From the NCBI GenBank assembly GCA_001899585.1, contig MKWE01000003.1, positions 124,001-188,000 of the forward strand: a stretch of 64,000 nucleotides of DNA. The letters are read 5' to 3'. Source of the stretch: Rhodospirillales bacterium 70-18 (GTDB lineage: Bacteria > Pseudomonadota > Alphaproteobacteria > Acetobacterales > Acetobacteraceae). Shown here piece after piece: positions 1 through 64,000 of this stretch. Position numbers and translations under genes: made by a program. Each line of letters opens with the position of its first letter. Position 1 is the stretch's first letter. Below the pieces are notes generated by a model that saw only the letters and a program-made list of their open reading frames with translations, did not search any database and had not been told where the DNA came from.

Positions 1-1
1 G

Positions 2-2101
2 GACAGCGGTATCCTGGATATCGACCGCTACCTGCCGCGCCCCGCCCCCGCCTCGCCACGGCCGGCCGGCGGCCCGGCGGCGGCCGTGCCGGACCCGTTC
101 GCGAGCCTCTCGGACCAGCCTTTCGCGCTGGACGGGCTGCGCAGGCTGGATGCGGACATCAAGGTGTCGATCGCGGGCATCAAGGCGATGGGCTACCAGG
201 TCGGCCATATCGGCTTCACCGCGACGGCGAAGGCGGGTGTGCTCAGCGCCGCCCTGGCCGATGTGGCGCTGTATGGCGGCACCGCGAAGGGCACCCTCAG
301 GCTCGATGCCGCCGGCAAGGCGCTGGGCCTCGATGTGGCGGCCAGTGTCGATCACGTGGACGCGGGCAAGCTGGCGCAGATCGCCGCCTCCGGCGCCCCG
401 CCGGTCAGCGGCGCCGTCTCCGCCACGCTCGCGGCCAAGGCCGAGGGCACCAGCCCGCGCGCGCTTGCCGGCGACCTGCGCGGCCGCCTGATGGTCGATC
501 TCGGCGGCGTTGCGGTGAAGGGCGCCGGCACGCAGGGGCTGTCGCGCCTGACGCTCGCCCTCGACCTGCCGGGTGGCGACAAGGCGCCGGGGCTGGTGGC
601 GAGCGCGGTCTACAAGGGCGAGCGGATCGATGCCACCGCCAGCCTGGCGCCGCTGCGCGTGCTGGCGTCCGGCGCGCGGTTCCCGGCCAGGCTGGCGGTC
701 GATTCGAATGTCGCGAAGCTGCGGTTCGGCGGCACGGTGCAGCAGAAGCCGGCCGCGGGCCTGGATGGCAGCGTCGATCTCGACGTGCCGTCGCTCGCCC
801 GCCTCGCCGCCTGGGCGGGCAGCCCGCTCGCTCCGGCACAGCCCGATCCCGGGCCGGTCCAGCTGCATGCGACGCTGGTGGCCGCGGGGTCCACCTTGGA
901 CCTGAAGAGTGCGACCATCACGGGCAAGGCGCTCAAGGCGACGGCGCAGGGTCGGTTCGACGGCAGCCGCCGGCCGGCGAATTTCGACGCCAAGGTCGAT
1001 ATCCAGCAGGCCAACCTCAACGCCTACCTGCCGCCGCGGGAGGCATCGTCCCCCGCCGGGCCGTCCCGGTCCGGGCCGGCGGGGTGGAGTACCGAGTCGT
1101 TCGACGTGTCGGCGCTGGGCGATGCCAACGGCAAGGCGGATGTCACGCTGCACGCGGTCACCTACCGGGATCTCGACATCACCGGCGGCGATGTCAGGAT
1201 CGCGCTCGCCAGCCGCGTGCTCACGGTCACCACCGGCAAGCTCACTCTGGCGCAGGGCAGCCTCGACAGCACGCTGAAGTTGGACGCCACCGGGGCCGTC
1301 CCGAAGCTCGACGCGCATGTCGTCGTCGCCGGCATGCAGGCGCGGCCGCTGCTCCAGAGCTTCGCCGGCAGCGACCGCCTGGGCGGCACGATCGCGCTGG
1401 AGACCACGGTCAGGGGAGCCGGCCGCAATCAGAAGGAGCTGGTGTCTTCGCTGGACGGCACCGGCACGTTCCGAGTGACGGACGGCACCATCTACGGCAT
1501 CAACCTGGCGCAGATCCTGCGCAAGGCCGGCACGCTCGGCTTCGGCGCGTCGCCGGCCGAGACGACCGATTTCGCCGAGCTCGCCGGCACCTACACGATC
1601 CGCGCCGGCGTGATCGACAACCGCGACATGCGGATGCTGGCGCCGCTGTTCCGCCTGACCGGCGCCGGAACCGTGCCGATGCCGGCGCAAACGGTCGATT
1701 ACGCGGCGGAAGCGAAGCTGGTGCCGACCATCCAGGGCCAGGGCGGCACCGACGCGCTGGCGGGCGTGCCGATCCCGATCCGTGTGACGGGGCCGTGGAG
1801 CAATCCCGCCTACCGGATCGATTGGGCCGGCGTGTTCCGCAGCATCGCCGCCGACCCCGCGCGGCTGAAGGCGCTGCCGGGCGATCTCGGCAAGGCGGCG
1901 CAGGGGTTCGGGGTGCTGCTGCCGGGCAGCGGCGGCGTGACTGGCGGCGTGACTGGCGGCACGGGTGGCGGCACGGGCGGCGGCACGGCGGCCGATATCC
2001 TCAAGGCGATCCCCGGCCTGCCGCAATCGGGGGCGCCGGGCCCGCAACCCGCAACCCCGGCATTCCCACTGCAATTGCCGAAGAACCTCTTCGGGAAATA
2101 G
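2..2101 (+). CDS. AsmA family protein, 3' part (5' end outside window)
   Basis: This is the C-terminal part of an AsmA-like protein, a family of inner-membrane-anchored periplasmic proteins linked to outer-membrane biogenesis and phospholipid transport. The frame is open from base 2; the GTG at 86 is only an internal codon, because the codons before it (reading LDIDRYLP) already look like this protein, and a similar LNAYLPP stretch recurs later. The reading is rich in alternating beta-strand residues. Its last third (the GTFRVTDGTIYGINLAQILR region onward) resembles the AsmA C-terminal domain. A Gly/Thr-rich low-complexity stretch (about bases 1930–1995) precedes the C-terminus, which ends at TAG. 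The N-terminal membrane anchor is not in the window. The family call is firm; the exact subfamily is not. Confidence 0.85.
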   Translation, partial: DSGILDIDRYLPRPAPASPRPAGGPAAAVPDPFASLSDQPFALDGLRRLDADIKVSIAGIKAMGYQVGHIGFTATAKAGVLSAALADVALYGGTAKGTLRLDAAGKALGLDVAASVDHVDAGKLAQIAASGAPPVSGAVSATLAAKAEGTSPRALAGDLRGRLMVDLGGVAVKGAGTQGLSRLTLALDLPGGDKAPGLVASAVYKGERIDATASLAPLRVLASGARFPARLAVDSNVAKLRFGGTVQQKPAAGLDGSVDLDVPSLARLAAWAGSPLAPAQPDPGPVQLHATLVAAGSTLDLKSATITGKALKATAQGRFDGSRRPANFDAKVDIQQANLNAYLPPREASSPAGPSRSGPAGWSTESFDVSALGDANGKADVTLHAVTYRDLDITGGDVRIALASRVLTVTTGKLTLAQGSLDSTLKLDATGAVPKLDAHVVVAGMQARPLLQSFAGSDRLGGTIALETTVRGAGRNQKELVSSLDGTGTFRVTDGTIYGINLAQILRKAGTLGFGASPAETTDFAELAGTYTIRAGVIDNRDMRMLAPLFRLTGAGTVPMPAQTVDYAAEAKLVPTIQGQGGTDALAGVPIPIRVTGPWSNPAYRIDWAGVFRSIAADPARLKALPGDLGKAAQGFGVLLPGSGGVTGGVTGGTGGGTGGGTAADILKAIPGLPQSGAPGPQPATPAFPLQLPKNLFGK

Positions 2102-2105
2102 CCCG

Positions 2106-2123
2106 GGCGGGGTTCACCCCGCC
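2106..2123. terminator. Hairpin between convergent AsmA and HutD genes
   Basis: GGCGGGG and CCCCGCC form a 7-bp stem around a TTCA loop, five bases after the AsmA stop. It lies between two converging genes and could serve both. There is no U-tract, so termination strength is uncertain. Confidence 0.5.
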
Positions 2124-2152
2124 GCCCGCCCTGGCGGATCGATGCGGCGTCG

Positions 2153-2680
2153 TCAGCCCGGATCGAAGCGCACCACCGCCACCAGCGCGTCCACGCTGCC
2201 GGAGGCCGCCGCCGGCCCGCCGATGCGCAGGCTGTCCCGCGCCCCGCCCGCGACCCCGCCCACCCAAACCTGGCCGCGCAGCACCACCACGAAATCGCCG
2301 GCGCGCAGCGGCCCGGCGCCGCGCGGTTCCACCACGCGAACCGCGTGGCGCCAGCGGCCCTGCGCCGAATAGGCGTTCAGCACCAGGCATGGCCCGCCCA
2401 GCAGCCGGCATTGCGCCGGCCAGCCGCCGTCGAACGTCGCCGGCGCGCCGATCCGCGCCACGGTGATCGCCGGCCGCTCCGCGAAATCGAGCGCGAAGCC
2501 GTCGCCCTCCACCAGCGTGATGGTGCGCGTGAAGCCGGTGTAGTCCGAAAACGGCGCCGGCCCGTCGAGCCAGGCGAACGCCAGGGTCCAGCCGTCGTCG
2601 GTGGCGATGTCGGCCTTGCGGCCGGCGCCGTTGGCCCAGGGCGTCGCGGCAAGCCGCGTGAAGGGGATGCATTCGACCAT
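2153..2680 (-). CDS. HutD/Ves family protein
   Basis: The 175-residue product resembles the HutD/Ves family, cupin-fold proteins sometimes found with histidine utilisation genes or as environmental-stress-induced proteins. The N-terminal RLAATPWANGAGRKADIA pattern (a conserved W-x-NG-x-G-x-(K/T) block) and the later FSDYTGFTRTITLVEGDGF block are typical. The ATG at 2680 was chosen over an upstream in-frame codon because the family starts within a few residues of this point. No hut gene lies nearby, so a role in histidine degradation is not supported by context. The biochemical activity of the family is poorly known. Confidence 0.75.
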   Translation of the reverse strand: MVECIPFTRLAATPWANGAGRKADIATDDGWTLAFAWLDGPAPFSDYTGFTRTITLVEGDGFALDFAERPAITVARIGAPATFDGGWPAQCRLLGGPCLVLNAYSAQGRWRHAVRVVEPRGAGPLRAGDFVVVLRGQVWVGGVAGGARDSLRIGGPAAASGSVDALVAVVRFDPG

Positions 2681-2777
2681 TCCCCCATTACGCGCTGAAC
2701 GGCGCCCGGCTGTCACGGGGGGCAAGGACCGATCCGAGACGATGATGGCGCATACTTATCCGGGCCTGGCCGCCGCT

Positions 2778-2805
2778 TTGCCGTTTCATCGCCTGCCCCT
2801 ATATC
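2778..2805 (+). promoter_or_regulatory. Candidate sigma-70 promoter for cydDC
   Basis: TTGCCG and TATATC are separated by 16 bp in the gap between the divergent HutD-like gene and cydD, about 50 bp upstream of the cydD start. The match is moderate and comes from inspection only. Confidence 0.4.
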
Positions 2806-2853
2806 TGGCATCGCGCATCGCCGACCCCCGGTGGCCGAGCTCAACATGACCCT

Positions 2854-4533
2854 GTGCCAGTTCCATTGCCCTTGAGCCAGCGCGCCGACGGGCTGGCGGC
2901 GGCCGCGCCCGCGTTGCGCCGCGCCGGCCTGCTGCAAACCCTGGCCGCCCTGCTGTGGGTACCGCAGGCGGCGTTGCTGGCGCTGACCGTCGCGCGGCTG
3001 GCGGAAGGCGGCGGGCTGGGGCAGGCGCTGCCGGCGGCGGCGCTGATCCTGCTGGCCGGCCTGCTCCGCGCGGCGCTGGAGGCGGCCGGCGCGCGGCTCG
3101 CCTTCCGCGCAGGCCGGGCTGCGCTGTCGTCGCTGCGCCTGGCCGCCGCCGCGGCGCTCGCCGCCCGCTCGCCGCTGGACGTGGCCCGCCCGCCATCCGG
3201 CGAGGCCGCCGCCGCGCTGGGCGAACAGGCCGACGCGGTGCTGCCCTATCTGGTGCGCTACCGCCCCGCCCGGCAGCGCGCCGCGCTGGTGCCGCCGCTG
3301 CTGCTGCTGGCGGTGGCGACGCAGAGCTGGATGGCCGCACTGATCCTGCTGGTCGCCGCCCCGCTGATCCCGCTGTTCATGGCGCTGATCGGCCTGCGCG
3401 CGCAGGAGGCCAGCGCGCGGCAGATGCTGGAGATCGGCGGCACCAACGCCTTCCTGCTCGACCGGCTGCGCGGCTTGGCCACCATCCGCGCCTTCGATGC
3501 CGTGGAGGTGACGGCCACGCGGCTGCGCGCCGCCGCCGAGGCGCTGCGGGCGCGGAGCATGGCGGTGCTGCGCATCGCCTTCCTCTCCTCGGCCGTGCTT
3601 GAGCTGTTCGCGGCGCTCGGCGTCGCCATGCTGGCCGTCTATATCGGCTTCACCCTGCTCGGCCAGATCGGTTTCGGCGCCTGGGGCGGCGGGATCGGGC
3701 TGGCGGGCGGGCTGTTCATGCTGCTGCTGGCGCCCGCGTTCTTCGAGCCGCTGCGCGACCTCGCCGCCGCCTGGCATGACCGCGCCGCCGGCGAGGCGGC
3801 GCTCGACGCGCTGGCGCGGCTGGCCGGCAGCGGCGAGCAACTCCTGCCCGGGGCGGGAGACGACCCTTCGCGCGGCCCGCCCGGCGGCCCATCGGCCGGC
3901 CCGCCGACCGTCGTGGTCCAGGGGCTGGCCTTCGCCTATCCTGGCGCGGCGCAGCCGGTGCTGGACGGGTTCGATCTCGGCGTCGCCGCCGGCGAGCGCG
4001 TCGCCCTGTTCGGCCCGAGCGGCGGCGGCAAGACGACCCTGCTCGCGCTGGTCGCCGGGCTGGCCGCCCCGCAGGCGGGGACGATCGCGGTCGGCGGCGA
4101 GGCCTTGACCGGCGGCAACGCGGCCGCGCTGCGCACCGGCATGGCCTGGATCGGCCAGCGCCCGCATCTGTTCGCCGGCTCGCTGCGGGCCAACGTGCTG
4201 CTGGGGCGCGACGGCCTGGCCCCGGCGGCGGCCGACGCGGTGCTGGCGCGCCTGCTGCCCGGGCGGGACCGGCGGCGCCAAGTGGGGGAGGGCGGGGCCG
4301 GCCTGTCCGGCGGCGAGGCGCTGCGCCTCGCGCTGGCGCGCGCCGCCGTCGATCCGCGCGCCACCCTGCTGCTGGCCGACGAGCCGACCGCGCACCTGGA
4401 TGCGCAGACCGCCGCGGACGTGACGGCGGCGCTGCTCGACGTGGCGCGCGGCCGCACCCTGATCGTGGCGACCCACGACCCGCTGCTGGCCGCCCGGCTC
4501 GACCGGGTGGTCCTGATCGGTGGGCCGCGATGA
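2854..4533 (+). CDS. cydD: Thiol reductant ABC exporter subunit CydD
   Basis: CydD is one half of the heterodimeric CydDC exporter, which moves cysteine/glutathione to the periplasm and is needed to assemble cytochrome bd. The 559-residue product has an N-terminal six-helix ABC-exporter membrane domain (about residues 20–320) and an ATPase domain with Walker A GPSGGGKTT near 388, signature GLSGGEA near 484 and Walker B LLLADEPTAHLD near 505. GTG at 2854 is used as the start; TTG at 2866 or 2872 is possible. The stop overlaps the cydC start (ATGA), so the two are translationally coupled. The following cydABX genes confirm the role. Confidence 0.93.
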   Translation: MPVPLPLSQRADGLAAAAPALRRAGLLQTLAALLWVPQAALLALTVARLAEGGGLGQALPAAALILLAGLLRAALEAAGARLAFRAGRAALSSLRLAAAAALAARSPLDVARPPSGEAAAALGEQADAVLPYLVRYRPARQRAALVPPLLLLAVATQSWMAALILLVAAPLIPLFMALIGLRAQEASARQMLEIGGTNAFLLDRLRGLATIRAFDAVEVTATRLRAAAEALRARSMAVLRIAFLSSAVLELFAALGVAMLAVYIGFTLLGQIGFGAWGGGIGLAGGLFMLLLAPAFFEPLRDLAAAWHDRAAGEAALDALARLAGSGEQLLPGAGDDPSRGPPGGPSAGPPTVVVQGLAFAYPGAAQPVLDGFDLGVAAGERVALFGPSGGGKTTLLALVAGLAAPQAGTIAVGGEALTGGNAAALRTGMAWIGQRPHLFAGSLRANVLLGRDGLAPAAADAVLARLLPGRDRRRQVGEGGAGLSGGEALRLALARAAVDPRATLLLADEPTAHLDAQTAADVTAALLDVARGRTLIVATHDPLLAARLDRVVLIGGPR

Positions 4534-6230
4534 CCGGCTGGGCGTCGCTGCGGGCCGTGCTGCGGCTGTTCCGGCAGGATCGCCGGCTGCTGCTGGGCGG
4601 CGGGGCGGCGCTGTCGGCGGCGACCGTGCTGGCGGGGGTCGCGCTGCTCGGCCTGTCGGGCTGGTTCATCACCGCCACCGCCATCGCGGGCCTCTCGTCC
4701 GCCGCCGCGCTGGGGTTCGACGTGTTCCAGCCCTCGGCAGGGATCCGTTTCCTGGCGATCCTGCGCACCGCCGCCCGCTACGGCGAGCGGCTGGTGACGC
4801 ATGACGCGGCGCTGGCGGTGCTGGCGGCGCTGCGCGAGCGGCTGTTCCGTGCCTATGCGGCACCGAACGCCGCGCGCGCGCTGCTGGCCCGGCCGGCCCG
4901 GCTGCTGTTCCGGCTGACCGCCGATGTGGACGCGCTCGACACCCTCTATCTGCGGCTGCTCGTGCCGGCCGCGGCGGCGCTGGCCACGGCCGCGGCCGTC
5001 GGCATCGGGCTCGGCCTGCTGGACTGGCAACTGGGCGCGGCGCTGGCGGCGGCGGTGCTGGTGCCCGGCCTTGGCATCCCGCTCTGGCTGGCGCGCGCGG
5101 CGGTGCGCCCGGCGCGGCTGCGCACCGCGGCGGCGGAGGCGCTGCGCGCGCGGATGGTCGATCTGGTGGCTGGCCAGACGGACCTCGCGCTGGCCGGCCG
5201 GCTGGGCGCGCAGCGGGCGCGGATCGCCGGCGCCGAGGCGCGGCTGGCCGAGGCGGAGGATGCGCTCAACCGGCTGGAGGTGCGCGCCGGCCTGCTGTTC
5301 GGCGTGGTGGCGGCGCTGATCCTGTCCGGCGCCCTGCTGGCCGCGGCCGCGCTGGCCGGGTCGGGGGCCGGGTTGGGGGCGATCTCAGCGCCGCAGGCGG
5401 CGCTGGTGGTGCTGGTGGCGCTGGCCGCGCTGGAACCCTTCGCGGCGCTGCGGCGCGGGGCGCTGGAACTTGGGCGCACGCTGATCGCCGCCCGCCGCCT
5501 CGCCCCCCGGCTGGCGGCCCCGCCGCTGCCGCAGGCGCGACCGGCGCCGCCGGCCGGCTTCGCGCTGGCGATCGAGGGCGTGACCTTCCGCTACGACGGC
5601 GCCGCCGCCCCGCTGTTCCGCGACCTGTCCCTCCATCTCGCGTCCGGCGGGCGGGCGGCCCTGATCGGCCCGAGTGCGGCCGGCAAATCGACCGTCCTGG
5701 CGCTGCTGGCCGGCGAGGCGGAGCCGGAGGCCGGCCGCATCCGCGTCGCCCGCTGCGGCGTGCTGACGCAGCGCACGGAGCTGTTCCGCGACAGCCTGCG
5801 CGGCAACCTGCAACTGGCCGATCCGGCCGCCGACGACACCGCGCTGTGGCGCGCGCTGGACCGCGCGGGCCTGGGGGCGGATGTGCGCGCGCTGCCGGCC
5901 GGGCTGGACGCCATGCTCGGCGAGGGCGGCACCGGCCTGTCCGGCGGGCAGGCGCGGCGGCTGGCCCTGGCGCGGCTGCTGCTGCGCGACGCGCCGCTGT
6001 GGCTGCTCGACGAGCCGACCGAGGGGCTCGACCGTGCCACCGCCGCGGCATTATTGACTTATATCAATGGACAGGAGCCGTCGGTCACCATACTACTGGC
6101 GACGCATCTGCGGCGGGAGGCGGCGCTGGCCGACCGCCTGTTCCATCTGGTCGATGGCCGGATCGTGGCGGAGTGGCGCCGCGGCGAGGCCGGATACCAG
6201 GCGGCGCTGGACTCGCTGAGGCCCGACTGA
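4530..6230 (+). CDS. cydC: Thiol reductant ABC exporter subunit CydC
   Basis: CydC is the partner of CydD in the periplasmic thiol exporter required for bd oxidase maturation. The 566-residue protein has an exporter-type membrane domain (about residues 15–320) and an ATPase domain with GPSAAGKST near 381, GLSGGQA near 469 and LWLLDEPTEGLD near 490. It starts in the ATGA overlap with cydD. Near the 3' end (6051–6095) the codon choice changes abruptly (TTA, TTG, ACT, TAT, AAT, GGA, ATA, CTA), quite unlike the rest of the gene. This patch coincides with an FNR-like site described separately and may be a promoter embedded in coding sequence. Confidence 0.93.
   Translation: MTGWASLRAVLRLFRQDRRLLLGGGAALSAATVLAGVALLGLSGWFITATAIAGLSSAAALGFDVFQPSAGIRFLAILRTAARYGERLVTHDAALAVLAALRERLFRAYAAPNAARALLARPARLLFRLTADVDALDTLYLRLLVPAAAALATAAAVGIGLGLLDWQLGAALAAAVLVPGLGIPLWLARAAVRPARLRTAAAEALRARMVDLVAGQTDLALAGRLGAQRARIAGAEARLAEAEDALNRLEVRAGLLFGVVAALILSGALLAAAALAGSGAGLGAISAPQAALVVLVALAALEPFAALRRGALELGRTLIAARRLAPRLAAPPLPQARPAPPAGFALAIEGVTFRYDGAAAPLFRDLSLHLASGGRAALIGPSAAGKSTVLALLAGEAEPEAGRIRVARCGVLTQRTELFRDSLRGNLQLADPAADDTALWRALDRAGLGADVRALPAGLDAMLGEGGTGLSGGQARRLALARLLLRDAPLWLLDEPTEGLDRATAAALLTYINGQEPSVTILLATHLRREAALADRLFHLVDGRIVAEWRRGEAGYQAALDSLRPD
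6054..6094 (+). promoter_or_regulatory. FNR/Anr-type box and internal promoter inside cydC
   Basis: TTGAC-N4-ATCAA at 6054–6067 differs from the FNR consensus TTGAT-N4-ATCAA at one base. A -10-like CATACT at 6089–6094 would put a start near 6101, about 41 bp from the box centre at 6060.5, which is the classical class II activator position. The codons beneath both motifs (TTA, ATA, CTA) are rare in this GC-rich genome. The site could drive cydABX separately from cydDC under low oxygen. This is inferred from sequence only. Confidence 0.6.
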
Positions 6231-6300
6231 CACCGCGCCATAATCGGGCCTGCATGGCACGAATCGGGCCGCCGCCATCCCGTGGCAGCCGAACGCGATA

Positions 6301-6333
6301 AAGGAGGCCGGCCGCCCGCCGGCATGGTTCGCG
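6301..6333 (+). promoter_or_regulatory. Unusually distant Shine-Dalgarno with hairpin before cydA
   Basis: AAGGAGG at 6301–6307 is 26 bases from the cydA ATG, too far for a normal start. Between them, GCCGGC (6307–6312) and GCCGGC (6318–6323) can pair around a 5-base loop, which would bring the effective spacing to about 10 bases. An out-of-frame ATG at 6324 could also be used. Confidence 0.4.
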
Positions 6334-7917
6334 ATGGAATTCGACATCGTCTCGCTGTCGCGGCTGCAGTTCGCCACGGTTGCCCTGTATCATTTCCTGT
6401 TCGTGCCGCTGACCCTCGGCCTGTCGCTCATCGTCGCCATCATGGAGACGGTGTACGTGATGACGGACCGCCCGGTCTGGCGGCAGATGACCAAGTTCTG
6501 GGGCACGCTGTTCGGCATCAACTTCGTGCTGGGGGTGGCGACCGGACTGACCATGGAGTTCCAGTTCGGCATGAACTGGAGCTACTACAGCCACTACGTC
6601 GGCGACGTGTTCGGCGCGCCGCTGGCCATCGAGGGCCTGATGGCCTTCTTCCTCGAAGCCACCTTCGTCGGCCTGTTCTTCTTCGGCTGGGACCGGCTGT
6701 CCAAGGTCGGCCATCTGGCCACGGCCTGGGCGGTGGCGCTCGGCTCCAACCTCTCGGCGCTGTGGATCCTGATCGCCAATGGCTGGATGCAGAACCCGGT
6801 GGGCGCCGCGTTCAACCCGATGACCATGCGTATGGAGGTCACCGACTTCTACCAGGTGCTGTTCAACCCGGTGGCGCAGGCGAAATTCGTCCACACGGTT
6901 TCGGCCGGCTACGTGACGGCCTCGATCTTCGTCCTGGGCGTATCCGCCTGGTACCTGCTGCGCAACCGGCATACCGCGCTGGCACGGCGGTCGATGGCGG
7001 TGGCGGCCTCGTTCGGCCTGCTCTCGTCGCTCTCGGTCGTCGTGCTTGGCGACGAAAGCGGCTACCTGGCCAACGAGCACCAGAAGATGAAGCTCGCCGC
7101 GATCGAGGGCATGTGGGAGACTGAGGCCGCGCCGGCCCCCTTCACCGCGATCGGCTTCCCCGACCAGGCGGCGCGCACCACCCACCACGTGCTGCAAATT
7201 CCGGGCGCGCTGGGGCTGATCGCCACCCGCTCGCTGGACACCACGCTGCCGGGCATCAAGCAACTGGTGGACGAGGCGAAGGGCCGCATCGCCAGCGGCG
7301 TGCTGGCCTATGACGCGCTGCAGGCGATCCGCACGGCCCGCAGCGTCACCGCCGTGGCGCCGGCGGTGCGCGCGGCGTTCGAGGCGAACGGCCGCAATCT
7401 CGGCTATGCCTACCTGCTCCGCCGCTACGTGGCCGACCCGCGCACCGCCAGCCCCGCGCAGATCGACGCGGCCGCCTGGGACCTGGTGCCGGCGGTGGCG
7501 CCGCTGTTCTGGTCGTTCCGGGTGATGGTGGGGCTGGGCTTCTTCTTCATCCTGCTGCTCGGGACATTCTTCGTGCTGTCGACACGCCAGCGGCTGGACC
7601 GCCACCGCTGGCTGCTCTGGGTGGCCGTGCTCGCCATCCCGCTGCCATGGATCGCCGCCGAACTCGGCTGGCTGGTCGCCGAGATCGGCCGCCAGCCCTG
7701 GGCGATCGAGGGGGTGCTGCCGACCGCGCTGGCGGTGTCCAGCCTAGGGGTGGCGCAGGTGGCGCTCACCCTCGCGGGCTTCGTGCTGTTCTACAGCGTG
7801 CTGTTCGTGGTCGAGATGGGGCTGATGCTGCGCGCCATCCGCAAGGGGCCACAGCCTGAGCACGGCCTTCCCGCCCCCGCCCCCGGCGGCGTGGCGCACC
7901 CTGTCGCGGCGGAGTGA
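6334..7917 (+). CDS. cydA: Cytochrome bd ubiquinol oxidase subunit I
   Basis: CydA carries the three haems and the quinol site of cytochrome bd, which reduces oxygen to water at high affinity. At 527 residues it matches the long-Q-loop (E. coli-like) form. Visible landmarks are His20 in ALYHFLFVPLTLG (haem b595 ligand position), the FVHTVSAGY histidine and FWSFRVMVG methionine (haem b558 ligands by family knowledge), and the Q-loop GDESGY...KLAAIEGMWET with the conserved Lys and Glu. The start is the ATG giving MEFDIVSLSRLQF, the usual CydA N-terminus. It lies 103 bp after cydC with a hairpin-separated ribosome site. Confidence 0.97.
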   Translation: MEFDIVSLSRLQFATVALYHFLFVPLTLGLSLIVAIMETVYVMTDRPVWRQMTKFWGTLFGINFVLGVATGLTMEFQFGMNWSYYSHYVGDVFGAPLAIEGLMAFFLEATFVGLFFFGWDRLSKVGHLATAWAVALGSNLSALWILIANGWMQNPVGAAFNPMTMRMEVTDFYQVLFNPVAQAKFVHTVSAGYVTASIFVLGVSAWYLLRNRHTALARRSMAVAASFGLLSSLSVVVLGDESGYLANEHQKMKLAAIEGMWETEAAPAPFTAIGFPDQAARTTHHVLQIPGALGLIATRSLDTTLPGIKQLVDEAKGRIASGVLAYDALQAIRTARSVTAVAPAVRAAFEANGRNLGYAYLLRRYVADPRTASPAQIDAAAWDLVPAVAPLFWSFRVMVGLGFFFILLLGTFFVLSTRQRLDRHRWLLWVAVLAIPLPWIAAELGWLVAEIGRQPWAIEGVLPTALAVSSLGVAQVALTLAGFVLFYSVLFVVEMGLMLRAIRKGPQPEHGLPAPAPGGVAHPVAAE

Positions 7918-7922
7918 CGGCG

Positions 7923-9077
7923 ATGATCCTGCACCAGTTGATCGATTACGAGACGCTGCGCCTGATCTGGTGGGTGCTGCTGGGCGTGCTGCTGATCGGC
8001 TTCGCCGTCACCGACGGGTTCGACCTCGGCGTCGGCGCCCTGCTGCCCTTCGTGGCGCGCACCGATATCGAGCGGCGGGTCGCCATCAACACCGTCGGGC
8101 CGGTGTGGGAAGGCAATCAGGTGTGGCTCATCCTGGGCGGCGGCGCCATCTTCGCCGCCTGGCCGCCGCTGTACGCGGTGTCCTTCTCCGGGTTCTACCT
8201 GGCGATGTTCGCGGTGCTGGCGGCGCTGATCGTGCGCGCGGTGGGCTTCAAATACCGCAGCACCCGCGAGGATGCGCGCTGGCGCGCCACTTGGGACTGG
8301 GTGCTGTTCGCCGGCGGCTTCGTGCCGGCGCTGATCTTCGGCGTGGCGGTGGGCAACGTGCTGCAGGGCGTGCCGTTCCGCCTGGACGCCGATCTGCGGA
8401 TTTTCTACGAGGGCTCGTTCTTCGGGCTGCTCAATCCCTTCGCCCTGGTGTGCGGCCTGCTCTCGGTGGCGATGTTGGTGATGCACGGCGCCGCCTGGCT
8501 GTCGTTCAAGGCCGAGGGCGTGGTGGCCGAGCGTGCCCGCGCCTTTGGCGGGGTGGCCGCCTTGGCCACCATCCTGCTGTTCGCGCTGGGCGGGTTGGCG
8601 CTGTGGCTGTTCGTCAGCGGCTACAGCATCACCAGCCCGGTGGCGCCCGATGGCCCCTCCAACCCGCTGCTGAAGGATGTGGCACGCGGCGGCGTCGCGT
8701 GGTTCGCCAACTACGCCGCCCACCCCTGGCTGCTGGCGGTGCCGGCGCTGGGCTTCGTGGGCGCCGCCGCGGCGTTCCTGGGCCTGCGCGCCCGGGTGGA
8801 AGGGCCGACCCTGGCCGCCTCCGCGCTGACGATCCTGGGCGTGATCGCCACGGTCGGCGTCGCCATGTTCCCGTTCATCCTGCCGTCCTCGGTCGATCCG
8901 CGCTCCAGCCTGACCGTGTGGGACAGTTCCTCCTCGCACCTGACGCTGTTCATCATGCTGGTGGTGACGGTGATCTTCCTGCCGCTCGTGCTGGCCTATA
9001 CCGCCTGGGTCTACCATGTCCTGTGGGGCAAGGTGGACGAGGCGGCGCTGCGCGACGAGGCCGGGCATTTCTACTGA
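7923..9077 (+). CDS. cydB: Cytochrome bd ubiquinol oxidase subunit II
   Basis: CydB is the structural partner of CydA in the inner membrane and contains no haem ligands of its own in most family members. The 384-residue product starts with the usual short lead and the motif LIGFAVTDGFDLGVGALLPF, followed by several hydrophobic helices and VWEGNQVWLILGGGAIFAAWP. The ATG at 7923 is preferred over the GTG at 7914 because GGAG at 7911–7914 sits about eight bases upstream and the shorter N-terminus fits the family. It follows cydA by five bases and is followed by cydX. Confidence 0.96.
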   Translation: MILHQLIDYETLRLIWWVLLGVLLIGFAVTDGFDLGVGALLPFVARTDIERRVAINTVGPVWEGNQVWLILGGGAIFAAWPPLYAVSFSGFYLAMFAVLAALIVRAVGFKYRSTREDARWRATWDWVLFAGGFVPALIFGVAVGNVLQGVPFRLDADLRIFYEGSFFGLLNPFALVCGLLSVAMLVMHGAAWLSFKAEGVVAERARAFGGVAALATILLFALGGLALWLFVSGYSITSPVAPDGPSNPLLKDVARGGVAWFANYAAHPWLLAVPALGFVGAAAAFLGLRARVEGPTLAASALTILGVIATVGVAMFPFILPSSVDPRSSLTVWDSSSSHLTLFIMLVVTVIFLPLVLAYTAWVYHVLWGKVDEAALRDEAGHFY

Positions 9078-9100
9078 CACGCAAGGATGAGGGCGCCCCG

Positions 9101-9229
9101 ATGTGGTATTTCTCCTGGATGCTCGGCCTGCCGCTGGCCGCCGCCTTTGCCGTGCTGAACGCGATGTGGTTCGAAATGCGCGAGGACGACGCCGAGCGCG
9201 CCCGCGCGGCGGGGCGGCCGCCGAGCTGA
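9101..9229 (+). CDS. cydX: Cytochrome bd small subunit CydX
   Basis: This 42-residue single-helix protein starts MWYFSWMLGLPLAAAFAVLN, which matches the CydX/CbdX family that stabilises the haems of cytochrome bd. A purine-rich AAGGATGAGG precedes the ATG. Its stop codon lies inside the left arm of a long hairpin (9221–9254), so termination of the cyd operon and the end of cydX are physically merged. The gene is small enough to be overlooked by automatic annotation. Confidence 0.92.
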   Translation: MWYFSWMLGLPLAAAFAVLNAMWFEMREDDAERARAAGRPPS

Positions 9230-9254
9230 CCGCCCGCGGGCTCGGTCAGCTCGG
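9221..9254. terminator. Terminator hairpin covering the cydX stop
   Basis: CCGAGCTGACCG (9221–9232) pairs perfectly with CGGTCAGCTCGG (9243–9254) around a 10-base loop. The left arm contains the cydX stop codon. The right arm belongs to a threefold tandem repeat, so partly alternative pairings are possible. No clear U-tract follows. Confidence 0.6.
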
Positions 9255-9285
9255 GGCTCGGTCACCTTAGGGCTCGGTCAGCTCA
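9238..9285. repeat. Three tandem 16-bp repeats between cydX and the metallo-hydrolase gene
   Basis: The unit GGGCTCGGTCA(G/C)CT(C/T)(G/A) occurs at 9238–9253, 9254–9269 and 9270–9285. The last copy contains the stop codon of the minus-strand metallo-hydrolase gene. Read on the minus strand, the first two units begin with TGA and TAA. Confidence 0.8.
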
Positions 9286-10164
9286 GGCGAGCGTTTCCGC
9301 CCGGCGCGCCTTGACCGGGATTTTCAGGTAGCGCACGCCGTTGCTCTCGGCCTCGGGGAAGCGGCCGGCGCGGATGTTCACCTGGATTGAGGGCAGCAGC
9401 AGCGTCGGCGCCGCCAGGGTCGCGTCGCGGGCGGTGCGCATGGCCACGAACGCCTCCTCGGTGACGCCGTCCTTGACGTGGGGGTTCAGCGCGCGCTGCT
9501 CGGCGACCGTGCTCCGCCAGGCGAAGCGGTCGCGACCGGGCGCCTTGTAGTCGTGGCATATCCACAGCCGCGTGTCCGGCGGCAGCGCCAGCAGGCGGCG
9601 GATCGAGCGGTACAGCGCGTGGGCATCGCCGCCGGGGAAGTCGGCGCGGGCGGTGCCGTAGTCGTGCATGAACAGCGTATCGCCCACGAACACGTCCGCG
9701 CCGATGCGATAGGCAACGTCGGCCGGCGTGTGGCCGGGCACGTGCAGGACCTCGATCTCCAGCGAGCCAAGAGAAATGCGCTCACCGTCGCGCAGCAGCC
9801 GGTCGAAATCGCCGCCCGCCGGCTTCAGGTCCTGGGCATCGAAAACCGGGCGGAAGATGCGCTGCACGTCCTTGATATGCTCGCCGATGCCGATGGGCGC
9901 GCCGGTCTTCGCCTTGATATACGGCGCGGCGGTCAGGTGGTCGGCATGGGCGTGGGTCTCCAGCACCCAGCGGATCGCCACCCCCGCCTCGGCCGCGGCG
10001 GCCAGGATCGCCTCGGCACTGCGGATGTCGGCCGTGCCCGAGCGGTGATCGTAATCCAGCACCGGGTCGATCACGGCGCCGTCCAGCGTGGCCTTGTCCC
10101 ACACCAGGTAGGACACGGTGTTGGTCGGCTCATCGAAGAACGCTCGGATGACAGGCGGTTCCAT
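9283..10164 (-). CDS. MBL-fold metallo-hydrolase, persulfide dioxygenase (ETHE1/Blh)-like
   Basis: The 293-residue protein belongs to the metallo-beta-lactamase fold group that includes ETHE1 and Blh, enzymes that oxidise glutathione persulfide to sulfite. It shows THAHADHLTA (metal-binding HxHxDH) near residue 70, HVPGHTPADVAY, VGDTLFMHDYGTARADFPGGDA and the late ICHDY histidine/aspartate. The ATG at 10164 is chosen because GAGG lies nearby and the upstream in-frame extension runs through an operator-like palindrome. It converges on cydX. Sulfide detoxification beside a sulfide-tolerant bd oxidase would make sense, but that link is inference. A plain glyoxalase-II-like hydrolase is less likely. 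Confidence 0.82.
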   Translation of the reverse strand: MEPPVIRAFFDEPTNTVSYLVWDKATLDGAVIDPVLDYDHRSGTADIRSAEAILAAAAEAGVAIRWVLETHAHADHLTAAPYIKAKTGAPIGIGEHIKDVQRIFRPVFDAQDLKPAGGDFDRLLRDGERISLGSLEIEVLHVPGHTPADVAYRIGADVFVGDTLFMHDYGTARADFPGGDAHALYRSIRRLLALPPDTRLWICHDYKAPGRDRFAWRSTVAEQRALNPHVKDGVTEEAFVAMRTARDATLAAPTLLLPSIQVNIRAGRFPEAESNGVRYLKIPVKARRAETLA

Positions 10165-10178
10165 GGGGCAGCCTCGAT

Positions 10179-10199
10179 CTGTGACGGTATAATTCACAG
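10179..10199. promoter_or_regulatory. Palindromic operator candidate upstream of the metallo-hydrolase
   Basis: CTGTGA and TCACAG form a perfect inverted repeat with a 9-bp spacer, centred about 25 bp upstream of the ATG at 10164. On the minus strand a -10-like TATACC lies within the spacer, so a bound repressor would block the promoter. The half-sites resemble CRP sites but the spacing (9, not 6) does not fit CRP. An ArsR-type sulfur regulator is possible but unproven. Confidence 0.5.
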
Positions 10200-10309
10200 A
10201 TGGGTAAAGTTTGGAGGTTGGCAAGGACGACCCCGCGCGGTCGGGGGCATCAGCATAAGGTCCGATTAGAGACAGTGATGTGGTATAACTATCCGGCGTG
10301 CAGTCCCCG

Positions 10310-11926
10310 TCACGCCTGGGCGCGGGCGGTCAGAACCAGCGTCGCATCGATGCCCGGCTGCGCCGCATGCACCACCGGAATGCGGAATTCCTGGCGGCCA
10401 TCCACCATCTGGCCGGGGGCGGGCAGGGGTGCGAGGTTCGGCGTCTGGCTGTCGAACCCATAGGTCAGCGTCCAGGCCCCGCCCTCGGCCTCGGGCGGGG
10501 TGGCTTCGAGGTTCAGCTTGTCGCGGAAGATATAGCTGCCGGTGTAGTGGTTCTTGAGGAACAGCAGCCCGTCCACCTCGTATTCCGGCACCAGCACGCC
10601 GAGATCGACGCTGAAGCCCAGCGACGGCCGCCCGGGGTCGATGCGCGCGGCGGAGCGCAGGAAGGTGGTGAACAGCTCCGGCCGGTCATGGTTCGGCCGG
10701 GTGGTCGTGTCCCCCGTCGCCTGGTCGGGGAACAACTCGTCGTATTTGCGGAACACGGTGGAGTTCTCGCTGGCCAGCCGGCGGCTCAGGTCCCAGCGCG
10801 CGCCGCGCACCCGGGTGACCGCCTCGAAATGGTAGGAGGCGCGCACCGTGCGGCCGCCATCCTTCTCGGCCTGGACCTCTGCCGGTAGGGTCAGCGAGCG
10901 GATTTCCAGCACGCCGTCCACCCGGATGTCGCCGAACAGGAAGCGGACGAGGTTCTGGTAGCCTTCCTCGGAATTCACGATGCCGTACTGGCCGGAATGG
11001 CTGCGGTGGACGAAGGCGCGCGGCGCCAGCCTGGTGGGCGCCAGGGTGTCGTTGGTCGGCCCGAACACCAGGGCGTTGTTGATGCGCACCAGCCCGTCGC
11101 TGAACGGACCGACCAGGCGCGCCGACCATCCGGCGGCCGTGGCGTAGTCGCGGGCGTTGGTGCCGATCAGGCAGAAAAAGCGGTCCGGGTCGAACTTGCC
11201 GTTGAGTGTGTTCACCGGCTCGGTGCCCGCGTCCAGGGCGAGATAGGTGCACATGCGGGCGCGGTTGAAGTTGTCGACGCTGTTGGCGGTGAAGAAGGAC
11301 GGCACGTTGCCGACGATCGAGAGTTCTATGCCGTTATGCGGAGTGGCATAGGTGAACACCTTCTTCACCAGGCTTCTTGCTTCCGCGCCGCCAAGGGACT
11401 CGTTCTGCAGGAAGCAGCGTATCACCAGCCCGCCCATGGAGTGGCCGACCAGGTAGACCTTGAACGCCGCCCTGGCCGCATCGTCGGGGCAGGTGCGGTC
11501 GCGCAGGCGCAGGATCAGCTCGCCGAGGCCGCGGCCGAAGGTCTCCATGCCGATCTGCTGGCCCTGGCCGAAGGCGTCCGACACCTGGTCGTAGTAGCGG
11601 TAGACGACGATCGACCTGGGGTCGATGGCGCCGTCCTGCGATGCGTCGCGCCCGGCGGCATAGACATCGTGGTAGCCGAAATCCTTCATCAGGCGAACCA
11701 GGGGCGATTCGAAGACGTAGCGCTCCATCTCCCCGGTCCAGGCCTGGCGCAGCTTCATCGACCCGACGTTGAACCCCATATAGGGGTCGGCGACGGTGTC
11801 CTCGATCTCGCCCTCGGTGCCGGCGAAGCCACGGACATAGATGATCGGGTAATAGGGCGGCGTGATCGGCCGCGCCGCGTCTGGCTGGGCCGCTGCTGGC
11901 GGCGGCGCGACTGGCTGGATGCCCAT
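10310..11926 (-). CDS. Alpha/beta-hydrolase, lipase/esterase-like
   Basis: The 538-residue protein has a serine-hydrolase core in its N-terminal half: PIIYVRGFAG (oxyanion-side strand, about 28–36), the nucleophile elbow YLVGHSMGG with Ser163, and FTYATPHNG downstream, which are hallmarks of triacylglycerol lipase/PGAP1-like hydrolases. The C-terminal half (from about residue 330) is a beta-rich region I do not recognise. There is no clear signal peptide, only a Pro/Ala-rich N-terminus. The gene stands alone between the metallo-hydrolase and tRNA-Glu. The substrate is unknown. Confidence 0.75.
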   Translation of the reverse strand: MGIQPVAPPPAAAQPDAARPITPPYYPIIYVRGFAGTEGEIEDTVADPYMGFNVGSMKLRQAWTGEMERYVFESPLVRLMKDFGYHDVYAAGRDASQDGAIDPRSIVVYRYYDQVSDAFGQGQQIGMETFGRGLGELILRLRDRTCPDDAARAAFKVYLVGHSMGGLVIRCFLQNESLGGAEARSLVKKVFTYATPHNGIELSIVGNVPSFFTANSVDNFNRARMCTYLALDAGTEPVNTLNGKFDPDRFFCLIGTNARDYATAAGWSARLVGPFSDGLVRINNALVFGPTNDTLAPTRLAPRAFVHRSHSGQYGIVNSEEGYQNLVRFLFGDIRVDGVLEIRSLTLPAEVQAEKDGGRTVRASYHFEAVTRVRGARWDLSRRLASENSTVFRKYDELFPDQATGDTTTRPNHDRPELFTTFLRSAARIDPGRPSLGFSVDLGVLVPEYEVDGLLFLKNHYTGSYIFRDKLNLEATPPEAEGGAWTLTYGFDSQTPNLAPLPAPGQMVDGRQEFRIPVVHAAQPGIDATLVLTARAQA

Positions 11927-12099
11927 GCGGCTCTCCCCCCGTTTATTTCCGCCCGCCGGGCCGGCGGTGTCGCCACGTTACGCCGGCAGGTGCGTGCGGT
12001 GAAGTAACATTTCCCGCACGGCCGGGGCCGCGTCGTGGCGAAGACACCGCCGCGTCGGCAGATTGGTGGGGGGAATGCCGGCGGGCGCGTTGGAAACGC

Positions 12100-12175
12100 T
12101 GGTATCCCGTAGGGGATTCGAACCCCTGTTACCGCCGTGAGAGGGCGGTGTCCTAGGCCTCTAGACGAACGGGAC
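12100..12175 (-). tRNA. tRNA-Glu (anticodon CTC)
   Basis: On the minus strand the sequence folds as a cloverleaf of 76 nt. The acceptor GTCCCGT pairs with ACGGGAT (one G-T pair), the anticodon stem CCGCC/GGCGG encloses CTCTCAC with anticodon CTC at 12139–12141, and the T-arm contains GGTTCGAATCC. The CCA end is encoded (12100–12102). Confidence 0.95.
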
Positions 12176-12190
12176 AACTGGCCGGGCCGC

Positions 12191-12219
12191 GTTCTAGGCC
12201 GAACGCGGCGAGACATCAA
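12191..12219 (-). promoter_or_regulatory. Promoter of tRNA-Glu
   Basis: On the minus strand TTGATG (12219–12214) and TAGAAC (12196–12191) are exactly 17 bp apart, with the -10 element 15 bp upstream of the tRNA 5' end. Position and spacing fit a sigma-70 promoter. Confidence 0.55.
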
Positions 12220-12259
12220 GCCGTCATCTGCGCCGATATGCGCGCAGCCGGGCGACGGG

Positions 12260-12532
12260 CTATTGGGTCAGGCCGACACGGCCGACCACCTTGCCGGAGC
12301 GCGCATCCACCGAGACCACGCGGTCCGGTCCGCCACCATGCAGCAGCAGCACCGTATGGTCGGGCGCCACGGCGATGGCGGCGATGCGGGTGCCGGCGGG
12401 TTCGTCCAGCATCGCGCTGACCGCGGGGCCGGACGGGCCGGAGACGCGCCTAGCGATCACCACCCCCAGCGTGGCCACGCCGGCCACGATCAGGACGCCC
12501 ATCACCACCACCAGAACCTTCAGGGCACGCAT
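12260..12532 (-). CDS. Small membrane-anchored protein (DUF6476-like)
   Basis: The 90-residue product has one N-terminal transmembrane helix (about residues 4–26, VLVVVMGVLIVAGVATLGVVI) followed by a short periplasmic segment with an IAAIAVAPDHTVLLLHGGGPDRVVSVDARSG pattern resembling one beta-propeller blade. Similar small proteins occur next to RluA-type genes in alphaproteobacteria and I associate them with DUF6476, though I could not check this. It is divergent from the pseudouridine synthase with only 39 bp between the starts. Function unknown. Confidence 0.65.
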   Translation of the reverse strand: MRALKVLVVVMGVLIVAGVATLGVVIARRVSGPSGPAVSAMLDEPAGTRIAAIAVAPDHTVLLLHGGGPDRVVSVDARSGKVVGRVGLTQ

Positions 12533-12571
12533 TCGCCTTCTCTCCCCCGCGCCATCGCGCTATCCCAGGCC

Positions 12572-13570
12572 ATGTCCACCGAAACCCCGCCAGATGCAAC
12601 CGTGCCGCCGCAGTCCGTCACCGCCGGGCCGGGGGACGAGGGCAAGCGTGCCGACCGCTTCCTGGCCGAGCATGTCCCCGGCCTGTCGCGCTCGCGCATC
12701 AAGACGCTGATCGAGGAGGGGCTGGCGTGGCGCGACGGGGTGCGGCTGACCCAGCCGGCCGAGCCGGTGCGGCCGGGCGCCGTGTACACCCTGGCGCCGC
12801 CGCCGCCGCTGGCCGCGACGCCGCAGCCGCAGGACATCCCGTTCCCCATCCTGTACGAGGATGCCGACCTGATCGTGCTGGACAAGCCGGCCGGGCTGGT
12901 GGTGCATCCCGCCCCCGGCAACCCGGACGGCACGCTGGTCAACGCCCTGCTGGCGCATTGCGGCGCCAGCCTCACCGGCATCGGCGCGGAGAAGCGGCCC
13001 GGCATCGTCCACCGGCTGGACAAGGACACCTCCGGCGTGATGGTGGTGGCCAAGAACGAACTCGCCAGCGCCGGGCTGACCCGCGCCTTCGCCGAGCGCG
13101 ACCTCGACCGGTTCTATCTGGCGCTGTGCTGGGGGCTGCCGAATCCGGCCAGCGGCGAGATCGACGCCGCGATCGGCCGCGACCCGCGCGAGCGCAAGCG
13201 GATGGCGGTGCGCGGCGTGGGCGGCAAGGCGGCGACCACCCGCTACCGCGTGCTGGCCAGCCATGCGGGCGCGGTATCGCTGCTGGAATGCCGGCTGGGC
13301 ACCGGGCGCACACACCAGATCCGCGTGCACCTGGCGCATCTCGGCCATCCCGTGGTGGGGGACCCGGTCTATCTGCGCCGCATTCCCGCCGTGGCGCGCA
13401 ACCTGCCCGACGCGGAACGCCGGCTTTTGCTGGATTTTCCGCGCCAAGCCCTGCACGCGGCGCGGCTGGGCTTCACCCATCCGCGCACCGGCGTGGCGCT
13501 GTCGTTCACCACGCGGCCGCCGGCGGACATGCAGACGTTGCTGGACCGGTTGAATCTGTCGGTAAGTTAA
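12572..13570 (+). CDS. RluA-family 23S rRNA pseudouridine synthase, RluD-like
   Basis: The enzyme isomerises uridine to pseudouridine in ribosomal RNA. The 332-residue protein has an N-terminal S4 RNA-binding domain (about residues 25–75, RADRFLAEHVPGLSRSRIKTLI) and a catalytic domain with GIVHRLDKDTSGVMVVAK, where the Asp near residue 150 is the family's catalytic residue, and GRTHQIRVHLAHLGHPVVGD near the C-terminus. The architecture and position beside rpoH fit RluD (helix 69 of 23S rRNA), but RluC cannot be excluded. ATG at 12572 gives the expected short lead before the S4 domain. Confidence 0.9.
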   Translation: MSTETPPDATVPPQSVTAGPGDEGKRADRFLAEHVPGLSRSRIKTLIEEGLAWRDGVRLTQPAEPVRPGAVYTLAPPPPLAATPQPQDIPFPILYEDADLIVLDKPAGLVVHPAPGNPDGTLVNALLAHCGASLTGIGAEKRPGIVHRLDKDTSGVMVVAKNELASAGLTRAFAERDLDRFYLALCWGLPNPASGEIDAAIGRDPRERKRMAVRGVGGKAATTRYRVLASHAGAVSLLECRLGTGRTHQIRVHLAHLGHPVVGDPVYLRRIPAVARNLPDAERRLLLDFPRQALHAARLGFTHPRTGVALSFTTRPPADMQTLLDRLNLSVS

Positions 13571-13594
13571 TCCCGACGCCATAGGTCTGGAATA

Positions 13595-13623
13595 TTGACT
13601 GGACCAGTCTTGTCCGGTATGAA
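13595..13623 (+). promoter_or_regulatory. Strong sigma-70-like promoter upstream of rpoH
   Basis: TTGACT (13595–13600) and TATGAA (13618–13623) are separated by 17 bp in the 274-bp gap before rpoH. This leaves an untranslated leader of roughly 215 bases before the ATG at 13845, long enough to hold post-transcriptional control of rpoH. Confidence 0.65.
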
Positions 13624-13844
13624 ACTCCATGTGAACGACACTCCGGCTGTAACGCCGCGGCTGTTCCCAGCGTCTTACGATCAGCCGGTCGGCCGTGGCC
13701 TGCTACGGGACGGCCCCCGGGACACCCCGATCGACCGACGCACCCCGCGACCCCTCCGCACGCTGCGGACCGGGTCCACCACCGCGCCTCGCCATTGTGC
13801 CATCCCGGGCAGTGGTTCGGCCACCGAGGCGAAAGGAGCCTGAG

Positions 13845-14750
13845 ATGGTCTCTGCCGTCATCAATGTCGCCCCCGAGGGCAACCTCACGCGGTATCTCCA
13901 GGAGATCCGCAAATTCCCCATGCTCACCGCCGAGGAGGAACTGGACCTTTCCAAGCGCTGGCGCGATACCGAGGACATGGCGGCCGCGCACAAGCTGGTC
14001 ACCTCGCATCTCCGCCTGGTCGCCAAGATCGCCATGGGCTATCGCGGATACGGCCTGCCCCTGGGCGAGCTGATCAGCGAAGGCAATGTCGGCATGATGC
14101 AGGCGGTGAAGCGGTTCGACCCGGATCGCGGCTTCCGTCTGGCCACCTACGCGATGTGGTGGATCCGCGCCGCGATCCAAGAGTACATCCTGCATAGCTG
14201 GTCGCTGGTGAAGATGGGCACCACCGCGGCGCAGAAGAAGCTGTTCTTCAACCTGCGCCGGCTGAAGGGCCAGATGCAGGCGATCGACGACGGCGACCTG
14301 CAGCCCGAGCAGGTGGCCAAGATCGCCCATGCCCTGGCCGTGCCGGAGCAGGACGTGATTAACATGAACCGCCGCCTGACCGCGCCCGACCACAGCCTGA
14401 ACGCCCCCGTCCGCGCCGACAGCGAGGGCGAGTGGCAGGACTGGCTGGTGGACGACAGCGACAGCCAGGAAACCGAGATCGCCGAGCGCCAGGAGATGAC
14501 CGGCCGGCGCGCCCTGCTGGCCGGGGCGTTGTCCTCGCTGAACGAGCGCGAGCGGCACATCCTGATCGAGCGGCGGTTGAAGGACGAGCCGACCACGCTG
14601 GAGGATCTGTCGCAGCAATACGGTATCTCCCGCGAGCGCGTCCGCCAGATCGAGGTGCGCGCCTTCGAGAAGCTGCAGAAGGCCATGCACACGCAGGTGG
14701 CTGAGCAGCGCCGGGCTGTGCGGCCGCCGATGGGCGCGATGGCGTCCTAA
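13845..14750 (+). CDS. rpoH: RNA polymerase heat-shock sigma factor RpoH
   Basis: RpoH (sigma-32) directs RNA polymerase to heat-shock promoters. The 301-residue protein contains region 2 with the RpoH-type block AYRGYGLPLGELISEGNVGMMQAVKRFDPDRGFRLATYAMWWIRAAIQEYI-like sequence (shown in part: GLPLGELISEGNVGMM, FDPDRGFRLATYAMWWI) and the QKKLFFNLRRLK segment characteristic of RpoH. Region 4 carries the helix-turn-helix LEDLSQQYGISRERVRQIE. ATG at 13845 follows GAAAGGAG by six bases. The Hsp20 gene at 40.6 kb is a plausible target in this window. Confidence 0.96.
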   Translation: MVSAVINVAPEGNLTRYLQEIRKFPMLTAEEELDLSKRWRDTEDMAAAHKLVTSHLRLVAKIAMGYRGYGLPLGELISEGNVGMMQAVKRFDPDRGFRLATYAMWWIRAAIQEYILHSWSLVKMGTTAAQKKLFFNLRRLKGQMQAIDDGDLQPEQVAKIAHALAVPEQDVINMNRRLTAPDHSLNAPVRADSEGEWQDWLVDDSDSQETEIAERQEMTGRRALLAGALSSLNERERHILIERRLKDEPTTLEDLSQQYGISRERVRQIEVRAFEKLQKAMHTQVAEQRRAVRPPMGAMAS

Positions 14751-14776
14751 GCCGGGGGCCTCCTAAGCTGGGGGCG
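14745..14776. repeat. Tandem 16-bp duplication starting in the last rpoH codon
   Basis: TCCTAAGCCGGGGGCC (14745–14760) and TCCTAAGCTGGGGGCG (14761–14776) match at 14 of 16 positions. Both copies contain the TAA stop, so the rpoH stop codon is duplicated. Confidence 0.75.
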
Positions 14777-14793
14777 CACCGCCGGACTGAACG

Positions 14794-14819
14794 AGAGCCG
14801 GGGCAGCCGCCCCGGCTCT
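14794..14819. terminator. Bidirectional terminator after rpoH
   Basis: AGAGCCGGGGC (14794–14804) pairs perfectly with GCCCCGGCTCT (14809–14819) around AGCC. It lies between rpoH and the convergent membrane-protein gene and can serve both strands. Confidence 0.8.
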
Positions 14820-14833
14820 TCGTGCGTACGGGC

Positions 14834-15340
14834 TCAGCCCTTGGCGGCCGGCTCGCCGGTCTCGGGTGCCGGCGGCAGGCCCCACTCCTCCTCGTAGCGG
14901 GCCCGCCGCGCCCGCAGCCGCGCCGCCTGCGCCGCCGCGGTGGCCTCCATGCCCGCCCGCACCGCCAGCGGCGCCAGCTCGCCCACCAGCCAGCCGCCGG
15001 CCTGCAGCGCCCAGGCGGTGGCGACCCGGCCGACATCGGACAGCAGGTCCAGGCAGGCGGCCCAGTCGCGCCCGGCATGCCACAGCGCCGCCAGCGAGGG
15101 CATCGCCACCGCGGCGCCGAACAGCAGCACGTTGCGCGCAATCGGCCGCCCCGGCTCGCGGTCGAACAGCAGCGCCAGCAGGCCGGGCAGCCCCAGCACC
15201 GCCACCAGCAGCACCGAGGGCGCCGCCACGGCGATCACCGTGCCGCAGACCAGCCCCTGCACCCACAGCCGCGAGCCGCCCCCCACCTTGCCGCCTACCG
15301 CCTTGCCGCCCGCCGCCATGCCGGCCTGCTTGCCGGCCAT
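14834..15340 (-). CDS. Hypothetical membrane protein coupled to the pseudokinase gene
   Basis: The 168-residue protein has a Gly/Lys/Ala-rich N-terminus, then hydrophobic segments at about residues 28–60 (VCGTVIAVAAPSVLLVAVLGLPGLLALLF) and 68–87, and weaker ones near 105–125. A charged, Ala/Arg-rich C-terminal tail (about 128–168) may be helical. Its ATG overlaps the stop of the upstream kinase-like gene (ATGA), so the two are almost certainly made together. I do not recognise the family. A role as membrane partner of the kinase-like protein is inference. Confidence 0.65.
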   Translation of the reverse strand: MAGKQAGMAAGGKAVGGKVGGGSRLWVQGLVCGTVIAVAAPSVLLVAVLGLPGLLALLFDREPGRPIARNVLLFGAAVAMPSLAALWHAGRDWAACLDLLSDVGRVATAWALQAGGWLVGELAPLAVRAGMEATAAAQAARLRARRARYEEEWGLPPAPETGEPAAKG

Positions 15341-17400
15341 CAGGCGAGGATGGCGGCGATGGCGGCCACCGCCATGGCGCTGAGCCCGACGCCCAGCACG
15401 ACATCCTGGCCGAGTCGCCGTGCCGACTCGGCCCGCGCCGGGCCGCCGGTGGCGATGGCGGCCAGCTCGCGGTCGATCGTCTGCACCGCCAGCGTGGCCT
15501 CGCGCGCGCCGCGGGCGTCGGCGGCCAGCAGGGCGGGATCTTCCAGCACCGCCAGCATCGCCGGCAACTGCCCGGCGCGGATGAACTCGCCCAGCGCCTC
15601 GCCAAGCTGCGCGCGCCGCTGCCGTTGCCGCCAGACCGACAGGGCGGCGCGCGTGTGCTCGCCGAGCCAGGCGGCCAGATTCGGCAGCTCGGCGATGCGC
15701 TGGCGCTGTTGCAGCCAGGCGAGCAGCCGGAGCTGCACCAGCGCCGCATGCTCGGTCGAGCGCGGTTCCAGCAGCCGGGCCAGCTCGGTTTCCACCCGGG
15801 TCTCGTGCCGGGCCGCCAGGAAGGCGCCGATCTCGGCGTCGATCGGTAGCACGCGGTGCGCGTCCGGCCGGGCCGCCGCCGCCTCCAGCGCCGGCAGCAG
15901 GTCGCCCAGCCGCACCACCATCCGCCCGGCCAGGCCAGGGCTGGCGCAGGGCAGCAGCGGGTTGAGCGTGTAGCGCAGCCGCGCCGTGCCGCCGCCCCAG
16001 CCGCGCAGCCGCACGGTGGCGCGCAGCTGGTGGGCGTCGGCGGTCAGCATGGTGGGGTCGCCGCGCTCCGGGCGGGCTGCGGCCCAGGCGCCGATCGCCT
16101 CGGCGGCCAGCATCTCCGCCAGCGCGCCGTCACGCGCCGCCGCGTCGCGCCCGCCGCCGGGCTGGCCCGCCGGGAGCGCCGCCGCCAGGGCCGGCCCCAG
16201 CCCGTCCGGCCATACCGCCAGGCCGCGCCAGGTCACCGGCGCCAGCGGGTCCAGCAGCGCCACGCTGCGCAGGGCCAGCAGTGCGTCGGCCTGCCCGTCC
16301 TCGGCGTCCGCATCGATGCCGCGCTGGCGCACCGCGTCATCCAGCCGCACCGCCAGCGTCGGGTCGCCGACATTGCGGCGCAGCCAGCGGTCCACCTCGC
16401 CATTGCGCAGCAGCCGCACGCCCTGTTCGGGGTCGGTGGCAATGGCGTGCGCCAGGGTGCGGGCGTTCCACACCGGCCCCACCGGCATCGCCAGCGGCTG
16501 CTGCGCGCGGCGCGGCGGTCGGGCGGCGACGCGGCGGGAGCGCGCGGCCGCCGGGTCGGCCAGCAAAGCCGGCGGCGGCCGGTGCTCCGGGTCTTCCGCC
16601 AGCATGCCGCGCACCAGGTCGGCGATGGCCGAGGGCAGCCGCTCCTCGCCGGCCAGGGCGGCATAGCTGCCCACCTCCAGCTTGCGGCGGACCACCGCCA
16701 GGTCGTCCATGCCGGCCAGCGGCACCCGGCCCAGCGCCAGCGTCAGCAGCACCACGCCCAGCGCATACACGTCGTCGGCGATGGTGCCGGGGCCGCGGCC
16801 GGCGGGCAGGCACATCGCCGAATAGGGTGGCTCGAACACCGCCGGCTGCAGCAGGGCAGGGGGGGCGGCCCAGGCGCAGCCGAGCGTCACCGGGTCGCCG
16901 GGGCCGGCGCGGAACAGGTTGTCCGGGCGGATGGCGCGGTGCGTCACATGGCGCGATTGCAGCCATTCCAGCGCCTGCGCCGCCGGGCGCACCAGCCGCT
17001 CCAGCAACTCCGCCTCCGCCCAGGGGCGGTGGCCGGCCGACGGCGGCCACAGCGCCGGGCCGGGCGGGGCCTGGCAGATCACGAACCAGGCCTGGCCGGC
17101 CCCGCCGCCGGCCCCACTGCCAGGCAACGCGACCGGGCCATGCGCCAGCGGCGTCAGCACGCCGTCGCCGAGCCCCATGCTCAGCACGTTCAGCGCCTGC
17201 GCGCGCGGCGGCAGGTTGGCGCGCACCTGCACCGCCATCAGGTCGCCACGGCCGGAGCGGCGGTCGCTGGCGGCGAAGGCGGCCAGCCCGCCGCCGGCCC
17301 CGGGCAGCGGCCGGCTGGTGTCCACGGCATAGGCATCGCCGATCAGCCGGTCGGTGGCGGCGGCGGCGGGGGGCGGCGGGTCGGAAGCGGGCAGGGCCAT
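15340..17400 (-). CDS. Degenerate serine/threonine protein kinase-like protein (pseudokinase)
   Basis: The 686-residue protein has a Hanks-type kinase fold at its N-terminus (about residues 20–275). Subdomain features are recognisable: a WLQSRHVTHRAIRPDNLF catalytic-loop block at 147–163 and the subdomain IX block DDVYALGVVLLTLALGRVPL at 209–228, then ML..DPEHRP. However, the HRD aspartate is replaced (HRA, 154–156), the VAIK lysine position reads VQV (57–59) and the DFG region reads LGCAWA (about 173–178). Catalysis is therefore unlikely. The C-terminal 400 residues are of unknown type, and the protein ends in a hydrophobic helix (about 664–685), a possible tail anchor. It is divergent from the peptide ABC importer. 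Confidence 0.75.
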   Translation of the reverse strand: MALPASDPPPPAAAATDRLIGDAYAVDTSRPLPGAGGGLAAFAASDRRSGRGDLMAVQVRANLPPRAQALNVLSMGLGDGVLTPLAHGPVALPGSGAGGGAGQAWFVICQAPPGPALWPPSAGHRPWAEAELLERLVRPAAQALEWLQSRHVTHRAIRPDNLFRAGPGDPVTLGCAWAAPPALLQPAVFEPPYSAMCLPAGRGPGTIADDVYALGVVLLTLALGRVPLAGMDDLAVVRRKLEVGSYAALAGEERLPSAIADLVRGMLAEDPEHRPPPALLADPAAARSRRVAARPPRRAQQPLAMPVGPVWNARTLAHAIATDPEQGVRLLRNGEVDRWLRRNVGDPTLAVRLDDAVRQRGIDADAEDGQADALLALRSVALLDPLAPVTWRGLAVWPDGLGPALAAALPAGQPGGGRDAAARDGALAEMLAAEAIGAWAAARPERGDPTMLTADAHQLRATVRLRGWGGGTARLRYTLNPLLPCASPGLAGRMVVRLGDLLPALEAAAARPDAHRVLPIDAEIGAFLAARHETRVETELARLLEPRSTEHAALVQLRLLAWLQQRQRIAELPNLAAWLGEHTRAALSVWRQRQRRAQLGEALGEFIRAGQLPAMLAVLEDPALLAADARGAREATLAVQTIDRELAAIATGGPARAESARRLGQDVVLGVGLSAMAVAAIAAILA

Positions 17401-17597
17401 CGCGCCTTCGGCTCAGGGGTTGGGCCACGATGCTAGGCGGCAGAGGTTACCGAAGCTGCAACGCGCCCGGTTCCCATCGCCGCGAAACCGATTAACATCC
17501 CCGCCGGGAGACGACGCGCGAGGCAACGGGATTACCGGCCCGCGCGCTGCGCAGGCGCCGCCACCACGTCATCGGCCATCGCAACAGGGAGACCACC

Positions 17598-19187
17598 ATG
17601 CACCGACGCGACCTTCTGCTGGGCGGCCTGGCCGGCGCCGCCGGCCTGCTGCCCGCCCTGGCCCCCGCCCCGGCGGCGGCGTTCGAGCGGGTGGGCGACC
17701 GCCGCACCCTGGTGTTCTCCGGCGGCCAGCCGGTGCCGGTGCTGGACCCGCATGTCCGCTACGACTGGTCCACCCGCATGATGCAGCAATGCATCTACGA
17801 CGCGCTGTGCAAATACGAGGGCGACCCGCCGAAGGTGGTGCCCTGGCTGGCCGAACGCTGGGAGACCAGCGCCGACGGCCTCACCTGGACCTTCCACCTC
17901 GTCGCCAACGCGAAATTCCACAACGGCGACCCGGTGGACGCCGAGGCGGTGCGCTACTCCTTCCAGCGCGCCCTGAAGCTGAACAAGGGCGTGGCCTGGA
18001 TGCTCAGCGCGCATCTGGACCCGGACGGCATCGCCGCCGTCGATGCCCGCACCGTGCGCATCACCCTGAAATCGTCCTATGGCGCGTTCCTGTCGTTCAT
18101 GCCGCTGTGGTACATCGTCAATCCGAAGCAGCTGGCCGGCAGCGACGATTACGGTCAGAAATTCCTCACCGAGGGCGATGCCGGCTCCGGCCCGTTCCGC
18201 ATCAAGCGCTGGGACCCGCAGGCGGTGATGGCGCTGGACGCGGTGGCCGACTACTGGAAGGGCTGGCCGATGGCCGAGGCGGACCGCCCCGCCGGCGTCA
18301 TCTACCGCATCATCCGCGAGCCGGCGCCGCGCAAGGCCGCCCTGCAGCGCGGCGAGATCGACATCGCCACCGAGCTGTCGCCCGACGATTACGACCAGCT
18401 CGCCAAGGCGGCCGGCATCGTGGTGGAAAGCCACACCGGCATGACCCCCTTCACCATCCAGATGAACACGCAAAAGGGCGTCACCGCCGACCTCAACATG
18501 CGCAAGGCCCTGGCCTACGCGTTCGACTACGAGGCGCTGATCCAGATCGAGAACGGCGCCGCCAAGCTGATGGACAGCCCGTTCCCCAACGCTATGGCCG
18601 GCCACGTCGCCATCAAGGACATCCCCCGCCGCGACCTGGACAAGGCGCGCGAATTCCTGGCCAGGACGGCCCACCCCAAGGGCGGGTTCGAGCTGGAATA
18701 CCTCTACGTCGCCGGGCTGGAGGTGGAGCGGCGGATCGGGCTGGCGGTGCTGGAATCGCTGCGGGCGCTGGACATCAAGGTGAACATCACCGCCCAGCCC
18801 TGGCCCACCCTGGTCGCGCGCGGGGCGAAGGCGGAGACGGCGGCGGACATGGTGGCGGTGTATGTCACCCCGGTCAGCACCGACCCGGATGTGATCGCCA
18901 GCCAGTACACCTCCGCCGCCGAGGGGCTGTTCTGGGGCATGCACCACCTGCGCGACCAGCAGATCAACGACATGGTGGCCGCCGCCCGGCTGGAGACCGA
19001 CCTGGCCAGGCGCATGGCCGGCTACGCCGCCATCCAGCAGCGCATCGTGGATTTGCAGCCGGCCATCTTCGGCATGCTGGAAGACCGCAAATGGGCGCTG
19101 CGCAGCTATGTGAAGGGTTTCGAATTCTGCCCGGTGCGGCTGACCGGGGAAGCCGACCTCTACACCCTCTACGCCGCCAAAGCCTGA
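17598..19187 (+). CDS. Peptide/nickel-type ABC transporter substrate-binding protein
   Basis: This 529-residue protein is the periplasmic solute-binding component (SBP_bac_5 family) of a dipeptide/oligopeptide/nickel-type importer. It starts with a twin-arginine-like leader, MHRRDLLLGGLAGAAGLLPA, followed by Ala-rich sequence and a probable AAA cleavage region. Family features include DGLTWTFHLVANAKFHNGDP and VDAEAVRYSFQRAL early, and GSGPFRIKRW further on. AGGGAGA precedes the ATG. It opens a five-gene operon with two permeases and two ATPases. The substrate cannot be deduced from sequence. Confidence 0.9.
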   Translation: MHRRDLLLGGLAGAAGLLPALAPAPAAAFERVGDRRTLVFSGGQPVPVLDPHVRYDWSTRMMQQCIYDALCKYEGDPPKVVPWLAERWETSADGLTWTFHLVANAKFHNGDPVDAEAVRYSFQRALKLNKGVAWMLSAHLDPDGIAAVDARTVRITLKSSYGAFLSFMPLWYIVNPKQLAGSDDYGQKFLTEGDAGSGPFRIKRWDPQAVMALDAVADYWKGWPMAEADRPAGVIYRIIREPAPRKAALQRGEIDIATELSPDDYDQLAKAAGIVVESHTGMTPFTIQMNTQKGVTADLNMRKALAYAFDYEALIQIENGAAKLMDSPFPNAMAGHVAIKDIPRRDLDKAREFLARTAHPKGGFELEYLYVAGLEVERRIGLAVLESLRALDIKVNITAQPWPTLVARGAKAETAADMVAVYVTPVSTDPDVIASQYTSAAEGLFWGMHHLRDQQINDMVAAARLETDLARRMAGYAAIQQRIVDLQPAIFGMLEDRKWALRSYVKGFEFCPVRLTGEADLYTLYAAKA

Positions 19188-19190
19188 CCC

Positions 19191-20204
19191 TTGGCGACGC
19201 TGCGCACCATCCTCCGCCGGCTGGCCCTGCTCGGGGTCATGCTTGGCGGGCTGGTGCTGATCACCTTCACGGTCTCCAACGTGGCCCCCTCCGACCCGGC
19301 GGCGCTGGCGGCCGGACCGGACGCCACGCGCGCGATGATCGAGACGGTGCGGCACGAATACGGGCTGGACCAGTCGCTGCCGATGCAGCTCGCCCGCTAC
19401 GTCGCGGACCTGCTGCGCCTGCGGCTGGGCCGGTCGATCCAGACCGGCAACCAGGTGGCCGACGACCTGGCGCGCTTCTTCCCGGCCACCATGGAGCTGG
19501 TGCTGCTGTCGATGCTGTTCTCCGTGCTCGCCGGGGTGCCGATGGGGCTGTGGGCGGCGGTGCGGCGCAATTCGTGGTTCGACCACGCGATGCGGGCGCT
19601 GGCGGTCTCCGGCGTGGCGCTGCCGGCGTTCTGGGCGGCGCTGCTGCTGCAACTGGTGTTCGCGGTGTGGCTGGGCTGGCTGCCGACCAGCGGCCAGCTC
19701 TCGGTGGCCACGGCGCCGCCCGACCCGATCACCGGCATGATCCTGCTGGACGCGCTGCTGCGCGGGCAATGGGCGGTGTTCGCCGAGGCGGCGCGCTACG
19801 CCGTGCTGCCGGCTTTCGTGCTGGCGCTGCCGTCGCTGGCCGCCATCGTGCGGGTCAACCGCGCCGAGATGATCGAGGTGCTGGCCGCCGACTACGTGAC
19901 CGCCGCGCGGGCGCACGGCGTGGCGCCGCGCCGGGTGATCGGCTGGCTGGCGCTGCGCAACGCCATGCTGCCGACCCTGGCGATGATCGGCCTGCGCTTC
20001 GGCTGGACGCTGGGCAGCACGGTGCTGGTGGAGACGGTGTTCGACTGGCCGGGCATCGGGCTGTATGCGGTGAACTCGGCGATCGCCTCGGATTTCAAGC
20101 CGGTGATGGGGGTGACGCTGGCGGTGGGGGTCACCTTCATGCTGACCAACCTGCTGATCGACCTCGCCTATGGCTGGCTCGACCCCAGGACAAGGTCGGC
20201 ATGA
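19191..20204 (+). CDS. ABC transporter permease, DppB-like
   Basis: The 337-residue inner-membrane protein is the first permease of the importer. It has the DppB-type architecture: an N-terminal helix, a periplasmic segment with YGLDQSLPMQLARYVADLLRLRLGRSI, five further helices and the EAA-type loop ADYVTAARAHGVAPRRVIGWLALRNAMLP that contacts the ATPases. TTG at 19191 is taken as the start, three bases after the binding-protein stop; a later ATG near 19240 would remove part of the first helix. It overlaps the next gene in ATGA. Confidence 0.9.
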   Translation: MATLRTILRRLALLGVMLGGLVLITFTVSNVAPSDPAALAAGPDATRAMIETVRHEYGLDQSLPMQLARYVADLLRLRLGRSIQTGNQVADDLARFFPATMELVLLSMLFSVLAGVPMGLWAAVRRNSWFDHAMRALAVSGVALPAFWAALLLQLVFAVWLGWLPTSGQLSVATAPPDPITGMILLDALLRGQWAVFAEAARYAVLPAFVLALPSLAAIVRVNRAEMIEVLAADYVTAARAHGVAPRRVIGWLALRNAMLPTLAMIGLRFGWTLGSTVLVETVFDWPGIGLYAVNSAIASDFKPVMGVTLAVGVTFMLTNLLIDLAYGWLDPRTRSA

Positions 20205-21091
20205 GCGCGATCGCCATCCCAAATCGCCATGCCGCGCTGCTGCGGCGGCTGCGCTTCGTGGTGTGGACCTTCACCGCCAGCGCCTCGGCGATGGCCGGGC
20301 TGGCGCTGGTGGCGGCCTTCCTGCTGCTGGCGGCGTTCGGCCCGGCGCTGGTGCCCTATCCCGACGACGCGCGCGGCGCCATGCACCTCGCCCAGCGCCT
20401 GCTGCCGCCCTCGGGCGCGCACTGGTTCGGCACCGACGAGATGGGCTGCGACATCCTTACCCGCGTGGTGGTGGGCACCCGCACCAGCCTGTGGGTGGGG
20501 CTGACCATCACCGGCATCGCGGCGGCGATCGGCGTGCCGCTGGGGGTGGCGGCCGGCTACCTGGGCGGGCGGGCGCGCGCCACCATCATGCGCATCACCG
20601 ACGTGTTCCTGGCCGTCCCGGGGCTGGTGCTGGCGCTGGCGATCGTCGCCGCCCTGGGGCCGGGCATCCTGCACGGCGTGGTGGCCCTGTCGCTGGTGTG
20701 GTGGCCCGGCTATGTGCGGCTGATCGAGGCCAAGGCGCTGACCTTGCGCCACGAGCCCTATGTGGAGGCGGCGCGCACCATGGGCGCCGGCCATGCCTGG
20801 GTGCTGGCCCGCCACATCCTGCCCAACTGCATCTCGCCCCTGGTGGTCAAGGCCAGCATGGACATGGGGCTGGCCATCCTGGCCGCCGCCTCGCTCGGCT
20901 TCGTGGGCCTGGGCGCGCGGCCGCCGGCGCCGGAATGGGGGGCGATGATCGCGGTGGCGCGCGGCTACATGCCCGACTGGTGGTGGTACAGCTTCTTCCC
21001 CGGCCTGTTCATCTTCCTGACCGTGCTCGGCTTCAACCTGCTGGGCGACGGCCTGCGCGACATGCTCGACCCGCGAAGCGCCCGCGGATGA
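20201..21091 (+). CDS. ABC transporter permease, DppC-like
   Basis: This 296-residue protein is the second permease of the importer. The N-terminal helix (about 32–50) is followed by LLPPSGAHWFGTDEMGCDILTRVVVGTRTSL, a signature of DppC/OppC proteins (HWFGTDxxGxD), and by the EAA loop EPYVEAARTMGAGHAWVLARHILPN. It starts in an ATGA overlap with the DppB-like gene and ends in another ATGA overlap with the first ATPase gene. Confidence 0.92.
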   Translation: MSAIAIPNRHAALLRRLRFVVWTFTASASAMAGLALVAAFLLLAAFGPALVPYPDDARGAMHLAQRLLPPSGAHWFGTDEMGCDILTRVVVGTRTSLWVGLTITGIAAAIGVPLGVAAGYLGGRARATIMRITDVFLAVPGLVLALAIVAALGPGILHGVVALSLVWWPGYVRLIEAKALTLRHEPYVEAARTMGAGHAWVLARHILPNCISPLVVKASMDMGLAILAAASLGFVGLGARPPAPEWGAMIAVARGYMPDWWWYSFFPGLFIFLTVLGFNLLGDGLRDMLDPRSARG

Positions 21092-22083
21092 GCGGCCCCT
21101 TGCTGGAAATCACCGGTTTCCGCCTCGCCTTCGACGGCTACGAGGGCCGCGCCCAGGTGCTGAACGGCATCGACCTGCGCGTGGAACAGGGCGAGACGGT
21201 CGGCATCGTCGGCGAGACCGGCTGCGGCAAGTCGGTGCTGGCGCGCAGCATCCTGCGGTTGAACCCCACGCCCCCCGCCCGCGTGCTCACCGGCGGCATC
21301 CGCTTCGCCGGCCAGGACGTGCTGGCGATGGACGGCCCGGCCCTCATGGCGCTGCGCGGCGCCGGCATCGGCATGGTGTTCCAGGACCCGCAGACCTACC
21401 TCAACCCGGTTTTCACCATCGGTAGCCAGCTCGCCGACGTGCTGCGCGCGCACGGCCTGCGCGGGCGCGCGGCGATCCGTGCCCGCAGCCTCGAACTGCT
21501 GGAGGCCGTCCGCCTCCCCGAGCCGGCGGCACTGCTGCGCCGCTACCCACACGAACTCTCCGGCGGCATGCGCCAGCGCGTGCTGATCGCCCAGGCGCTG
21601 GCCGGCTCGCCCCGCCTGCTGCTGGCCGACGAGCCGACCACGGCGCTGGACGTGACCATCCAGGGCCAGGTGCTGGCGCTGGTCGCCGACCTGGTGGCCC
21701 GCTTCGGCCTGACCCTGGTGCTGATCAGCCACGACCTGGGCGTGATCGGCGCGATCTGCCGCCGGGTGGTGGTGATGTACGCCGGCAGCATCGTGGAGGA
21801 CGCCCCCGCCGAGGAGCTGTTCGCCCACCCCCGCCACCCCTACACGCGCGGCCTGCTGGCCGCCGTGCCGGACCTGGAGCGGCCTACCCAGATGCCGGCC
21901 GGCATCCCCGGCAGCATCCCCTCCCTGCGCGACCCGCCCGGCGGCTGCCGTTTCCATCCGCGCTGCGACCTGACGATGGATATCTGCCGGCGCGAAGCGC
22001 CCCGCCTGTCCGGCACCGGCCATCGGACGGCGTGCCATGCGCTCGCACCCAACCAAGACGGATACGCCCAGGTGCGCCCATGA
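21088..22083 (+). CDS. ABC transporter ATP-binding protein, DppD/OppD-like
   Basis: The 331-residue ATPase powers the peptide-type importer. It contains Walker A GETGCGKS near residue 45, the Q-loop in FQDPQTYLNPV, signature ELSGGMRQRV and Walker B LLLADEPTTALDVTIQ. The C-terminal oligopeptide/dipeptide extension with HPYTRGLLAAVPDL and the cysteine-bearing GGCRFHPRCDLTMDICRREAP is specific to this subfamily; in some members it holds an iron-sulfur cluster. It is separated from the second ATPase gene by 70 bp holding an AT-rich repeat. Confidence 0.93.
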   Translation: MSGPLLEITGFRLAFDGYEGRAQVLNGIDLRVEQGETVGIVGETGCGKSVLARSILRLNPTPPARVLTGGIRFAGQDVLAMDGPALMALRGAGIGMVFQDPQTYLNPVFTIGSQLADVLRAHGLRGRAAIRARSLELLEAVRLPEPAALLRRYPHELSGGMRQRVLIAQALAGSPRLLLADEPTTALDVTIQGQVLALVADLVARFGLTLVLISHDLGVIGAICRRVVVMYAGSIVEDAPAEELFAHPRHPYTRGLLAAVPDLERPTQMPAGIPGSIPSLRDPPGGCRFHPRCDLTMDICRREAPRLSGTGHRTACHALAPNQDGYAQVRP

Positions 22084-22095
22084 TCCCCCAGCGGA

Positions 22096-22143
22096 CAAAA
22101 GTTTTTTGGTTCTTTTTTCCAAAAAGGAACCCCTTTCCTGCCT
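22096..22143. repeat. AT-rich hairpin repeat, single arm (copy 1)
   Basis: This AT-rich block between the two importer ATPase genes contains GGTTC at 22108–22112 and GAACC at 22127–22131 flanking T6-CC-A5, giving a hairpin of about 11 bp. It is preceded by AAAAGTTTTTT and followed by CCCTTTCC. It matches the right arm of copy 2 (43145–43190) and, inverted, the left arm of copy 3 (52435–52495). It could act as a terminator or attenuator inside the operon. Confidence 0.8.
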
Positions 22144-22153
22144 GTTTCCCCCG

Positions 22154-22957
22154 ATGACCCCCCTCCTTTCCCTGGAAAACGCGCTCTGCCAGTACGGCCC
22201 CGTCCGCGCCGTGGACGGCGTCAGCCTCGCCCTGCGGTCCGGCGAGTCGCTCGGCGTGGTGGGCGAATCCGGCTCCGGCAAGACCACCGTGCTGCGCCTG
22301 CTGCTGCGCCTCGCCACCGCCTCCGCCGGGCGGGTGCTGTTCGAGGGGGCGGACATCACCCACGCCCCGGAGCGTGCGCTGCGCCCCATGCGGCAGGCGG
22401 TGCAGGTGGTGTTCCAGAACCCGCACGCGGCGCTGGACCCGCGGCTGCCGGTGTTCGCCTCGGTCGCCGAGCCGCTGCGCCTGCAGGGCGGCCACACGCG
22501 ATCGGCCCTGCGCGCGCGCGTGGCCGCGCTGCTGGAGGATGTCGGCCTGGGCGGCGACTTCCTGTGGCGCTACCCGCACGAGCTCTCGGGCGGCCAGAAG
22601 CAGCGCATCTGCATCGCCCGCGCCCTGGCGCCCCGCCCGCGCGCCCTGCTGCTGGACGAGCCGACCTCGGCGCTAGACGTCTCCGTGCAGGCGCAGATCA
22701 TCGAGCTGCTGGCCGGGCTGCGCGCGCGCCACGGCCTGTCCTACCTGTTCGTCTCGCACAACCTGGCGGTGGTGCGGCTGCTGTGCGAGCGGGTGGCGGT
22801 GATGCAGGGCGGCCGCGTGGTGGAGCAGGGCGACGCCGCGACCGTGCTGGCCGCCCCCGCGCACCCCTACACGAGCGCATTGCTCGCCGCCGTGCTGCCG
22901 CCCCGCGCCACGCTGGGCGCAACGCGCGCGACGGATCAGAAATCCAGGTTGGCGTAA
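22154..22957 (+). CDS. ABC transporter ATP-binding protein, DppF/OppF-like
   Basis: This is the second ATPase of the importer, 267 residues. It shows Walker A GESGSGKTT, Q-loop FQNPHAALDPRLPV, signature ELSGGQKQRICIARAL, Walker B LLLDEPTSALDVSVQ and the H-loop VSHNLAVV. It lacks the cysteine-rich extension of its partner. ATG at 22154 is chosen because upstream in-frame codons come from the AT-rich repeat. The last 22 bp overlap the end of the convergent glutathione transferase gene. Confidence 0.9.
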   Translation: MTPLLSLENALCQYGPVRAVDGVSLALRSGESLGVVGESGSGKTTVLRLLLRLATASAGRVLFEGADITHAPERALRPMRQAVQVVFQNPHAALDPRLPVFASVAEPLRLQGGHTRSALRARVAALLEDVGLGGDFLWRYPHELSGGQKQRICIARALAPRPRALLLDEPTSALDVSVQAQIIELLAGLRARHGLSYLFVSHNLAVVRLLCERVAVMQGGRVVEQGDAATVLAAPAHPYTSALLAAVLPPRATLGATRATDQKSRLA

Positions 22958-23604
22958 TGCGGCGGCGGGATCATCCCCGGCACTCGGTCGGCCAGCAGCG
23001 GCCGGAAGCTGGGGCGGGACTTGATGCGCGCGTACCATTCATGCGCATGCGGGCTCACCGACCAGTCCACGTCACCGGTGAAATCCAGCACCGACAGATG
23101 CGCGGCGGCGGCGAAATCGGCCAGTGAGATATTGCCGCCGGCGAGGTATTTCCGCCCCTCCGCCAGCCAGCCCAGATAGAACATATGCTCGCGCAGGTTG
23201 GCGTAGCCGGCGCGCAGCGCGCCGGCGTCCGGCTGGCCGGTGGCGGCGATGCGCTTGAGGTATTTCTCGCCGTTCAGCTTGCGCGTCACCTCGGCGTTGA
23301 ACTTCTCGTCGAACCAGGAGACCAGCCGCCGCACCTCCACCCGCTCGGCCAGGGTGGTGCCCAGCAGCGGGGAGTCGGGATAGGCTTCCTCCAGATACTC
23401 GCAGATCACGTTGGAGCCGGGGACGGCGAGGCCGTTATCCTCCAGCAGCGTCGGCACGGTGCCGGCCTGGTTCAGGTCCAGGTAGTCGGTCCGCCGCTCC
23501 CACACTTTTTCCAGCCGCAATTCGAACGGCAGGCGTTTTTCCGCCAGAACCAGGCGGACCTTGCGGCTGAACGCGCAGAGCGTGAGGTGGAAGACGATTC
23601 GCAT
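22936..23604 (-). CDS. Glutathione S-transferase family protein
   Basis: The 222-residue protein has the two-domain GST layout. The N-terminal thioredoxin-like domain (about 1–80) contains CAFSRKVRLVLAEKRLPFEL at the active-site helix, the cis-Pro segment AGTVPTLLEDNG and the glutathione-binding GSNVICEYLEEAYPD. A helical C-terminal domain follows with NISLADFAAAAHLS. Substrate is unknown. It converges on the importer ATPase gene with a 22-bp tail-to-tail overlap. Confidence 0.88.
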   Translation of the reverse strand: MRIVFHLTLCAFSRKVRLVLAEKRLPFELRLEKVWERRTDYLDLNQAGTVPTLLEDNGLAVPGSNVICEYLEEAYPDSPLLGTTLAERVEVRRLVSWFDEKFNAEVTRKLNGEKYLKRIAATGQPDAGALRAGYANLREHMFYLGWLAEGRKYLAGGNISLADFAAAAHLSVLDFTGDVDWSVSPHAHEWYARIKSRPSFRPLLADRVPGMIPPPHYANLDF

Positions 23605-23672
23605 CGACGCCGGTTATGGCACCGCAGCCCCGCCGCGCCAAGGCGGCGGGGCCAGCGATTTCACCTGTATCG

Positions 23673-26600
23673 TCAGGCCCGCATCGCCTGCTCGGCCGGC
23701 TCGCTCACCGGATGGGGCAGGTATTTCACGTATTCCTTCGGTACCACCTGCCAGAAATGCGGCAGGCTGCGGTCCCAGTCGTGCAGCAGCATGCGGGCGT
23801 AGCGGCTGTTGGTCTCGTTCGCATGGGTGCTCACCAGATCGCGCAGCACCGCCTCCCAATGCGGCGAGGCCACGCGCTGCCAGGTCAGCGTCTCGGCGTT
23901 CACCCGCAGCGCGAACATCTCGTCCGGATCGTAGATGAAGGCCATGCCGCCGGTGAAGCCGGCGCCGAAATTGTCGCCGATGGTGCCCAGCACCACCACC
24001 GTGCCGCCGGTCATGTATTCGCAGCCGTTGGAGCCGCAGCCCTCCACCACCGCGTCGGCGCCGGAGTTGCGCACCGCGAACCGCTCGCCCGCCTGCCCGG
24101 CCGCGAACAGCCGCCCGGCGGTGGCGCCATACAGCACCGTGTTGCCGATGATGGTGTTGAGCTGGCTGTGCAGGTTGGAGGACGGCGCCGGCCGCACCAC
24201 GATGGTGGCGCCCGACAGCCCCTTGCCCACATAGTCGTTGGCGTCGCCGAACACCTCCAGCTTCAGCCCCTGCACCGCGAAGGCCCCCAGCGACTGCCCG
24301 GCCGAGCCGCGCAGCCGCACCGTCACATGGCCCGGCTGCAGCCCGGTCATGCCGAACTTGCGGGTGATCTTGCTGGAGAGCTTGGTGCCGATGGCGCGGT
24401 GCGTGTTGCGGATATTGTATTGCAACTGCATCTTTTCGCCGCGGGTGAACAGCGCCCCGGCATCGGCGATCATCTGCGCATCCAGCGTCTCCGGCACCTC
24501 GTTGCGCCCCACCAGCGTGCAGTAGCGCGCGTACGGCCCCGGGTCGGCCTGCGCCAGCAGCGGGTTGAGGTCCAGGTCGTCCAGGAAGTCCGAGCCGCGG
24601 CTCACCTGGTGCAGCATGTCGGTCCGCCCGATCACCTCGGCCAGCGTGCGCACGCCCAGCGAGGCCAGGATGTGGCGCACGTCCTCGGCGATGAAGCTGA
24701 ACAGGTTGATCACCTTCTCGGGCGAACCCTCGAACTTCTTGCGCAGCGCCTCGTCCTGCGTGCACACGCCGACGGGGCAGGTGTTGGAGTGGCATTGCCG
24801 CACCATGATGCAGCCCATCGCCACCAGCGAGGCGGTGCCGATGCCGAACTCCTCGGCCCCCAGCATGGCCGCGATCACCACGTCCCGCCCGGTCTTCAGC
24901 CCGCCATCGGTGCGCAGCTTCACGGTATGGCGCAACCGGTTGAGCATCAGCACCTGATGCGCCTCGCTCAGCCCCATCTCCCAGGGCAGGCCGGCATATT
25001 TGATGCTGGACTGGGGCGAGGCGCCGGTGCCGCCGGAATGGCCGCTGATCAGGATCGCGTCCGCCTTGGCCTTGGCCACGCCGGCGGCGATGGTGCCGAT
25101 GCCGCTGCGCGACACCAGCTTCACGCACACTGTCGCCTCGGGGTTGATCTGCTTGAGGTCGTAGATGAGCTGCGCCAGGTCCTCGATCGAATAGATGTCG
25201 TGGTGCGGCGGCGGGCTGATCAGCATCACCCCCGGCGTGGAGTGGCGCAGCTTGGCGATCAGCCCGGTCACCTTGAAGCCGGGCAACTGCCCGCCCTCGC
25301 CGGGCTTGGCGCCCTGGGCCACCTTGATCTCGATCTCGCGGCAGTTGTTCAGGTATTCCGCGGTCACCCCGAACCGGCCGGAGGCGATCTGCTTGATCGC
25401 CGAGGAGGCGTTGTCGCCGTTCGGCCGCGGGGTCGCCCGCGCCGGGTCCTCGCCGCCCTCACCGCTGTCGGACTTGGCGCCGATGCGGTTCATGGCGATG
25501 GACAGCGTCTCATGCGCCTCCGGGCTCAGCGCGCCGAGCGAGATGCCGGGCGAGACCAGCCGCTTGCGGATCTCGGTGATGCTCTCGACATCATCGACCG
25601 GGATCGGCGTGCGCAGGTCCATGCGGAAATCCAGCAGGTCGCGCAGCGCGATCGGCGGCATCTTGCGCACACCCTCGGCATAGCGACGATACAGGCTGAA
25701 GCTGTCGCTGGCCACCGCCTCCTGCAGCATATGGATCAGCCCGCCCTCGAAGGCATGCGTCTCGCCCGTGCGGCGCAGCTTGTACACCCCGCCCACCGGC
25801 AGCATGGTGGCCGGCCGCGACCAGGCCGCGTCGTGCAGGTCCAGCACCTTGCGCGCGATGCCGGACAGGCCGATGCCGGAAATGCGCGACTGCATGCCGG
25901 GGAAGAACTCGCCCACCAGCGCGCGCGACAGGCCGATCGCCTCGAAGCAGTAGCCGCCGCGGTACGACGAGATCACCGAGATGCCCATCTTGGACATCAC
26001 CTTCAGCAACCCCTTGTCCACCGCCTTCTTGTAGCGCTGCACCGCCTCCTTCAGCGTGATCGCGCCGAACAGGCCGCGCCGGTGGCGGTCGGCGATGCTC
26101 TCCTGCGCCAGGTAGGCGTTCAGCGTGGTCGCGCCCACGCCGATCAGCACGGCGAAGTAGTGCACGTCCATGCATTCGGCGGTGCGCACGTTCAGGCTGG
26201 TGAAGGTGCGCAGGGACGAGCGCACCAGATGCGTGTGCACGCCGCCGGTGGCCAGGATCATCGGGATGGCGGCCCGCTCGGGCCCCACCGCCTCGTCGGT
26301 CAGGATCACATGGGTGCAGCCGGCGCGCACGCCCTCCTCGGCCTCGCGGCGGATGCGCTCCAGCCCGGCGCGCAGCCCGGCCTCGCCCTCGGCCACCGGG
26401 AAGGTGCAGTCCACCACGCAGGCGGCGCTGCCCATGAACTCGCGCATGGCGGCGAACTCGGCGGTGGAGAGCACCGGCGATTCGAGCTGCAGCAGGTCGA
26501 ACTGGCTGCTGTCCTCGTCCAGCACGTTGCCCAGGTTGCCCAGCCGGGTCTTGAGCGACATCACCCGCGTCTCGCGCAGGCTGTCGATCGCCGGGTTGGT

Positions 26601-28217
26601 CACCTGGCTGAACGCCTGGCGGAAGAAATGATGCAGCCCGCGATACTTGTCCGACAGCACGGCGATCGGCGTGTCGTCGCCCATGCTGCCGACCGGCTCC
26701 TGCGCGTCCTCCACCATCGGGTGCAGGATCAGCTCCAGCTCCTCCACGGTGGTGCCCACCGCGAGCTGGCGGCGGCGCAGCGCCTCGCCCTGGTACAGCG
26801 CCGGCTCCGGCGCGTCGGTCTTCACGATGTGGTCGATCTGGCGGATGCGCTCGGCCCATTCGCCGAAGGGCTGGCGGGCGGCCAGCATGTCCTTCATTTC
26901 CTCGTCCGGGTAGAAGCGCGCGGCATCCAGGTCCACGCCGATGGTCTGGCCGGGGCCGACGCGGCCCTTCTCGATCACGTCGCTCTCGTCGAGCTTCACC
27001 ATGCCGGTCTCGCTGCCCACGATCAGCATGCGGTGGGTGGAGATGGTGTAGCGCAGCGGGCGCAGGCCGTTGCGGTCCAGCCCCGCGATCACCCAGCGCC
27101 CGTCGGTGGCCGCCATTGCGGCCGGGCCGTCCCACGGCTCCATGACGGTGTTGCAGTACAGGAACATGTCCTTGTGCGCCTGCTTCATCGTCGCGTCCTG
27201 GCCGATGCTGGCCGGGATCATCATCGCCTTGGTCATCGGCGCGTCGCGCCCGGCGCGCACCAGCACCTCGAACACGTTGTCGAGCGTGGCGGTGTCCGAG
27301 CCGGAGGCCTGCACCACCGGCTTCAGGTCGTCCATGTACGGGTCGAGCGCCGGGTCGGACAGCCGCGTCTCGTGGCTTTTCATCCAGTTGATGTTGCCGG
27401 TCAGCGTGTTGATCTCGCCGTTATGGGCGAGCATGCGGAACGGCTGGGCCAGCCGCCAGGTGGGGAAGGTGTTGGTGGAATAGCGCTGGTGGTAGATGGC
27501 GAAGCGGCTGACGAAGCGCGGGTCCAGCAGGTCGGGATAGAAGTCCGACAGGCTCTCGGCCAGGAACATGCCCTTGTAGATGACCGAGCGGCAGGACAGG
27601 GAGCAGAAATACAGTTCCTGGATCTGCGCCGCGATGGCCTGCTTCTCGATGCGCCGGCGGATGACGTACAGGTCGCGCTCGAAGCTGGCCTCGTCCACGC
27701 CGCGGGCGTTCCAGATCATGATCTGCTCGATCTCGGGGCGGGTCGCGTTGGCCTTCTCGCCGATGCAGGCCACGTTGATCGGGACCTGCCGCCAGCCATA
27801 GATCTGGTGGCCGAAATTCAGGATCTCGGTCTCCACGATCTGCCGGCAGCGCTCCTGCGCGCCCAGGTCGGTCTTGGGCAGGAACACCTGGCCGACCGCG
27901 ATCGGGCCGGGGCGCAGCTTGTCGCCGCCGCGCTCGACGGCGGCGGCGAAGAAGTCCTGCGGGATTTCGATGTGGATGCCGGCGCCGTCGCCCGTTTTGC
28001 CGTCGGCATCCACCGCGCCGCGATGCCACACCGCCTTCAGCGCGTCGATGCCCGCCTGCACCACGTCGCGGCGCTTCTTGCCGTCCAGCGCCGCGACCAG
28101 CCCGACGCCGCAGGCATCGTGCTCGTCCTCGGGGCGGTAGCTGCCGTCCAGGCGGCGCGCGTTGGCGTGCCAGGCGGCGACGAAGTCTTCTTGCGGCGGC
28201 TGCGGCAGGTCGGGCAT
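23673..28217 (-). CDS. gltB: Glutamate synthase (NADPH) large subunit
   Basis: GltB makes glutamate from glutamine and 2-oxoglutarate. At 1514 residues it has the usual length and order: a class II glutaminase domain whose nucleophile Cys36 (DEHDACGVGL) becomes the N-terminus after propeptide removal, a central domain, the FMN/2-oxoglutarate synthase domain with SGHSGGTGASPQSSIKYAGLP, the iron-sulfur motif CIMVRQCHSNTCPVGVC, and a C-terminal beta-helix domain rich in Gly (GCGSNGCEYMTGGTVVVLG). It is the last gene of the run gltD–DUF2059–gltB. Confidence 0.97.
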   Translation of the reverse strand: MPDLPQPPQEDFVAAWHANARRLDGSYRPEDEHDACGVGLVAALDGKKRRDVVQAGIDALKAVWHRGAVDADGKTGDGAGIHIEIPQDFFAAAVERGGDKLRPGPIAVGQVFLPKTDLGAQERCRQIVETEILNFGHQIYGWRQVPINVACIGEKANATRPEIEQIMIWNARGVDEASFERDLYVIRRRIEKQAIAAQIQELYFCSLSCRSVIYKGMFLAESLSDFYPDLLDPRFVSRFAIYHQRYSTNTFPTWRLAQPFRMLAHNGEINTLTGNINWMKSHETRLSDPALDPYMDDLKPVVQASGSDTATLDNVFEVLVRAGRDAPMTKAMMIPASIGQDATMKQAHKDMFLYCNTVMEPWDGPAAMAATDGRWVIAGLDRNGLRPLRYTISTHRMLIVGSETGMVKLDESDVIEKGRVGPGQTIGVDLDAARFYPDEEMKDMLAARQPFGEWAERIRQIDHIVKTDAPEPALYQGEALRRRQLAVGTTVEELELILHPMVEDAQEPVGSMGDDTPIAVLSDKYRGLHHFFRQAFSQVTNPAIDSLRETRVMSLKTRLGNLGNVLDEDSSQFDLLQLESPVLSTAEFAAMREFMGSAACVVDCTFPVAEGEAGLRAGLERIRREAEEGVRAGCTHVILTDEAVGPERAAIPMILATGGVHTHLVRSSLRTFTSLNVRTAECMDVHYFAVLIGVGATTLNAYLAQESIADRHRRGLFGAITLKEAVQRYKKAVDKGLLKVMSKMGISVISSYRGGYCFEAIGLSRALVGEFFPGMQSRISGIGLSGIARKVLDLHDAAWSRPATMLPVGGVYKLRRTGETHAFEGGLIHMLQEAVASDSFSLYRRYAEGVRKMPPIALRDLLDFRMDLRTPIPVDDVESITEIRKRLVSPGISLGALSPEAHETLSIAMNRIGAKSDSGEGGEDPARATPRPNGDNASSAIKQIASGRFGVTAEYLNNCREIEIKVAQGAKPGEGGQLPGFKVTGLIAKLRHSTPGVMLISPPPHHDIYSIEDLAQLIYDLKQINPEATVCVKLVSRSGIGTIAAGVAKAKADAILISGHSGGTGASPQSSIKYAGLPWEMGLSEAHQVLMLNRLRHTVKLRTDGGLKTGRDVVIAAMLGAEEFGIGTASLVAMGCIMVRQCHSNTCPVGVCTQDEALRKKFEGSPEKVINLFSFIAEDVRHILASLGVRTLAEVIGRTDMLHQVSRGSDFLDDLDLNPLLAQADPGPYARYCTLVGRNEVPETLDAQMIADAGALFTRGEKMQLQYNIRNTHRAIGTKLSSKITRKFGMTGLQPGHVTVRLRGSAGQSLGAFAVQGLKLEVFGDANDYVGKGLSGATIVVRPAPSSNLHSQLNTIIGNTVLYGATAGRLFAAGQAGERFAVRNSGADAVVEGCGSNGCEYMTGGTVVVLGTIGDNFGAGFTGGMAFIYDPDEMFALRVNAETLTWQRVASPHWEAVLRDLVSTHANETNSRYARMLLHDWDRSLPHFWQVVPKEYVKYLPHPVSEPAEQAMRA

Positions 28218-28245
28218 GGCGGCTCTCCTGGTCGGGGCGTCAGGC

Positions 28246-28839
28246 TCAGAACTTCAGGCCACGGGCGTGCAGGGCGTCCTTGTGCTTGGCGATCGCGTCC
28301 TTGAAGATCGACTGGCCAAGCTGCTGGCCGGCCTGCAGCCCCTCGCGGGTGACGGCCGGCATGGCGTTGATGAGGCGCTGGCCGAGCGGCGAGCGGTAGA
28401 ACTTGGTCAGCTCGCGCAGGTCGGACACGGCGAAATTGGTGGCGTAGGGGCGCACCAGCAGGTCCACCATCTCCTGCTCACGGCCGACGAACTCGGGCAT
28501 CAGGATCTTGTCCACGATATCCACCGCGTCGGCCTGGTCCTTGGCGCCGGAGCGCATGGTGGCGGCGACCAGCTGGGCGCGGATCTGGGCGATCAGCAGC
28601 CGCGCCTGGTTCTGCACGCCCAGCAGGGCGGTCAGTTCCCGGGCGGCCTTCAGCGCCTCCGGCGAGGGCGTGGCTTCGGGGGCCGGGGCCGCGGGTGCCG
28701 GGGCCGTGGGTGCCGGGGCCGTCTGGGCGGAGGCGGCGTGCGGCGGCAGCGCCGCGGCGCCGGCCAGCAGCACGGCGGCGAGGCCCACGCCGCGGGCGAG
28801 GCGTTGCGACAGGGCGGAACGGTTGGAAACAGGGCGCAT
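28246..28839 (-). CDS. DUF2059 domain-containing secreted protein
   Basis: The 197-residue protein has a signal peptide (about 1–38, VGLAAVLLAGAAALPPHAASAQ), an Ala/Pro-rich linker (TAPAPTAPAPAAPAPEATP) and a helical DUF2059 domain (about 60–190) with LRELTKFYRSPLGQRLINAMP. ATG at 28839 is preferred because it directly precedes the signal peptide and GGAG lies 11 bases upstream; a GTG at 28851 overlapping the gltD stop is possible. It lies between gltD and gltB. The function of DUF2059 is unknown, and a periplasmic protein inside a cytosolic enzyme operon is unexpected. Confidence 0.85.
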   Translation of the reverse strand: MRPVSNRSALSQRLARGVGLAAVLLAGAAALPPHAASAQTAPAPTAPAPAAPAPEATPSPEALKAARELTALLGVQNQARLLIAQIRAQLVAATMRSGAKDQADAVDIVDKILMPEFVGREQEMVDLLVRPYATNFAVSDLRELTKFYRSPLGQRLINAMPAVTREGLQAGQQLGQSIFKDAIAKHKDALHARGLKF

Positions 28840-28847
28840 GTGGTCGG

Positions 28848-30284
28848 TCACTCCGCGGCGGCCGCGACGGCGGCGTTTTGTTGGATATGGCGATGCATCT
28901 GCGCGGCCGCATCGCGGCCGTCGCGAATCGCCCAGACGACGAGCGAGGCGCCCCGGACGATGTCGCCGGCGGCGAACACGCCGGGCAGGCTGGTCATGAA
29001 GGTCCGGCGGTCGGTCTTCAGCGTGCCCCAGCGTGACACGGCCAGGTCGCGCTGGCCAAGGGCGGATTGCAGGTCCTCGGGGTCGAAGCCGAGCGCCTTG
29101 ATCACCAAGCTGGCCGGCACGGTGAAATGGCTGCCCTCGATCGGCTCCACCGATTGCCGGCCGGAGGCATCGTGCAGACCGAGATGCATCCGCACCGCCC
29201 GCACGCCCGAAACGCTGTCGTCACCCAGGAAGGCCTCCGGGGCGGACAGCCAGACGAACTCCACACCTTCTTCCTCGGCATTCTTCACCTCGCGCATGGA
29301 CCCCGGCATATTGGCACGGTCGCGCCGGTACAGGCACTTCACGCTTTTCGCGCCCTGGCGGACCGCGGTGCGCACGCAATCCATCGCGGTGTCGCCGCCG
29401 CCGATCACCACCACGTCCCGCCCCGCCGCATCCAGCGCGCCGGAGGCGAAGTCAGGTACCTCGTCGCCCAGGCCGGTGCGGTTGGAGGCGGTCAGGTAGT
29501 CCAGCGCCGCCACGATGCCGGACAGCCCGGCGCCGGGCCCGCCGATGTCGCGCGGCTTGTAGACGCCGGTGGCCAGCAGCACCGCGTCATGGCGGGCGCG
29601 CAGCGCGGCGAAGGGGATGTCGCGGCCGATCTCGGTGTTCAAATGGAAGATGATGCCGGAGTCCTCCATCAGCTTCCAGCGCCGCAGCACGATGTCCTTT
29701 TCCAGCTTGAAGCCGGGAATGCCGTAGATCATCAGCCCGCCGACGCGGTCGTAGCGGTCGTAGACATGCACCTGGTAGCCGTGCCGCCGCATCTCCTCCG
29801 CCGCCGCCAGCCCCCCCGGGCCGGCGCCGACGATGCCGACCGATTGCGGGCGCTCGGCTGCCGGACGGATCGGCTGGACCCAGCCGCGGTCGAAGGCATT
29901 GTCGGTGATGAAGCGCTCGACGGCGCCGATGGTGACCGACTCGAAGCCCTTCTCGATGACGCAATTGCCCTCGCAAAGCCGGTCCTGGGGGCAGATTCGG
30001 CCGCAAATCTCGGGGAAATTGTTGGTGCTGGAGGCCATTTCATAGGCCTCCTCCAGCCGTCCCTCGGCGGTCAGTTTCAGCCAGTCCGGGATGTTGTTCG
30101 AGAGCGGGCAGTGCACCTGGCAGAACGGCACGCCGCATTGGCTGCACCGGCTGGACTGGCGGGCGGCGTCGTCGGCGGCGAAGCGGGCGTAGATTTCGTC
30201 GAAATCGGTGCGGCGGGCGGTGACGGCGCGCTTTTCGGGCGTCTGCTGGGGCACGCGGACGAATTGCAGCATGCGATCGGGCAT
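28848..30284 (-). CDS. gltD: Glutamate synthase (NADPH) small subunit
   Basis: GltD passes electrons from NADPH through FAD and iron-sulfur clusters to GltB. The 478-residue protein has the N-terminal cysteine motifs CSQCGVPFCQVHCPLSNNIP and CGRICPQDRLCEGNCV for [4Fe-4S] clusters, an FAD-binding GAGPGGLAAAEEM, an NADPH-binding GGGDTAMDCVRTA and the late GVFAAGDIVRGASLVVWAI typical of this flavoprotein group. It is the first gene of its operon, with a promoter and a palindrome upstream. Confidence 0.96.
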   Translation of the reverse strand: MPDRMLQFVRVPQQTPEKRAVTARRTDFDEIYARFAADDAARQSSRCSQCGVPFCQVHCPLSNNIPDWLKLTAEGRLEEAYEMASSTNNFPEICGRICPQDRLCEGNCVIEKGFESVTIGAVERFITDNAFDRGWVQPIRPAAERPQSVGIVGAGPGGLAAAEEMRRHGYQVHVYDRYDRVGGLMIYGIPGFKLEKDIVLRRWKLMEDSGIIFHLNTEIGRDIPFAALRARHDAVLLATGVYKPRDIGGPGAGLSGIVAALDYLTASNRTGLGDEVPDFASGALDAAGRDVVVIGGGDTAMDCVRTAVRQGAKSVKCLYRRDRANMPGSMREVKNAEEEGVEFVWLSAPEAFLGDDSVSGVRAVRMHLGLHDASGRQSVEPIEGSHFTVPASLVIKALGFDPEDLQSALGQRDLAVSRWGTLKTDRRTFMTSLPGVFAAGDIVRGASLVVWAIRDGRDAAAQMHRHIQQNAAVAAAAE

Positions 30285-30367
30285 CGTGGCGCTCTCTGTT
30301 GCTCGGCCGCCCGTGGTTTGGCGGTCGGTGCGGGCGGCGCGCGCGGCGGCAGCCCATCGTGGGGGTG

Positions 30368-30395
30368 CCTATACGGCATTCCCGAGGGCTTGCAA
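30368..30395 (-). promoter_or_regulatory. Promoter of the gltD–gltB operon
   Basis: On the minus strand TTGCAA (30395–30390) and TATAGG (30373–30368) are separated by 16 bp, about 84 bp upstream of the gltD start. Confidence 0.5.
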
Positions 30396-30402
30396 AGGGA
30401 GT

Positions 30403-30423
30403 TATGGCAGTATTACTGTCATA
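30403..30423. promoter_or_regulatory. 21-bp palindrome upstream of the gltD promoter
   Basis: The arms TGGCAGTA and TACTGTCA flank a single central T, and the pairing extends one or two bases outward with a single G-T mismatch overall. The site lies in an AT-rich patch immediately upstream of the -35 element, about 50 bp before the inferred start site, where an activator would bind. The cognate regulator is unknown; a LysR-type such as GltC is one possibility. Confidence 0.55.
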
Positions 30424-30495
30424 TATTCCGAGGTTTTGTATCTTTCGCTGGTTACTCGGCCGTGATCGGGGATATAAAGGTCCGAATTGGGATGA

Positions 30496-31446
30496 TTATG
30501 CCGCATACAGTTCTCGCTTCAGCCCGCCCGGCCGGTACCGCGCCAGATAGGCAGGCACCACCAGCTCCACCGGCGTGGCCTGCACGCCCAGCGTCGCCAG
30601 CCCCTCGGCGCCCGGCGCCACCACGTTGTCGCGCGCCAGCAACAGCAGCTGGTCGCGGGTCAGCGGCTTGCCCGGCACATGCTCCAGCAGCGAGGCCTGC
30701 AGCCGGGCGAGGCCCATCGGCACCTCCCAGAGCGGCCGGCGGCGCTGGATCTGGGCCAGGATCCAGGTCAGCAGCTCGCGCATGCTCCACACCGCCGGGC
30801 CGCCAAGCTCATAGGTCTTGCCCGCGGCGTCCGGCCGGGTGAGGGCGGCCATCACCGCGTCGGCCACGTCGGCCACGTAGACCGGCTGGAACTTGGTCGC
30901 CCCGCAGATCACCGGCATCACCGGCAGCACCTGGGCCAGGGCCGCGAAACGGTTGAAGAACTGGTCCTCCGGGCCGAACACCACCGAGGGGCGCAGGATG
31001 GTGGCGCGCGGGAAGGCCGCCCGCACCGCCGCCTCGCCGGCCGCCTTGGAGGTGGCGTAGGCGCTGGGGCTGGCCGGGTCGGCGCCGATCGCCGAGAGCT
31101 GGACCAGCTTGGCCACGCCGGCGGCGGCGGCGGCCTGGGCCACCCGGCCGGCGCCCTCGGCCTGGATGCGCTGGAAGTCGCCGGGCCGGCGCTCGGCCAG
31201 GATGCCCACCAGGTTGACCACGATGGCGGCGCCTTCCACCGCGCGCGCCACGTCGGCGGCGTTGGTCACGGGCGCGTACAGCGGCACCACCTGGCCCACC
31301 GCGCCCATCGACTTGAGGAACAGCGCCGCCTCGGTGTCGCGCACCGCCACGCGCACCACATGGCCGGCGGCGGCCAGCCGCTTGACCACATAGCGGCCGA
31401 TGAAGCCCGACCCGCCGAATACCGTCGCCACGCTGCGTGTGGTCAT
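30496..31446 (-). CDS. NAD(P)-binding complex I NDUFA9-like protein
   Basis: The 316-residue protein is an atypical short-chain dehydrogenase/reductase related to the NDUFA9 accessory subunit of respiratory complex I. It has the N-terminal dinucleotide-binding motif VFGGSGFIGRYVVKRL, the NLVGILAE segment and SAIGADPASPSAYATSKAAGE with the Tyr-x3-Lys position changed to Y-A-T-S-K, and FQPVYVADVADAV. A catalytic role is doubtful for this group; a lipid or quinone-related role is suggested for relatives. The gene is followed downstream by the gltD operon on the same strand. Confidence 0.85.
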   Translation of the reverse strand: MTTRSVATVFGGSGFIGRYVVKRLAAAGHVVRVAVRDTEAALFLKSMGAVGQVVPLYAPVTNAADVARAVEGAAIVVNLVGILAERRPGDFQRIQAEGAGRVAQAAAAAGVAKLVQLSAIGADPASPSAYATSKAAGEAAVRAAFPRATILRPSVVFGPEDQFFNRFAALAQVLPVMPVICGATKFQPVYVADVADAVMAALTRPDAAGKTYELGGPAVWSMRELLTWILAQIQRRRPLWEVPMGLARLQASLLEHVPGKPLTRDQLLLLARDNVVAPGAEGLATLGVQATPVELVVPAYLARYRPGGLKRELYAA

Positions 31447-31575
31447 CTCTCACTCCTGCCCGAATCCGCACCCTTGATATGCGGCTGGTGCGCCACGCTC
31501 AAGCGGCGGCATGCAAGCCTTGGCGCCGGAAGGCTGCCATGCGACGGCACTTCGCGATGCCGCGCGGTTTGCCTG

Positions 31576-31604
31576 TTGACGGAACCGGGGCTGGGGGTTA
31601 CATC
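31576..31604 (+). promoter_or_regulatory. Promoter candidate for tRNA-Leu
   Basis: TTGACG (31576–31581) and TACATC (31599–31604) are 17 bp apart, with the -10 about 42 bp upstream of the mature tRNA. The -35 is good and the -10 weak. Confidence 0.45.
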
Positions 31605-31646
31605 GCCCGCCCACCGCACGGTTCCTGCGATGGGGCCGCACCGGAT

Positions 31647-31733
31647 GCCCAGGTGGCGGAATTGGTAGACGCGCAGGTTTCAGGTACCTGTGGCCGCAAG
31701 GTCGTGGAAGTTCGAGTCTTCTCCTGGGCACCA
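31647..31733 (+). tRNA. tRNA-Leu (anticodon CAG)
   Basis: The 87-nt sequence folds as a class II tRNA. The acceptor GCCCAGG pairs perfectly with CCTGGGC, the anticodon stem CAGGT/ACCTG encloses TTCAGGT with CAG at 31681–31683, a long variable arm follows, and the T-arm has GTTCGAGTC. CCA is encoded at 31731–31733. Confidence 0.96.
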
Positions 31734-31850
31734 TCCGCCGCGCGGCTCGCGCGGCGGAATTCGGATCGGAAGGTGCGCCCGCCCGTTCTGCGGCCGGCGA
31801 CCCGCTCCCCCTCATACGGTGCCGGCAGGATGGGACGGGATTCCAACCGC

Positions 31851-32507
31851 ATGGCGGACATCACCCAGTTCATGGCCAACGCAACGCTGCATCTGCATCG
31901 CCACGACCTTCCCGACGGGCTCGACCTCGGGCCGGTGGTGGCGGTGGACACCGAGACGATGGGCCTGGATCCGCGGCGCGACCGGCTGTGCCTGGTGCAG
32001 ATGTCGGCCGGCGACGGCCAGGCGCACATGGTGCAGATCGTGCCGCCGGAACTGGGCGGGCGCGGTGCCGACTGCCCCAACCTGAAGCGGCTGATGGCCG
32101 ACCCCGGCGTGGTCAAGCTGATGCATTTCGCGCGCTTCGACGTGGGCATGCTGCAGCACGCGCTGGGCATCCGGGTGGCGCCGGTGAAATGCACCAAGAT
32201 CGCCGCCAAGCTGGTGCGCACCTTCACCGACCGGCATGGCCTGAAGGATCTGTGCCGCGAGCTGCTGGGGGTCGATCTGTCCAAGCAGCAGCAGACCTCC
32301 GACTGGGGGGCGGCCGAATTGTCGTCCGAGCAGCTGGCCTATGCCGCCTCGGACGTGCTGCACCTGCATGCGCTGTGGGCGCGGCTGGAGGCGCTGCTGA
32401 AGCGCGAGGGGCGGCTGGAGCTGGCCGAGGAATGCTTCGCCTTCCTGCCCGCGCGCGGGCGGCTGGACGTGCTGGGGTGGGACGCGCCGGATATTTTCGC
32501 GCACTAG
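31851..32507 (+). CDS. rnd: Ribonuclease D-like 3'-5' exonuclease
   Basis: The 218-residue protein carries the DEDD-type 3'-5' exonuclease domain of RNase D, which trims tRNA and other RNA ends. Motifs are VAVDTETMGLD (exo I), MHFARFDVGML (exo II) and YAASDVLHLHALW (exo III). It is the short form common in alphaproteobacteria, without the HRDC domains of E. coli RNase D. ATG at 31851 gives MADITQFMANATLHLH; an earlier in-frame ATG near 31830 is possible. It starts the block leading to kdsD and the LPS export genes. Confidence 0.9.
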   Translation: MADITQFMANATLHLHRHDLPDGLDLGPVVAVDTETMGLDPRRDRLCLVQMSAGDGQAHMVQIVPPELGGRGADCPNLKRLMADPGVVKLMHFARFDVGMLQHALGIRVAPVKCTKIAAKLVRTFTDRHGLKDLCRELLGVDLSKQQQTSDWGAAELSSEQLAYAASDVLHLHALWARLEALLKREGRLELAEECFAFLPARGRLDVLGWDAPDIFAH

Positions 32508-32668
32508 CTAAGTACGCCGGGCGCAACCGGCGGAACGCCTTTGTGATCGGCCGGCGGCGCGGCAACGTGCTTGACCGCCCCGCGCGGCCGTCCCACACAC
32601 GCCGCAGGTTGCCTTACACGCGGCGGGCGCCAGATCCGGGCGACCGCCCCCCATCGGATCGCACCGCC

Positions 32669-33652
32669 ATGACCGCTGCCCTCGCCACGCTGCATCAGGA
32701 CATCGAGGCCGCCCGTGCCGTGCTGGCGACCGAGGCGGAGGGGCTGCGCGCGCTGGCCGCCGCCCTGGACGACCACTTCGCCGCCGCGGTGGAGCTGCTG
32801 CTGGGCGCCACCGGGCGGGTGGTGGTGACCGGCATGGGCAAGTCCGGCCACGTCGCGCACAAGATCGCCGCCACCCTGGCCTCCACCGGCACGCCGGCGA
32901 TGTTCGTGCACCCGGCCGAGGCCAGCCATGGCGACCTGGGCATGATCGTGCCGGGCGACGCGGTGCTGGCGCTGTCCAATTCCGGCGAGACCGCCGAGCT
33001 GGCCGACCTGATCGCCCATACGCGGCGCTTCGGCCTGCCGCTGGTGGGCATCACCGGGCGCGCCGGCAGCACGCTGGCCACCGCCGCCGACGTGGCGCTG
33101 GTCCTGCCGGCGGCGCGCGAGGCCTGCCCGATGGGCCTGGCGCCGACCACCAGCACCACCATGCAGATGGCGCTTGGCGATGCGCTGGCGGTGGCGCTGC
33201 TGACCCGGCGCGGCTTCGGGGCGGCCGATTTCCGCCGCATCCATCCGGGCGGCAAGCTGGGCGCGCGGCTGCGGCGGGTGCGCGACCTAATGCATACCGG
33301 CGACGAGCTGCCGCTGGCGCCGCCGGGCACGCCCATGCCGGAGGCGCTGGTGCTGATGACGCAGAAGCGGTTCGGCTGCCTCGGCGTGGTCGATGCCGAG
33401 GGGCGGCTGGCCGGCATCCTGACCGATGGCGACCTGCGCCGCGCCATGGGGCCGGACCTGCTGGCCCGCGATGTGGGCGAGATCATGAACGCCACCCCGC
33501 GCAGCATCGGCCCGGACGCCCTGGCGGCCGAGGCGCTGCATGTGATGAATGCGCGCGAGCGGCCGATCACCGCGCTGTTCGTGGTGGATGCCGGCGGCCG
33601 GCCGGTCGGCATTCTGCACGTCCACGACCTGTTGCGCGCCGGGGTGGCATGA
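32669..33652 (+). CDS. kdsD: Arabinose-5-phosphate isomerase (KpsF/GutQ family)
   Basis: The enzyme interconverts ribulose 5-phosphate and arabinose 5-phosphate, the first step of KDO synthesis for lipopolysaccharide. The 327-residue protein has a SIS domain (about 40–180) with VVTGMGKSGHVAHKIAATLASTG and LSNSGETAELADLI, and two CBS domains (about 205–325) including CLGVVDAEGRLAGILTDGDLRR. The position directly before lptC, lptA and lptB supports KdsD rather than GutQ. Confidence 0.93.
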   Translation: MTAALATLHQDIEAARAVLATEAEGLRALAAALDDHFAAAVELLLGATGRVVVTGMGKSGHVAHKIAATLASTGTPAMFVHPAEASHGDLGMIVPGDAVLALSNSGETAELADLIAHTRRFGLPLVGITGRAGSTLATAADVALVLPAAREACPMGLAPTTSTTMQMALGDALAVALLTRRGFGAADFRRIHPGGKLGARLRRVRDLMHTGDELPLAPPGTPMPEALVLMTQKRFGCLGVVDAEGRLAGILTDGDLRRAMGPDLLARDVGEIMNATPRSIGPDALAAEALHVMNARERPITALFVVDAGGRPVGILHVHDLLRAGVA

Positions 33653-33716
33653 GCCGCCGCCGCGAGGCGGGCATGCGGCCCCTTCCGGCCTGCCTGCCGC
33701 CGGCGCCGCGAGCGGC

Positions 33717-34442
33717 GTGAGCGTGGCGCGCCTGCCGGTGCAACCCCCCGAGCGCCCATCTGGCGTCCCACCTGGCGGCCCCCCACCTGGCGGCAGTCCG
33801 CCCGCCGGGCCATCGGCCCGGCTGACGCGCCTGGCGCCGCGCGCCCTGGGCCCGGTGGCCAACGCGGCGCGGCGGCGGCTGTTCGTGGTGCTGGCCAAGC
33901 GGGTGCTGCCGGTGGTGGCGGTGGCGCTGCTGGCGCTGGTGGCGCTGTGGCCGGAATTCTTCACCGATGCCGAGCGCGGCCGCTTCACCTACCGCCTCGG
34001 CCTGACCGCGCCCGAGGGCGGCGCGCTGACCGATGCGCGCTATCGCGGCGTGGACAAGACCGGGCAGCCATTCACCGTCACCGCCTCGCTGGCCCGCCAG
34101 GTGGGGCCGGAGCGGGTCGATCTGACCGAGCCGAAGGGCGACATCACGCTGGGCTCGGGCGCCTGGCTGCTGGTGCGGGCGCGCCAGGGCGTCTACATGC
34201 AGCGTGCCGACCAGCTCGACCTGTCCGGCGAGGTGGTGCTGTATCGCGACGACGGCACGGTGATGCAGACCGACGCGATGGCCGTGGACCTGCACGGCGG
34301 CGCCGCCAGCGGCAACCGCCAGGTGCATGTGCAGGGGCCGTTCGGTACGCTGGACGCGCAGGGCTTCACCCTGCTGGATGGCGGATCGGTGGTGCAGTTC
34401 ACCGGGCCGGGCCGGCTGGTGCTGAACGGGGGATCGCGATGA
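33717..34442 (+). CDS. lptC: LPS export ABC transporter periplasmic protein LptC
   Basis: LptC is a bitopic inner-membrane protein that hands lipopolysaccharide from LptBFG to LptA. The roughly 241-residue product has a Pro/Gly-rich cytoplasmic lead (PPERPSGVPPGGPPPGGSPP), longer than in most LptC proteins, then one transmembrane helix (VLPVVAVALLALVALWPEFF) and a periplasmic LptC domain with FTVTASLARQ and LSGEVVLYRDDGTVMQTD. GTG at 33717 or 33723 is the likely start. The stop overlaps the lptA start (ATGA). Confidence 0.88.
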   Translation: MSVARLPVQPPERPSGVPPGGPPPGGSPPAGPSARLTRLAPRALGPVANAARRRLFVVLAKRVLPVVAVALLALVALWPEFFTDAERGRFTYRLGLTAPEGGALTDARYRGVDKTGQPFTVTASLARQVGPERVDLTEPKGDITLGSGAWLLVRARQGVYMQRADQLDLSGEVVLYRDDGTVMQTDAMAVDLHGGAASGNRQVHVQGPFGTLDAQGFTLLDGGSVVQFTGPGRLVLNGGSR

Positions 34443-35410
34443 CGCGGGTGCGGCTGTGGCTTGGTTTGGGGATGCTGGCCGGGCTGGCCGCCAGTGCCGT
34501 GGCGCGCCCGGCCGCGGCGCAGGCGCTCGACATGTCCGGCGGCGGGCCGGTGGAGGTGACCGCGCGCGGCGGGTTCGAATGGCACCAGGCCGAGAGCGAG
34601 GTGATCGCCGAGGGCGATGCGCGGGCGGTGCGCGGCGATGTGACCGTGCTGGCCGACCGGCTGGTGGCGCGCTACCGCAAGAAGGCCGGCGCCGCGCCGG
34701 CTGCCGCCGCGCCGGCCGCCGGGACGGTGCCGGGGCTTGGCGGCGATACCGGCGACACCGAGGTGTACCGGCTGGAGGCGCACGGCCATGTGCGCATCTT
34801 CACCAAGACCGACGAGGCGGTGGGCGACAATGCCGTCTATGACATGGACCAGGCGGTGCTGGTGCTGACCGGGCACGACCTGAAGCTGACCATGCCGCAG
34901 CAGGTGGTCACGGCGCGCGACAGCCTGGAATACTGGTCGCAGAAGCGCATGGCGGTGGGCCGCGGCAACGCCGTGGTGGTGACCGCCGATGGCCGCCGGC
35001 TGGCCGCCGACACGCTGGTGGGCTACCTGGCCCCGGCCGAGGCCGCGCCCGCCGAGGCGGCCGGGGCCGCGCCGCCGGCCGCGGGCGCGCCTGCGGCGGC
35101 CGGCAAGCTGGAGCGGGTGGAGGGCTTCGGCAACGTGGAGGTGCGCACCGCGACCGACACGGTGCGCGGCGACCGCGGCGTGTATGTCGCCGATACCGGC
35201 ATCGCCCGCGTGCTCGGCCATGTCCGCATCACGCACGGGCAGAACCAGATCAACGGCCCGGCGGCGGACGTGAACATGAAGACCGGCGTCGCCCATATCC
35301 TCGCCGGCCCGGCCGGGCGGGTGCAGGGGCTGATCGTGCCCGAGGATGCCAAGAAGGCCGGGACTCCCCCGCCGGCGCCGGCCGCGCCACCGGCCGGCGC
35401 GCGCAAGTGA
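34439..35410 (+). CDS. lptA: Lipopolysaccharide transport periplasmic protein LptA (OstA-like)
   Basis: LptA forms the periplasmic bridge that carries LPS to the outer membrane. The 323-residue protein has a signal peptide (RLWLGLGMLAGLAASAVARPAAAQ) and OstA-type beta-jellyroll repeats, for example SEVIAEGDARAVRGDVTVLAD and VGDNAVYDMDQAVLVLTG. Two Ala/Pro-rich insertions (about residues 83–97 and 200–223) interrupt the repeats, and the C-terminus is also Ala/Pro-rich, making it longer than E. coli LptA (185 residues). It is coupled to lptC and lptB by 4-bp overlaps. Confidence 0.9.
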   Translation: MTRVRLWLGLGMLAGLAASAVARPAAAQALDMSGGGPVEVTARGGFEWHQAESEVIAEGDARAVRGDVTVLADRLVARYRKKAGAAPAAAAPAAGTVPGLGGDTGDTEVYRLEAHGHVRIFTKTDEAVGDNAVYDMDQAVLVLTGHDLKLTMPQQVVTARDSLEYWSQKRMAVGRGNAVVVTADGRRLAADTLVGYLAPAEAAPAEAAGAAPPAAGAPAAAGKLERVEGFGNVEVRTATDTVRGDRGVYVADTGIARVLGHVRITHGQNQINGPAADVNMKTGVAHILAGPAGRVQGLIVPEDAKKAGTPPPAPAAPPAGARK

Positions 35411-36156
35411 GCGGCGCGCGGGCGGGCGACGGCGGCACCGGGCTGGTGGCCAGTGGTGTCGGCAAGACCTATCGGAAGCGGCCGGTGGTGCGCAACGTGT
35501 CGCTGAGCCTGCGGCGCGGCGAGGCGGTGGGCCTGCTGGGCCCGAACGGCGCCGGCAAGACCACCACCTTCTACATGATCGTGGGCCTGGTGCGGCCGGA
35601 TACCGGCTCGATCAGCCTGGACGGGCACGACATCACCGCGCTGCCGATGTATCGCCGCGCCCGGCTGGGCATCGGCTACCTGCCGCAGGAGGCCAGCGTG
35701 TTCCGCGGGCTGAACGTGGAGCAGAACGTGATGGCGGCGCTGGAGGTGACCGAGCGGGATGCCGACCGGCGCGAGCACATGCTGGACGAGTTGCTGGCCG
35801 AATTCGGCATCGGCCATCTGCGTCGCACCCCCGCGCTGGCGCTGTCGGGCGGCGAGCGGCGGCGGGTGGAGATCGCCCGGGCGCTGGCCACCCAGCCCAG
35901 CTACATCCTGCTCGACGAGCCGCTGGCCGGCATCGACCCGATCGCGGTGGGCGAGATCCGCGACCTGGTCTCGCACCTGAAGCATCGCGGGCTGGGGGTG
36001 CTGATCACCGACCACAACGTGCGCGAGACGCTGGGCATCATCGACCGCGCCTACATCATGCATGACGGCCAGGTGATGATGGAGGGGCCGCCCGAGCAGG
36101 TGGTGGCCGACGAGGATGTGCGCCGCGTGTATCTCGGCGACCGGTTCACCCTGTGA
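35407..36156 (+). CDS. lptB: LPS export ABC transporter ATP-binding protein LptB
   Basis: LptB is the ATPase of the LptBFG extractor. The 249-residue protein has Walker A GPNGAGKTTTFYMIVGLV, Q-loop LPQEASVFRGLNVEQN, signature ALSGGERRRVEIARAL, Walker B YILLDEPLAGIDPIAV and the LptB-typical ITDHNVRETLGI. It starts at a GTG in a GTGA overlap with lptA and ends in another GTGA overlap with the O-antigen-ligase-like gene. lptF and lptG are not in the window. Confidence 0.96.
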   Translation: MSGARAGDGGTGLVASGVGKTYRKRPVVRNVSLSLRRGEAVGLLGPNGAGKTTTFYMIVGLVRPDTGSISLDGHDITALPMYRRARLGIGYLPQEASVFRGLNVEQNVMAALEVTERDADRREHMLDELLAEFGIGHLRRTPALALSGGERRRVEIARALATQPSYILLDEPLAGIDPIAVGEIRDLVSHLKHRGLGVLITDHNVRETLGIIDRAYIMHDGQVMMEGPPEQVVADEDVRRVYLGDRFTL

Positions 36157-37454
36157 CGGCTGGCGGGGCGCCCGACGGGGCGGCATCCGGCGGGCCGGGC
36201 CTGCGCCGGCTGGAGGCCGCGGCGCCGGTGCTGCTGGCGGTGCTGCCGCTGGCGGTCCTGTATTCGCGCGCCGCCGCCGACATGCTGATCAGCCTGCTCG
36301 GCCTGATGTTCCTGCTGCGCTGCGCGCTGGCGGGCGAGTGGGGATGGACGCGGGCGGGCTGGGCGCGGCTGGCCGGGGCGTTCTGGCTGTGGATCGTGCT
36401 GTGCTCGCTGCTGACCGGCCAGGCGCGGCCGGTGCTCCAGGGCCTGGCGATGGGGCGGATGCTGCTGTTCGTGGCGGCGCTGTCGGAATGGCTGCTGGCC
36501 GTGGCCGCGACGCGGCGGCTGTTGTGGTGGGCGGTGCTGGCGGCGGCGGCGTGGATCGGGCTGCAGGCATGGCAGCAATTTCTGCTGGGGGTGAACCTGT
36601 TCGGCGATCCGCGCTGGGGCGACGGGGCGCTGACCGGGCCGTTCCGCAAGCCCGAGGCGGGCAGCCCGTTCGTGCTGCTGCTGTTCCCGGCCTTCCTGCC
36701 GCCGGTGCTGACCGGATTGCGAGGGGCGGGCTGGCGGCGGGTGGCCGGGCTGGCGCTGCTGCTGGCGGTGGTCGCCACCACGGTGCTGATCGGCCAGCGC
36801 ATGCCGACGCTGCTGATGCTGCTGGGGCTGCTGGTGACGGCGCTGCTGATCCGCCGGTTGCGCCTGCCGGTGCTGGCGGCGCTGGCGGTGGGGGGCGTGC
36901 TGCTGGCGCTGACGCCGGTGCTGTCGCCGCCGACCTATGGCAAGCTGGTGCTGCGCTTCGCCGACCAGATGGAACATTTCGGCGACAGCGCCTATGGCCT
37001 GCTGTTCGCGCGCGCCGGGGTGATGCTGGAGGCGCATCCGTGGACGGGGCAGGGGTTCGACGGGTTCCGCCTGCATTGCGGGGACGCGGCCTATCAGCAT
37101 CCGCTGCCCGGCCTGGGCACGACGCGGGCGGATGGCGGTGGGCTGGAGGGGTGCAACCTGCATCCGCACAACTACTACCTGGATGTGGCGGTTTCCGGCG
37201 GGCTGCCCGGGCTGGTGCTGTTCGTGGCGCTGGTGGCGGCCTGGCTGCGGGCCGCCGGGCGCGGGCTGCGCGACGCGGCGGCGGTGCGGGTGGGGCTGTT
37301 CGCCTCGGTGGTGGTGGCGCTGTGGCCGGTTGCCTCGACCTCGGCGCTGTTCACCATTCCGACCGCCGGATGGGTGTTCCTGCTGCTCGGCTGGGCGCTG
37401 GGAGAGGCGCGGGCGGCCGATTCGGGGCTGCCCGGGCGGATGGCGGGGGTTTGA
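36153..37454 (+). CDS. O-antigen ligase family (Wzy_C) membrane protein
   Basis: The 433-residue polytopic protein has about ten to twelve hydrophobic helices and a large periplasmic loop ending in a Wzy_C/WaaL-type core, with AHPWTGQGFDGFR and LHPHNYYLDVAVSGGLPGLVLF; the HNYYL block is the recurrent family motif around the conserved His. Such proteins join O-antigen or other glycans to a lipid or polymerise them. It is translationally coupled to lptB (GTGA), so it probably acts on the LPS exported by Lpt. Ligase and polymerase cannot be told apart from sequence alone. Confidence 0.85.
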   Translation: MTAGGAPDGAASGGPGLRRLEAAAPVLLAVLPLAVLYSRAAADMLISLLGLMFLLRCALAGEWGWTRAGWARLAGAFWLWIVLCSLLTGQARPVLQGLAMGRMLLFVAALSEWLLAVAATRRLLWWAVLAAAAWIGLQAWQQFLLGVNLFGDPRWGDGALTGPFRKPEAGSPFVLLLFPAFLPPVLTGLRGAGWRRVAGLALLLAVVATTVLIGQRMPTLLMLLGLLVTALLIRRLRLPVLAALAVGGVLLALTPVLSPPTYGKLVLRFADQMEHFGDSAYGLLFARAGVMLEAHPWTGQGFDGFRLHCGDAAYQHPLPGLGTTRADGGGLEGCNLHPHNYYLDVAVSGGLPGLVLFVALVAAWLRAAGRGLRDAAAVRVGLFASVVVALWPVASTSALFTIPTAGWVFLLLGWALGEARAADSGLPGRMAGV

Positions 37455-37572
37455 GCCGGAGCGGCGTGGCGGCCATGCAGCACGATTCTTGCTTGCATCT
37501 TGCGGCGCGGCGCGCTGCACTGAGTCATCGCGGCGATCGCCGCCGCGCGTCCGAGCAGTAGAGTCCGCGTAT

Positions 37573-39105
37573 ATGGCGATCGGCCCCCGCCTGGATCTTC
37601 GCCAGTCCCAGTCCCTGGTGATGACGCCGCAACTGCGTCAGGCGATCAAGCTGCTGCAGTTCTCCAATGTCGAGGTCGGCGCCTTCGTCGAGGAGGAGCT
37701 GGAGCGCAACCCGCTGCTGGAGCGCGACGAGAGCAGCGACGCGCCGGCGGCCGAGCGGGCGGCGCCGGACCAGGTGGTGCTGGCGCCGGCCGGCCCGCGC
37801 GACCCGGATGCGGCGCCGATGCCCGGCGAGCGCGATTTCTCCGACCCGGCGGTGCCGGATGTGGGCGAGACGTTGCGCGAGGAGAGCGGGCTGGCCGCCA
37901 GCGGGGCGATGGATGCCGAGGCGGCGGAGACCTACGACCCCGGCGGGGCCTCCGACGGCGGGCGCGGCGCCGGCCAGGGCTTTGAGGACGACGAGCGCGG
38001 CATCGACGATTTCGCCGAGGGCGCCCCCACCTTGCGCGAGCATCTGGGCGAGCAGTTGCGGCTGTCCTTCGCCGACCCGACCGACCGGCTGATCGGCGCC
38101 TACCTGATCGCGCTGCTGGAGCCCTCCGGCCGGCTGTCGGCCGCCCCGGAGGCCCTGGCGCAGGCGATGGGGGCGCCGGTGGAGCGGGTGGAGGCGGTGC
38201 GGGCGCGGATGATGCGCTTCGACCCCACAGGCATGTTCGCCCGCGACCTGCGCGAGTGCCTGGCGGTGCAACTGGCCGAGAAAAACCGGCTGGACCCGGC
38301 GATGGCCGCCCTGCTGGACAATCTGGAACTGCTGGCGCGGCGCGACCACAAGCGGCTGATGCAGGTCTGCGAGGTGGATGGCGCGGACCTCGCCGACATG
38401 ATCGTCGAGATCCGCCGGCTGGACCCCAAGCCTGGCGCCACCTGGGACGCCACGCCGCCGCAGCCGGTGGTACCGGACGTGCTGATGCGCGCCGCCCCGG
38501 ATGGCGTGTGGATCCTGGAACTGAACCCCGAGACCATGCCGCGCGTCCTGGTCAACCACAGCTTCAGCGCCCGCGTGCTGCCGCGCGCCAGCAAGGACGA
38601 CAAGGCCTTCCTGTCCGAGAAGCTGGCCACCGCCACCTGGCTGGTGAAGTCGCTGCAGCAGCGCGCGCAGACCATCCTGAAGGTGGCCAGCGAGATCGTG
38701 CGCCGGCAGGACGGGTTCTTCTGGCATGGTGTCAGTCATCTGCGGCCGCTGATCCTGCGCGATATCGCCGAGGCGGTGGAGATGCATGAAAGCACCGTCA
38801 GCCGGGTGACCGCCAACAAGTACATGGCGACACCGCGCGGCATCTATGAACTTAAATATTTTTTCACAACTGCGATCCAATCAAGCAGCGGCGGCGAAAC
38901 TCACTCCGCGGAGGCCATCCGCCACCGTATCCGGGCTCTCGTGGACGCCGAAACGTCGGACGATATCCTTTCGGACGATGCTATCGTTGCTTCCCTGCGC
39001 AAGGAGGGCGTGGACATCGCACGGCGAACCGTGGCCAAATACCGCGATGCGCTCCACATACCGAGTTCCGTGCAGCGCAAACGGGAGAAGGCCGTGCCGG
39101 GCTGA
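37573..39105 (+). CDS. rpoN: RNA polymerase sigma-54 factor RpoN
   Basis: RpoN directs polymerase to -24/-12 promoters that need an AAA+ activator. The 510-residue protein has region I (LRQSQSLVMTPQLRQAIKLLQ), an acidic linker (about 55–150), the core-binding domain, the helix-turn-helix IAEAVEMHESTVSRVTANKYM and the RpoN box ARRTVAKYR near the C-terminus. ATG at 37573 gives the usual MAIGPRLDLRQ start. From about 38850 to the end, codon use is clearly less GC-biased (CTT, AAA, TAT, TTT, ACA, ACT, CAA, TCA) than in the rest of the gene. Confidence 0.97.
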   Translation: MAIGPRLDLRQSQSLVMTPQLRQAIKLLQFSNVEVGAFVEEELERNPLLERDESSDAPAAERAAPDQVVLAPAGPRDPDAAPMPGERDFSDPAVPDVGETLREESGLAASGAMDAEAAETYDPGGASDGGRGAGQGFEDDERGIDDFAEGAPTLREHLGEQLRLSFADPTDRLIGAYLIALLEPSGRLSAAPEALAQAMGAPVERVEAVRARMMRFDPTGMFARDLRECLAVQLAEKNRLDPAMAALLDNLELLARRDHKRLMQVCEVDGADLADMIVEIRRLDPKPGATWDATPPQPVVPDVLMRAAPDGVWILELNPETMPRVLVNHSFSARVLPRASKDDKAFLSEKLATATWLVKSLQQRAQTILKVASEIVRRQDGFFWHGVSHLRPLILRDIAEAVEMHESTVSRVTANKYMATPRGIYELKYFFTTAIQSSSGGETHSAEAIRHRIRALVDAETSDDILSDDAIVASLRKEGVDIARRTVAKYRDALHIPSSVQRKREKAVPG

Positions 39106-39184
39106 TCTGGTCCGCGACCCGAAATCGGGGGCGGACGCCTAGCGCCCGGCAGGCGGTCCCGAACAAGGACGTGAGGAAGGGCTT

Positions 39185-39778
39185 ATGCAGATCACGGTTT
39201 CGGGCAAACAGGTCGACCTGTCGGACGCGCTGCAGACGCGCGTCGCCCAGCAACTTGACACGATCGCGGCCAAATACTTCGACCACGCGCTGGAGGCGCA
39301 TGTCACCTTCAGCCGGGCGCGAAGTTTCTTCACCTGCGACATCAACGTGCATGCCGCGCGCGGCCTGACCCTGCGGGGCGAGGGCGAGGCGGCGGACGCC
39401 AACAGCGCCTTCGACGACGCCGCCGAGCACATCGCCAAGCGGCTGCGCCGCTATCGCCGCCGGGTGAACGAACATGCCCGCGACGCCGCCAACCGCGAGC
39501 GCCCGGAGGCGGCGCGCCAGTACGTCCTGCGCCAGGAGGAGGAGGAGCACGGGCCGGGCGATGCCGGCGGCACCGTGCAGGCGGCCACCTACGCCACCGT
39601 CATCGCCGAAGTGCCGGCCGAGATTTCCGTGCTGACGGTCAGCGACGCGGTGATGCGGATGGACCTGGCCGATCAGCCGGTGATGATGTTCCGCAACAGC
39701 GCCACCGGCGTGTTGAACGTGGTATATCGCCGCAGCGACGGCAATATCGGCTGGATCGACCCGGCGGGTTCAAACTGA
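39185..39778 (+). CDS. hpf: Ribosome hibernation-promoting factor, long form
   Basis: HPF binds the small ribosomal subunit and promotes dimerisation of idle ribosomes. The 197-residue length is that of the long form. The N-terminal HPF/RaiA domain (about 1–100) starts MQITVSGKQVDLSDALQTRV, and the C-terminal dimerisation domain (about 140–195) shows SDAVMRMDLADQPVMMFRNS and VVYRRSDGNIGWIDP. The gene follows rpoN, as in many proteobacteria, but the usual downstream ptsN is absent here. Confidence 0.94.
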   Translation: MQITVSGKQVDLSDALQTRVAQQLDTIAAKYFDHALEAHVTFSRARSFFTCDINVHAARGLTLRGEGEAADANSAFDDAAEHIAKRLRRYRRRVNEHARDAANRERPEAARQYVLRQEEEEHGPGDAGGTVQAATYATVIAEVPAEISVLTVSDAVMRMDLADQPVMMFRNSATGVLNVVYRRSDGNIGWIDPAGSN

Positions 39779-39804
39779 GGGCCGGCTTGCTGAGGGCCGG
39801 CCCG
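39775..39804. repeat. Tandem 15-bp duplication starting at the hpf stop
   Basis: CTGAGGGCCGGCTTG (39775–39789) is followed directly by CTGAGGGCCGGCCCG (39790–39804), 13 of 15 identical. Both copies include the TGA that is the hpf stop. Confidence 0.75.
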
Positions 39805-39827
39805 CACTGGGCTGGAGCGGCAATATG

Positions 39828-39861
39828 AATCGGGCCGGGAGCTACGCTCCCGGCCCGATTT
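39828..39861. terminator. Bidirectional terminator between hpf and DUF1150
   Basis: A 15-bp perfect stem (39828–39842 with 39846–39860) encloses a TAC loop. The stem starts AATCGGGCC and ends GGCCCGATT, followed by T, so it has A and T tails on either side and suits the two convergent genes. Confidence 0.85.
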
Positions 39862-39890
39862 GCGTTCTGGCGGCCGTTTTGCGCGGAGGT

Positions 39891-40127
39891 TCAGTGAACC
39901 ATGGTCCCCAGCAACTCGTGCTGAAGGATCGCGGCCATGGCGACCTCGCGGTCCGGGGCGACGGCCATCGGCGTGCCGTCGGCGGCATGGATGGCGAAGG
40001 CGGGGGCGCCGTTGACGACCACCGGCTTCACATAGGCGATCTGCGAGACGCCGAGGCTGCCGAATTCGGCGGCGGACAGCCGGCGGATGTCGAAGCTGCC
40101 GGGCTGGGTCTGGGTATCGTTGGTCAT
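39891..40127 (-). CDS. DUF1150 family protein
   Basis: The 78-residue protein matches the DUF1150 family of alphaproteobacteria, with FDIRRLSAAEFGSLGVSQIAYVKP, an AIHAADG segment and AVAPDREVAMAAILQHEL. The family typically accompanies an Hsp20 gene, as here. Its function is unknown; co-regulation with heat shock is inferred from the shared strand and the 63-bp gap. Confidence 0.85.
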   Translation of the reverse strand: MTNDTQTQPGSFDIRRLSAAEFGSLGVSQIAYVKPVVVNGAPAFAIHAADGTPMAVAPDREVAMAAILQHELLGTMVH

Positions 40128-40190
40128 GTCATGTCTCCTGGGATGCGGCGCCGGGATCGGCCGCCGCGGGGCGGGACGTGTCCCGCCCGA

Positions 40191-40643
40191 TCAGACGTCA
40201 GGCTCGCCTTCCACCACGCGGCCGGCGCCGTTGGTGCCCTTGCTGATGCGGATCGTCTTCACCTTGGCCTCCGGTTGGGGGCGGGCGAGGTCGATATGCA
40301 GCAGGCCGTTATCAAGCCAGGCGCCCTTCACCTCGATGCCCTCGGCCAGCACGAAGGCGCGCTGGAACTGCCTGGCGGCGATGCCGCGATGCAGGAACAC
40401 ACGGCCCTGGCTGTCGTCGGTCTGTCGGCCACGGATCACCAACTGGTTGTCTTCCTGCGTTATTTGCAGGTCATCCATGGTGAAGCCGGCGACGGCGAGC
40501 GAGATGCGCAGCCCGGTCGGCCCGGTCTGCTCGATATTGTAGGGCGGATAGCCGTCCGACGAGGTCTTGGCGGCGCGTTCGAGCATCTGTTCGAGATGAT
40601 CGAAGCCGAGGAACATCGGGGACGCGAACATACGGCCGGTCAT
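40191..40643 (-). CDS. Hsp20 family small heat-shock protein
   Basis: This 150-residue IbpA-like chaperone binds unfolding proteins to prevent aggregation. The alpha-crystallin domain spans about residues 33–130, with YPPYNIEQTGPTGLRISLAVAGF-type sequence at its start (shown in part: YNIEQTGPTGLRISLAVAGF), GRVFLHRGIAARQFQRAFVL and NGLLHIDLARP. The upstream region carries a sigma-32-like promoter and an RNA-thermometer hairpin over the ribosome site, so both transcription and translation are probably heat-responsive. Confidence 0.94.
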   Translation of the reverse strand: MTGRMFASPMFLGFDHLEQMLERAAKTSSDGYPPYNIEQTGPTGLRISLAVAGFTMDDLQITQEDNQLVIRGRQTDDSQGRVFLHRGIAARQFQRAFVLAEGIEVKGAWLDNGLLHIDLARPQPEAKVKTIRISKGTNGAGRVVEGEPDV

Positions 40644-40648
40644 GGCGG

Positions 40649-40669
40649 GCCTCCTCCTTGGAGCGAAGC
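40649..40669 (-). promoter_or_regulatory. ROSE-type RNA thermometer hairpin at the hsp20 Shine-Dalgarno
   Basis: In the minus-strand RNA just before the ATG, GCUUC-G-CUC pairs with GAGGAGGC around a CAAG loop: eight base pairs with one bulged G. UCGCU lies opposite AGGA, the hallmark (UYGCU with bulged G opposite the Shine-Dalgarno) of ROSE elements known from small heat-shock genes of alphaproteobacteria. A further small stem (GUUG/CAAC) lies upstream. Melting at high temperature would free the ribosome site. Confidence 0.65.
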
Positions 40670-40705
40670 GATGCCGGGCCCCGTTGCGGCAACCCGACCG
40701 ACGTT

Positions 40706-40734
40706 ATTTTGGCAACCGGGACCGTGCTTGCAAG
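40706..40734 (-). promoter_or_regulatory. Heat-shock (sigma-32-like) promoter candidate of hsp20
   Basis: On the minus strand CTTGCA (40734–40729) and CCAAAAT (40712–40706) are 16 bp apart. They resemble the RpoH -35 and -10 elements and would give a leader of about 55–60 nt. Confidence 0.45.
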
Positions 40735-40823
40735 CCCCTGGCGGCGAGTCGCGCGAAGATTGCGCCGGCGGGGAATGGCGGGACGTTGTTGATCCGCGCG
40801 GGTGCGGCGGCTACATGCCGTGC

Positions 40824-41393
40824 ATGTCAAACGAGTCCGCCGCCATGCCGTCGCCGCACCCCCTCGATCTGTCGGGCGATGCCGAGACGCTGCCCATCCT
40901 GATCGCGCCCAACGCGGTGCTGAAGGCACGCGCCCGCGCGGTGCTGCCGGCCGATACCGAGGCGGTGCGCGCGCTGATCCCGCGCATGTTCACCACCATG
41001 TACAAGGCCCCCGGCATCGGCCTGGCCGCGCCCCAGGTGGGGGTGAAGCTGCGCCTGGCGGTTGTGGACCTGATGCCCGACGACGCTCGCGCCCCGGTGG
41101 TGCTGATCAACCCCGAGGTGGTGGCCGCCAGCGCCGAGCTGGCCACCCGCGAGGAGGGGTGCCTGTCGCTGCCCGGCCAGTATGCCGACGTGACCCGCCC
41201 GGCGCGGGTGAAGGTGCGCTTCCTCGACCAGTCCGGCGCGCGCCGCGAGATCGAGGCCGATGGCCTCCTGGCCGCCTGCCTGCAGCACGAGATCGACCAT
41301 CTCGATGGGGTGCTGTTCATCGACCACATCTCGGCGCTGAAGCGCAACATGCTGCTGCGCAAGCTGGCCAAGGAGCAGCGCCAGAAAGGATAG
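40824..41393 (+). CDS. def: Peptide deformylase
   Basis: The enzyme removes the formyl group from the N-terminus of new proteins using a metal ion. The 189-residue protein has all three motifs: [20 protein letters not shown] (Cys ligand) and [12 protein letters not shown] (two His ligands and the catalytic Glu). ATG at 40824 is used; ATG at 40815 or 40845 are alternatives that change only the non-conserved lead. It is followed five bases later by fmt, the classic def–fmt pair. Confidence 0.95.
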
Positions 41394-41398
41394 CCAGG

Positions 41399-42304
41399 AT
41401 GCGCATCGCCTTCATGGGCAGCCCGGATTTCGCGGTGCCGGCGCTGCGGGCGCTGCATGGCGCCGGCCACGAGATCGCCGCCGTGTATTGCCAGCCGCCG
41501 CGCCCGGCCGGGCGGGGGCAGGCGGTGCGGCTCTGTCCGGTGCATGCGGCGGCCCAGGCGCTGGGCCTGCTGGTGCGCACGCCGGCCCGCCTCCGCCGCG
41601 ATGCCGAGGCGCAGGCGGCGTTCGCGGCGCTGGGGCTGGAGGCGGCGGTGGTGGCCGCCTACGGGCTGATCCTGCCCGAGCCGATGCTGGCCGCGCCGCG
41701 CCGCGGCTGCCTCAACATCCATGCCAGCCTGCTGCCGCGCTGGCGGGGCGCCGGGCCGATCCAGGCGGCGATCCTGGCTGGCGACCGCGAAACCGGCATC
41801 ACCATCATACAGATGGATGCCGGGCTGGACACCGGCCCGATGCTGCTGCGCGAGGCGGTGCCGATCGGGCCCGCGACCACGGCGGCGGAGTTGCACGACG
41901 CGCTGGCGGCGATCGGTGGCCGGCTGATCCTGCGCGCCCTGGCCGAGCAGCCGCCACCGCTGCCGCAGCCGGAGGAGGGCGCCACCTACGCCCCCAAGCT
42001 GACCCGCGAGGACAGCGTGATCGACTGGACCCGCGAGGCCGCGGAACTGGACCGGCGGGTGCGCGCGCTGAACCCCTGGCCGGGCACCGCGACCACGCTG
42101 GACGGTGCCGCGCTGAAGGTGCTCGCGGCGGTGCCGGAGCCAGGAAGCGGGGCGCCCGGCACGGTGCTGGACGACCGGCTGCTGGTGGCCTGCGGTGCCG
42201 GTGCGCTGCGGCTGCTGCGGGTGCAGGCGCCCGGCCGGGCGGCGATGGATGCCGCCGCCTTCCTGCGCGGGCGGGCGGTGCCGGCGGGCACAAGGCTGGG
42301 CTGA
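41399..42304 (+). CDS. fmt: Methionyl-tRNA formyltransferase
   Basis: Fmt formylates initiator methionyl-tRNA. The 301-residue protein has the N-terminal formyltransferase domain (about 1–200) starting [19 protein letters not shown], the catalytic segment [17 protein letters not shown] with the conserved Asn and His, and the Asp of [14 protein letters not shown]. The C-terminal tRNA-binding domain (about 205–300) includes [10 protein letters not shown]. The stop shares one base with the truA start (TGATG). Confidence 0.96.
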
Positions 42305-43062
42305 TGCCGCGCTACGCCCTGGAGCTGGAATACGCCGGCACCGGCCTGTCCGGCTGGCAGCGGCAGGCGGCCGGGCTGTCGGTGCAGCAGGTGCTGGAGG
42401 CCGCGGCCAGCCGGCTGGCGCTGGCCGCCCCGGTCGCCGCCACCGCCGCCGGGCGCACCGATGCCGGGGTGCATGCCGAGGCGATGGTGGTCCATCTGGA
42501 CCTCGACCGCGCCATCGCGCCGGCCAGGCTGCGCGACGCGCTGAACTTCCATATGCGCACCCATGCGGTGGCGGTGCTGCGCGCGGCGGTGGCGGCGCCG
42601 GACTGGCATGCGCGGTTCTCGGCGACCGGGCGGGCCTATCGCTACCGCATCCTGGCCCGGCCGGCCCGCCCGGCGCTGCTGGCCGGCCGGGTCTGGCATG
42701 TCGATCGGGCGCTGGACGTGCCCGCCATGGACGCCGCCGCGCGCAGCCTGCTGGGCCGGCACGACTTCACCAGCTTCCGCGCCACCGCCTGCCAGGCGCG
42801 CAGCCCGCTGCGCACGCTGGACCGGCTGGCGGTGAGCCGCGCCGGCGAGCTGATCGAGGTGGTGGCCGAGGCGCGCAGCTTCCTGCACCACCAGGTGCGC
42901 AACATGGTGGGCACGCTGAAGCTGGTGGGCGAGGGGCGTTGGCCGGTGGCGCGGGTGGCCGAGGCGCTGGCCGCCCGGGACCGCGCCGCCGCCGGACCGA
43001 CGGCGCCGGCTGAGGGGCTGAGTCTGACCGGGGTGCGGTATCCGGTTGATCCGTTCGCGTGA
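42304..43062 (+). CDS. truA: tRNA pseudouridine(38-40) synthase
   Basis: TruA isomerises uridines 38–40 in the anticodon arm of many tRNAs. The 252-residue protein begins [21 protein letters not shown] and contains AAGRTDAGVHAEAMVVH with the catalytic Asp near residue 54, RFSATGRAYRYRI, and the C-terminal FLHHQVRNMVGTL. It ends the def–fmt–truA run, and an AT-rich composite repeat begins immediately after its stop. Confidence 0.96.
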   Translation: MPRYALELEYAGTGLSGWQRQAAGLSVQQVLEAAASRLALAAPVAATAAGRTDAGVHAEAMVVHLDLDRAIAPARLRDALNFHMRTHAVAVLRAAVAAPDWHARFSATGRAYRYRILARPARPALLAGRVWHVDRALDVPAMDAAARSLLGRHDFTSFRATACQARSPLRTLDRLAVSRAGELIEVVAEARSFLHHQVRNMVGTLKLVGEGRWPVARVAEALAARDRAAAGPTAPAEGLSLTGVRYPVDPFA

Positions 43063-43190
43063 AGGAAGGCCCTCTTTTTGTGAACAAAAAGAAGCAAAAA
43101 AACTTTTTATTCGTTGGAGTCCTGGCGTTCAGGCGCGAACGAGTGAAGGTTTTTTGGTTCTTTTTTGCAAAAAAACCCTTCCTTGCCTTA
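43063..43190. repeat. AT-rich two-arm composite repeat (copy 2)
   Basis: A left arm (about 43063–43113) contains the hairpin CTTTTTGT/ACAAAAAG and ends ACTTTTTATTCGTT. A right arm (about 43145–43190) contains GGTTCTTTTTTGC and AAAAAAACC. The arms are related as inverted copies: both outer ends carry AAGGAAGG-type sequence. They enclose a GC-richer centre with CGAACGA. The element spans exactly the gap between the stops of convergent truA and the membrane-protein gene, whose TAA at 43188–43190 belongs to the right arm. Confidence 0.85.
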
Positions 43191-43745
43191 CCCTGTCAAC
43201 GCCACCAGCATCAGTCCGATCGAGAAATCCAGCGCCACCAGCGCCACCGCGGTCAGTGCCGGCACCGCCAGGGTCAGCCGGGTGGCGAACCATTCCAGCC
43301 ACAACGCCCAGCCCATCGCCGCCAGCCAGGCGGTCTCCGCCACCACGTCCGGCAGGCCCAGCAGCGAGGGCAGAGCGGCGGCCACCAGCATCAGGTATTG
43401 CAGGACGTTGCACCAGTTCCAGGCGGTGATGAAGCCGGGCCACAGTGCCTGCCGCCCCAGCCGCGCCGCCAGGCCGCGGGTCAGCAGCGCGAAGCCGGCC
43501 CAGCCGATCACGAAGCCCAGCAGGTCCAGCGCGAAACCACGCGCCGGGAACGCGCCGAGGCCGGATTCCATCCAGCCGATCACATGCAGGCAGACGAAGG
43601 CCGGCAGGCAGAGCGGGGCGGCCCAGAAGCTGCGCGCGGCGGCGGCCAGTGCGTCGGCCGGCGGCACGGACAGCAGGCGCGCGCCCTCGGGCCGGCCGCG
43701 CGCCAGCAGCCAGGCGGCCTGCAACCCGGCCAGCGCACCCGTCAT
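43188..43745 (-). CDS. Hypothetical membrane protein, paralogue of its neighbour (distal copy)
   Basis: The 185-residue protein has about four to five hydrophobic segments. Recognisable blocks are FVCLHVIGWMESG, the AWNWCNVLQYLMLVAAAL segment near residue 112, and ALWLEWFATRLTLAVPALTA near 145. The upstream neighbour has AFNWCQWAVPLAAIPVLVG and ALQWFLARRG in the same order and spacing, so the two look like diverged tandem duplicates. ATG at 43745 overlaps the neighbour's stop (ATGA). I do not recognise the family. The genes sit downstream of dapE on the same strand, so lysine or cell-wall-linked expression is possible. Confidence 0.7.
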   Translation of the reverse strand: MTGALAGLQAAWLLARGRPEGARLLSVPPADALAAAARSFWAAPLCLPAFVCLHVIGWMESGLGAFPARGFALDLLGFVIGWAGFALLTRGLAARLGRQALWPGFITAWNWCNVLQYLMLVAAALPSLLGLPDVVAETAWLAAMGWALWLEWFATRLTLAVPALTAVALVALDFSIGLMLVALTG

Positions 43746-44338
43746 CCGCCGCCGGCGATCAGGCTGGCCAGCAGCAGGCGCGGGCCGATCACCAGCAGCC
43801 CGGTGGCGACATTCATCGCCAGGACCAGCAGCGTCGCCCGCCAGCGCGGCAGGTCCAGCCCGCGCCGCGCCAGGAACCATTGCAGCGCCAGCCCGTAGCC
43901 GGCCAGCAGCAGCATGGCCAGCGGGACGGCGGTGCCCGTCGGCATGCCGCCCTGGATCAGCACGCCCACGCCCACCAGCACCGGAATCGCCGCCAGCGGC
44001 ACCGCCCACTGGCACCAGTTGAACGCCACCGCGTAGCGCAGCCACAGCGCCTCGCGCTTCCAGGCCACGGCGAAGGCATGCGACAGCACCGGGGGCGCCA
44101 GCAGTGCCACCGCGGTCGCCAGCAGGTCGCCCAGCGCGGTCAGTCCGCCGCCGGAGCCCAGCATCAGCAGCCCGCCGACCAGCGGGAAGGCGATCAGCGG
44201 CGCGAAGCTGTTCAGGAAGGCCTGCCGGGTGGCGGCGAACTCGGCCAGCCCGGCGGCGCGGAAGGTGGCCAGCAGCAGCAGGCCGCGAACGATGCGCCCG
44301 GCCGGCGGCTTGCCGTTCCGGCCCATTCCGCCGCTCAT
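43742..44338 (-). CDS. Hypothetical membrane protein, paralogue of its neighbour (proximal copy)
   Basis: The 198-residue protein has about five hydrophobic helices. The N-terminal half contains RQAFLNSFAPLIAFPLVGGLLM, and the second half AFNWCQWAVPLAAI and LALQWFLARRGLDLPRW, which align with the downstream gene product. ATG at 44338 starts ten bases after the dapE stop; codons further upstream overlap dapE and are unlikely. Function unknown. Confidence 0.7.
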   Translation of the reverse strand: MSGGMGRNGKPPAGRIVRGLLLLATFRAAGLAEFAATRQAFLNSFAPLIAFPLVGGLLMLGSGGGLTALGDLLATAVALLAPPVLSHAFAVAWKREALWLRYAVAFNWCQWAVPLAAIPVLVGVGVLIQGGMPTGTAVPLAMLLLAGYGLALQWFLARRGLDLPRWRATLLVLAMNVATGLLVIGPRLLLASLIAGGG

Positions 44339-44348
44339 GCCCAGTTGC

Positions 44349-45491
44349 TCATGCCAGGAACTTGTCGAGTACCGCGCGATAGATGCCCGACAGCGCCCGC
44401 AACTCCTCCACCGGCACCCTCTCATCCACCTGGTGCATGGTGGCGCCGACCAGGCCGAACTCGGCTACCGGGCAGAGCCGGGTGATGAAGCGGGCGTCGG
44501 ACGTGCCGCCGCCGGTGTCCAGCTTGGGGGTCACCCCGGTGGCCGCGGCGATGGCGCCTTGCAGCGCCTCCACCATCGGGCCGGGCTGGGTCAGGAAGCT
44601 CTCGCCGCTGATCGAGATGTCGAGGTCGAAGCGCTCGGCGTGGCGGGCGGCCACCTCGCGCAGCATGGCGGACAGGCTGGCGCCGGTGTGCAGGTCGTTG
44701 AAGCGGATGTTCAGCATCGCCCGCGCGCTGGCCGGGGTGACGTTGGTGGCCGGGTTGCCGACATCGACGCTGGTGAGCTGCAGGGTGGAGGGTTCGAACC
44801 AGTCGCTGCCGGCGTCCAGCGGCCGGGCGGTCAGCTCGGACAGGACGCGCACCAGGCGATGGATCGGGTTGTCGGCGCGCTGCGGATAGGCGGCGTGGCC
44901 CTGCACGCCATGCACCGTCAGCACCGCGTTCAGGCTGCCGCGCCGGCCGATCTTGATGATGTCGCCCAGCCGCGCCGGGTTGGTCGGCTCGCCGACGATG
45001 CAGAAATCCGGCACCTCGCCATGCTCGCGCATCCAGTCCAGCACGCGCACGGTGCCGTCGGTCGCCGGGCCTTCCTCGTCGCCGGTGATCAGCAGGCTGA
45101 TCGAGCCGTTCGGGGCCGCGCCGCGCAGATGGTCCTCCACGCCGGTCACGAAGGCGGCGATGGCGCCCTTCATGTCGCAGGCGCCGCGGCCGTACAGCAC
45201 GCCGTCGCGAATTTCGCCGGCGAACGGGCCGGTGGTCCAGGCGCCGGCGCCCTCGGGCACCACGTCGGTATGGCCGGCGAAGCAGATATGCGGTGCGCCG
45301 GTGCCCAGGCGGGCGTACAGGTTCTCGATCTCGCCGAAGCGCAGCCGGGTGACGGTGAAGCCCAGCCGCGCCAGCGCGTCGGCCAGCACGCTTTGCGCGC
45401 CGGCATCGGCGGGGGTGACGGAGGCGCAGCGCAGCAGCGCCTGCGCCAGCGGCACCGGGTCGGCGGGGGCGTTCGGCGATGGGGTGTCCAA
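44349..45491 (-). CDS. dapE: Succinyl-diaminopimelate desuccinylase
   Basis: DapE releases succinate from N-succinyl-diaminopimelate in the lysine/meso-DAP pathway. The 380-residue zinc peptidase-like protein has [13 protein letters not shown] (first metal His), [14 protein letters not shown] (bridging Asp), [15 protein letters not shown] (catalytic and ligand Glu), IVGEPT and the late [12 protein letters not shown] (His ligand). TTG at 45491 is taken as the start: no ATG or GTG lies at a suitable place, the resulting length fits the family, and it begins 11 bases after the dapD stop. Confidence 0.93.
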
Positions 45492-45502
45492 GCTGGGCGC
45501 CC

Positions 45503-46327
45503 TCAGTCGCGCAGCAGGTCGTTGATGGAGGTCTTGGCGCGGGTGCGCTCGTCCACTGTCTTGACGATCACCGCGCAATACAGCGACGGCGTGCCCACCG
45601 GGCCGGGCAGGCTACCGGGCACCACCACCGAGTAGGCCGGCACCCGGCCGACATGCACCTCGCCGGTGGCGCGGTCGATCACCTTGGTGGTGGCGCTGAT
45701 GAACACGCCCATCGACAGCACCGACCCGCGCTCGACGATCACGCCCTCCACCACCTCGGAGCGGGCGCCGATGAAGCAATCATCCTCGATCACCACCGGA
45801 GTGGCCTGCAACGGCTCCAGCACGCCGCCGATGCCGACGCCGCCGGACAGGTGGCAGTTGCGGCCAATCTGCGCGCAGCTTCCCACCGTGGCCCAGGTGT
45901 CCACCATGGTGCCGGCGCCGACATAGGCGCCGACGTTCACGAAGCTTGGCATCAGCACCACGCCGGGCGCGATATAGGCCGAGCGGCGCACCACCGCGCC
46001 CGGCACGGCGCGGAAGCCGGCCTTCTGGAAGTCGGCGGCGGTCCAGCCCTCGAACTTCATCGGCACCTTGTCGAACACCGGGGCGCCGCCGGGGCCGGGC
46101 ATCGGCACCGAATCATTGAGGCGGAAGGACAGCAGCACCGCCTTCTTGAGCCATTCATTGACCACCCAGCCCGCTTGCGTCGGCTCCACCGCGCGCAATG
46201 TGCCGGATTCCAGCGCCGCCAGCGCCTGGTCGACCGCGTCCCGGTCGGCCCCGCCGGTTTTAGGCGAGACGGTGTCGCGGCGTTCCCACAATGCCTCGAT
46301 GGTCTGACGAAGGGACGGGTCGGTCAT
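45503..46327 (-). CDS. dapD: Tetrahydrodipicolinate N-succinyltransferase
   Basis: DapD transfers succinyl from succinyl-CoA to tetrahydrodipicolinate in lysine/DAP synthesis. The 274-residue protein has an N-terminal helical domain and a left-handed beta-helix of hexapeptide repeats (about 100–240), with [33 protein letters not shown]-like sequence, e.g. [20 protein letters not shown] and [22 protein letters not shown] at 46327 follows GAGGAG and starts [17 protein letters not shown], the usual N-terminus. It is directly followed by dapE. Confidence 0.96.
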
Positions 46328-46523
46328 GGCTCTGGCACTCCTCGCGCGGCGGCGGACCATGCGCAGGGCAAGGGCGGCTGTCAATTCATTGGCGGCGGCT
46401 GCCGGTGCGCCCGGCCGATTCTGCCGGGCAGTTCGTGCCGGCCGGCACGCATGGCCGCAACGATAACCTGGGATTCACCTCTCTGCTGCGCAATGCGTCC
46501 ACCAACAAGGGACGCGGCTTGGC

Positions 46524-47942
46524 ATGGAACACGCGATTGCAGGCGCCAGCGACGGGGCCGCCGGGGCGGCCGTCACGGGAGCGCCGCGCGACCTGCCGCA
46601 TGTGAGTGCGCTACGCACGGCGCTGCTGGACAGCCGCCAGCGCTGGCGCGACCTGGTGACGCTGGGCGCCGATCTGGCATTCGAGACCGATGCCTGGGAC
46701 CGCTTCGTGTTCATCTACCCCGACCCGGCGCTGGGCTGGGACGCCGGCACGCTGATCGGCCAGCCGGCGGAGCTGCTGCTGGCCGACCTGGACGGCGCGA
46801 CCGGCTTCAACCCCTTCCGCCCGACCGTCGCCACCCGCCACCGCCGCGCCTGGCTGAAGCGGCCGGACGGCACGGTGCGCTGCCTGTCCTTCGCCGCCGC
46901 CCCGCTGCTGGACGCCGCGGGCGCCATCGTCGGCACCCGCGGCATGGCGCAGGACGTGACGGAGGAGGACGGCATGGACGCCGCCGTCGCGGCCACGCTG
47001 CGGCGCGCCGAGGTGGTGGACCACATCCTCTGGCGCATGCGCCAGGAGGTGCTGGCCCCGCGCATGATGCAGGCAGCACTGGATGCGCTGGTGACCGCAC
47101 TGGGCGCCGAGGGCTGCCTGCTGGTGGACCTGCTGGGCGACGGCGCGCATGCCACAGTGCTGCACCAGGTCGGCGCGCCGCCGCCGCAGGTGATGCATGC
47201 CGCGATGTCGCTGCTGGAGGGCGGCAGCGGCGACCCCGCCCACGCCACGGCGCCGGACGGGCGCGGCGTGCTGGTTTGCCCCAGCCAGACCCGCTTCGGC
47301 GAGCAGGCCGGCCTCGCGCTGTGGCGGCTGCCCGGCGGGCGTCGCTGGGACGATGACGACCAGCGGCTGGTCGCCTCCGCCACCGCCATCATCCGGGTGA
47401 TCCTGGAGCATGAGTCGATCCAGCGCGAGATGGCCCGCCAGGCGCGCACCGACCCGCTGACCGGCCTGCTGAACCGCCGCGCCTTCATGGACGAGATCAC
47501 CCGCCGCATCGACCGGCTGGAGCGCGAGGGCCTGCCGGGCACGCTGATGTTCATCGACCTCGACCGCTTCAAGGCGCTGAACGATTGCCGCGGCCACGAC
47601 GTGGGCGACGAGGCGCTGGTGCTGGTCGCCTCGCTGCTGCGCGCCACCGTCCGCCCGGCCGACTTGGTGGCGCGGCTGGGCGGCGACGAGTTCGCCATGT
47701 GGCTGGACGGCGCGGACGACCTGACCGCCGCCGAGCGCGCCGAAAGCCTGCGCATCGGCGCCCCGAAGCTGCTGGAGGAGGTGACCGTGGATACCGGCCT
47801 CACGCTCGGCATGTCGATCGGCATCGCCACCCGCTGGCCCGGCCGGGGCGAGGCGCTGGAGGCGGTGATCCACCGGGCCGACCAGGCGATGTACCAGGTC
47901 AAGCGCGCCGGGCGCGGCCATTGGCTGGTCGCCCGGCCATGA
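46524..47942 (+). CDS. Diguanylate cyclase (GGDEF) with N-terminal sensory regions
   Basis: The 472-residue protein makes the second messenger cyclic di-GMP. A PAS-like region lies at about 35–145 (WRDLVTLGADLAFETDAWDRF ... GTVRCLSFAAAPLLDAAGAIVG in part), followed by a GAF-like region (about 175–290). The C-terminal GGDEF domain (about 305–470) has IDLDRFKALND, the intact active site LGGDEFAMW near 388 and an RPAD inhibitory site five residues before it. No transmembrane segment is visible, so it senses a cytosolic signal. It overlaps the DUF2336 gene by four bases. Confidence 0.92.
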   Translation: MEHAIAGASDGAAGAAVTGAPRDLPHVSALRTALLDSRQRWRDLVTLGADLAFETDAWDRFVFIYPDPALGWDAGTLIGQPAELLLADLDGATGFNPFRPTVATRHRRAWLKRPDGTVRCLSFAAAPLLDAAGAIVGTRGMAQDVTEEDGMDAAVAATLRRAEVVDHILWRMRQEVLAPRMMQAALDALVTALGAEGCLLVDLLGDGAHATVLHQVGAPPPQVMHAAMSLLEGGSGDPAHATAPDGRGVLVCPSQTRFGEQAGLALWRLPGGRRWDDDDQRLVASATAIIRVILEHESIQREMARQARTDPLTGLLNRRAFMDEITRRIDRLEREGLPGTLMFIDLDRFKALNDCRGHDVGDEALVLVASLLRATVRPADLVARLGGDEFAMWLDGADDLTAAERAESLRIGAPKLLEEVTVDTGLTLGMSIGIATRWPGRGEALEAVIHRADQAMYQVKRAGRGHWLVARP

Positions 47943-49159
47943 TGCCGTCCGCCGCCGCCACCCGGCCGCTGGACGACGCGAAGGCGCGGGTGCGCCAGGG
48001 CGCGGCCGCCACCACCCCGCCCGACCTGCTGCTGGCGCTGGCCAACGACCCGGAGGTGACCGTGCGCGCGGCCGTGGCGATGAACCTGGCGGCCCCCGCC
48101 CAGGTGGACCGGATGCTGGCCCGCGACGCCGATGAGCGGGTGCGCACCCTGCTTGCCCGCAAGCTGGCGCAACTGGTGCCCACCCTGGCCCATCGCGACC
48201 GCGACCGGCTGCGCGAGCAGGCGCTCGACACGCTCACCGCACTGGTGGAGGACGAGGCGGTGCGGGTGCGCGGCGCCATCACCGACGTGCTGAAGGACAT
48301 GCCGGTGGCGCCGCGCCGGCTGATCCTGCGGCTGGCCCAGGACAGCGTTCTGGCGGTGTGCGAGCCGGTGATCCGCCTGTCGCCGCTGCTGAGCGGCGAG
48401 GACCTGCTGGCGCTAATCGCCCAGGCGCCGTCGCCCGCCACCGCGACCGCCGTGGCGCGCCGGGCCGAACTGCCGGAAGCGGTCTCAGACGCGGTCGCCG
48501 CCACCGCCGACACCGCCGCGATCACCGCCTTGCTGGAAAACACCTCTGCGGCGATCCGCGAGACCACGCTGGACATGCTGATCGGCCGCGCCGCCGACCA
48601 CGAGGCATGGCACGCGCCGCTGGTCCGCCGCCCGGTGCTGTCGGCGCGGGCCAGCCGCGCGCTGTCCGACATCGTGGCCACCCAGCTGCTGGATGAACTG
48701 GCCAGCCGCGCCGACCTGGATGCCTCGGTGACCGCCGAGCTGCGCCAGCGCCTGTCGATCCGCCTGAAGCCCGCAGCCACCGCCGGCGAACCGGCGCCGG
48801 ACCTGAGCCAGGCGATGTCGGAGGCGCAGAACCTGTTCGCCGACGACCGGCTGAACGAGGACGCGCTGCTGGCCGCGGTGCATCGCGGCGAGGCGCGCAT
48901 GGTCTCGGCCATGCTGGCGGTGGCCGCCGATGTCGGTGCCTCGGTGGTCGATCGCGCGGCCACGCTGCGCAGCGCCAAGGGGCTGGTCAGCCTGGTCTGG
49001 AAGGCCGGGTTCTCGATGCGCGTGGCCGGCCCGGTGCAGGTGCTGCTGGCCCGGCTGGCCCCGGCCACCGTGCTGCGCGCCACTGCCGGCGGCGGCTTCC
49101 CGCTGGCGGTGGAGGAGATGCGCTGGCAGATCGACTTCCTGTGCCGGATGGGGCGGTAG
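47939..49159 (+). CDS. DUF2336 domain-containing protein
   Basis: The 406-residue, mostly helical protein resembles the DUF2336 family of alphaproteobacteria. The N-terminal two thirds read as repeated helical pairs (for example LLLALANDPEVTVRAAVAMNLAA and DADERVRTLLARKLAQLVP), like HEAT repeats. Its start ATG overlaps the stop of the diguanylate cyclase gene (ATGA), which points to a shared regulatory role, possibly as a cyclase partner. The biochemical function is unknown. Confidence 0.82.
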   Translation: MMPSAAATRPLDDAKARVRQGAAATTPPDLLLALANDPEVTVRAAVAMNLAAPAQVDRMLARDADERVRTLLARKLAQLVPTLAHRDRDRLREQALDTLTALVEDEAVRVRGAITDVLKDMPVAPRRLILRLAQDSVLAVCEPVIRLSPLLSGEDLLALIAQAPSPATATAVARRAELPEAVSDAVAATADTAAITALLENTSAAIRETTLDMLIGRAADHEAWHAPLVRRPVLSARASRALSDIVATQLLDELASRADLDASVTAELRQRLSIRLKPAATAGEPAPDLSQAMSEAQNLFADDRLNEDALLAAVHRGEARMVSAMLAVAADVGASVVDRAATLRSAKGLVSLVWKAGFSMRVAGPVQVLLARLAPATVLRATAGGGFPLAVEEMRWQIDFLCRMGR

Positions 49160-49167
49160 CGGGGGGG

Positions 49168-49890
49168 CTATTTCGCCGCCGGCTTCTGCCACTCCATGAT
49201 GTGGAAATACGGTACCCGGCGATACCGCGCCGCCATCGCCGGGTCGCCGCCCACCGGCGCCGGCTCGGCGTAATGCCGCAGCAGCAGGCCCTGGCCGAGC
49301 AGCAGCGCCATGTAGGTTTCCATCGGCCGGTGCCAGTTGCGGATGCGGATGCCGCGCCAGGCGACCCAGTCCGCCCGCGCCTCCAGATAGTGGTCGAGGC
49401 AGAAGCGGCGCGTGCCGTCGGCCCCGGTCGTCCAGCCTTCCGGCGGCCCGGCGGTGAAGAAGCTGTTCATGTTGGCGATCAGCAGCCGCCCGCCCGGCCG
49501 CAGCACCCGCGCCATCTCCGGGATCGCGCGGCCGATATCGGCGATGTCGAGCAGGGTGAGGTAGCTCACCACCAGGTCGTAGCCGCCATCGGCAAGGTCG
49601 AGCGCCTCCGCCTGCCCCCGCCGGTAGTCGCCGCCCGGATGGCGCGCCCGGGCGGCTTCCAGCAGCGCTTCGGTCGGATCGATGCCGGTGGCGGCGATGC
49701 CGGCGGCGGCCAGCATGCGGCAGAACCGTCCCTCGCCGCAGCCGACATCCAGCGCCGTGCGCGCGCCCGATCGCGCCACGCGCGCCAGCATCGGCGCGTC
49801 CAGCACGTGGCGGCGGCTGAAGTCGCCCGCCTCGCCCTGGTCGGCGATCCAGGCCGAGGCCGAGTCCGGCCAGCCATCATCGGTGTCCAT
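49168..49890 (-). CDS. Class I SAM-dependent methyltransferase
   Basis: The 240-residue protein has the methyltransferase core: motif I TALDVGCGEGRFCRML (about 45–60), GIDPTEALLEAAR after strand 2, the DLVVSYLTLLDIAD region and VLRPGGRLLIANMN. The substrate is unknown. It is followed upstream by gpt and csaA on the same strand, seven bases apart, suggesting co-transcription. Confidence 0.88.
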   Translation of the reverse strand: MDTDDGWPDSASAWIADQGEAGDFSRRHVLDAPMLARVARSGARTALDVGCGEGRFCRMLAAAGIAATGIDPTEALLEAARARHPGGDYRRGQAEALDLADGGYDLVVSYLTLLDIADIGRAIPEMARVLRPGGRLLIANMNSFFTAGPPEGWTTGADGTRRFCLDHYLEARADWVAWRGIRIRNWHRPMETYMALLLGQGLLLRHYAEPAPVGGDPAMAARYRRVPYFHIMEWQKPAAK

Positions 49891-49897
49891 GGGCCGC

Positions 49898-50380
49898 CTA
49901 CCCCCCCGGCTTCTCCCGCTTCGCCAGCGGCACCGCCATCTGCAGTTCGGTATCCCACGGGAACAGGATCCAGGTGTCCTGGCTCACCTCGGTCACGAAC
50001 GTATCCACCAGCGGCCGCCCGGCCGGCTTGGCGTAGACGGTGGCGAAATGCGCCTTCGGCAGCAGCTTGCGCACCACCCGCGCGGTGCTGCCGGTGTCCA
50101 CCAGGTCGTCGATGATCAGGAAGCCCGCGCCGTCGCCGGCCGCGTCCGGCGCCTTGGTGATCACCGGCACGCCGCGCGCCTCCTCGTCGTAGGTCACCAC
50201 GCACACGCTGTCGATCAGCCGCAGCTCCAGCTCGCGGGCGATGATGGCGGCCGGGATCAGCCCGCCGCGGGTGATGGCGACGATGCCCTGGAAGGGGCCG
50301 CGCTCGATCAGCCGCCAGGCCAGCGCGCGGGCATCGCGGTGCAGTTGGTCCCAGGTGACGGTGTAGTAGTGCTCGGCCAT
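49898..50380 (-). CDS. gpt: Xanthine (xanthine-guanine) phosphoribosyltransferase
   Basis: The enzyme salvages xanthine and guanine with PRPP. The 160-residue protein has [21 protein letters not shown] and the PRPP-binding [17 protein letters not shown], and the [21 protein letters not shown] block typical of Gpt. ATG at 50380 overlaps the csaA stop (ATGA). Its size matches E. coli Gpt (152 residues). Confidence 0.92.
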
Positions 50381-50712
50381 CAGAACATCCGTCCGCCGTT
50401 GGCCACCTTGAAGTCCGGCCGCAGCAGCACCACCGCGCCGTCGTCGTCCGGCATGCCCAGCGTCAGCACCTCGCTCTCGAACGGGCCGATCCGGCGCGGC
50501 GGGAAGTTCACCACCGCCAGCACCTGCCGGCCGATCAGCTGGTCCAGCTTGTAATGCACGGTGATCTGCGCCGAGGAGCGCTTCACCCCGATCTCGCCCC
50601 CGAAATCGATCCACAGCCTGAACGCCGGCTTGCGCGCCTCGGGGAAGGGCTGGGCGTCCACCACCGTGCCCACGCGAATGTCCAGCCGGTCGAAATCCTC
50701 GGGTGTCGCCAC
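50380..50712 (-). CDS. csaA: tRNA-binding protein CsaA
   Basis: The 110-residue protein is a stand-alone tRNA-binding (EMAP/Trbp111-like OB-fold) protein of the CsaA family, described as chaperone-like in Bacillus. Motifs are [25 protein letters not shown]-like sequence (in part [20 protein letters not shown]), the [20 protein letters not shown] block and [14 protein letters not shown]. It starts with GTG at 50712 and is coupled to gpt. Confidence 0.92.
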
Positions 50713-50838
50713 GGGTCAATGTCCTGTCTGGGTGCCTGGCCGTATGGCTGTTGTTGCGCAGGGCCGGGCGGTTGCCAAGGGTCCAGGCGCGTGCGAGCGT
50801 CCGCGCGAACGATTCCGGCCAGCCAGAGGGGGCGCTGC

Positions 50839-52437
50839 ATGCGCGATTTCCAGTTTCCGGGGCGCAGCCCTGTCTACGCGACCAACGGCATGGCCGCGAC
50901 CTCCATGCCCGCCTCCACCCTGGCGGCGCTGGACGTGCTGCGCGCCGGCGGCAACGCGCTCGATGCGGCGGTGGCCGCCGTGGCGGTGCAATGCGTGGTG
51001 GAGCCGGCCTCCACCGGCATCGGCGGCGACTGCTTCTGCCTCTACGCCCCGGCCGGCCAGAAGAAGGTGGTCGCGCTGAACGGCTCCGGCCGCGCGCCGG
51101 CGGCGGCGAATATCGACTGGTTCGAATCCCACCAGATCCGCGCGCTGGAGAACACCTCCGCGCACGCCGTTACCGTCCCCGGCGCCATCTCGGCGTGGGA
51201 GACGCTGCTGGCCGCCTACGGTACCAAGGGGCTGGACGAGTTGCTGCGCCCGGCCATCGGCTATGCCGAGCACGGCCATCCGGTGCACCCGAAGGTCGGC
51301 AGCGACTGGGTGGGCTCGGTCGCCAAGCTGCAGAAGGGCGGCTCCACCCCGTTCCTGCCCGGCGGCGGCGCGCCCAAGGTGGGCGATATGTTCTACCAGC
51401 CCAGGCTGGCCGAGACGCTGAAGGCCATCGGCAAGCACGGCGCCCGCGCCTTCTACGAGGGGCCGGTCGCCGCCGATATCGTCGCCACCCTGCGCGCCCG
51501 TGGCGGCCTGCATACCGAGGAGGATTTCCACAACGGCCGCACCGCCGCGCAGTTCGTGGACCCCATCAGCATCGGCTTCAAGGGCCATGAGGTCTGGGAA
51601 TGCCCGCCGAACGGCCAGGGCCTGCTGGCGCTGATGCTGCTCGGCATCCTGGAGGGCTACGGCCCGGCGCCGGACGGCCCGCTGGGGGTGACGCGCATCC
51701 ACCGCCACATGGAGGCCTCCCGCCTAGTCTACCGCGACCGCGACGCCTTCCTGGCCGACCCCGGGCAGGTGGAGGTGCCGGTGGGCAAGCTGCTGGACCC
51801 GGCCTACCTCGCCAGCCTGCGCCGCCTGATCCGCGACGAGGTGGCCATGGAGCACCTGCCGGCGGCCGGCGAGGCGGCGCTGCCGATGCACCGCGACACC
51901 GTCTATCTCTGCGTGGTGGACAAGGACGGCAACGCCTGCAGCTTCATCAACTCGCTGTTCGAGGGTTTCGGCTCCGGCATCCTGGCGCATGAATCCGGCG
52001 TGATGCTGCAAAACCGCGGCTTCGGCTTCCGGCTGGAGCGTGGCCACCCCAACTGCATCGCCCCGAACAAGCGGCCGATGCACACCATCATCCCCGGCAT
52101 GCTGACCAAGGACGGCGAGGCGGTGATGCCGTTCGGCGTCATGGGCGGCCACTACCAGCCGGTGGGCCATAGCTGGCTGCTGACCAACATGCTCGACTAC
52201 GGGCTGGACATCCAGGAAGCCATCGACCTCGCCCGCATCTTCGCCTTCCGCGGCAAGGTGGAGGCCGAGCGCGGCATCCCGGCCGCGGTGGTGGCGGAAC
52301 TCACCCGGATGGGCCACGAGGTCGCCGAGGCGCCGCGCCCGCATGGCGGCGGCCAGGCCATCTGGATCGACCGCAAGCGCGGCGTGCTGTGCGCCGGGTC
52401 GGAGCCGCGCAAGGATGGGTTGGCGCTGGGGTATTAA
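50839..52437 (+). CDS. Gamma-glutamyltransferase family protein
   Basis: The 532-residue N-terminal-nucleophile enzyme family cleaves gamma-glutamyl bonds such as that of glutathione; some relatives are cephalosporin acylases. It shows [26 protein letters not shown]-type sequence at the start (in part [18 protein letters not shown]) and the self-processing site [20 protein letters not shown], with the nucleophile Thr in DTVY. No signal peptide is present, so it may be cytosolic, unlike classical periplasmic Ggt. It is followed by an AT-rich repeat, a glutathione transferase and an amidase. Confidence 0.9.
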
Positions 52438-52566
52438 GGAAAGCAAGGAAGGCGTTCTTTTTTGAAAAAAAGAACCAAAAAACTTTTGTTCGTTCGGTGC
52501 GGTAACCAAAACGAATAAAGTTTTTTGCTTCTTTTTGTTCACAAAACGAAGGCCTTCCCTTACCTG
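52435..52566. repeat. AT-rich two-arm composite repeat (copy 3)
   Basis: The left arm (52435–52495) starts at the TAA stop of the preceding gene, reads TAAGGAAAGCAAGGAAGG, and holds the hairpin GTTCTTTTTT/AAAAAAGAAC. The right arm (about 52511–52566) holds CTTTTTGT and ACAAAA blocks and ends CCTTCCCTTACC. Relative to copy 2 the whole element is inverted: this left arm matches the reverse complement of the copy 2 right arm, and this right arm the reverse complement of the copy 2 left arm. Here the flanking genes are codirectional. Confidence 0.85.
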
Positions 52567-52593
52567 CCACCGAGACACGAGGGGGAAACCACC

Positions 52594-53205
52594 ATGCTGT
52601 TCTACGACTCGATCGGCCCGAACCCGCGCGTGGTGCGCATGTTCGCCGCCGAGAAGGGCATCGACCTGCCCAGGACCACCATCGACCTGCGCGGCGGCGA
52701 GAACCGGCGCCCCCCCTACCTCGCCAAGAACCCGGCCGGGCAGATGCCGGCGCTGGAACTGGACGACGGCTTCGTGCTGTCCGAGATCACCGCCATCTGC
52801 GAATACCTGGAGGAGACGCACCCCACCCCGGCGCTGATCGGCGCCACCGCCCGGCAGCGGGCCGAAACGCGGATGTGGACGCGCCGCATCGACCTCAACA
52901 TCGTCGAGCCCCTGGCCAACGGCTTCCGCTTCGCCGAGGGGCTGAAGCTGTTCACCGGCCGCATCCACGTCATCCCGCAGGCGGCCGACGACCTCAAGCA
53001 GACCGCGCAGGAAAGGCTCGCCTGGCTGGACGGGCTGATGGCGGGGCACGACTTCGTTTGCGGCAGCCGGTTCACCCTGGCCGACATCCTGCTGTTCTGC
53101 TTCCTGGATTTCGGCGCCGGCGTCGGCCAGCCGATCAACCCGCAGCTTTCCAACATCACCGCCCACCACGCGCGCATGCAGGCGCGGGCGAGTGCCGCGG
53201 CATGA
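52594..53205 (+). CDS. Glutathione S-transferase family protein
   Basis: The 203-residue protein has the GST fold: an N-terminal thioredoxin-like domain (MLFYDSIGPNPRVVRMFAAE, NPAGQMPALELDDGFVLSEITAICEYLEE in parts) and a helical C-terminal domain with AWLDGLMAGHDFVCGSRFTLADI. ATG at 52594 follows GAGGGGG; in-frame codons upstream lie in the AT-rich repeat. It overlaps the amidase start by four bases. Confidence 0.88.
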   Translation: MLFYDSIGPNPRVVRMFAAEKGIDLPRTTIDLRGGENRRPPYLAKNPAGQMPALELDDGFVLSEITAICEYLEETHPTPALIGATARQRAETRMWTRRIDLNIVEPLANGFRFAEGLKLFTGRIHVIPQAADDLKQTAQERLAWLDGLMAGHDFVCGSRFTLADILLFCFLDFGAGVGQPINPQLSNITAHHARMQARASAAA

Positions 53206-54695
53206 GCGAGCCCTGTGACCTGACGGCGGTGGAGGCGCGGACGCGCATCGGCCGCAAGCAGCTCTCCCCGGTGGAACTCGCCGAAAGCTGCATCGCGCGG
53301 ATCGAGGCGGTGGACCCGGCGGTGAACGCCATGGTGGCGCGCGATTTCGACCGTGCCCGCGCCACTGCCCGCGCCGCCGAGGCGGCGGTGATGCGCGGCG
53401 ACGCGCTGGGCCCGCTGCACGGCCTGCCGGTCGGCATCAAGGACCTGAACGTCACCGGCGGGCTGCGCACCACCTGGGGTAGCCCGATCTTCCGCGACCA
53501 CGTGCCGGCGCAGGACGAGGCGATGGTGGCCAACCTGCGCGCCGCCGGGGCGATCGTGCTGGGCAAGACCAACACGCCGGAATGGGGCGCCGGCGCCAAC
53601 ACCCGCAATGCCGTCTACGGCGCCACCGGCAACCCATTCGACCCCACGAAGTCCGCCGCCGGCTCCTCCGGCGGCTCGGCGGTGGCGCTGGCCACCGGGC
53701 AGGTGCCGATCTGCTCGGGCAGCGACACCGGCGGCAGCCTGCGCAACCCGGCGGCGTTCTGCGGCATCGTCGGCTTCCGCCCCACCCCCGGCCTGGTGCC
53801 CAGCGAAACGCGCGGCCTCGGCTGGTCCGGCCTGCCGGTGCAGGGGCCGATGGCGCGCACGGTGGCGGATACCTGCCTGCTGCTCTCCGCCATGGTCTCC
53901 GACGACGCGCGCGACCCGCTGGCCACCACCATCCACGGCCGCCAGGTGCGCCGGGCCGAGGATTTCGCCCGGCCGGACCCGGTCGACCTGTCGCGGCTGC
54001 GCGTGGCGCTGACCCCCGACCTCGGCTTCGCGCCGACCGAGCGGCAGATCGCCGGGGTGTTCGCCGAAAAGACCGGCCTGTTCCGCCACGTGTTCGGCCA
54101 CGCCGCCGACGCGACGCCGGATTGCACCGGGGCGGACGAGGCGTTCGAGGTGCTGCGCGCCATCGGCTTCCTCACCGCGCATCTGGATCGCGTGCGCACC
54201 CGGCCGGCCGATGTCGGCCCGAACGTGCGCGCCAATGTGGAGGAGGGGCTGCGCTATACCGCCGAGGACGTGGCCCGCGCTTCGGTGCTGCAGACGCAAA
54301 TGTACCGCCGCTGGCAGGATTTCTTCGCCACCACCGACGTGGTGATCACCCCCTCGATCACCCTCAGCCCGCGGCCCTGGACCGAGCTGTACCCGGCCGA
54401 GATCGACGGCAAGCCGACCCGCACCTATTTCCATTGGCTGGCGCTGGCCTATGCGGTGACCCTGGCTGGGCACCCGGCGGTCAGCCTGCCGGTGGGGCTG
54501 GACCTCAACGGAATGCCGTTCGGCCTGCAGATCATCGGCCCGCGCGGCGGCGACCACTATGTGCTGTCGGTGGCCGCCGCGCTGGAGACGCTGCTGGCCG
54601 GCGACCCCCGCACCGCCCGCCCGGTGCCGGATATCGGCAAGCTGAAGGCGGCCCCGCCGATCAGCACCATGCCGAGCTTCATGGGCTTCGACTGA
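53202..54695 (+). CDS. Amidase (amidase-signature family)
   Basis: The 497-residue hydrolase cleaves amide bonds with a Ser-cisSer-Lys triad. The catalytic Lys lies in LHGLPVGIKDLNVTGG, the two Ser in KSAAGSSGGSAVALATG and PICSGSDTGGSLRNPAAFCG. It starts in an ATGA overlap with the glutathione transferase gene. Together with the upstream gamma-glutamyltransferase homologue this suggests processing of glutathione conjugates or other amides, which is inference. Confidence 0.92.
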   Translation: MSEPCDLTAVEARTRIGRKQLSPVELAESCIARIEAVDPAVNAMVARDFDRARATARAAEAAVMRGDALGPLHGLPVGIKDLNVTGGLRTTWGSPIFRDHVPAQDEAMVANLRAAGAIVLGKTNTPEWGAGANTRNAVYGATGNPFDPTKSAAGSSGGSAVALATGQVPICSGSDTGGSLRNPAAFCGIVGFRPTPGLVPSETRGLGWSGLPVQGPMARTVADTCLLLSAMVSDDARDPLATTIHGRQVRRAEDFARPDPVDLSRLRVALTPDLGFAPTERQIAGVFAEKTGLFRHVFGHAADATPDCTGADEAFEVLRAIGFLTAHLDRVRTRPADVGPNVRANVEEGLRYTAEDVARASVLQTQMYRRWQDFFATTDVVITPSITLSPRPWTELYPAEIDGKPTRTYFHWLALAYAVTLAGHPAVSLPVGLDLNGMPFGLQIIGPRGGDHYVLSVAAALETLLAGDPRTARPVPDIGKLKAAPPISTMPSFMGFD

Positions 54696-54746
54696 CCGGG
54701 AGCAAGCCAAGGCCGGGAGCAAGCCAAGGCTGGAGGCAGGCCAAGG
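54696..54746. repeat. Three tandem 17-bp repeats after the amidase stop
   Basis: CCGGGAGCAAGCCAAGG occurs twice without change (54696–54712, 54713–54729) and a third time with four differences (54730–54746). The first copy begins at the base after the TGA stop. Confidence 0.85.
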
Positions 54747-54766
54747 CTGGGCTTCGCTCAGACCCA

Positions 54767-54785
54767 CCAGGGGCCGAGCCCCTGG
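54767..54785. terminator. Hairpin after the amidase gene
   Basis: CCAGGGGC and GCCCCTGG pair perfectly around CGA. It is preceded by GGCTTCGCTCAGACCCA. I associate this type of block with recurrent intergenic sequences of Acetobacteraceae, but only one copy is present here. It may terminate the amidase transcript. Confidence 0.5.
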
Positions 54786-54984
54786 CGCCGGCATGAACGA
54801 ACCTCGCCGCCGACGGCCCTCTCAGGGCGCCGCGCTCCCGCTGCGGCGGAAGTCATGAACGCACCCCACAGGGTCGCACAACCGGGAGGCGCACGCTTCC
54901 TGCTGCGCTTCCCGCCGGCCGCATGCGGGCAGTGGCGGGTCGAACCAGGTTGGCATTCACGTGCTCGGGGCTGATGTCGTCGCC

Positions 54985-55158
54985 CGGCGTTACAGTTGCG
55001 CATTTCCCACGACGTGCGCGATCGCGCGGTCCGGATGGTTCTGGAGCACGAGCACGAGCACCCGTCGCGCTGGGCGGCGATCGTCTCGATTGCGGCCAAG
55101 ATCGGCCGCGCGGGGCAGATGCTCAACGAACGGCTCAAGAAGGCGGAGCGGCGTCAGC
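54985..55158 (+). pseudogene. IS3-family transposase OrfA remnant
   Basis: The frame from about 54996 reads [20 protein letters not shown] then [12 protein letters not shown] and [12 protein letters not shown], which matches the helix-turn-helix OrfA of IS3-family elements (R-E-R-A-V-R-M-V and W-A-A-I-x-S-I-A-x-K-I/L-G signatures). The usual RRYS lead is found in another frame just upstream, so there is a frameshift, and the sequence is cut off right at the 3' end of the next gene. No orfB or inverted repeats are visible. The bases between 54786 and 54985 hold no recognisable gene. Confidence 0.75.
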
Positions 55159-55161
55159 CCG

Positions 55162-56055
55162 TCACCCTTTCACCGCACCCGCCGTCAACCCCGAGATGAT
55201 GTGCCGCTGCGCCGCAAAGAAGACGATCACGGCTGGCAGGATCGTTAGCGTCACGAATGCCAGTACCAGCTGCCACTCGGTGCTGAACTCGCCCTGATAG
55301 ACCATGATGCCGAGCGGCCAGGGATATTTCGCCTCGCTGTTCAGCATGATCAGCGGCAGCAGATAGTTGTTCCAGCTCCGCACGAAGCTGAAGATCCCCA
55401 CCGTCGCCAGGATCGGCCGCGACAGCGGCAGCGTGATGTAGAAGAAGAAGCGGATGTAGCCGCAGCCGTCCACAGACGCCGCCTCCAGCAGTTCGCTCGG
55501 CAACGCACGGAAGAACTCGCGGAACAACAGAATGCTCATCGCCAGCCCGAAGGCCGATTCCGGCAGGATCACGCCCCAGTAGGTGTCCAGCAGGCCGAAG
55601 TCGCGGATCTGGATGAACAGTGGCAGCACTGCCGTCGCGGCCGGGAACATCAGCCCCAGCAGGAAATAGTTCAGCAGCATCTCGCGCCCGAAGAACCGCA
55701 CATGCGCGAAGGTGAAGGCTGCCATCGACCCGGCCACGAGCGTCAGCGCAGCGGTTAAGCCGGCGATCAGCATCGAATTGCCGAGCATCGCCCAATAGCG
55801 CGCGCTCCCGAGGATGCCGAGATAGTTGTCCCACTGCCAGCGCATCGGCAGCCCAATCGGGTTGGTTCGCAACTCGCCCAAGGACTTGAAGCCGCCGAGC
55901 GCGGTGGCGAGCAGCGGCACCAGGATGATGCAGGCCATGACCGTCAGCACCGCGTACATCGCCAGTGTGACCAAGGCGCGCGAACGGGCGAAGCGGCGTG
56001 AGCGTGCGGTGCTGGTGAGCCGATGGGCAGGGGAATGGGCGGAAACGTCAGACAT
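55162..56055 (-). CDS. Carbohydrate ABC transporter permease, MalG/ThuG-like
   Basis: The 297-residue inner-membrane protein is the second permease of a sugar importer (six helices; MalG type). It has VPLLATALGGFKSLGEL early and the ATPase-contact EAA loop LPSELLEAASVDGCGYIRFFFYITLPLSRP. The stop lies only a few bases from the IS3 remnant. Its start overlaps the partner permease by eight bases. No ATPase gene is present in the cluster. Confidence 0.92.
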   Translation of the reverse strand: MSDVSAHSPAHRLTSTARSRRFARSRALVTLAMYAVLTVMACIILVPLLATALGGFKSLGELRTNPIGLPMRWQWDNYLGILGSARYWAMLGNSMLIAGLTAALTLVAGSMAAFTFAHVRFFGREMLLNYFLLGLMFPAATAVLPLFIQIRDFGLLDTYWGVILPESAFGLAMSILLFREFFRALPSELLEAASVDGCGYIRFFFYITLPLSRPILATVGIFSFVRSWNNYLLPLIMLNSEAKYPWPLGIMVYQGEFSTEWQLVLAFVTLTILPAVIVFFAAQRHIISGLTAGAVKG

Positions 56056-57007
56056 CGCGGAACGCCAGGCGCTTGTAGCCGAAGGCGAACACCACGCAGA
56101 TCACGAACAGCACCACGCCGACGGCGCTGCCGAAGCCCACCCGCATGCGCATGATGCCGAAGCTGTAGAGGAAGGTCACCAGCGTCTGCGTGCTGTCCTC
56201 CGGGCCGCCCTTGGTCAGCGGCATGATCAGGTCGAACAACTGCAGCGAGCCGATCACCGAGAAGAACACCGAGAGGCGGATGGTCGGCGTCAGCAGCGGC
56301 AAGGTGACGCGGCGAAACCGCTGCAGCCGGTTGGCGCCGTCTATCGCGGCGGCATCGAGCAACGCCGGGTCGATACCCTGCAGCCCGGCGATGAACAGCA
56401 TCATGTGGAAGCCGAAATACTTCCACACGATCACCACCAGCACCGCCGTCATCGCCCAATGCGGGTCGGCCAGCACGTACGGCGCGGGAAGGCCCAGCAC
56501 ATGCGCCATCGCCGCGGCGAGGCCATAGTCGCCGTCATACATGAAGCGCCAGATCAGCCCGGCGGCAACATCGGCCAGGATGTACGGCAGAAAGAAGATC
56601 ATCCGAAAGGTCACTGCACCGCGGATGCGGCTGGCGACCAGGCTGGCGAGCCCGAGCGCCATCGGCAACTGGATGCAGAGCGACACGGCGATGATCAGCA
56701 GGTTGTTCAGCAGCGCCTGATGAAACGCCGGATAGCGCCAGATCAGGTCGAAGTTGCGCCAGCCGATGAAACGCGTCGGCACGCCGTAGCCGCTCCAGTC
56801 GAAGAAGCTGTAGCGGCCGGCATCCAGGATCGGCACCACCACCAGCGCGGTGAACAGCAGCAGCGCCGGCGGCAGGAACAGCACCAGCACCGGCCCCGTG
56901 GACCACAGCCGCTGGCCGAGGCTGCGCCGACGCCGCGCCTGCCCGCCGGCGGGCGGCAAGGCCAGGGCGGCGCCAGGCGAGAGGCCGCTCAATGACTGAG
57001 CTTCCAT
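56048..57007 (-). CDS. Carbohydrate ABC transporter permease, MalF/ThuF-like
   Basis: The 319-residue protein is the first permease of the sugar importer. After a basic lead (QARRRRSLGQRL) it has the LFLPPALLLFTALVVVPIL helix and further helices, with the EAA loop LQGIDPALLDAAAIDGANRLQRFRRVTLPLL-type sequence (in part DPALLDAAAIDGANRLQRF). It overlaps the binding-protein gene by 19 bp and the second permease by 8 bp. Confidence 0.92.
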   Translation of the reverse strand: MEAQSLSGLSPGAALALPPAGGQARRRRSLGQRLWSTGPVLVLFLPPALLLFTALVVVPILDAGRYSFFDWSGYGVPTRFIGWRNFDLIWRYPAFHQALLNNLLIIAVSLCIQLPMALGLASLVASRIRGAVTFRMIFFLPYILADVAAGLIWRFMYDGDYGLAAAMAHVLGLPAPYVLADPHWAMTAVLVVIVWKYFGFHMMLFIAGLQGIDPALLDAAAIDGANRLQRFRRVTLPLLTPTIRLSVFFSVIGSLQLFDLIMPLTKGGPEDSTQTLVTFLYSFGIMRMRVGFGSAVGVVLFVICVVFAFGYKRLAFRDV

Positions 57008-58293
57008 GCCTCCTCGATCTGCTTGGCCACGCCTTCCGCGGTGATGCTCCCCGCCACCAACGCGGTCGTCTGATCATTCAGCACGCGGCCGACATCGGGG
57101 CCGAGATCCTGATCGAAGTAGTTCTGATGGTAGGTCGATTTCGCCAGTTCCGCCGCCGGCTGCTGCAACAGCGTGTCGGTGATCGCCGAGTTCGCCGCGG
57201 GAACCGATGGCATGTAGATGCCGGTCGCCGCGGTCTCGACCTGATATTTCAGGCTGGTGAGCAGGTTGAGGAAGGCATCGGTCTGCGGCGGCGCGGTGTG
57301 CGACACCAGCCAGGCGTTCATTCCCCCCATGGTGTCGGTGGGCAGGCCCTTGCCGCCGGCCACGCCGGGGAAGGCGAACAGGCCGAGATCGTCGTGCGCG
57401 ATGCCCTTGCCATCGGCGGCGGCATGCGCCTGGCGCGCGTAGGACCCGCTGAAACTCAGCATCATCGCCGCCCGGCCGTCGCCGAACGTGCCCAGCATCT
57501 GCGGGAAGGTGGCGCCGAGGTAGCCCGGCTGGAATGGCTGCAGATCGGCAAGCTGCTTCAACAGCCGGCCGGCTTCCACGAACGGTGCCGCGGTGAAGCC
57601 GCCGTTGCGGCCCGCCTTGGCGTCGTCCAGCGCCTGCCGGCCGCCGGCGCGCACCACCAGGTAGGCCCACCAGTGCATGATCGGCCATTTGTCGCCGCCG
57701 CCCACCGCGATCGGGGTGATGCCGGCCGCCTTCAGCGCCTTCGCCGCGGCGAGCAGGTCATCCCAGGTCCTGATCTGTTCGGCGGCGACCCCGGCCTTCT
57801 TGAACAGCGTCTTGTTGTAGTACACGTCCATCAGCGCCATCTGGTGCGGCGCGCCCCAGATCTTGCCATCCGACGTGAAGGCGCTCAGCGCCGCGGGGTT
57901 GAGCCGCGCTTTCCAGGCGTCATCCATCTGCACCGGGCGCAGTGCGCCGGTTTCGATCTGCGCCCGCATCACCCCGCCGCCCCAGCTGTAGAACATGCTC
58001 GGCGCGTCGGGCGACTGTAGCAGAGTCGGCAGCTTGGCCTTGAACGCCTCGTTTTCCAGGAATTGCAGCCGGACCTCGCTGTCCGGGTGCTGGGCATGGA
58101 ATTCCACCGCGGCGGCGTTCCATATCTTCAGAATCTGCGGATTAACCTCGAGATGCAGCCAGCGGATCATCGTCGCGGCGGCCTCGGCCGGGGTGACGAA
58201 GCCATGCCGGCCGAAGGCGCCGAGCGCGGCGGCGGCGATGAGGGAGCGGCGCCCAAGCCGGGCGCTCGTCGGGATGGCGTTTATCCTCCGCAC
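56989..58293 (-). CDS. Sugar ABC transporter substrate-binding protein
   Basis: This 434-residue periplasmic protein of the SBP_bac_1 type captures the sugar for the importer. A twin-arginine-like leader, LGRRSLIAAAALGAFGRHGF, precedes the mature domain with WNAAAVEFHAQHPDSEVRLQF, YYNKTLFKKAGV and WDDLLAAAKALKAAG, all typical. GTG at 58293 is chosen because AAAGGA sits eight bases upstream; the in-frame ATG at 58356 would put the promoter region inside the gene. It is divergent from the ROK regulator. Confidence 0.9.
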   Translation of the reverse strand: MRRINAIPTSARLGRRSLIAAAALGAFGRHGFVTPAEAAATMIRWLHLEVNPQILKIWNAAAVEFHAQHPDSEVRLQFLENEAFKAKLPTLLQSPDAPSMFYSWGGGVMRAQIETGALRPVQMDDAWKARLNPAALSAFTSDGKIWGAPHQMALMDVYYNKTLFKKAGVAAEQIRTWDDLLAAAKALKAAGITPIAVGGGDKWPIMHWWAYLVVRAGGRQALDDAKAGRNGGFTAAPFVEAGRLLKQLADLQPFQPGYLGATFPQMLGTFGDGRAAMMLSFSGSYARQAHAAADGKGIAHDDLGLFAFPGVAGGKGLPTDTMGGMNAWLVSHTAPPQTDAFLNLLTSLKYQVETAATGIYMPSVPAANSAITDTLLQQPAAELAKSTYHQNYFDQDLGPDVGRVLNDQTTALVAGSITAEGVAKQIEEAWKLSH

Positions 58294-58440
58294 GGTGATT
58301 GTCCTTTTTCCCGTATTAAGGATAAATTGCCGGGTGTCGGTCGCAACGTCAAGCAAATGCGGCGCAACGCCTGATGCAATCCAAGGATGCGGCCAGATTT
58401 ACCCCATGATCCGCGATAAAAACCCCGAGCCCCACGCTGC
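58294..58440. promoter_or_regulatory. Divergent control region between binding protein and ROK regulator
   Basis: This 147-bp region contains a minus-strand TTGACG (58352–58347) that could be a -35 element, an AT-rich AATTTATCCTTAATA stretch, and four or more GCAA/TTGC half-sites within about 60 bp (around 58325–58380). These are the natural place for ROK-regulator operators. No single palindrome dominates. Confidence 0.4.
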
Positions 58441-59646
58441 ATGGCCATGAAGACGGCCGATCCCGAACTCATGCGGGCCATCAACCGGTTCCATGTACTC
58501 GACGCCATTCGCCGCAACGGCTCGATCTCGCGCACCGAAATCTGCGCGACGACCGAACTCAGTTCCACCACGATTTCCGCGATCACCGCCTCGCTGCTCG
58601 AGGACGGGCTGATCGTCAGCCGTGCCATCGGCGGCATCCGCACCACCCAGCGCGGCCGCCCGCGCGTCATGCTGGAACTCAACCCCGGCGCCGCCCGCGT
58701 TGTCGGCGTCAGGCTCGGCGAGCAGCAGATCGTCTGCGTGGTCACCGATTTCCAGGGAGACGTGCTGGCCGACCTCATCACGCCCGTGCGTGTCGAGCGC
58801 CAGTCCTCGGAGGTGATCGCCGATCTCGTCGAGGACCTCGTGCGCCGCTGCGTCGCCAATGCCGGGCTTGCGCTCGGCGCCGTCAACAGCCTTTGCATTG
58901 CGCTGCCCGGGGTGGCCGAGCACACCACCGGCATCGTCCGCTACAGCCCGATCCTGCGCGAGCGCGACGTGCCGCTCGGTGCGGCCATCAGCACCCGGCT
59001 CGGCCTGCCGACGCTGGTGGAAAGCGACAGCAACGCGGCGGCGGTTGCCGAGCACTGGTTCCGCCAGTGCCGCGAACTGGATGACTTCCTGGTCGTCACC
59101 GTCGACCACTCGCTCGGCCTCGGGGTCATGCATGGCGGCCAGTTGTTCCGCGGCGCCCGCGGCATCAGCTTCCATCTCGGCGACCTGGTGATCGGCGGTT
59201 GCGGCCAGGCCGGTGCGTCGGCCCGTCTGGCCGACATCGCCTCCGAGGGCGCGATCCTCGGCAACATCAAGGCCGAAGCCGCGCGTGCCGGCGCCGGCCC
59301 GACGCTCACCCTGCAGCGGCAGGATGCGGTCGGGCGTGCCGCCACCGCGCTCGGTATCACCATCGGCAACCTGATCACCCTGTTCGCCCCGGCGCGCGTG
59401 GTACTCACCGGCTCGACGCTGGCGTTCGGCGCGCGGCTGATGGAGCCGCTGCGCGCGTCGCTGGAGGCCACGCTCCCGCCCTGGCTCGGCGACGTGGCGA
59501 CCCTGGTGGTGGACGAGCTGGACGACACCGCCTGGGCCCGTGGAGCGGCCGGCGTGGCGCTCCGCGCGCTCTATGGCGCGCCGTGGGGCACCACCGGCCC
59601 GATGCCGCCGAACACGCCCGTCAGGATGGAGGAAACCCAAGGATGA
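58441..59646 (+). CDS. ROK family transcriptional regulator
   Basis: The 401-residue protein has an N-terminal winged helix-turn-helix (about 10–70: VLDAIRRNGSISRTEICATTELSSTTISAI in part) and a C-terminal ROK sugar-kinase-like domain with VESDSNAAAVAEHW and an ISFHLGDLVI segment. The usual zinc-binding cysteine cluster of ROK proteins is reduced to a single visible Cys in GGCGQAG. It is likely a sugar-responsive repressor of the divergent importer genes and of the two downstream genes. It overlaps the dehydrogenase start (ATGA). Confidence 0.9.
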   Translation: MAMKTADPELMRAINRFHVLDAIRRNGSISRTEICATTELSSTTISAITASLLEDGLIVSRAIGGIRTTQRGRPRVMLELNPGAARVVGVRLGEQQIVCVVTDFQGDVLADLITPVRVERQSSEVIADLVEDLVRRCVANAGLALGAVNSLCIALPGVAEHTTGIVRYSPILRERDVPLGAAISTRLGLPTLVESDSNAAAVAEHWFRQCRELDDFLVVTVDHSLGLGVMHGGQLFRGARGISFHLGDLVIGGCGQAGASARLADIASEGAILGNIKAEAARAGAGPTLTLQRQDAVGRAATALGITIGNLITLFAPARVVLTGSTLAFGARLMEPLRASLEATLPPWLGDVATLVVDELDDTAWARGAAGVALRALYGAPWGTTGPMPPNTPVRMEETQG

Positions 59647-60737
59647 ACAACGAAAAGTTCGAGCCAGTCGGCATCGGCATCATCGGCTGCGGCAATATTT
59701 CGCCCGCCTACCTCAGGGCGCTGCCGGGCTTCGACAGTGTGCGGGTCCGCGGTGTCGCGGACCGCGACCCGGCTGTCGCCGCTGCCCGCGCCGCGGAATT
59801 CGGCGTGCCCCACGCCAGCGTCGATGCCCTGCTCGCCGACCCCGAGATCGAGCTGATCGTCAACCTGACCACGCCGAAATCGCATCTCGAGGTCGGTCTC
59901 GCAGCCATCGCGGCGGGCAAGCATGTGCATTCCGAGAAGCCGCTGGCGACCACCTTCGCCGACGGCGCTCGGCTGATGGCGGCGGCCGGCGCCGCGAACC
60001 GGCTGGTCGGCTGCGCGCCAGACACGTTCCTGGGCGGCGGCCACCAGGCCTGCCGGCGTCTGGTGGACGAAGGGCGGATCGGCACGCCGGTCGGTGGCAC
60101 CGCCACGTTTATGTGCCCCGGCCACGAGCGCTGGCATCCGAATCCGGATTTCTACTACCACACGGGCGGCGGCCCGATGCTGGACATGGGGCCCTACTAC
60201 CTCACCGCGCTGGTCAACCTGCTGGGCCCGGTGCGGAGCGTGGCCGGCATGGTCAGCACCCCGCGCGCAACCCGCGAGATCGGCAGCGCACCTCGGCGCG
60301 GGCAACGCATCACCGTCGAGGTGCCCACCCATGTCACCGGCACGATCCGCTTCGTGAGCGGCGCCATCGTGCAGGTCATCACCAGCTTCGACGTGGCCGG
60401 CCACCGCCACACGCCGATCGAACTCTACGGTACTGAGGGCACGCTGCTGGTGCCAGATCCGAACCGCTTCGGCGGCCCGATCGAATTCCTGCGCACCGGC
60501 GGCGAGTGGGAGGACATCCCGGTGGATGCGCCTTATGCCGACGGCAACTACCGCGGCATCGGGGCGGCCGATCTTGGCCAGGCAATCCGCACCGGCCACC
60601 CGCATCGCGCCAGTGGCGCACTGGCGCTGCACGTGCTCGAAGTGATGGAGGCGTTTGGCCTCTCTTCCGAGAGCGGTCGGCATATCGCGATCGAGACAAG
60701 CGTTGAGCGGCCTGCGCCGCTCGTGGCACTGACCTAG
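59643..60737 (+). CDS. Gfo/Idh/MocA family oxidoreductase, ThuB-like
   Basis: The 364-residue NAD(P)-dependent dehydrogenase has the Rossmann motif GIGIIGCGNISPAYLRAL at its N-terminus and the EKP motif in HVHSEKPLATTFADG near residue 98. The central HTGGGPMLDMGPYYLTALVNLLG block carries the catalytic-site Asp and (as Tyr/His in relatives) substrate-binding residues. Family members oxidise sugars; ThuB oxidises disaccharides to 3-keto forms. Context with ThuA-like and sugar importer genes supports a similar role. Confidence 0.9.
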   Translation: MNNEKFEPVGIGIIGCGNISPAYLRALPGFDSVRVRGVADRDPAVAAARAAEFGVPHASVDALLADPEIELIVNLTTPKSHLEVGLAAIAAGKHVHSEKPLATTFADGARLMAAAGAANRLVGCAPDTFLGGGHQACRRLVDEGRIGTPVGGTATFMCPGHERWHPNPDFYYHTGGGPMLDMGPYYLTALVNLLGPVRSVAGMVSTPRATREIGSAPRRGQRITVEVPTHVTGTIRFVSGAIVQVITSFDVAGHRHTPIELYGTEGTLLVPDPNRFGGPIEFLRTGGEWEDIPVDAPYADGNYRGIGAADLGQAIRTGHPHRASGALALHVLEVMEAFGLSSESGRHIAIETSVERPAPLVALT

Positions 60738-60750
60738 GGAGGGACACAGA

Positions 60751-61407
60751 ATGCGCGAAGCGCTCATCGTCGCCGGCGGCTGGAATGGGCACGAGCCTGC
60801 CCAATGCGCCGAGATCATCGCCGCCATGCTACGCGAGGCCGGGTTCAAGGTCTGGAGCGAAACCTCGACCGAGGCGCTCGCCGACCCAGCCCTAAAGGAC
60901 CTCAGCCTGATCGTGCCGATCATGACGATGTCGAAGATCGAGAAGGAGGAGTTGGCCAACCTCACCGCCGCGGTGCGCGGCGGCGTCGGCCTGGCGGGCT
61001 ACCATGGCGGCATGTGCGATGCATTCCGCGACGCCACCGAATACCAGTTCATGTGCGGCGGCCAGTGGGTCGCCCATCCCGGCGGCGTTATCGACTATCG
61101 GGTGGATATCACCCGCCCCGACGACCCCGTCATGGCCGGGATCGAGAGCTTCGATTATCGGTCGGAGCAGTATTACATGCATGTCGATCCATCGAACGAG
61201 GTGCTCGCGACGACCACGTTCTCCGGGGCACACGCGCCTTGGATCGACGGGGTGGTGATGCCGGTGGTCTGGAAACGGCGATACGGCAAGGGACGGGTGT
61301 TCTATTCCTCCCTCGGCCACGTTTCCGCCGAGTTCGCGGTGCCGCAGATGAGCGCCATCCTGCGGCGAGGCATGATTTGGGCCGCGGCGGACGAGCGGGC
61401 CGAGTAG
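60751..61407 (+). CDS. ThuA-like domain protein
   Basis: The 218-residue protein matches the ThuA-like family (glutamine-amidotransferase-like fold), with LIVAGGWNGHEPAQCAEIIA at the start, VRGGVGLAGYHGGMCDAFRD near 75–95 and GRVFYSSLGHVSAEFAVP near the end. In Sinorhizobium thuA acts with thuB in trehalose/maltitol-type sugar use. GGGAGGG precedes the ATG. It ends the cluster, 13 bp after the dehydrogenase. Confidence 0.9.
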   Translation: MREALIVAGGWNGHEPAQCAEIIAAMLREAGFKVWSETSTEALADPALKDLSLIVPIMTMSKIEKEELANLTAAVRGGVGLAGYHGGMCDAFRDATEYQFMCGGQWVAHPGGVIDYRVDITRPDDPVMAGIESFDYRSEQYYMHVDPSNEVLATTTFSGAHAPWIDGVVMPVVWKRRYGKGRVFYSSLGHVSAEFAVPQMSAILRRGMIWAAADERAE

Positions 61408-61416
61408 CGCAGGGCG

Positions 61417-61436
61417 GCCTGGCGCCGCCGCCAGGC
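61417..61436 (+). terminator. Hairpin after the ThuA-like gene
   Basis: GCCTGGC and GCCAGGC pair perfectly around GCCGCC, nine bases after the stop. No U-tract follows. Confidence 0.55.
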
Positions 61437-61796
61437 GACGCCGCGACTCCGGGCCTGCGACTGGTATGCGAACAGGCTCGGCGTGATGTCGAAGCTGGAA
61501 GAGGGCCGTCTCGGGGCCGATTCACATCTTGGCCGCGACATCCCCCGCGATAGCGTCGATGACGGCCTGGCACCACCGGAGATCGCCGGCGCGCCGGCCC
61601 AGGTGGCGAGCGCCGGCTTCAACGGCGACCGCCCCGCCGACCTGCTACGCTCGGCGACGGGCAGCGGCATCCACGTGCTGGACGGCGCCGCGTCCGGGGG
61701 TTCGCGGCGGCGCCCCGCCTTGCTTCTCCCCGTCTCCCCGCCTCCATGTGGTTCTTGTCGTCCCGCCGCCCGAACCCCGCCCCCAAACCCGGCCGC
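61437..61796. other. Unassigned intergenic stretch at the right edge of the sugar cluster
   Basis: I see no convincing gene in these 360 bases. One minus-strand frame reads GDLRWCQAVIDAIAGDVAAKM and then a stop near 61530, which looks like a natural C-terminus, but an in-frame stop lies about 50 codons upstream and no start is clear. It may be a decayed gene end left by the event that placed the sugar cluster here. Confidence 0.35.
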
Positions 61797-62243
61797 TTAT
61801 TCCCGCCGCCGCCCGGCCTGCAACAGCATGGCGCCGAACCCGGCCGCCATCAGGCTCGACACGATGATCAGTAGCCGCAGCCGCGCCGCCGCCTCGCGCG
61901 ACTCGGCGGCCAGGCGGGTGCGCATGGCCGCCCGCTCGGTGGCGATGCGCGCCGGCGTGTCCGGCCCCAGCGGCAGGATCGCGGCGGCGCTCTCGCCCAG
62001 GCGGGTGCGCAGCGCGTCGACCATTTGCTGCGCGTTCGGCTGGCCCAGTGCTGCCTGCACCTCGTCCAGCGTCGCGTCGCGCGCCATCGCCCGTTCCAGC
62101 GGCAGCGGCGTCACCACAGTCGCCACCACGCCGAGCAGCCCCACCACGGCGATCGCCATCGCCAGGAAGCCCATCAGCGCATAGTTCGTGCCGCCCGCCG
62201 GCTGGGTGCTGGCCATCATGTTCTCCTGCTGCGGCGTGGACAT
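61797..62243 (-). CDS. Hypothetical membrane protein with two helices
   Basis: The 148-residue protein has a first transmembrane helix at about 24–45 (ALMGFLAMAIAVVGLLGVVATVV), a soluble helical segment with LDEVQAALGQPNAQQMVDAL and MRTRLAAESREAAARLRL, and a second helix at about 124–142 (LIIVSSLMAAGFGAMLLQAG). GGGGGAGG precedes the ATG at 62243. The layout resembles small coiled-coil membrane proteins of unknown function. It is divergent from the cupin gene. Confidence 0.65.
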   Translation of the reverse strand: MSTPQQENMMASTQPAGGTNYALMGFLAMAIAVVGLLGVVATVVTPLPLERAMARDATLDEVQAALGQPNAQQMVDALRTRLGESAAAILPLGPDTPARIATERAAMRTRLAAESREAAARLRLLIIVSSLMAAGFGAMLLQAGRRRE

Positions 62244-62293
62244 CGCGCCTCCCCCGGCTTCCGTCAAGCCGCGCGCATGGTATCGTCACGGCC

Positions 62294-62632
62294 ATGAGCA
62301 CCAGCCCCTATCTGTTCCCCGCCGCCGAACACCCCCTGGCCCAGGCCAGCCCCACCCTGAAACTGCGCGAGGCCGTCTCCGGCTTCGGCGTGGCGTTGCG
62401 CTACCAGGAGCGTGCGCCCAGCCCGCCCGGCACGCCCGAGGGGGCGTGGTGCGAGACCGGGCATTCCGTGTTCATCCTGTCCGGCCGCATCCGCTACCGC
62501 TTCGACGACCATGAGGTGGTGGCCGGGCCGGGCGACATGCTGCACATCCCGGACGGCCCCGCCCACCGCCACAAGCCCAGCGTGGTGGGCGACGAGGTGG
62601 TGCGCTACGTGCTGACCGAATTTCCCGCGTAA
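62294..62632 (+). CDS. Cupin domain-containing protein
   Basis: The 112-residue protein is a single small cupin beta-barrel. The first motif region reads WCETGHSVFILSGRIRYRFD and the second VVAGPGDMLHIPDGPAHRHK, with His residues placed to bind metal. Enzymatic or regulatory role is unknown. ATG at 62294 is chosen because earlier in-frame codons overlap the divergent gene. Confidence 0.85.
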   Translation: MSTSPYLFPAAEHPLAQASPTLKLREAVSGFGVALRYQERAPSPPGTPEGAWCETGHSVFILSGRIRYRFDDHEVVAGPGDMLHIPDGPAHRHKPSVVGDEVVRYVLTEFPA

Positions 62633-62689
62633 AGCCATTCTTCACCCCTGGGCGACAGTCTGCCGGCCGATCGGGACCACGGCGGGCAC

Positions 62690-63601
62690 ATGGGGCTGGC
62701 AGGGCTGCGCAACTGGCTGGGACGGGGCAGGCCGGCGCCGCGCGCGCCCGCGCCGCTGTTTTCCGTGGCCGACCTGCCGGGCATGGCGGCCGACGAGCCG
62801 CCGCCCAGCCCCGCCGGCCGCTCGCTCTGGACCCCGGCGCGCGTGTCCCTGGCCGAAGAACTGTGGGGCGAGGGCTATCTCAACCCCGGGGGTGCGGCCG
62901 AACTGGTGCGCCTGGCGGTGCCGCTGGGCCTCTCGGCGGCCTCCTCGCTGCTGGTGCTGGGGGCGGAGGCCGGCGGCCCGGCGCAGACCCTGGCCAGCGA
63001 GCTGGGCGTCTGGGTGGCGGCGCACGAGGCCGACCCCGACCTGGCCGAGATCGCCGCGCGGCGCATCCAGCGCGCCGGCACCGCGCTGGCCAAGCGCGCC
63101 ACCGTCGCCCCCTGGAACCCCGACGCCCCCGCCTTCCGCCGCCGCTATTTCCACCACGCCATGGCGATGGAGTCGCTGCGCGACGCGGTGGCCGAGCCGG
63201 TGCTGTCCGCCATCGCCGCCGCCCTCAAGCCACATGGCCAGCTGGTACTGGTCGAGACGGTCGCCAGCGCGCCGCTGAACCCCGCCGACCCGGCGGTGGC
63301 CGCCTGGTGCCGGCTGGAGGGCCGGGCGCCGCTGCTGCCCTCCGACGACGCGATCACCCGCGTGCTGGGGCGGCTGGGCTTCGAGGTGCGGGTAGTGGAG
63401 GATATGTCGGCCCGGCACATGAAGCTGGCGGTGCTGGGCTGGAAGCGGCTCGTGCGCAGCCTGGCCGCCGACCGCCCCGGCCCCGCCCGCGCCGCCGCGG
63501 TGGTGGCGGAGGCGGAATTGTGGATGCGCCGCATCCGCCTGATGCATGAAGGGCGCATCCGCCTGCTGCGCTGGCATGCCATTCTGACCGCCGGCGGGTA
63601 G
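62690..63601 (+). CDS. Methyltransferase-like protein
   Basis: The 303-residue protein resembles SAM-dependent methyltransferases. [23 protein letters not shown] is like the lead segment of the phosphoethanolamine-type group, and [32 protein letters not shown] (in parts) occupies the place of motif I and the following strand. However, the glycine-rich loop (GAEAGGP) is not canonical, and the later [13 protein letters not shown] matches motif post-III. A catalytically altered or substrate-specialised enzyme is possible. Confidence 0.7.
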
Positions 63602-63674
63602 CTGCCGGCTTGACACCGGCGGGCTGCGTCTCTATCCCCGCCGCTCACCATTCCGGCGCACAAGGCTTTCCGTC

Positions 63675-63800
63675 ATGAAGATCCGCAACAGCCTGAAATC
63701 GGCCAAGACCCGCGACAAGAACTGCCGCGTGGTGCGCCGCCACGGCCGCGTCTACGTCATCAACAAGAAGAATCCCCGCATGAAGGCGCGCCAGGGCTGA
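63675..63800 (+). CDS. rpmJ: 50S ribosomal protein bL36
   Basis: This 41-residue basic protein reads [20 protein letters not shown] followed by [20 protein letters not shown] and G, the typical bL36 of alphaproteobacteria. It has only one Cys, so it is the zinc-free (C-minus) type. A standalone rpmJ is usual in this class. Confidence 0.95.
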
Positions 63801-63821
63801 CCTGGCGCGACTGAGTTCGGC

Positions 63822-63848
63822 CGGCCGGGGCACCCCCGGCCGCTTCTT
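63822..63848 (+). terminator. Terminator after rpmJ
   Basis: CGGCCGGGG and CCCCGGCCG pair around CAC, followed by CTTCTT, 21 bases after the stop. Confidence 0.8.
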
Positions 63849-63861
63849 CCGGCCTGCACAC

Positions 63862-63893
63862 CGCCCCGGGGCACTCCTCCGGGGCGCATCTTT
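63862..63893 (+). terminator. Second hairpin upstream of the last gene
   Basis: CGCCCCGG and CCGGGGCG pair around a 9-base loop and are followed by CATCTTTT. It may back up the rpmJ terminator or act as a leader terminator for the next gene. Confidence 0.5.
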
Positions 63894-63972
63894 TGCTGTC
63901 CGCGCCTTGCCGATGCGCCGGTTCGGCCGCACATTCCGTCCGCCCCCATGGGGCGCGTGCAGGAGTATCGCC

Positions 63973-64000
63973 ATGATCGCCCAACCGGCCCCCAAGCGCG
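63973..64000 (+). CDS. Start of a gene running out of the window
   Basis: ATG at 63973 follows AGGAG (63961–63965) by seven bases and reads MIAQPAPKR before the window ends. The product cannot be identified from nine residues. Confidence 0.6.

Follow-up and report, generated by a model that had tools for sequence, protein, structure and literature searches.

The window analysed here, a 64-kb stretch of DNA from Rhodospirillales bacterium 70-18 (Acetobacteraceae), carries the genes of the CydDC exporter followed by those of a cytochrome bd oxidase. All of these genes, cydD, cydC, cydA, cydB and a cydX-like open reading frame, run in one direction. The features of the locus, with the elements discussed below, are as follows:

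2854 to 4533, plus strand: cydD, exporter subunit (TIGR02857).
4530 to 6230, plus strand: cydC, exporter subunit, host of the putative promoter (best match PRK11160 CydC).
6051 to 6100, plus strand: AT-rich island, the most AT-rich 50-mer of cydDCAB.
6054 to 6067, plus strand: FNR/FixK box TTGACTTATATCAA, in cydC codons 509 to 513 (TTG ACT TAT ATC AA).
6089 to 6094, plus strand: -10 hexamer CATACT, made up of the third base of codon 520, the ATA codon 521 and the CT of codon 522.
6101 to 6102, plus strand: predicted transcription start, placed by class II geometry.
6300 to 6323, plus strand: Shine-Dalgarno sequence AAAGGAGG and a hairpin (GCCGGC) of the cydA leader, within the proposed 5' UTR, read from the sequence; the arrangement is common to many relatives.
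6334 to 7917, plus strand: cydA, encoding subunit I of cytochrome bd and heading the proposed transcript (PRK15097 match).
7914 to 9077, plus strand: cydB, cytochrome bd subunit II (TIGR00203, above cut-off).
9101 to 9229, plus strand: cydX-like small open reading frame of 42 amino acids, starting MWYFSWMLGLPLAAAFAVLNAMWFEMRE, read from the sequence.

The cydC product scored 326.6 bits against the TIGR02868 CydC model, slightly below the cut-off of 329. The open reading frame at 9101 to 9229 may encode a CydX. The box TTGACTTATATCAA fits TTGAYN4RTCAA exactly and is the sole match to TTGATN4ATCAA with one mismatch or fewer in the 64-kb window. It lies at stop-176 (176 nt before the end of the cydC stop codon), and its start is 280 bp upstream of cydA, where the first-pass annotation had put about 270 bp. 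CATACT is found at box+35, which leaves a gap of 21 nt, so the same annotation was also borne out in placing both elements within cydC at close to class II FNR spacing. The centres of the box (6060.5) and of the -10 (6091.5) are 31 nt apart and, therefore, a start at 6101 or 6102 would put the box at -40.5 or -41.5. At 5.3 bits, CATACT is a -10 of a quality equalled or bettered at 0.19% of window positions, and it is without the first T of TATAAT.

The composition of this stretch differs from that of the operon around it. The GC content of 6051-6100 is 0.46 compared to a mean of 0.74, and it is equally low in only 6 of the 6171 cydDCAB windows, all of them here. The local codons read TTA TTG ACT TAT ATC AAT ... 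ACC ATA CTA. Codon rarity was counted over the 54 predicted genes of the window (18,884 codons), in which TTA accounts for 2 of 2251 leucine codons (0.1%), CTA for 14 (0.6%) and TTG for 80 (3.6%), while ATA accounts for 10 of 757 isoleucine codons (1.3%). TTA, ATA and CTA are thus rare among the window's genes, as the first-pass annotation had stated for the genome.

Class II FNR-dependent promoters are well known, for example those of E. coli dmsA and narG. The site of Herbaspirillum fnr1, also class II, is centred at -42, and FNR-type activation of cydAB has been reported in that genus (PMC5934665). The predicted promoter in the window resembles class II FNR promoters in that its TTGAYN4RTCAA overlaps the -35 region, its -10 spacing is approximately that of class II and an FNR is encoded in the genome. 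It is unlike them in that the upstream gene's coding sequence contains all of it. No box with one mismatch or fewer was found in the 700 nt upstream of cydD in the window, and none was found at the head of cydD or in the gap between cydC and cydA in the window's clade.

The predicted leader, at about 230 nt, is long, and this counts against the promoter reading. A Shine-Dalgarno sequence followed by a short hairpin and then the start codon is also seen upstream of cydA in many Alphaproteobacteria (L016, L023, L040, L046, L051, L018 and others), with stem sequences that vary (GCCGGC, GTCGGG/CCCGAC, CGCCGCG/CGCGGCG and GGCCGTA/TACGGCT). In single-sequence folds, 42 of 97 cydA leaders folded better than 95% of shuffles, and the window's own leader (p 0.59) was not among them. 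Rfam gave nothing above threshold at 6000-6500.

The background level of the motif was estimated in the 5.05-Mb genome, where TTGAYN4RTCAA occurs 33 times compared to 2 for a reversed-pattern control. With about two control matches per genome, a lone box inside a gene may be due to chance. Another exact box in the same genome, TTGACCGTCATCAA (L206, position 2075), lies inside a different predicted gene and has no correctly spaced -10. A -10 of the quality of CATACT at the correct place is remarkable, unlike one stray box, and it is the relatives that, at the level of sequence, appear to settle whether this is chance or a real element.

The search covered 397 genomes from the family and from relevant genera, and the cydC genes, 57-68% identical to that of the window, were compared codon by codon, counting from the stop. 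A box was found at exactly stop-176 in L172 (TTGACCTGGATCAA), L174 (TTGACGCGGATCAA) and L189 (TTGACGCAGATCAT) and, in the genomes with weaker forms, in L173 (CTGACCTGGATCAA), L180 (CTGATCCAGATCAA) and L181 (CTGACACAGATCAA). The one in L175 is degenerate (TTGAGCTGGGTCAT, TTGAG....GTCAT). Where the window has CATACT, box+35 is TATATT in L172, L174, L175 and L189 and TATCTT in L173, L178, L180 and L181. The fuller element is present in the window, L172, L174, L175 and L189 and the weaker forms in L173, L178, L180 and L181. These nine cydC genes and that of L182 form a clade of ten with 99/99 support, outside of which cydC has neither box nor -10. The T-x-I-N/K residues of CydC are likewise confined to the clade, with other residues outside. 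When gain and loss of the box were tested on the tree with the full-box label, 3 changes were needed, no fewer than in shuffles. The first-pass annotation had named a box unconserved in spite of a similar CydC as the result that would speak against it; instead, relatives have the box and a better -10 at the same codon positions, in rare codons.

The extent to which this conservation goes beyond what the protein needs was assessed with a column score, which measures, within each genome, the rarity of the codon used among those for its residue. Five genomes (window, L172, L174, L175 and L189), chosen partly by their box, were scored over 2,075 cydDCAB columns. The top column was cydC 521, ATA in all five, with a summed -log10 P of 9.87 (mean 1.59, sd 0.99), and the second was cydC 509, TTG in all five, at 7.84. 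The former is the -10 and the latter the first half of the box, and column 520, which gives the T opening the -10, came seventh. Five box-less control genomes showed no such column at that place. Since the five genomes were picked partly by box, the TTG column is biased, but the ATA column is not. ATA was still first of 1,147 columns with the window genome left out. When all ten clade members were taken without selection, columns 520 and 521 of the -10 ranked 2nd and 5th of 1,213, and TTG was outside the top six.

Same-residue codon identity between the window and its relatives was little different from what codon usage predicts (observed and expected values of 0.576 and 0.542, and 0.603 and 0.545; in further pairs, 0.581 and 0.541, and 0.510 and 0.504), so the retention of the rare codons needs more than shared inheritance to account for it. 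Synonymous sites are near saturation in the clade, and TTG and ATA have been retained at them, in agreement with the earlier proposal that regulatory sequence was kept over codon preference. The DNA-level conservation of the box and the -10 exceeds protein need. As a separate observation, a rare AGG arginine codon (cydC codon 528, window numbering) is kept in L174, L175, L178, L180, L181 and L189. It is the clade's top codon column and lies about 57 nt after the start of the box, near +10 of the predicted transcript.

Next to the conserved forms, two genomes have changed cydAB. In G161 (L173), which is sister to L172, stop codons interrupt cydA in frame, and a deletion has fused it to the end of cydB; only decayed remnants of cydA, cydB and cydX persist, alongside an intact cydDC. 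In the box of this genome CTG stands in place of TTG (CTGAC), and in its -10 ATC in place of ATA (TATCTT). In G224 (L182/L218), unlike the rest of the clade, cydAB is upstream of cydDC; the box and the -10 are gone, and a search upstream of the relocated cydA found no box. G161 and G224 have both reverted to preferred codons. Three g97 genomes have CTG and TATCTT although cydAB follows cydC. The elements were thus lost where cydAB decayed or moved, in only two cases, and are weakened in g97 with the target present.

A regulator of the matching type is encoded in the window's own genome. This CRP/FNR protein (L159/L219) has CATCSARATSVC together with an internal cysteine (CX2CX7C) and the sequence LGLTIETVSR (E--SR helix). 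Its matches to the NCBIfam FnrL, FixK and Fnr models were below the cut-offs, and it matches FixK2 and FNR structures; no papers on FixK2 spacing were found. Boxes of the same form adjoin hemN, fnr (L159), a ccoN-like gene, nosR/nosZ-like genes, a NarK-like gene with a Dnr-like regulator, and groEL, the names being assigned by reading protein starts. The mean -10 score downstream of the genome's boxes peaks at box+36, one base beyond the offset of the cydC element. FNR relatives with CX2CX7C were found in G351, G312, G411, G153, G309 and G263, and several genomes that have the box or the -10 carry this motif. G204, which has a perfect box, gave as its best match a FixK-type protein that lacks the cysteines, so oxygen sensing there would be indirect, and G161 also has a FixK-type protein without this motif. 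The box-less G373, G400 and G397 had neither an FNR nor a FixK type at E 1e-20.

Boxes of this family are also seen at cyd operons in other lineages. In several Rhizobiales (e.g., L033, L072 and L083) and in Hyphomicrobium, an exact box lies close to the head of the operon, about 3.5-4.2 kb upstream of the cydC end. The box family and the gene order are the same as in the window, where the box is instead inside cydC. Agrobacterium and its relatives (L027, L028, L031, L042, L060 and L061) have an exact FNR-type box in cydC at stop-64, about 131-140 bp before cydA, and an additional box at the head. The rarest-codon column of cydC in this group, GTA 551, falls at box+35, and the hexamer there is weak. 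Like that of the window, this box is inside cydC, but its position, frame, weak -10 and added head box differ, so it looks like a separate origin. Given the weak hexamer, a second, independent internal promoter in Agrobacterium is a lead and not a result. In Rhodobacter capsulatus, FnrL recognition sequences have been reported within coding regions (PMC4634722); the location is alike, and that report is without mention of cyd. A near-match in Brucella/Ochrobactrum, TTGTTTTNNATCAA at cydC stop-82, was rejected, having no -10 at the right spacing. An exact box, TTGATCGGGATCAA, also occurs 471 nt into cydD in two related genomes, L185 and L188.

Taken together, the element is very probably an operon-internal, class II, FNR-activated promoter of the sigma-70 type that drives cydAB(X) from within the final third of the cydC ATPase domain. 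As oxygen falls, FNR, with its CX2CX7C cluster and E--SR recognition helix, would dimerise on TTGACTTATATCAA at -40.5/-41.5. Bound FNR would replace a -35 element and recruit RNA polymerase to CATACT, and transcription starting near 6101 would run across a leader roughly 230 nt long before reaching cydA, cydB and cydX. We infer FNR binding, transcription and the oxygen response from these elements. The layout of the operon suggests that cydABX could be raised independently of CydDC, i.e., that the high-affinity oxidase would increase with no increase in the exporter made from the upstream promoter.

One possible explanation for the box is that CydC simply happens to spell it, with L-T-x-I-N/K giving the box and T-I-L/F the -10. 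Four of the five box codons are largely set by their residues, ATC is the common isoleucine codon, about two such motifs are expected per genome and the box at L206 lies inside an unrelated gene. However, the L206 box is without a -10 at the right spacing, five genomes retain TTG (3.6% of its family) and ATA (1.3%) although synonymous sites are saturated, and the T-x-I-N/K residues are themselves limited to the clade. Chance combined with protein constraint is already disfavoured, and we regard it as quite improbable. Another possible explanation is that the rare codons slow translation and so aid folding of the CydC ATPase domain, the box being incidental. A cluster of TTA, TTG, ACT, ATA and CTA in the window genome would fit with this, but the relatives keep just TTG, ATA and the T before ATA, which are the bases of the box and the -10. 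The spacing, in addition, is that of class II, and the codons were lost where cydAB decayed or relocated and cydC stayed intact; an effect on folding is, therefore, extremely improbable.

The remaining alternatives accept a bound protein and differ on which it is or what it does. Bound FNR could act as a roadblock, or serve an antisense promoter, and lower read-through of cydDC rather than activate cydAB. Being palindromic, the box could serve in either orientation, and E. coli FNR is listed as a repressor of cydDC (PMC3688515). An antisense promoter was rejected, as offsets 34-37 on the minus strand score -3.4 or lower and offer no -10; the plus strand has one, and it is on the plus strand only that the -10 is conserved. 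This alternative as a whole is highly improbable. The binder could also be another member of the CRP/FNR family (FixK-like, Dnr-like or L161), with a signal that might be nitric oxide or a two-component system. The genome has several HTH_Crp_2 proteins that would share the box, a second FNR-like protein (L161) also has E--SR, and G204 has a FixK-type match only. On the other hand, the cysteine-bearing FNR is the protein of this genome closest to the FnrL/FixK/Fnr families, boxes lie upstream of its own gene and of hemN, and the cysteine motif is present in most box-bearing relatives. A different binder is possible, though on the unlikely side.

The class II FNR promoter would be an element of a known type in an uncommon location, an oxidase promoter within an exporter gene, and the comparative evidence for it is unusually good. 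No earlier report of a promoter of this kind in cydC was found in a literature search that was thin on subscription journals. A broader reading, which we put forward tentatively and hold to be somewhat doubtful, is that cydAB promoters arose in the cydC frame more than once, at stop-176 in the Acetobacteraceae clade and at stop-64 in Agrobacterium, and that the clade's regulatory sequence changed CydC itself (L-T-x-I-N/K). If so, this terminal part of cydC would have been put to dual use repeatedly, keeping control of the oxidase apart from that of the exporter. If the promoter in the window is real, oxygen would set the oxidase and the exporter of one operon separately, and such a promoter would escape both genome annotation and intergenic motif scans. 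One stretch of DNA encodes a protein and a putative promoter, which makes this a clean natural case, and since sister lineages lost the element and kept the protein, the cost to codon choice would be directly measurable.

What the first reader, a model, noticed from the sequence alone, without database searches (positions are those of the whole stretch)
40644..40734. ROSE-like RNA thermometer plus sigma-32-type promoter for hsp20
The hairpin directly before the hsp20 start pairs the Shine-Dalgarno with a UCGCU segment leaving a single bulged G, the defining ROSE arrangement. A CTTGCA-N16-CCAAAAT promoter lies at a fitting distance. rpoH is also in the window, giving a two-layer heat response.
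Basis: partly seen in the sequence, partly recalled or inferred. Interest (0 to 1): 0.6.

Follow-up and report, generated by a model that had tools for sequence, protein, structure and literature searches.

The report
Short heat-sensing RNA before hsp20
The start of this small heat-shock gene's message folds into two small RNA hairpins, one hiding the ribosome-binding site, and this layout is kept by selection across the acetic-acid-bacteria family, so it is very probably a compact form of a known RNA thermometer (ROSE) that the standard RNA library does not recognise.

Summary
A heat-shock-type promoter (CTTGCA-N16-CCAAAAT, 40734-40706, minus) precedes a leader of about 55 nt with two hairpins. 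Hairpin II (40669-40649) pairs UCGCU with the Shine-Dalgarno, leaving one bulged G (40664). Rfam gives no ROSE hit here, although the same tool finds ROSE in Bradyrhizobium and ROSE_2 in E. coli. Comparison supports the structure: 108 of 110 fetched orthologue leaders carry the hairpin II motif. On 88 dereplicated leaders 94.6% of pair cells are paired, with 112 double-change cells against 38 when shuffled. Parsimony on a tree gives 69 pair-to-pair double changes, against at most 18 with partners slid. A covariance model finds the element in 138 of 200 Acetobacteraceae genomes, once each, and in 0 of 285 other alphaproteobacterial genomes. Hairpin I resembles that of rhizobial ROSE (RF00435); hairpin II resembles the core of E. 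coli ROSE_2 (RF01832); the middle hairpin is absent. Best reading: a compact two-hairpin ROSE-like RNA thermometer under RpoH control, like the proven Pseudomonas ibpA elements. Melting was not shown, and in-silico melting is uninformative. It is a new variant of a known kind.

The parts
40729..40734 (-). -35-like element CTTGCA of an RpoH (sigma-32)-type promoter
   Evidence: Exact match; CTTG plus a CCAANAT-like -10 at the right spacing in 82 of 88 dereplicated leaders, shuffled mean 1.6 (max 4), coding control 3 of 88
40706..40712 (-). -10-like element CCAAAAT, spacer 16
   Evidence: spacer 16 in 65 and 15 in 15 of the 82 leaders
40697..40699 (-). probable transcription start (inferred from promoter spacing)
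   Evidence: Inference only; no mapped start site
40675..40696 (-). hairpin I: CGGGUU-G-CC (GCAAC) GG-GGCCCG, bulged G at 40690, kept closed by compensatory changes across the family
   Evidence: 68 of the 69 tree-inferred double changes lie in its outer 7 pairs; column of G40690 is G in 88 of 88; same hairpin at the 5' end of RF00435
40649..40669 (-). hairpin II: GCUUC-G-CUC (CAAG) GAG-GAGGC, anti-SD UCGCU 40666-40662, bulged G at 40664; sequesters the Shine-Dalgarno
   Evidence: predicted -10.0 kcal/mol at 37 C
40650..40659 (-). Shine-Dalgarno region AAGGAGGAGG
   Evidence: Sequence
40645..40697 (-). whole element as matched by covariance model R1
   Evidence: 58.1 bits; next best in the window 13.1, next best in the genome 20.7 at E 2.5
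40191..40643 (-). hsp20 (IbpA-like small heat shock protein), ATG at 40643-40641
   Evidence: Pfam HSP20 63.4 bits; best NCBIfam IbpA 119.9 bits, below its cut-off of 212
13878..14690 (+). rpoH (sigma-32), the probable activator of the promoter
   Evidence: TIGR02392, 370.3 bits, over cut-off (window position by subtraction of 124000)

Best explanation
It is a compact, two-hairpin ROSE-like RNA thermometer in the 5' leader of an IbpA-type hsp20. RpoH makes the message from the CTTGCA-N16-CCAAAAT promoter (inferred from sequence and conservation). At growth temperature hairpin II pairs UCGCU with the Shine-Dalgarno and blocks the ribosome; the pairing is shown by comparison. The bulged G and the U.G/U-A pairs below it make hairpin II heat-labile; on heat shock it opens and Hsp20 is translated (inferred from Pseudomonas, E. 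coli and Bradyrhizobium elements). Hairpin I stays folded and probably protects the 5' end or keeps hairpin II in register (inferred). So heat acts twice, on transcription and on translation.
For: Motif in 108 of 110 orthologue leaders (regex written after the leaders had been printed). Covariation on A1, misses included: 94.6% of cells paired, 112 double-change cells against 37.8 +- 5.1 shuffled, and at most 63.9% paired when slid. 69 pair-to-pair double changes on a tree, against at most 18 slid; outer seven pairs of hairpin I 68, against a mean of 7.2, max 21, with permuted partners. Model R1: 138 of 200 family genomes, one each; 29 of 29 hit loci examined encode the orthologue. Conserved promoter. 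A two-hairpin ROSE-like leader of the same plan, under sigma-32, is proven in Pseudomonas (PMC3669281, passages). Deleting the bulged G reduces heat induction in P. stuartii oppF (PMC11342760, passages).
Against: No Rfam ROSE match in the window or in 17 related loci at gathering. The leader does not fold better than shuffles. The full-leader MFE at 30 C shows the modelled hairpin II with bulge in only 45 of 85 and hairpin I in 32 of 85 leaders. SD closure beats flank-shuffled controls clearly for the window (1 of 40 as closed) but weakly overall (mean 30% as closed). No sharp melting is predicted below 60 C, though E. coli ibpA and a Bradyrhizobium Rfam-ROSE leader do not melt in silico either. 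Hairpin II (-10.0 kcal/mol) is more stable than the -4.1 to -7.6 reported for Pseudomonas. Hairpin II has almost no double changes (1 cell in A1, 0 in A2), because its SD side is constrained.
Confidence: 0.85

Rival explanations
1. Titration switch rather than thermometer: the two-hairpin leader is mainly the binding site by which Hsp20 itself represses translation of its own mRNA; heat acts by drawing Hsp20 off onto unfolded proteins, and hairpin II need not melt by itself.
For: E. coli IbpA does this through its 5' UTR and needs R93, with Y34 also important (PMC10474464, passages). The window protein keeps both, as R91 and Y32, and also R83 and R97. Hairpin II is predicted to be rather stable. 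Hairpin I is conserved more than a passive clamp would need.
Against: The E. coli leader is described as an RNA thermometer as well, so this adds to the thermometer more than it replaces it. K98 of E. coli is A96 here. No binding data for any alphaproteobacterium were seen.
Confidence: 0.09
2. A static translational brake: hairpin II only lowers basal hsp20 translation and does not open in the physiological range, leaving heat control to RpoH.
For: Predicted SD opening rises only from 0.08 at 30 C to 0.18 at 42 C for the window; hairpin II is GC-rich.
Against: The destabilising bulged G and wobble-tolerant pairs are kept in all or nearly all rows, which a static brake would not require. Known ROSE leaders give equally flat in-silico curves.
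Confidence: 0.04
3. The conserved palindromes are DNA sites for a regulator (operator), not RNA structure.
For: They lie just downstream of the promoter and are inverted repeats.
Against: Hairpin I keeps pairing while its letters change (68 double changes in seven pairs), the opposite of a sequence-read operator. Hairpin II spacing varies (spacer lengths 1 to 9) and one arm is the SD.
Confidence: 0.01
4. Chance hairpin in a GC-rich leader.
For: Single-sequence folding energy is no better than shuffles.
Against: Family-wide conservation and covariation.
Confidence: 0.01

Closest known systems
Short ROSE-like RNA thermometers of Pseudomonas ibpA (PMC3669281)
   Same: Two hairpins, about 60-nt leader, U(U/C)GCU against the SD in the 3' hairpin, start codon outside it, sigma-32-type promoter, ibpA-type gene (passages)
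   Different: Hairpin II here is more stable by prediction (-10.0 against -4.1 to -7.6 kcal/mol). The Pseudomonas leader sequences were not at hand, so hairpin I could not be compared.
ROSE, Rfam RF00435 (rhizobial hspA type)
   Same: Hairpin I is the same module, YGCC..GGG with one unpaired G (model line; model R2 finds it in a Bradyrhizobium ROSE at its 5' end, 19.1 bits); UUGCU with bulged G opposite the SD
   Different: RF00435 has a middle hairpin and a long SD stem that takes in the AUG; both are absent here. No match above threshold; 0 RF00435 hits before the orthologue in 60 relatives
ROSE_2, Rfam RF01832 (E. coli ibpA)
   Same: The SD-hairpin core CUC-G-CUG/CAGGAG of E. coli is close to the CUCGCUC/GAGGAG form found in this family
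   Different: Hairpin I differs (R2 finds nothing in the E. coli locus); no RF01832 match in the window
ROSE-type leader of the second hsp20 in the same genome (L185, G000:C53)
   Same: Hairpin I matched by R2 (18.6 bits); CCUUGCU..AGGAGG at the SD
   Different: By eye it has an extra middle hairpin; R1 gives only 20.5 bits; also not matched by Rfam

Membership tests
ROSE-like RNA thermometers (broad class of the literature) | U(U/C)GCU pairing the Shine-Dalgarno in the 3'-proximal hairpin | tested here: met
   UCGCU 40666-40662 pairs AGGA; YYCGCTC motif before the SD in 108 of 110 leaders
ROSE-like RNA thermometers (broad class of the literature) | single bulged G in that pairing | tested here: met
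   G40664; column G in 88 of 88 rows, flanking pairs kept
ROSE-like RNA thermometers (broad class of the literature) | two to four hairpins in the leader of a small heat shock gene | tested here: met
   Two hairpins; HSP20 gene
ROSE-like RNA thermometers (broad class of the literature) | hairpin opens on heating and releases translation | not testable with these tools
   In-silico melting is flat for this leader and for two yardsticks
Rfam RF00435 ROSE | covariance score at or above gathering (45 bits) | tested here: not met
   No match in the window or up to E 10 in 40500-40900; positive control L118 57.6 bits
Rfam RF00435 ROSE | 5' hairpin with one unpaired G (YGCC..GGG) | tested here: met
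Rfam RF00435 ROSE | middle hairpin, and SD stem that includes the start codon | tested here: not met
   Only 40674-40670 lies between the two hairpins; AUG 40643-40641 lies outside hairpin II
Rfam RF01832 ROSE_2 | covariance score at or above gathering (65 bits) | tested here: not met
   No match; positive control E. coli ibpA 100.4 bits
RpoH (sigma-32) promoter | CTTG -35 and CCxxxxT-type -10 at 15-17 spacing, conserved at the gene | tested here: met
   82 of 88 leaders, shuffled mean 1.6
RpoH (sigma-32) promoter | mapped start site and RpoH dependence | not testable with these tools
   No transcript data for this organism

The most novel reading that the evidence does not exclude
Hairpin I is not a passive clamp. 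Its YGCC..GGG bulged G, invariant while nearly every outer pair changes, is shared with rhizobial ROSE and with the second hsp20 leader of the same genome. It would be a second active module, either the docking site for Hsp20 self-repression or a kinetic partner for hairpin II, so that one 55-nt leader reads both temperature and free chaperone. The alphaproteobacterial ROSE would then be modular, with the middle hairpin dispensable.
Probability: 0.2. Interest if true: 0.55.

Novelty: new variant of a known kind. Interest (0 to 1): 0.36.

Why it matters
It gives a covariance-supported model of a compact ROSE-like element found in most sampled Acetobacteraceae genomes, acetic acid bacteria of industry included, which Rfam release 15 misses at this gene. 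It seems to isolate the conserved core of alphaproteobacterial ROSE (5' bulged-G hairpin plus SD hairpin) by natural absence of the middle hairpin. That makes the role of the 5' hairpin, called not fully understood in PMC3669281, directly testable.

Tried and rejected
Single-sequence folding and in-silico melting did not separate this leader from shuffles or from known thermometers in any decisive way and are not used as support. Rfam at permissive threshold gave only chance-level matches to unrelated families. CIRCE/HrcA-type operator: considered (recalled, no call) and rejected, since spacing varies and pairs covary. A fuller promoter test on all heat-shock genes of the genome could not be run, so promoter evidence rests on orthologues and on the window. 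Published start sites: in G. oxydans 621H an RF00435 ROSE was reported before an Hsp20 gene (GOX_RS07835) with no start site detected (PMC5756330, passages). From its 84-nt length it is probably the other hsp20 paralogue (L119 also spans 84 nt), so it does not settle this leader; that match is inference. Papers describing this leader in Acetobacteraceae: none in the listings. The 2005 survey of more than 40 ROSE candidates (Waldminghaus et al.) was seen only as cited and could include some.

Rows dropped before counts: L003 (copy of the window) and L004 (paralogue) before the 110; 22 leaders by dereplication at 85% or because under 90 nt (110 to 88); L091 and L110, the two without the motif, from A2 and model R1 (they are in A1 and); 20 of 86 rows from A3 (22-nt minimum, duplicates, and L027, which I left out). 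L029 was dropped from the thermodynamic set (a motif copy inside the gene was taken, no SD found); L091 and L110 are not in it either. R1 was built partly from genomes searched; counting only handles above G035, 112 of 164 match, though some of these may equal records of genome contigs.

Full report
What was checked. The window lies in a 5.05 Mb genome of 57 contigs. The hsp20 gene is 40191-40643 on the minus strand, so its leader is read from higher to lower coordinates. It is the only site of the form CTTGCA-N15..17-CCAANAT in the window. The start codon is at 40643-40641 and the Shine-Dalgarno region AAGGAGGAGG at 40659-40650. rpoH is present at about 13878-14690 plus. The large ORF at 37132-39105 plus, beyond the 3' end of hsp20, holds rpoN (sigma-54), followed by an HPF-type gene.

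Is it more than chance? Not by folding energy: four stretches of the leader fold no better than dinucleotide shuffles (z from -0.33 to +0.64), and the shortest stretch takes another fold. So I turned to relatives. Orthologues were fetched from unnamed relatives (30 loci) and from named genomes (80 loci); the titles of the latter are mostly Acetobacteraceae, or bins named only as Rhodospirillales or Proteobacteria. Of the 110 leaders, 108 carry a YYCGCTC motif followed within 14 nt by a Shine-Dalgarno. The pattern was written after I had seen the leaders. The two exceptions are L091 and L110.

Structure. MAFFT, without any structure, aligned 88 dereplicated leaders (A1). Two hairpins stand out. 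RNAalifold on its own predicts both. With the structure named, 94.6% of cells form standard pairs. There are 112 cells with changes on both sides (shuffled 37.8 +- 5.1, 0 of 500 reach it), and sliding the partners by one to three columns drops pairing to 42-64%. On the trimmed alignment A2 (86 rows, the two misses left out) the numbers are 94.7% and 114. Because cells are not events, I put the pairs on a tree of the hsp20 coding sequences by parsimony. There are 69 pair-to-pair double changes in all, against 1-18 with slid partners. For the seven outer pairs of hairpin I there are 68, against a mean of 7.2 (max 21) in 61 partner permutations. Hairpin II has almost no double changes, because its 3' side is the ribosome-binding site. 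Its evidence is compatible single changes (C-G to U-G and the like) and the invariant bulged G (88 of 88).

Anatomy. Hairpin I, 40696-40675, is CGGGUU-G-CC/GG-GGCCCG with G40690 unpaired; the family consensus is CGGGnYGCC-n-GGGnCCCG, and the G and the C after it are invariant in 88 rows. Hairpin II, 40669-40649, is GCUUC-G-CUC/GAG-GAGGC with G40664 unpaired. In 31 of the 108 leaders the 5' arm reads UCUCGCUC instead of CUUCGCUC, which still pairs through wobbles. Some rows with a UUCG-type loop in hairpin I keep the bulged G (for example L028, L030, L085). The promoter's -10 element ends 57-106 nt (median 66) before the start codon in the 82 leaders that have it, so both hairpins should be in the transcript; the start site itself is inferred.

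Spread. A covariance model of the element (R1, 54 positions, 17 pairs) scores 58.1 bits at 40645-40697. The next best in the window is 13.1 and in the whole genome 20.7, E 2.5. It matches 138 of 200 genomes of the family at E 0.001 or better, once each (112 of 164 if only handles above G035 are counted), and 0 of 285 genomes of the class outside the family (289 searched, 4 of them of the family). Strict filters make these lower bounds. All 29 new hit loci that were examined, of 138 hits, encode the hsp20 orthologue.

Why Rfam misses it. RF00435 and RF01832 are in the library and work: Bradyrhizobium L118 57.6 bits, E. coli ibpA 100.4 bits. In 60 relatives RF00435 finds 5 elements in 4 genomes. 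By coordinates, four of the five lie directly before other hsp20 genes listed, and the fifth (G024, 23655-23749) lies about 400 bases further up on the same strand. None lies before the orthologue. The Rfam alignment shows the reason: RF00435 begins with the same YGCC..GGG hairpin, unpaired G included, but then has a middle hairpin and a long SD stem that takes in the AUG; both are missing here. A model of hairpin I alone (R2) gave 19 weak matches (E 0.02 to 1.3) in 42 other leaders and ROSE loci. 18 are on the sense strand, among them the 5' end of the Bradyrhizobium ROSE and the second hsp20 leader of this genome; none is in the E. coli locus. Each match alone is weak; strand and position make the case. 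Outside the family, 8 of 10 orthologue leaders and 4 of 4 other hsp20 leaders carry U(U/C)GCU before a Shine-Dalgarno, and so do 19 of 20 leaders of the second paralogue, mostly from within the family (shuffled means 0.4, 0.1 and 0.6).

How it most likely works. A two-hairpin ROSE-like leader of the same plan under sigma-32 is proven in Pseudomonas, where hairpin II melts and hairpin I does not, and where stabilising changes reduce or abolish expression (PMC3669281, passages). In P. stuartii oppF, deleting the bulged G lowers heat induction and a crystal structure shows it bulged from the stem (PMC11342760, passages). By analogy, this leader blocks hsp20 translation at growth temperature and opens on heat shock while RpoH raises transcription. 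Shown here: the promoter sequence and its conservation, both hairpins, and SD sequestration by conservation and covariation. Inferred: start site, RpoH dependence, melting.

Results against. Predicted SD opening is flat: median unpaired probability 0.09 at 30 C and 0.13 at 42 C; window 0.08 to 0.18. The yardsticks are as flat (E. coli ibpA 0.10 to 0.14; Bradyrhizobium 0.30 to 0.36), so this neither supports nor refutes. Compared with flank shuffles, the window is unusually closed (1 of 40 as closed), but over 85 leaders 30% of shuffles are as closed. The full-leader MFE shows the modelled hairpin II in 45 of 85 and hairpin I in 32 of 85. Hairpin II is more stable than reported for Pseudomonas.

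A second layer. E. coli IbpA represses its own translation through its 5' UTR and needs R93 and an aromatic residue at 34; the authors note that both are well conserved in alphaproteobacterial IbpAs (PMC10474464, passages). The window protein has R91 and Y32 at these places, so titration control is a live addition to the thermometer.

Verdict. It belongs to the broad ROSE-like class by sequence and structure, with heat response untested; it is not a member of RF00435 or RF01832 as those models define them, because features of those models were tested and not met. Novelty: new variant of a known kind.

Noticed in passing
L185 (G000:C53:297028-297292): The same genome has a second hsp20 with a ROSE-type leader (CCUUGCU..AGGAGG, apparently three hairpins) that Rfam also does not report; 19 of 20 fetched leaders of this paralogue carry the motif.
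   Followed up: partly
L006, L035, L038, L058, L060 leaders: A few leaders carry an extra 15-25 nt, possibly a third hairpin, between hairpins I and II, like an intermediate towards three-hairpin ROSE.
   Followed up: no
L087, about 1432-1497: The anti-Shine-Dalgarno stretch looks duplicated in tandem (TGCTTCGCCTC / TGCTTCGCTC), perhaps two alternative pairing partners.
   Followed up: no
L091 and L110 leaders: The two orthologue leaders without the hairpin II motif; L110 still passes the promoter test, so it may be RpoH-driven without a thermometer.
   Followed up: no
L120 (G024:C23), 1137-1233 and 1501-1595: Two RF00435 ROSE elements about 270 bases apart on one strand in one genome.
   Followed up: no
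window 40671-40662: UCGCU occurs twice in a row (UCGCUUCGCU), so hairpin II could slip by one register in this species; the upstream copy is not conserved in relatives.
   Followed up: partly
L038: A record titled Solirubrobacterales bacterium holds an hsp20 89% identical to the window's, with the same leader as L006; probably a mis-binned contig.
   Followed up: no
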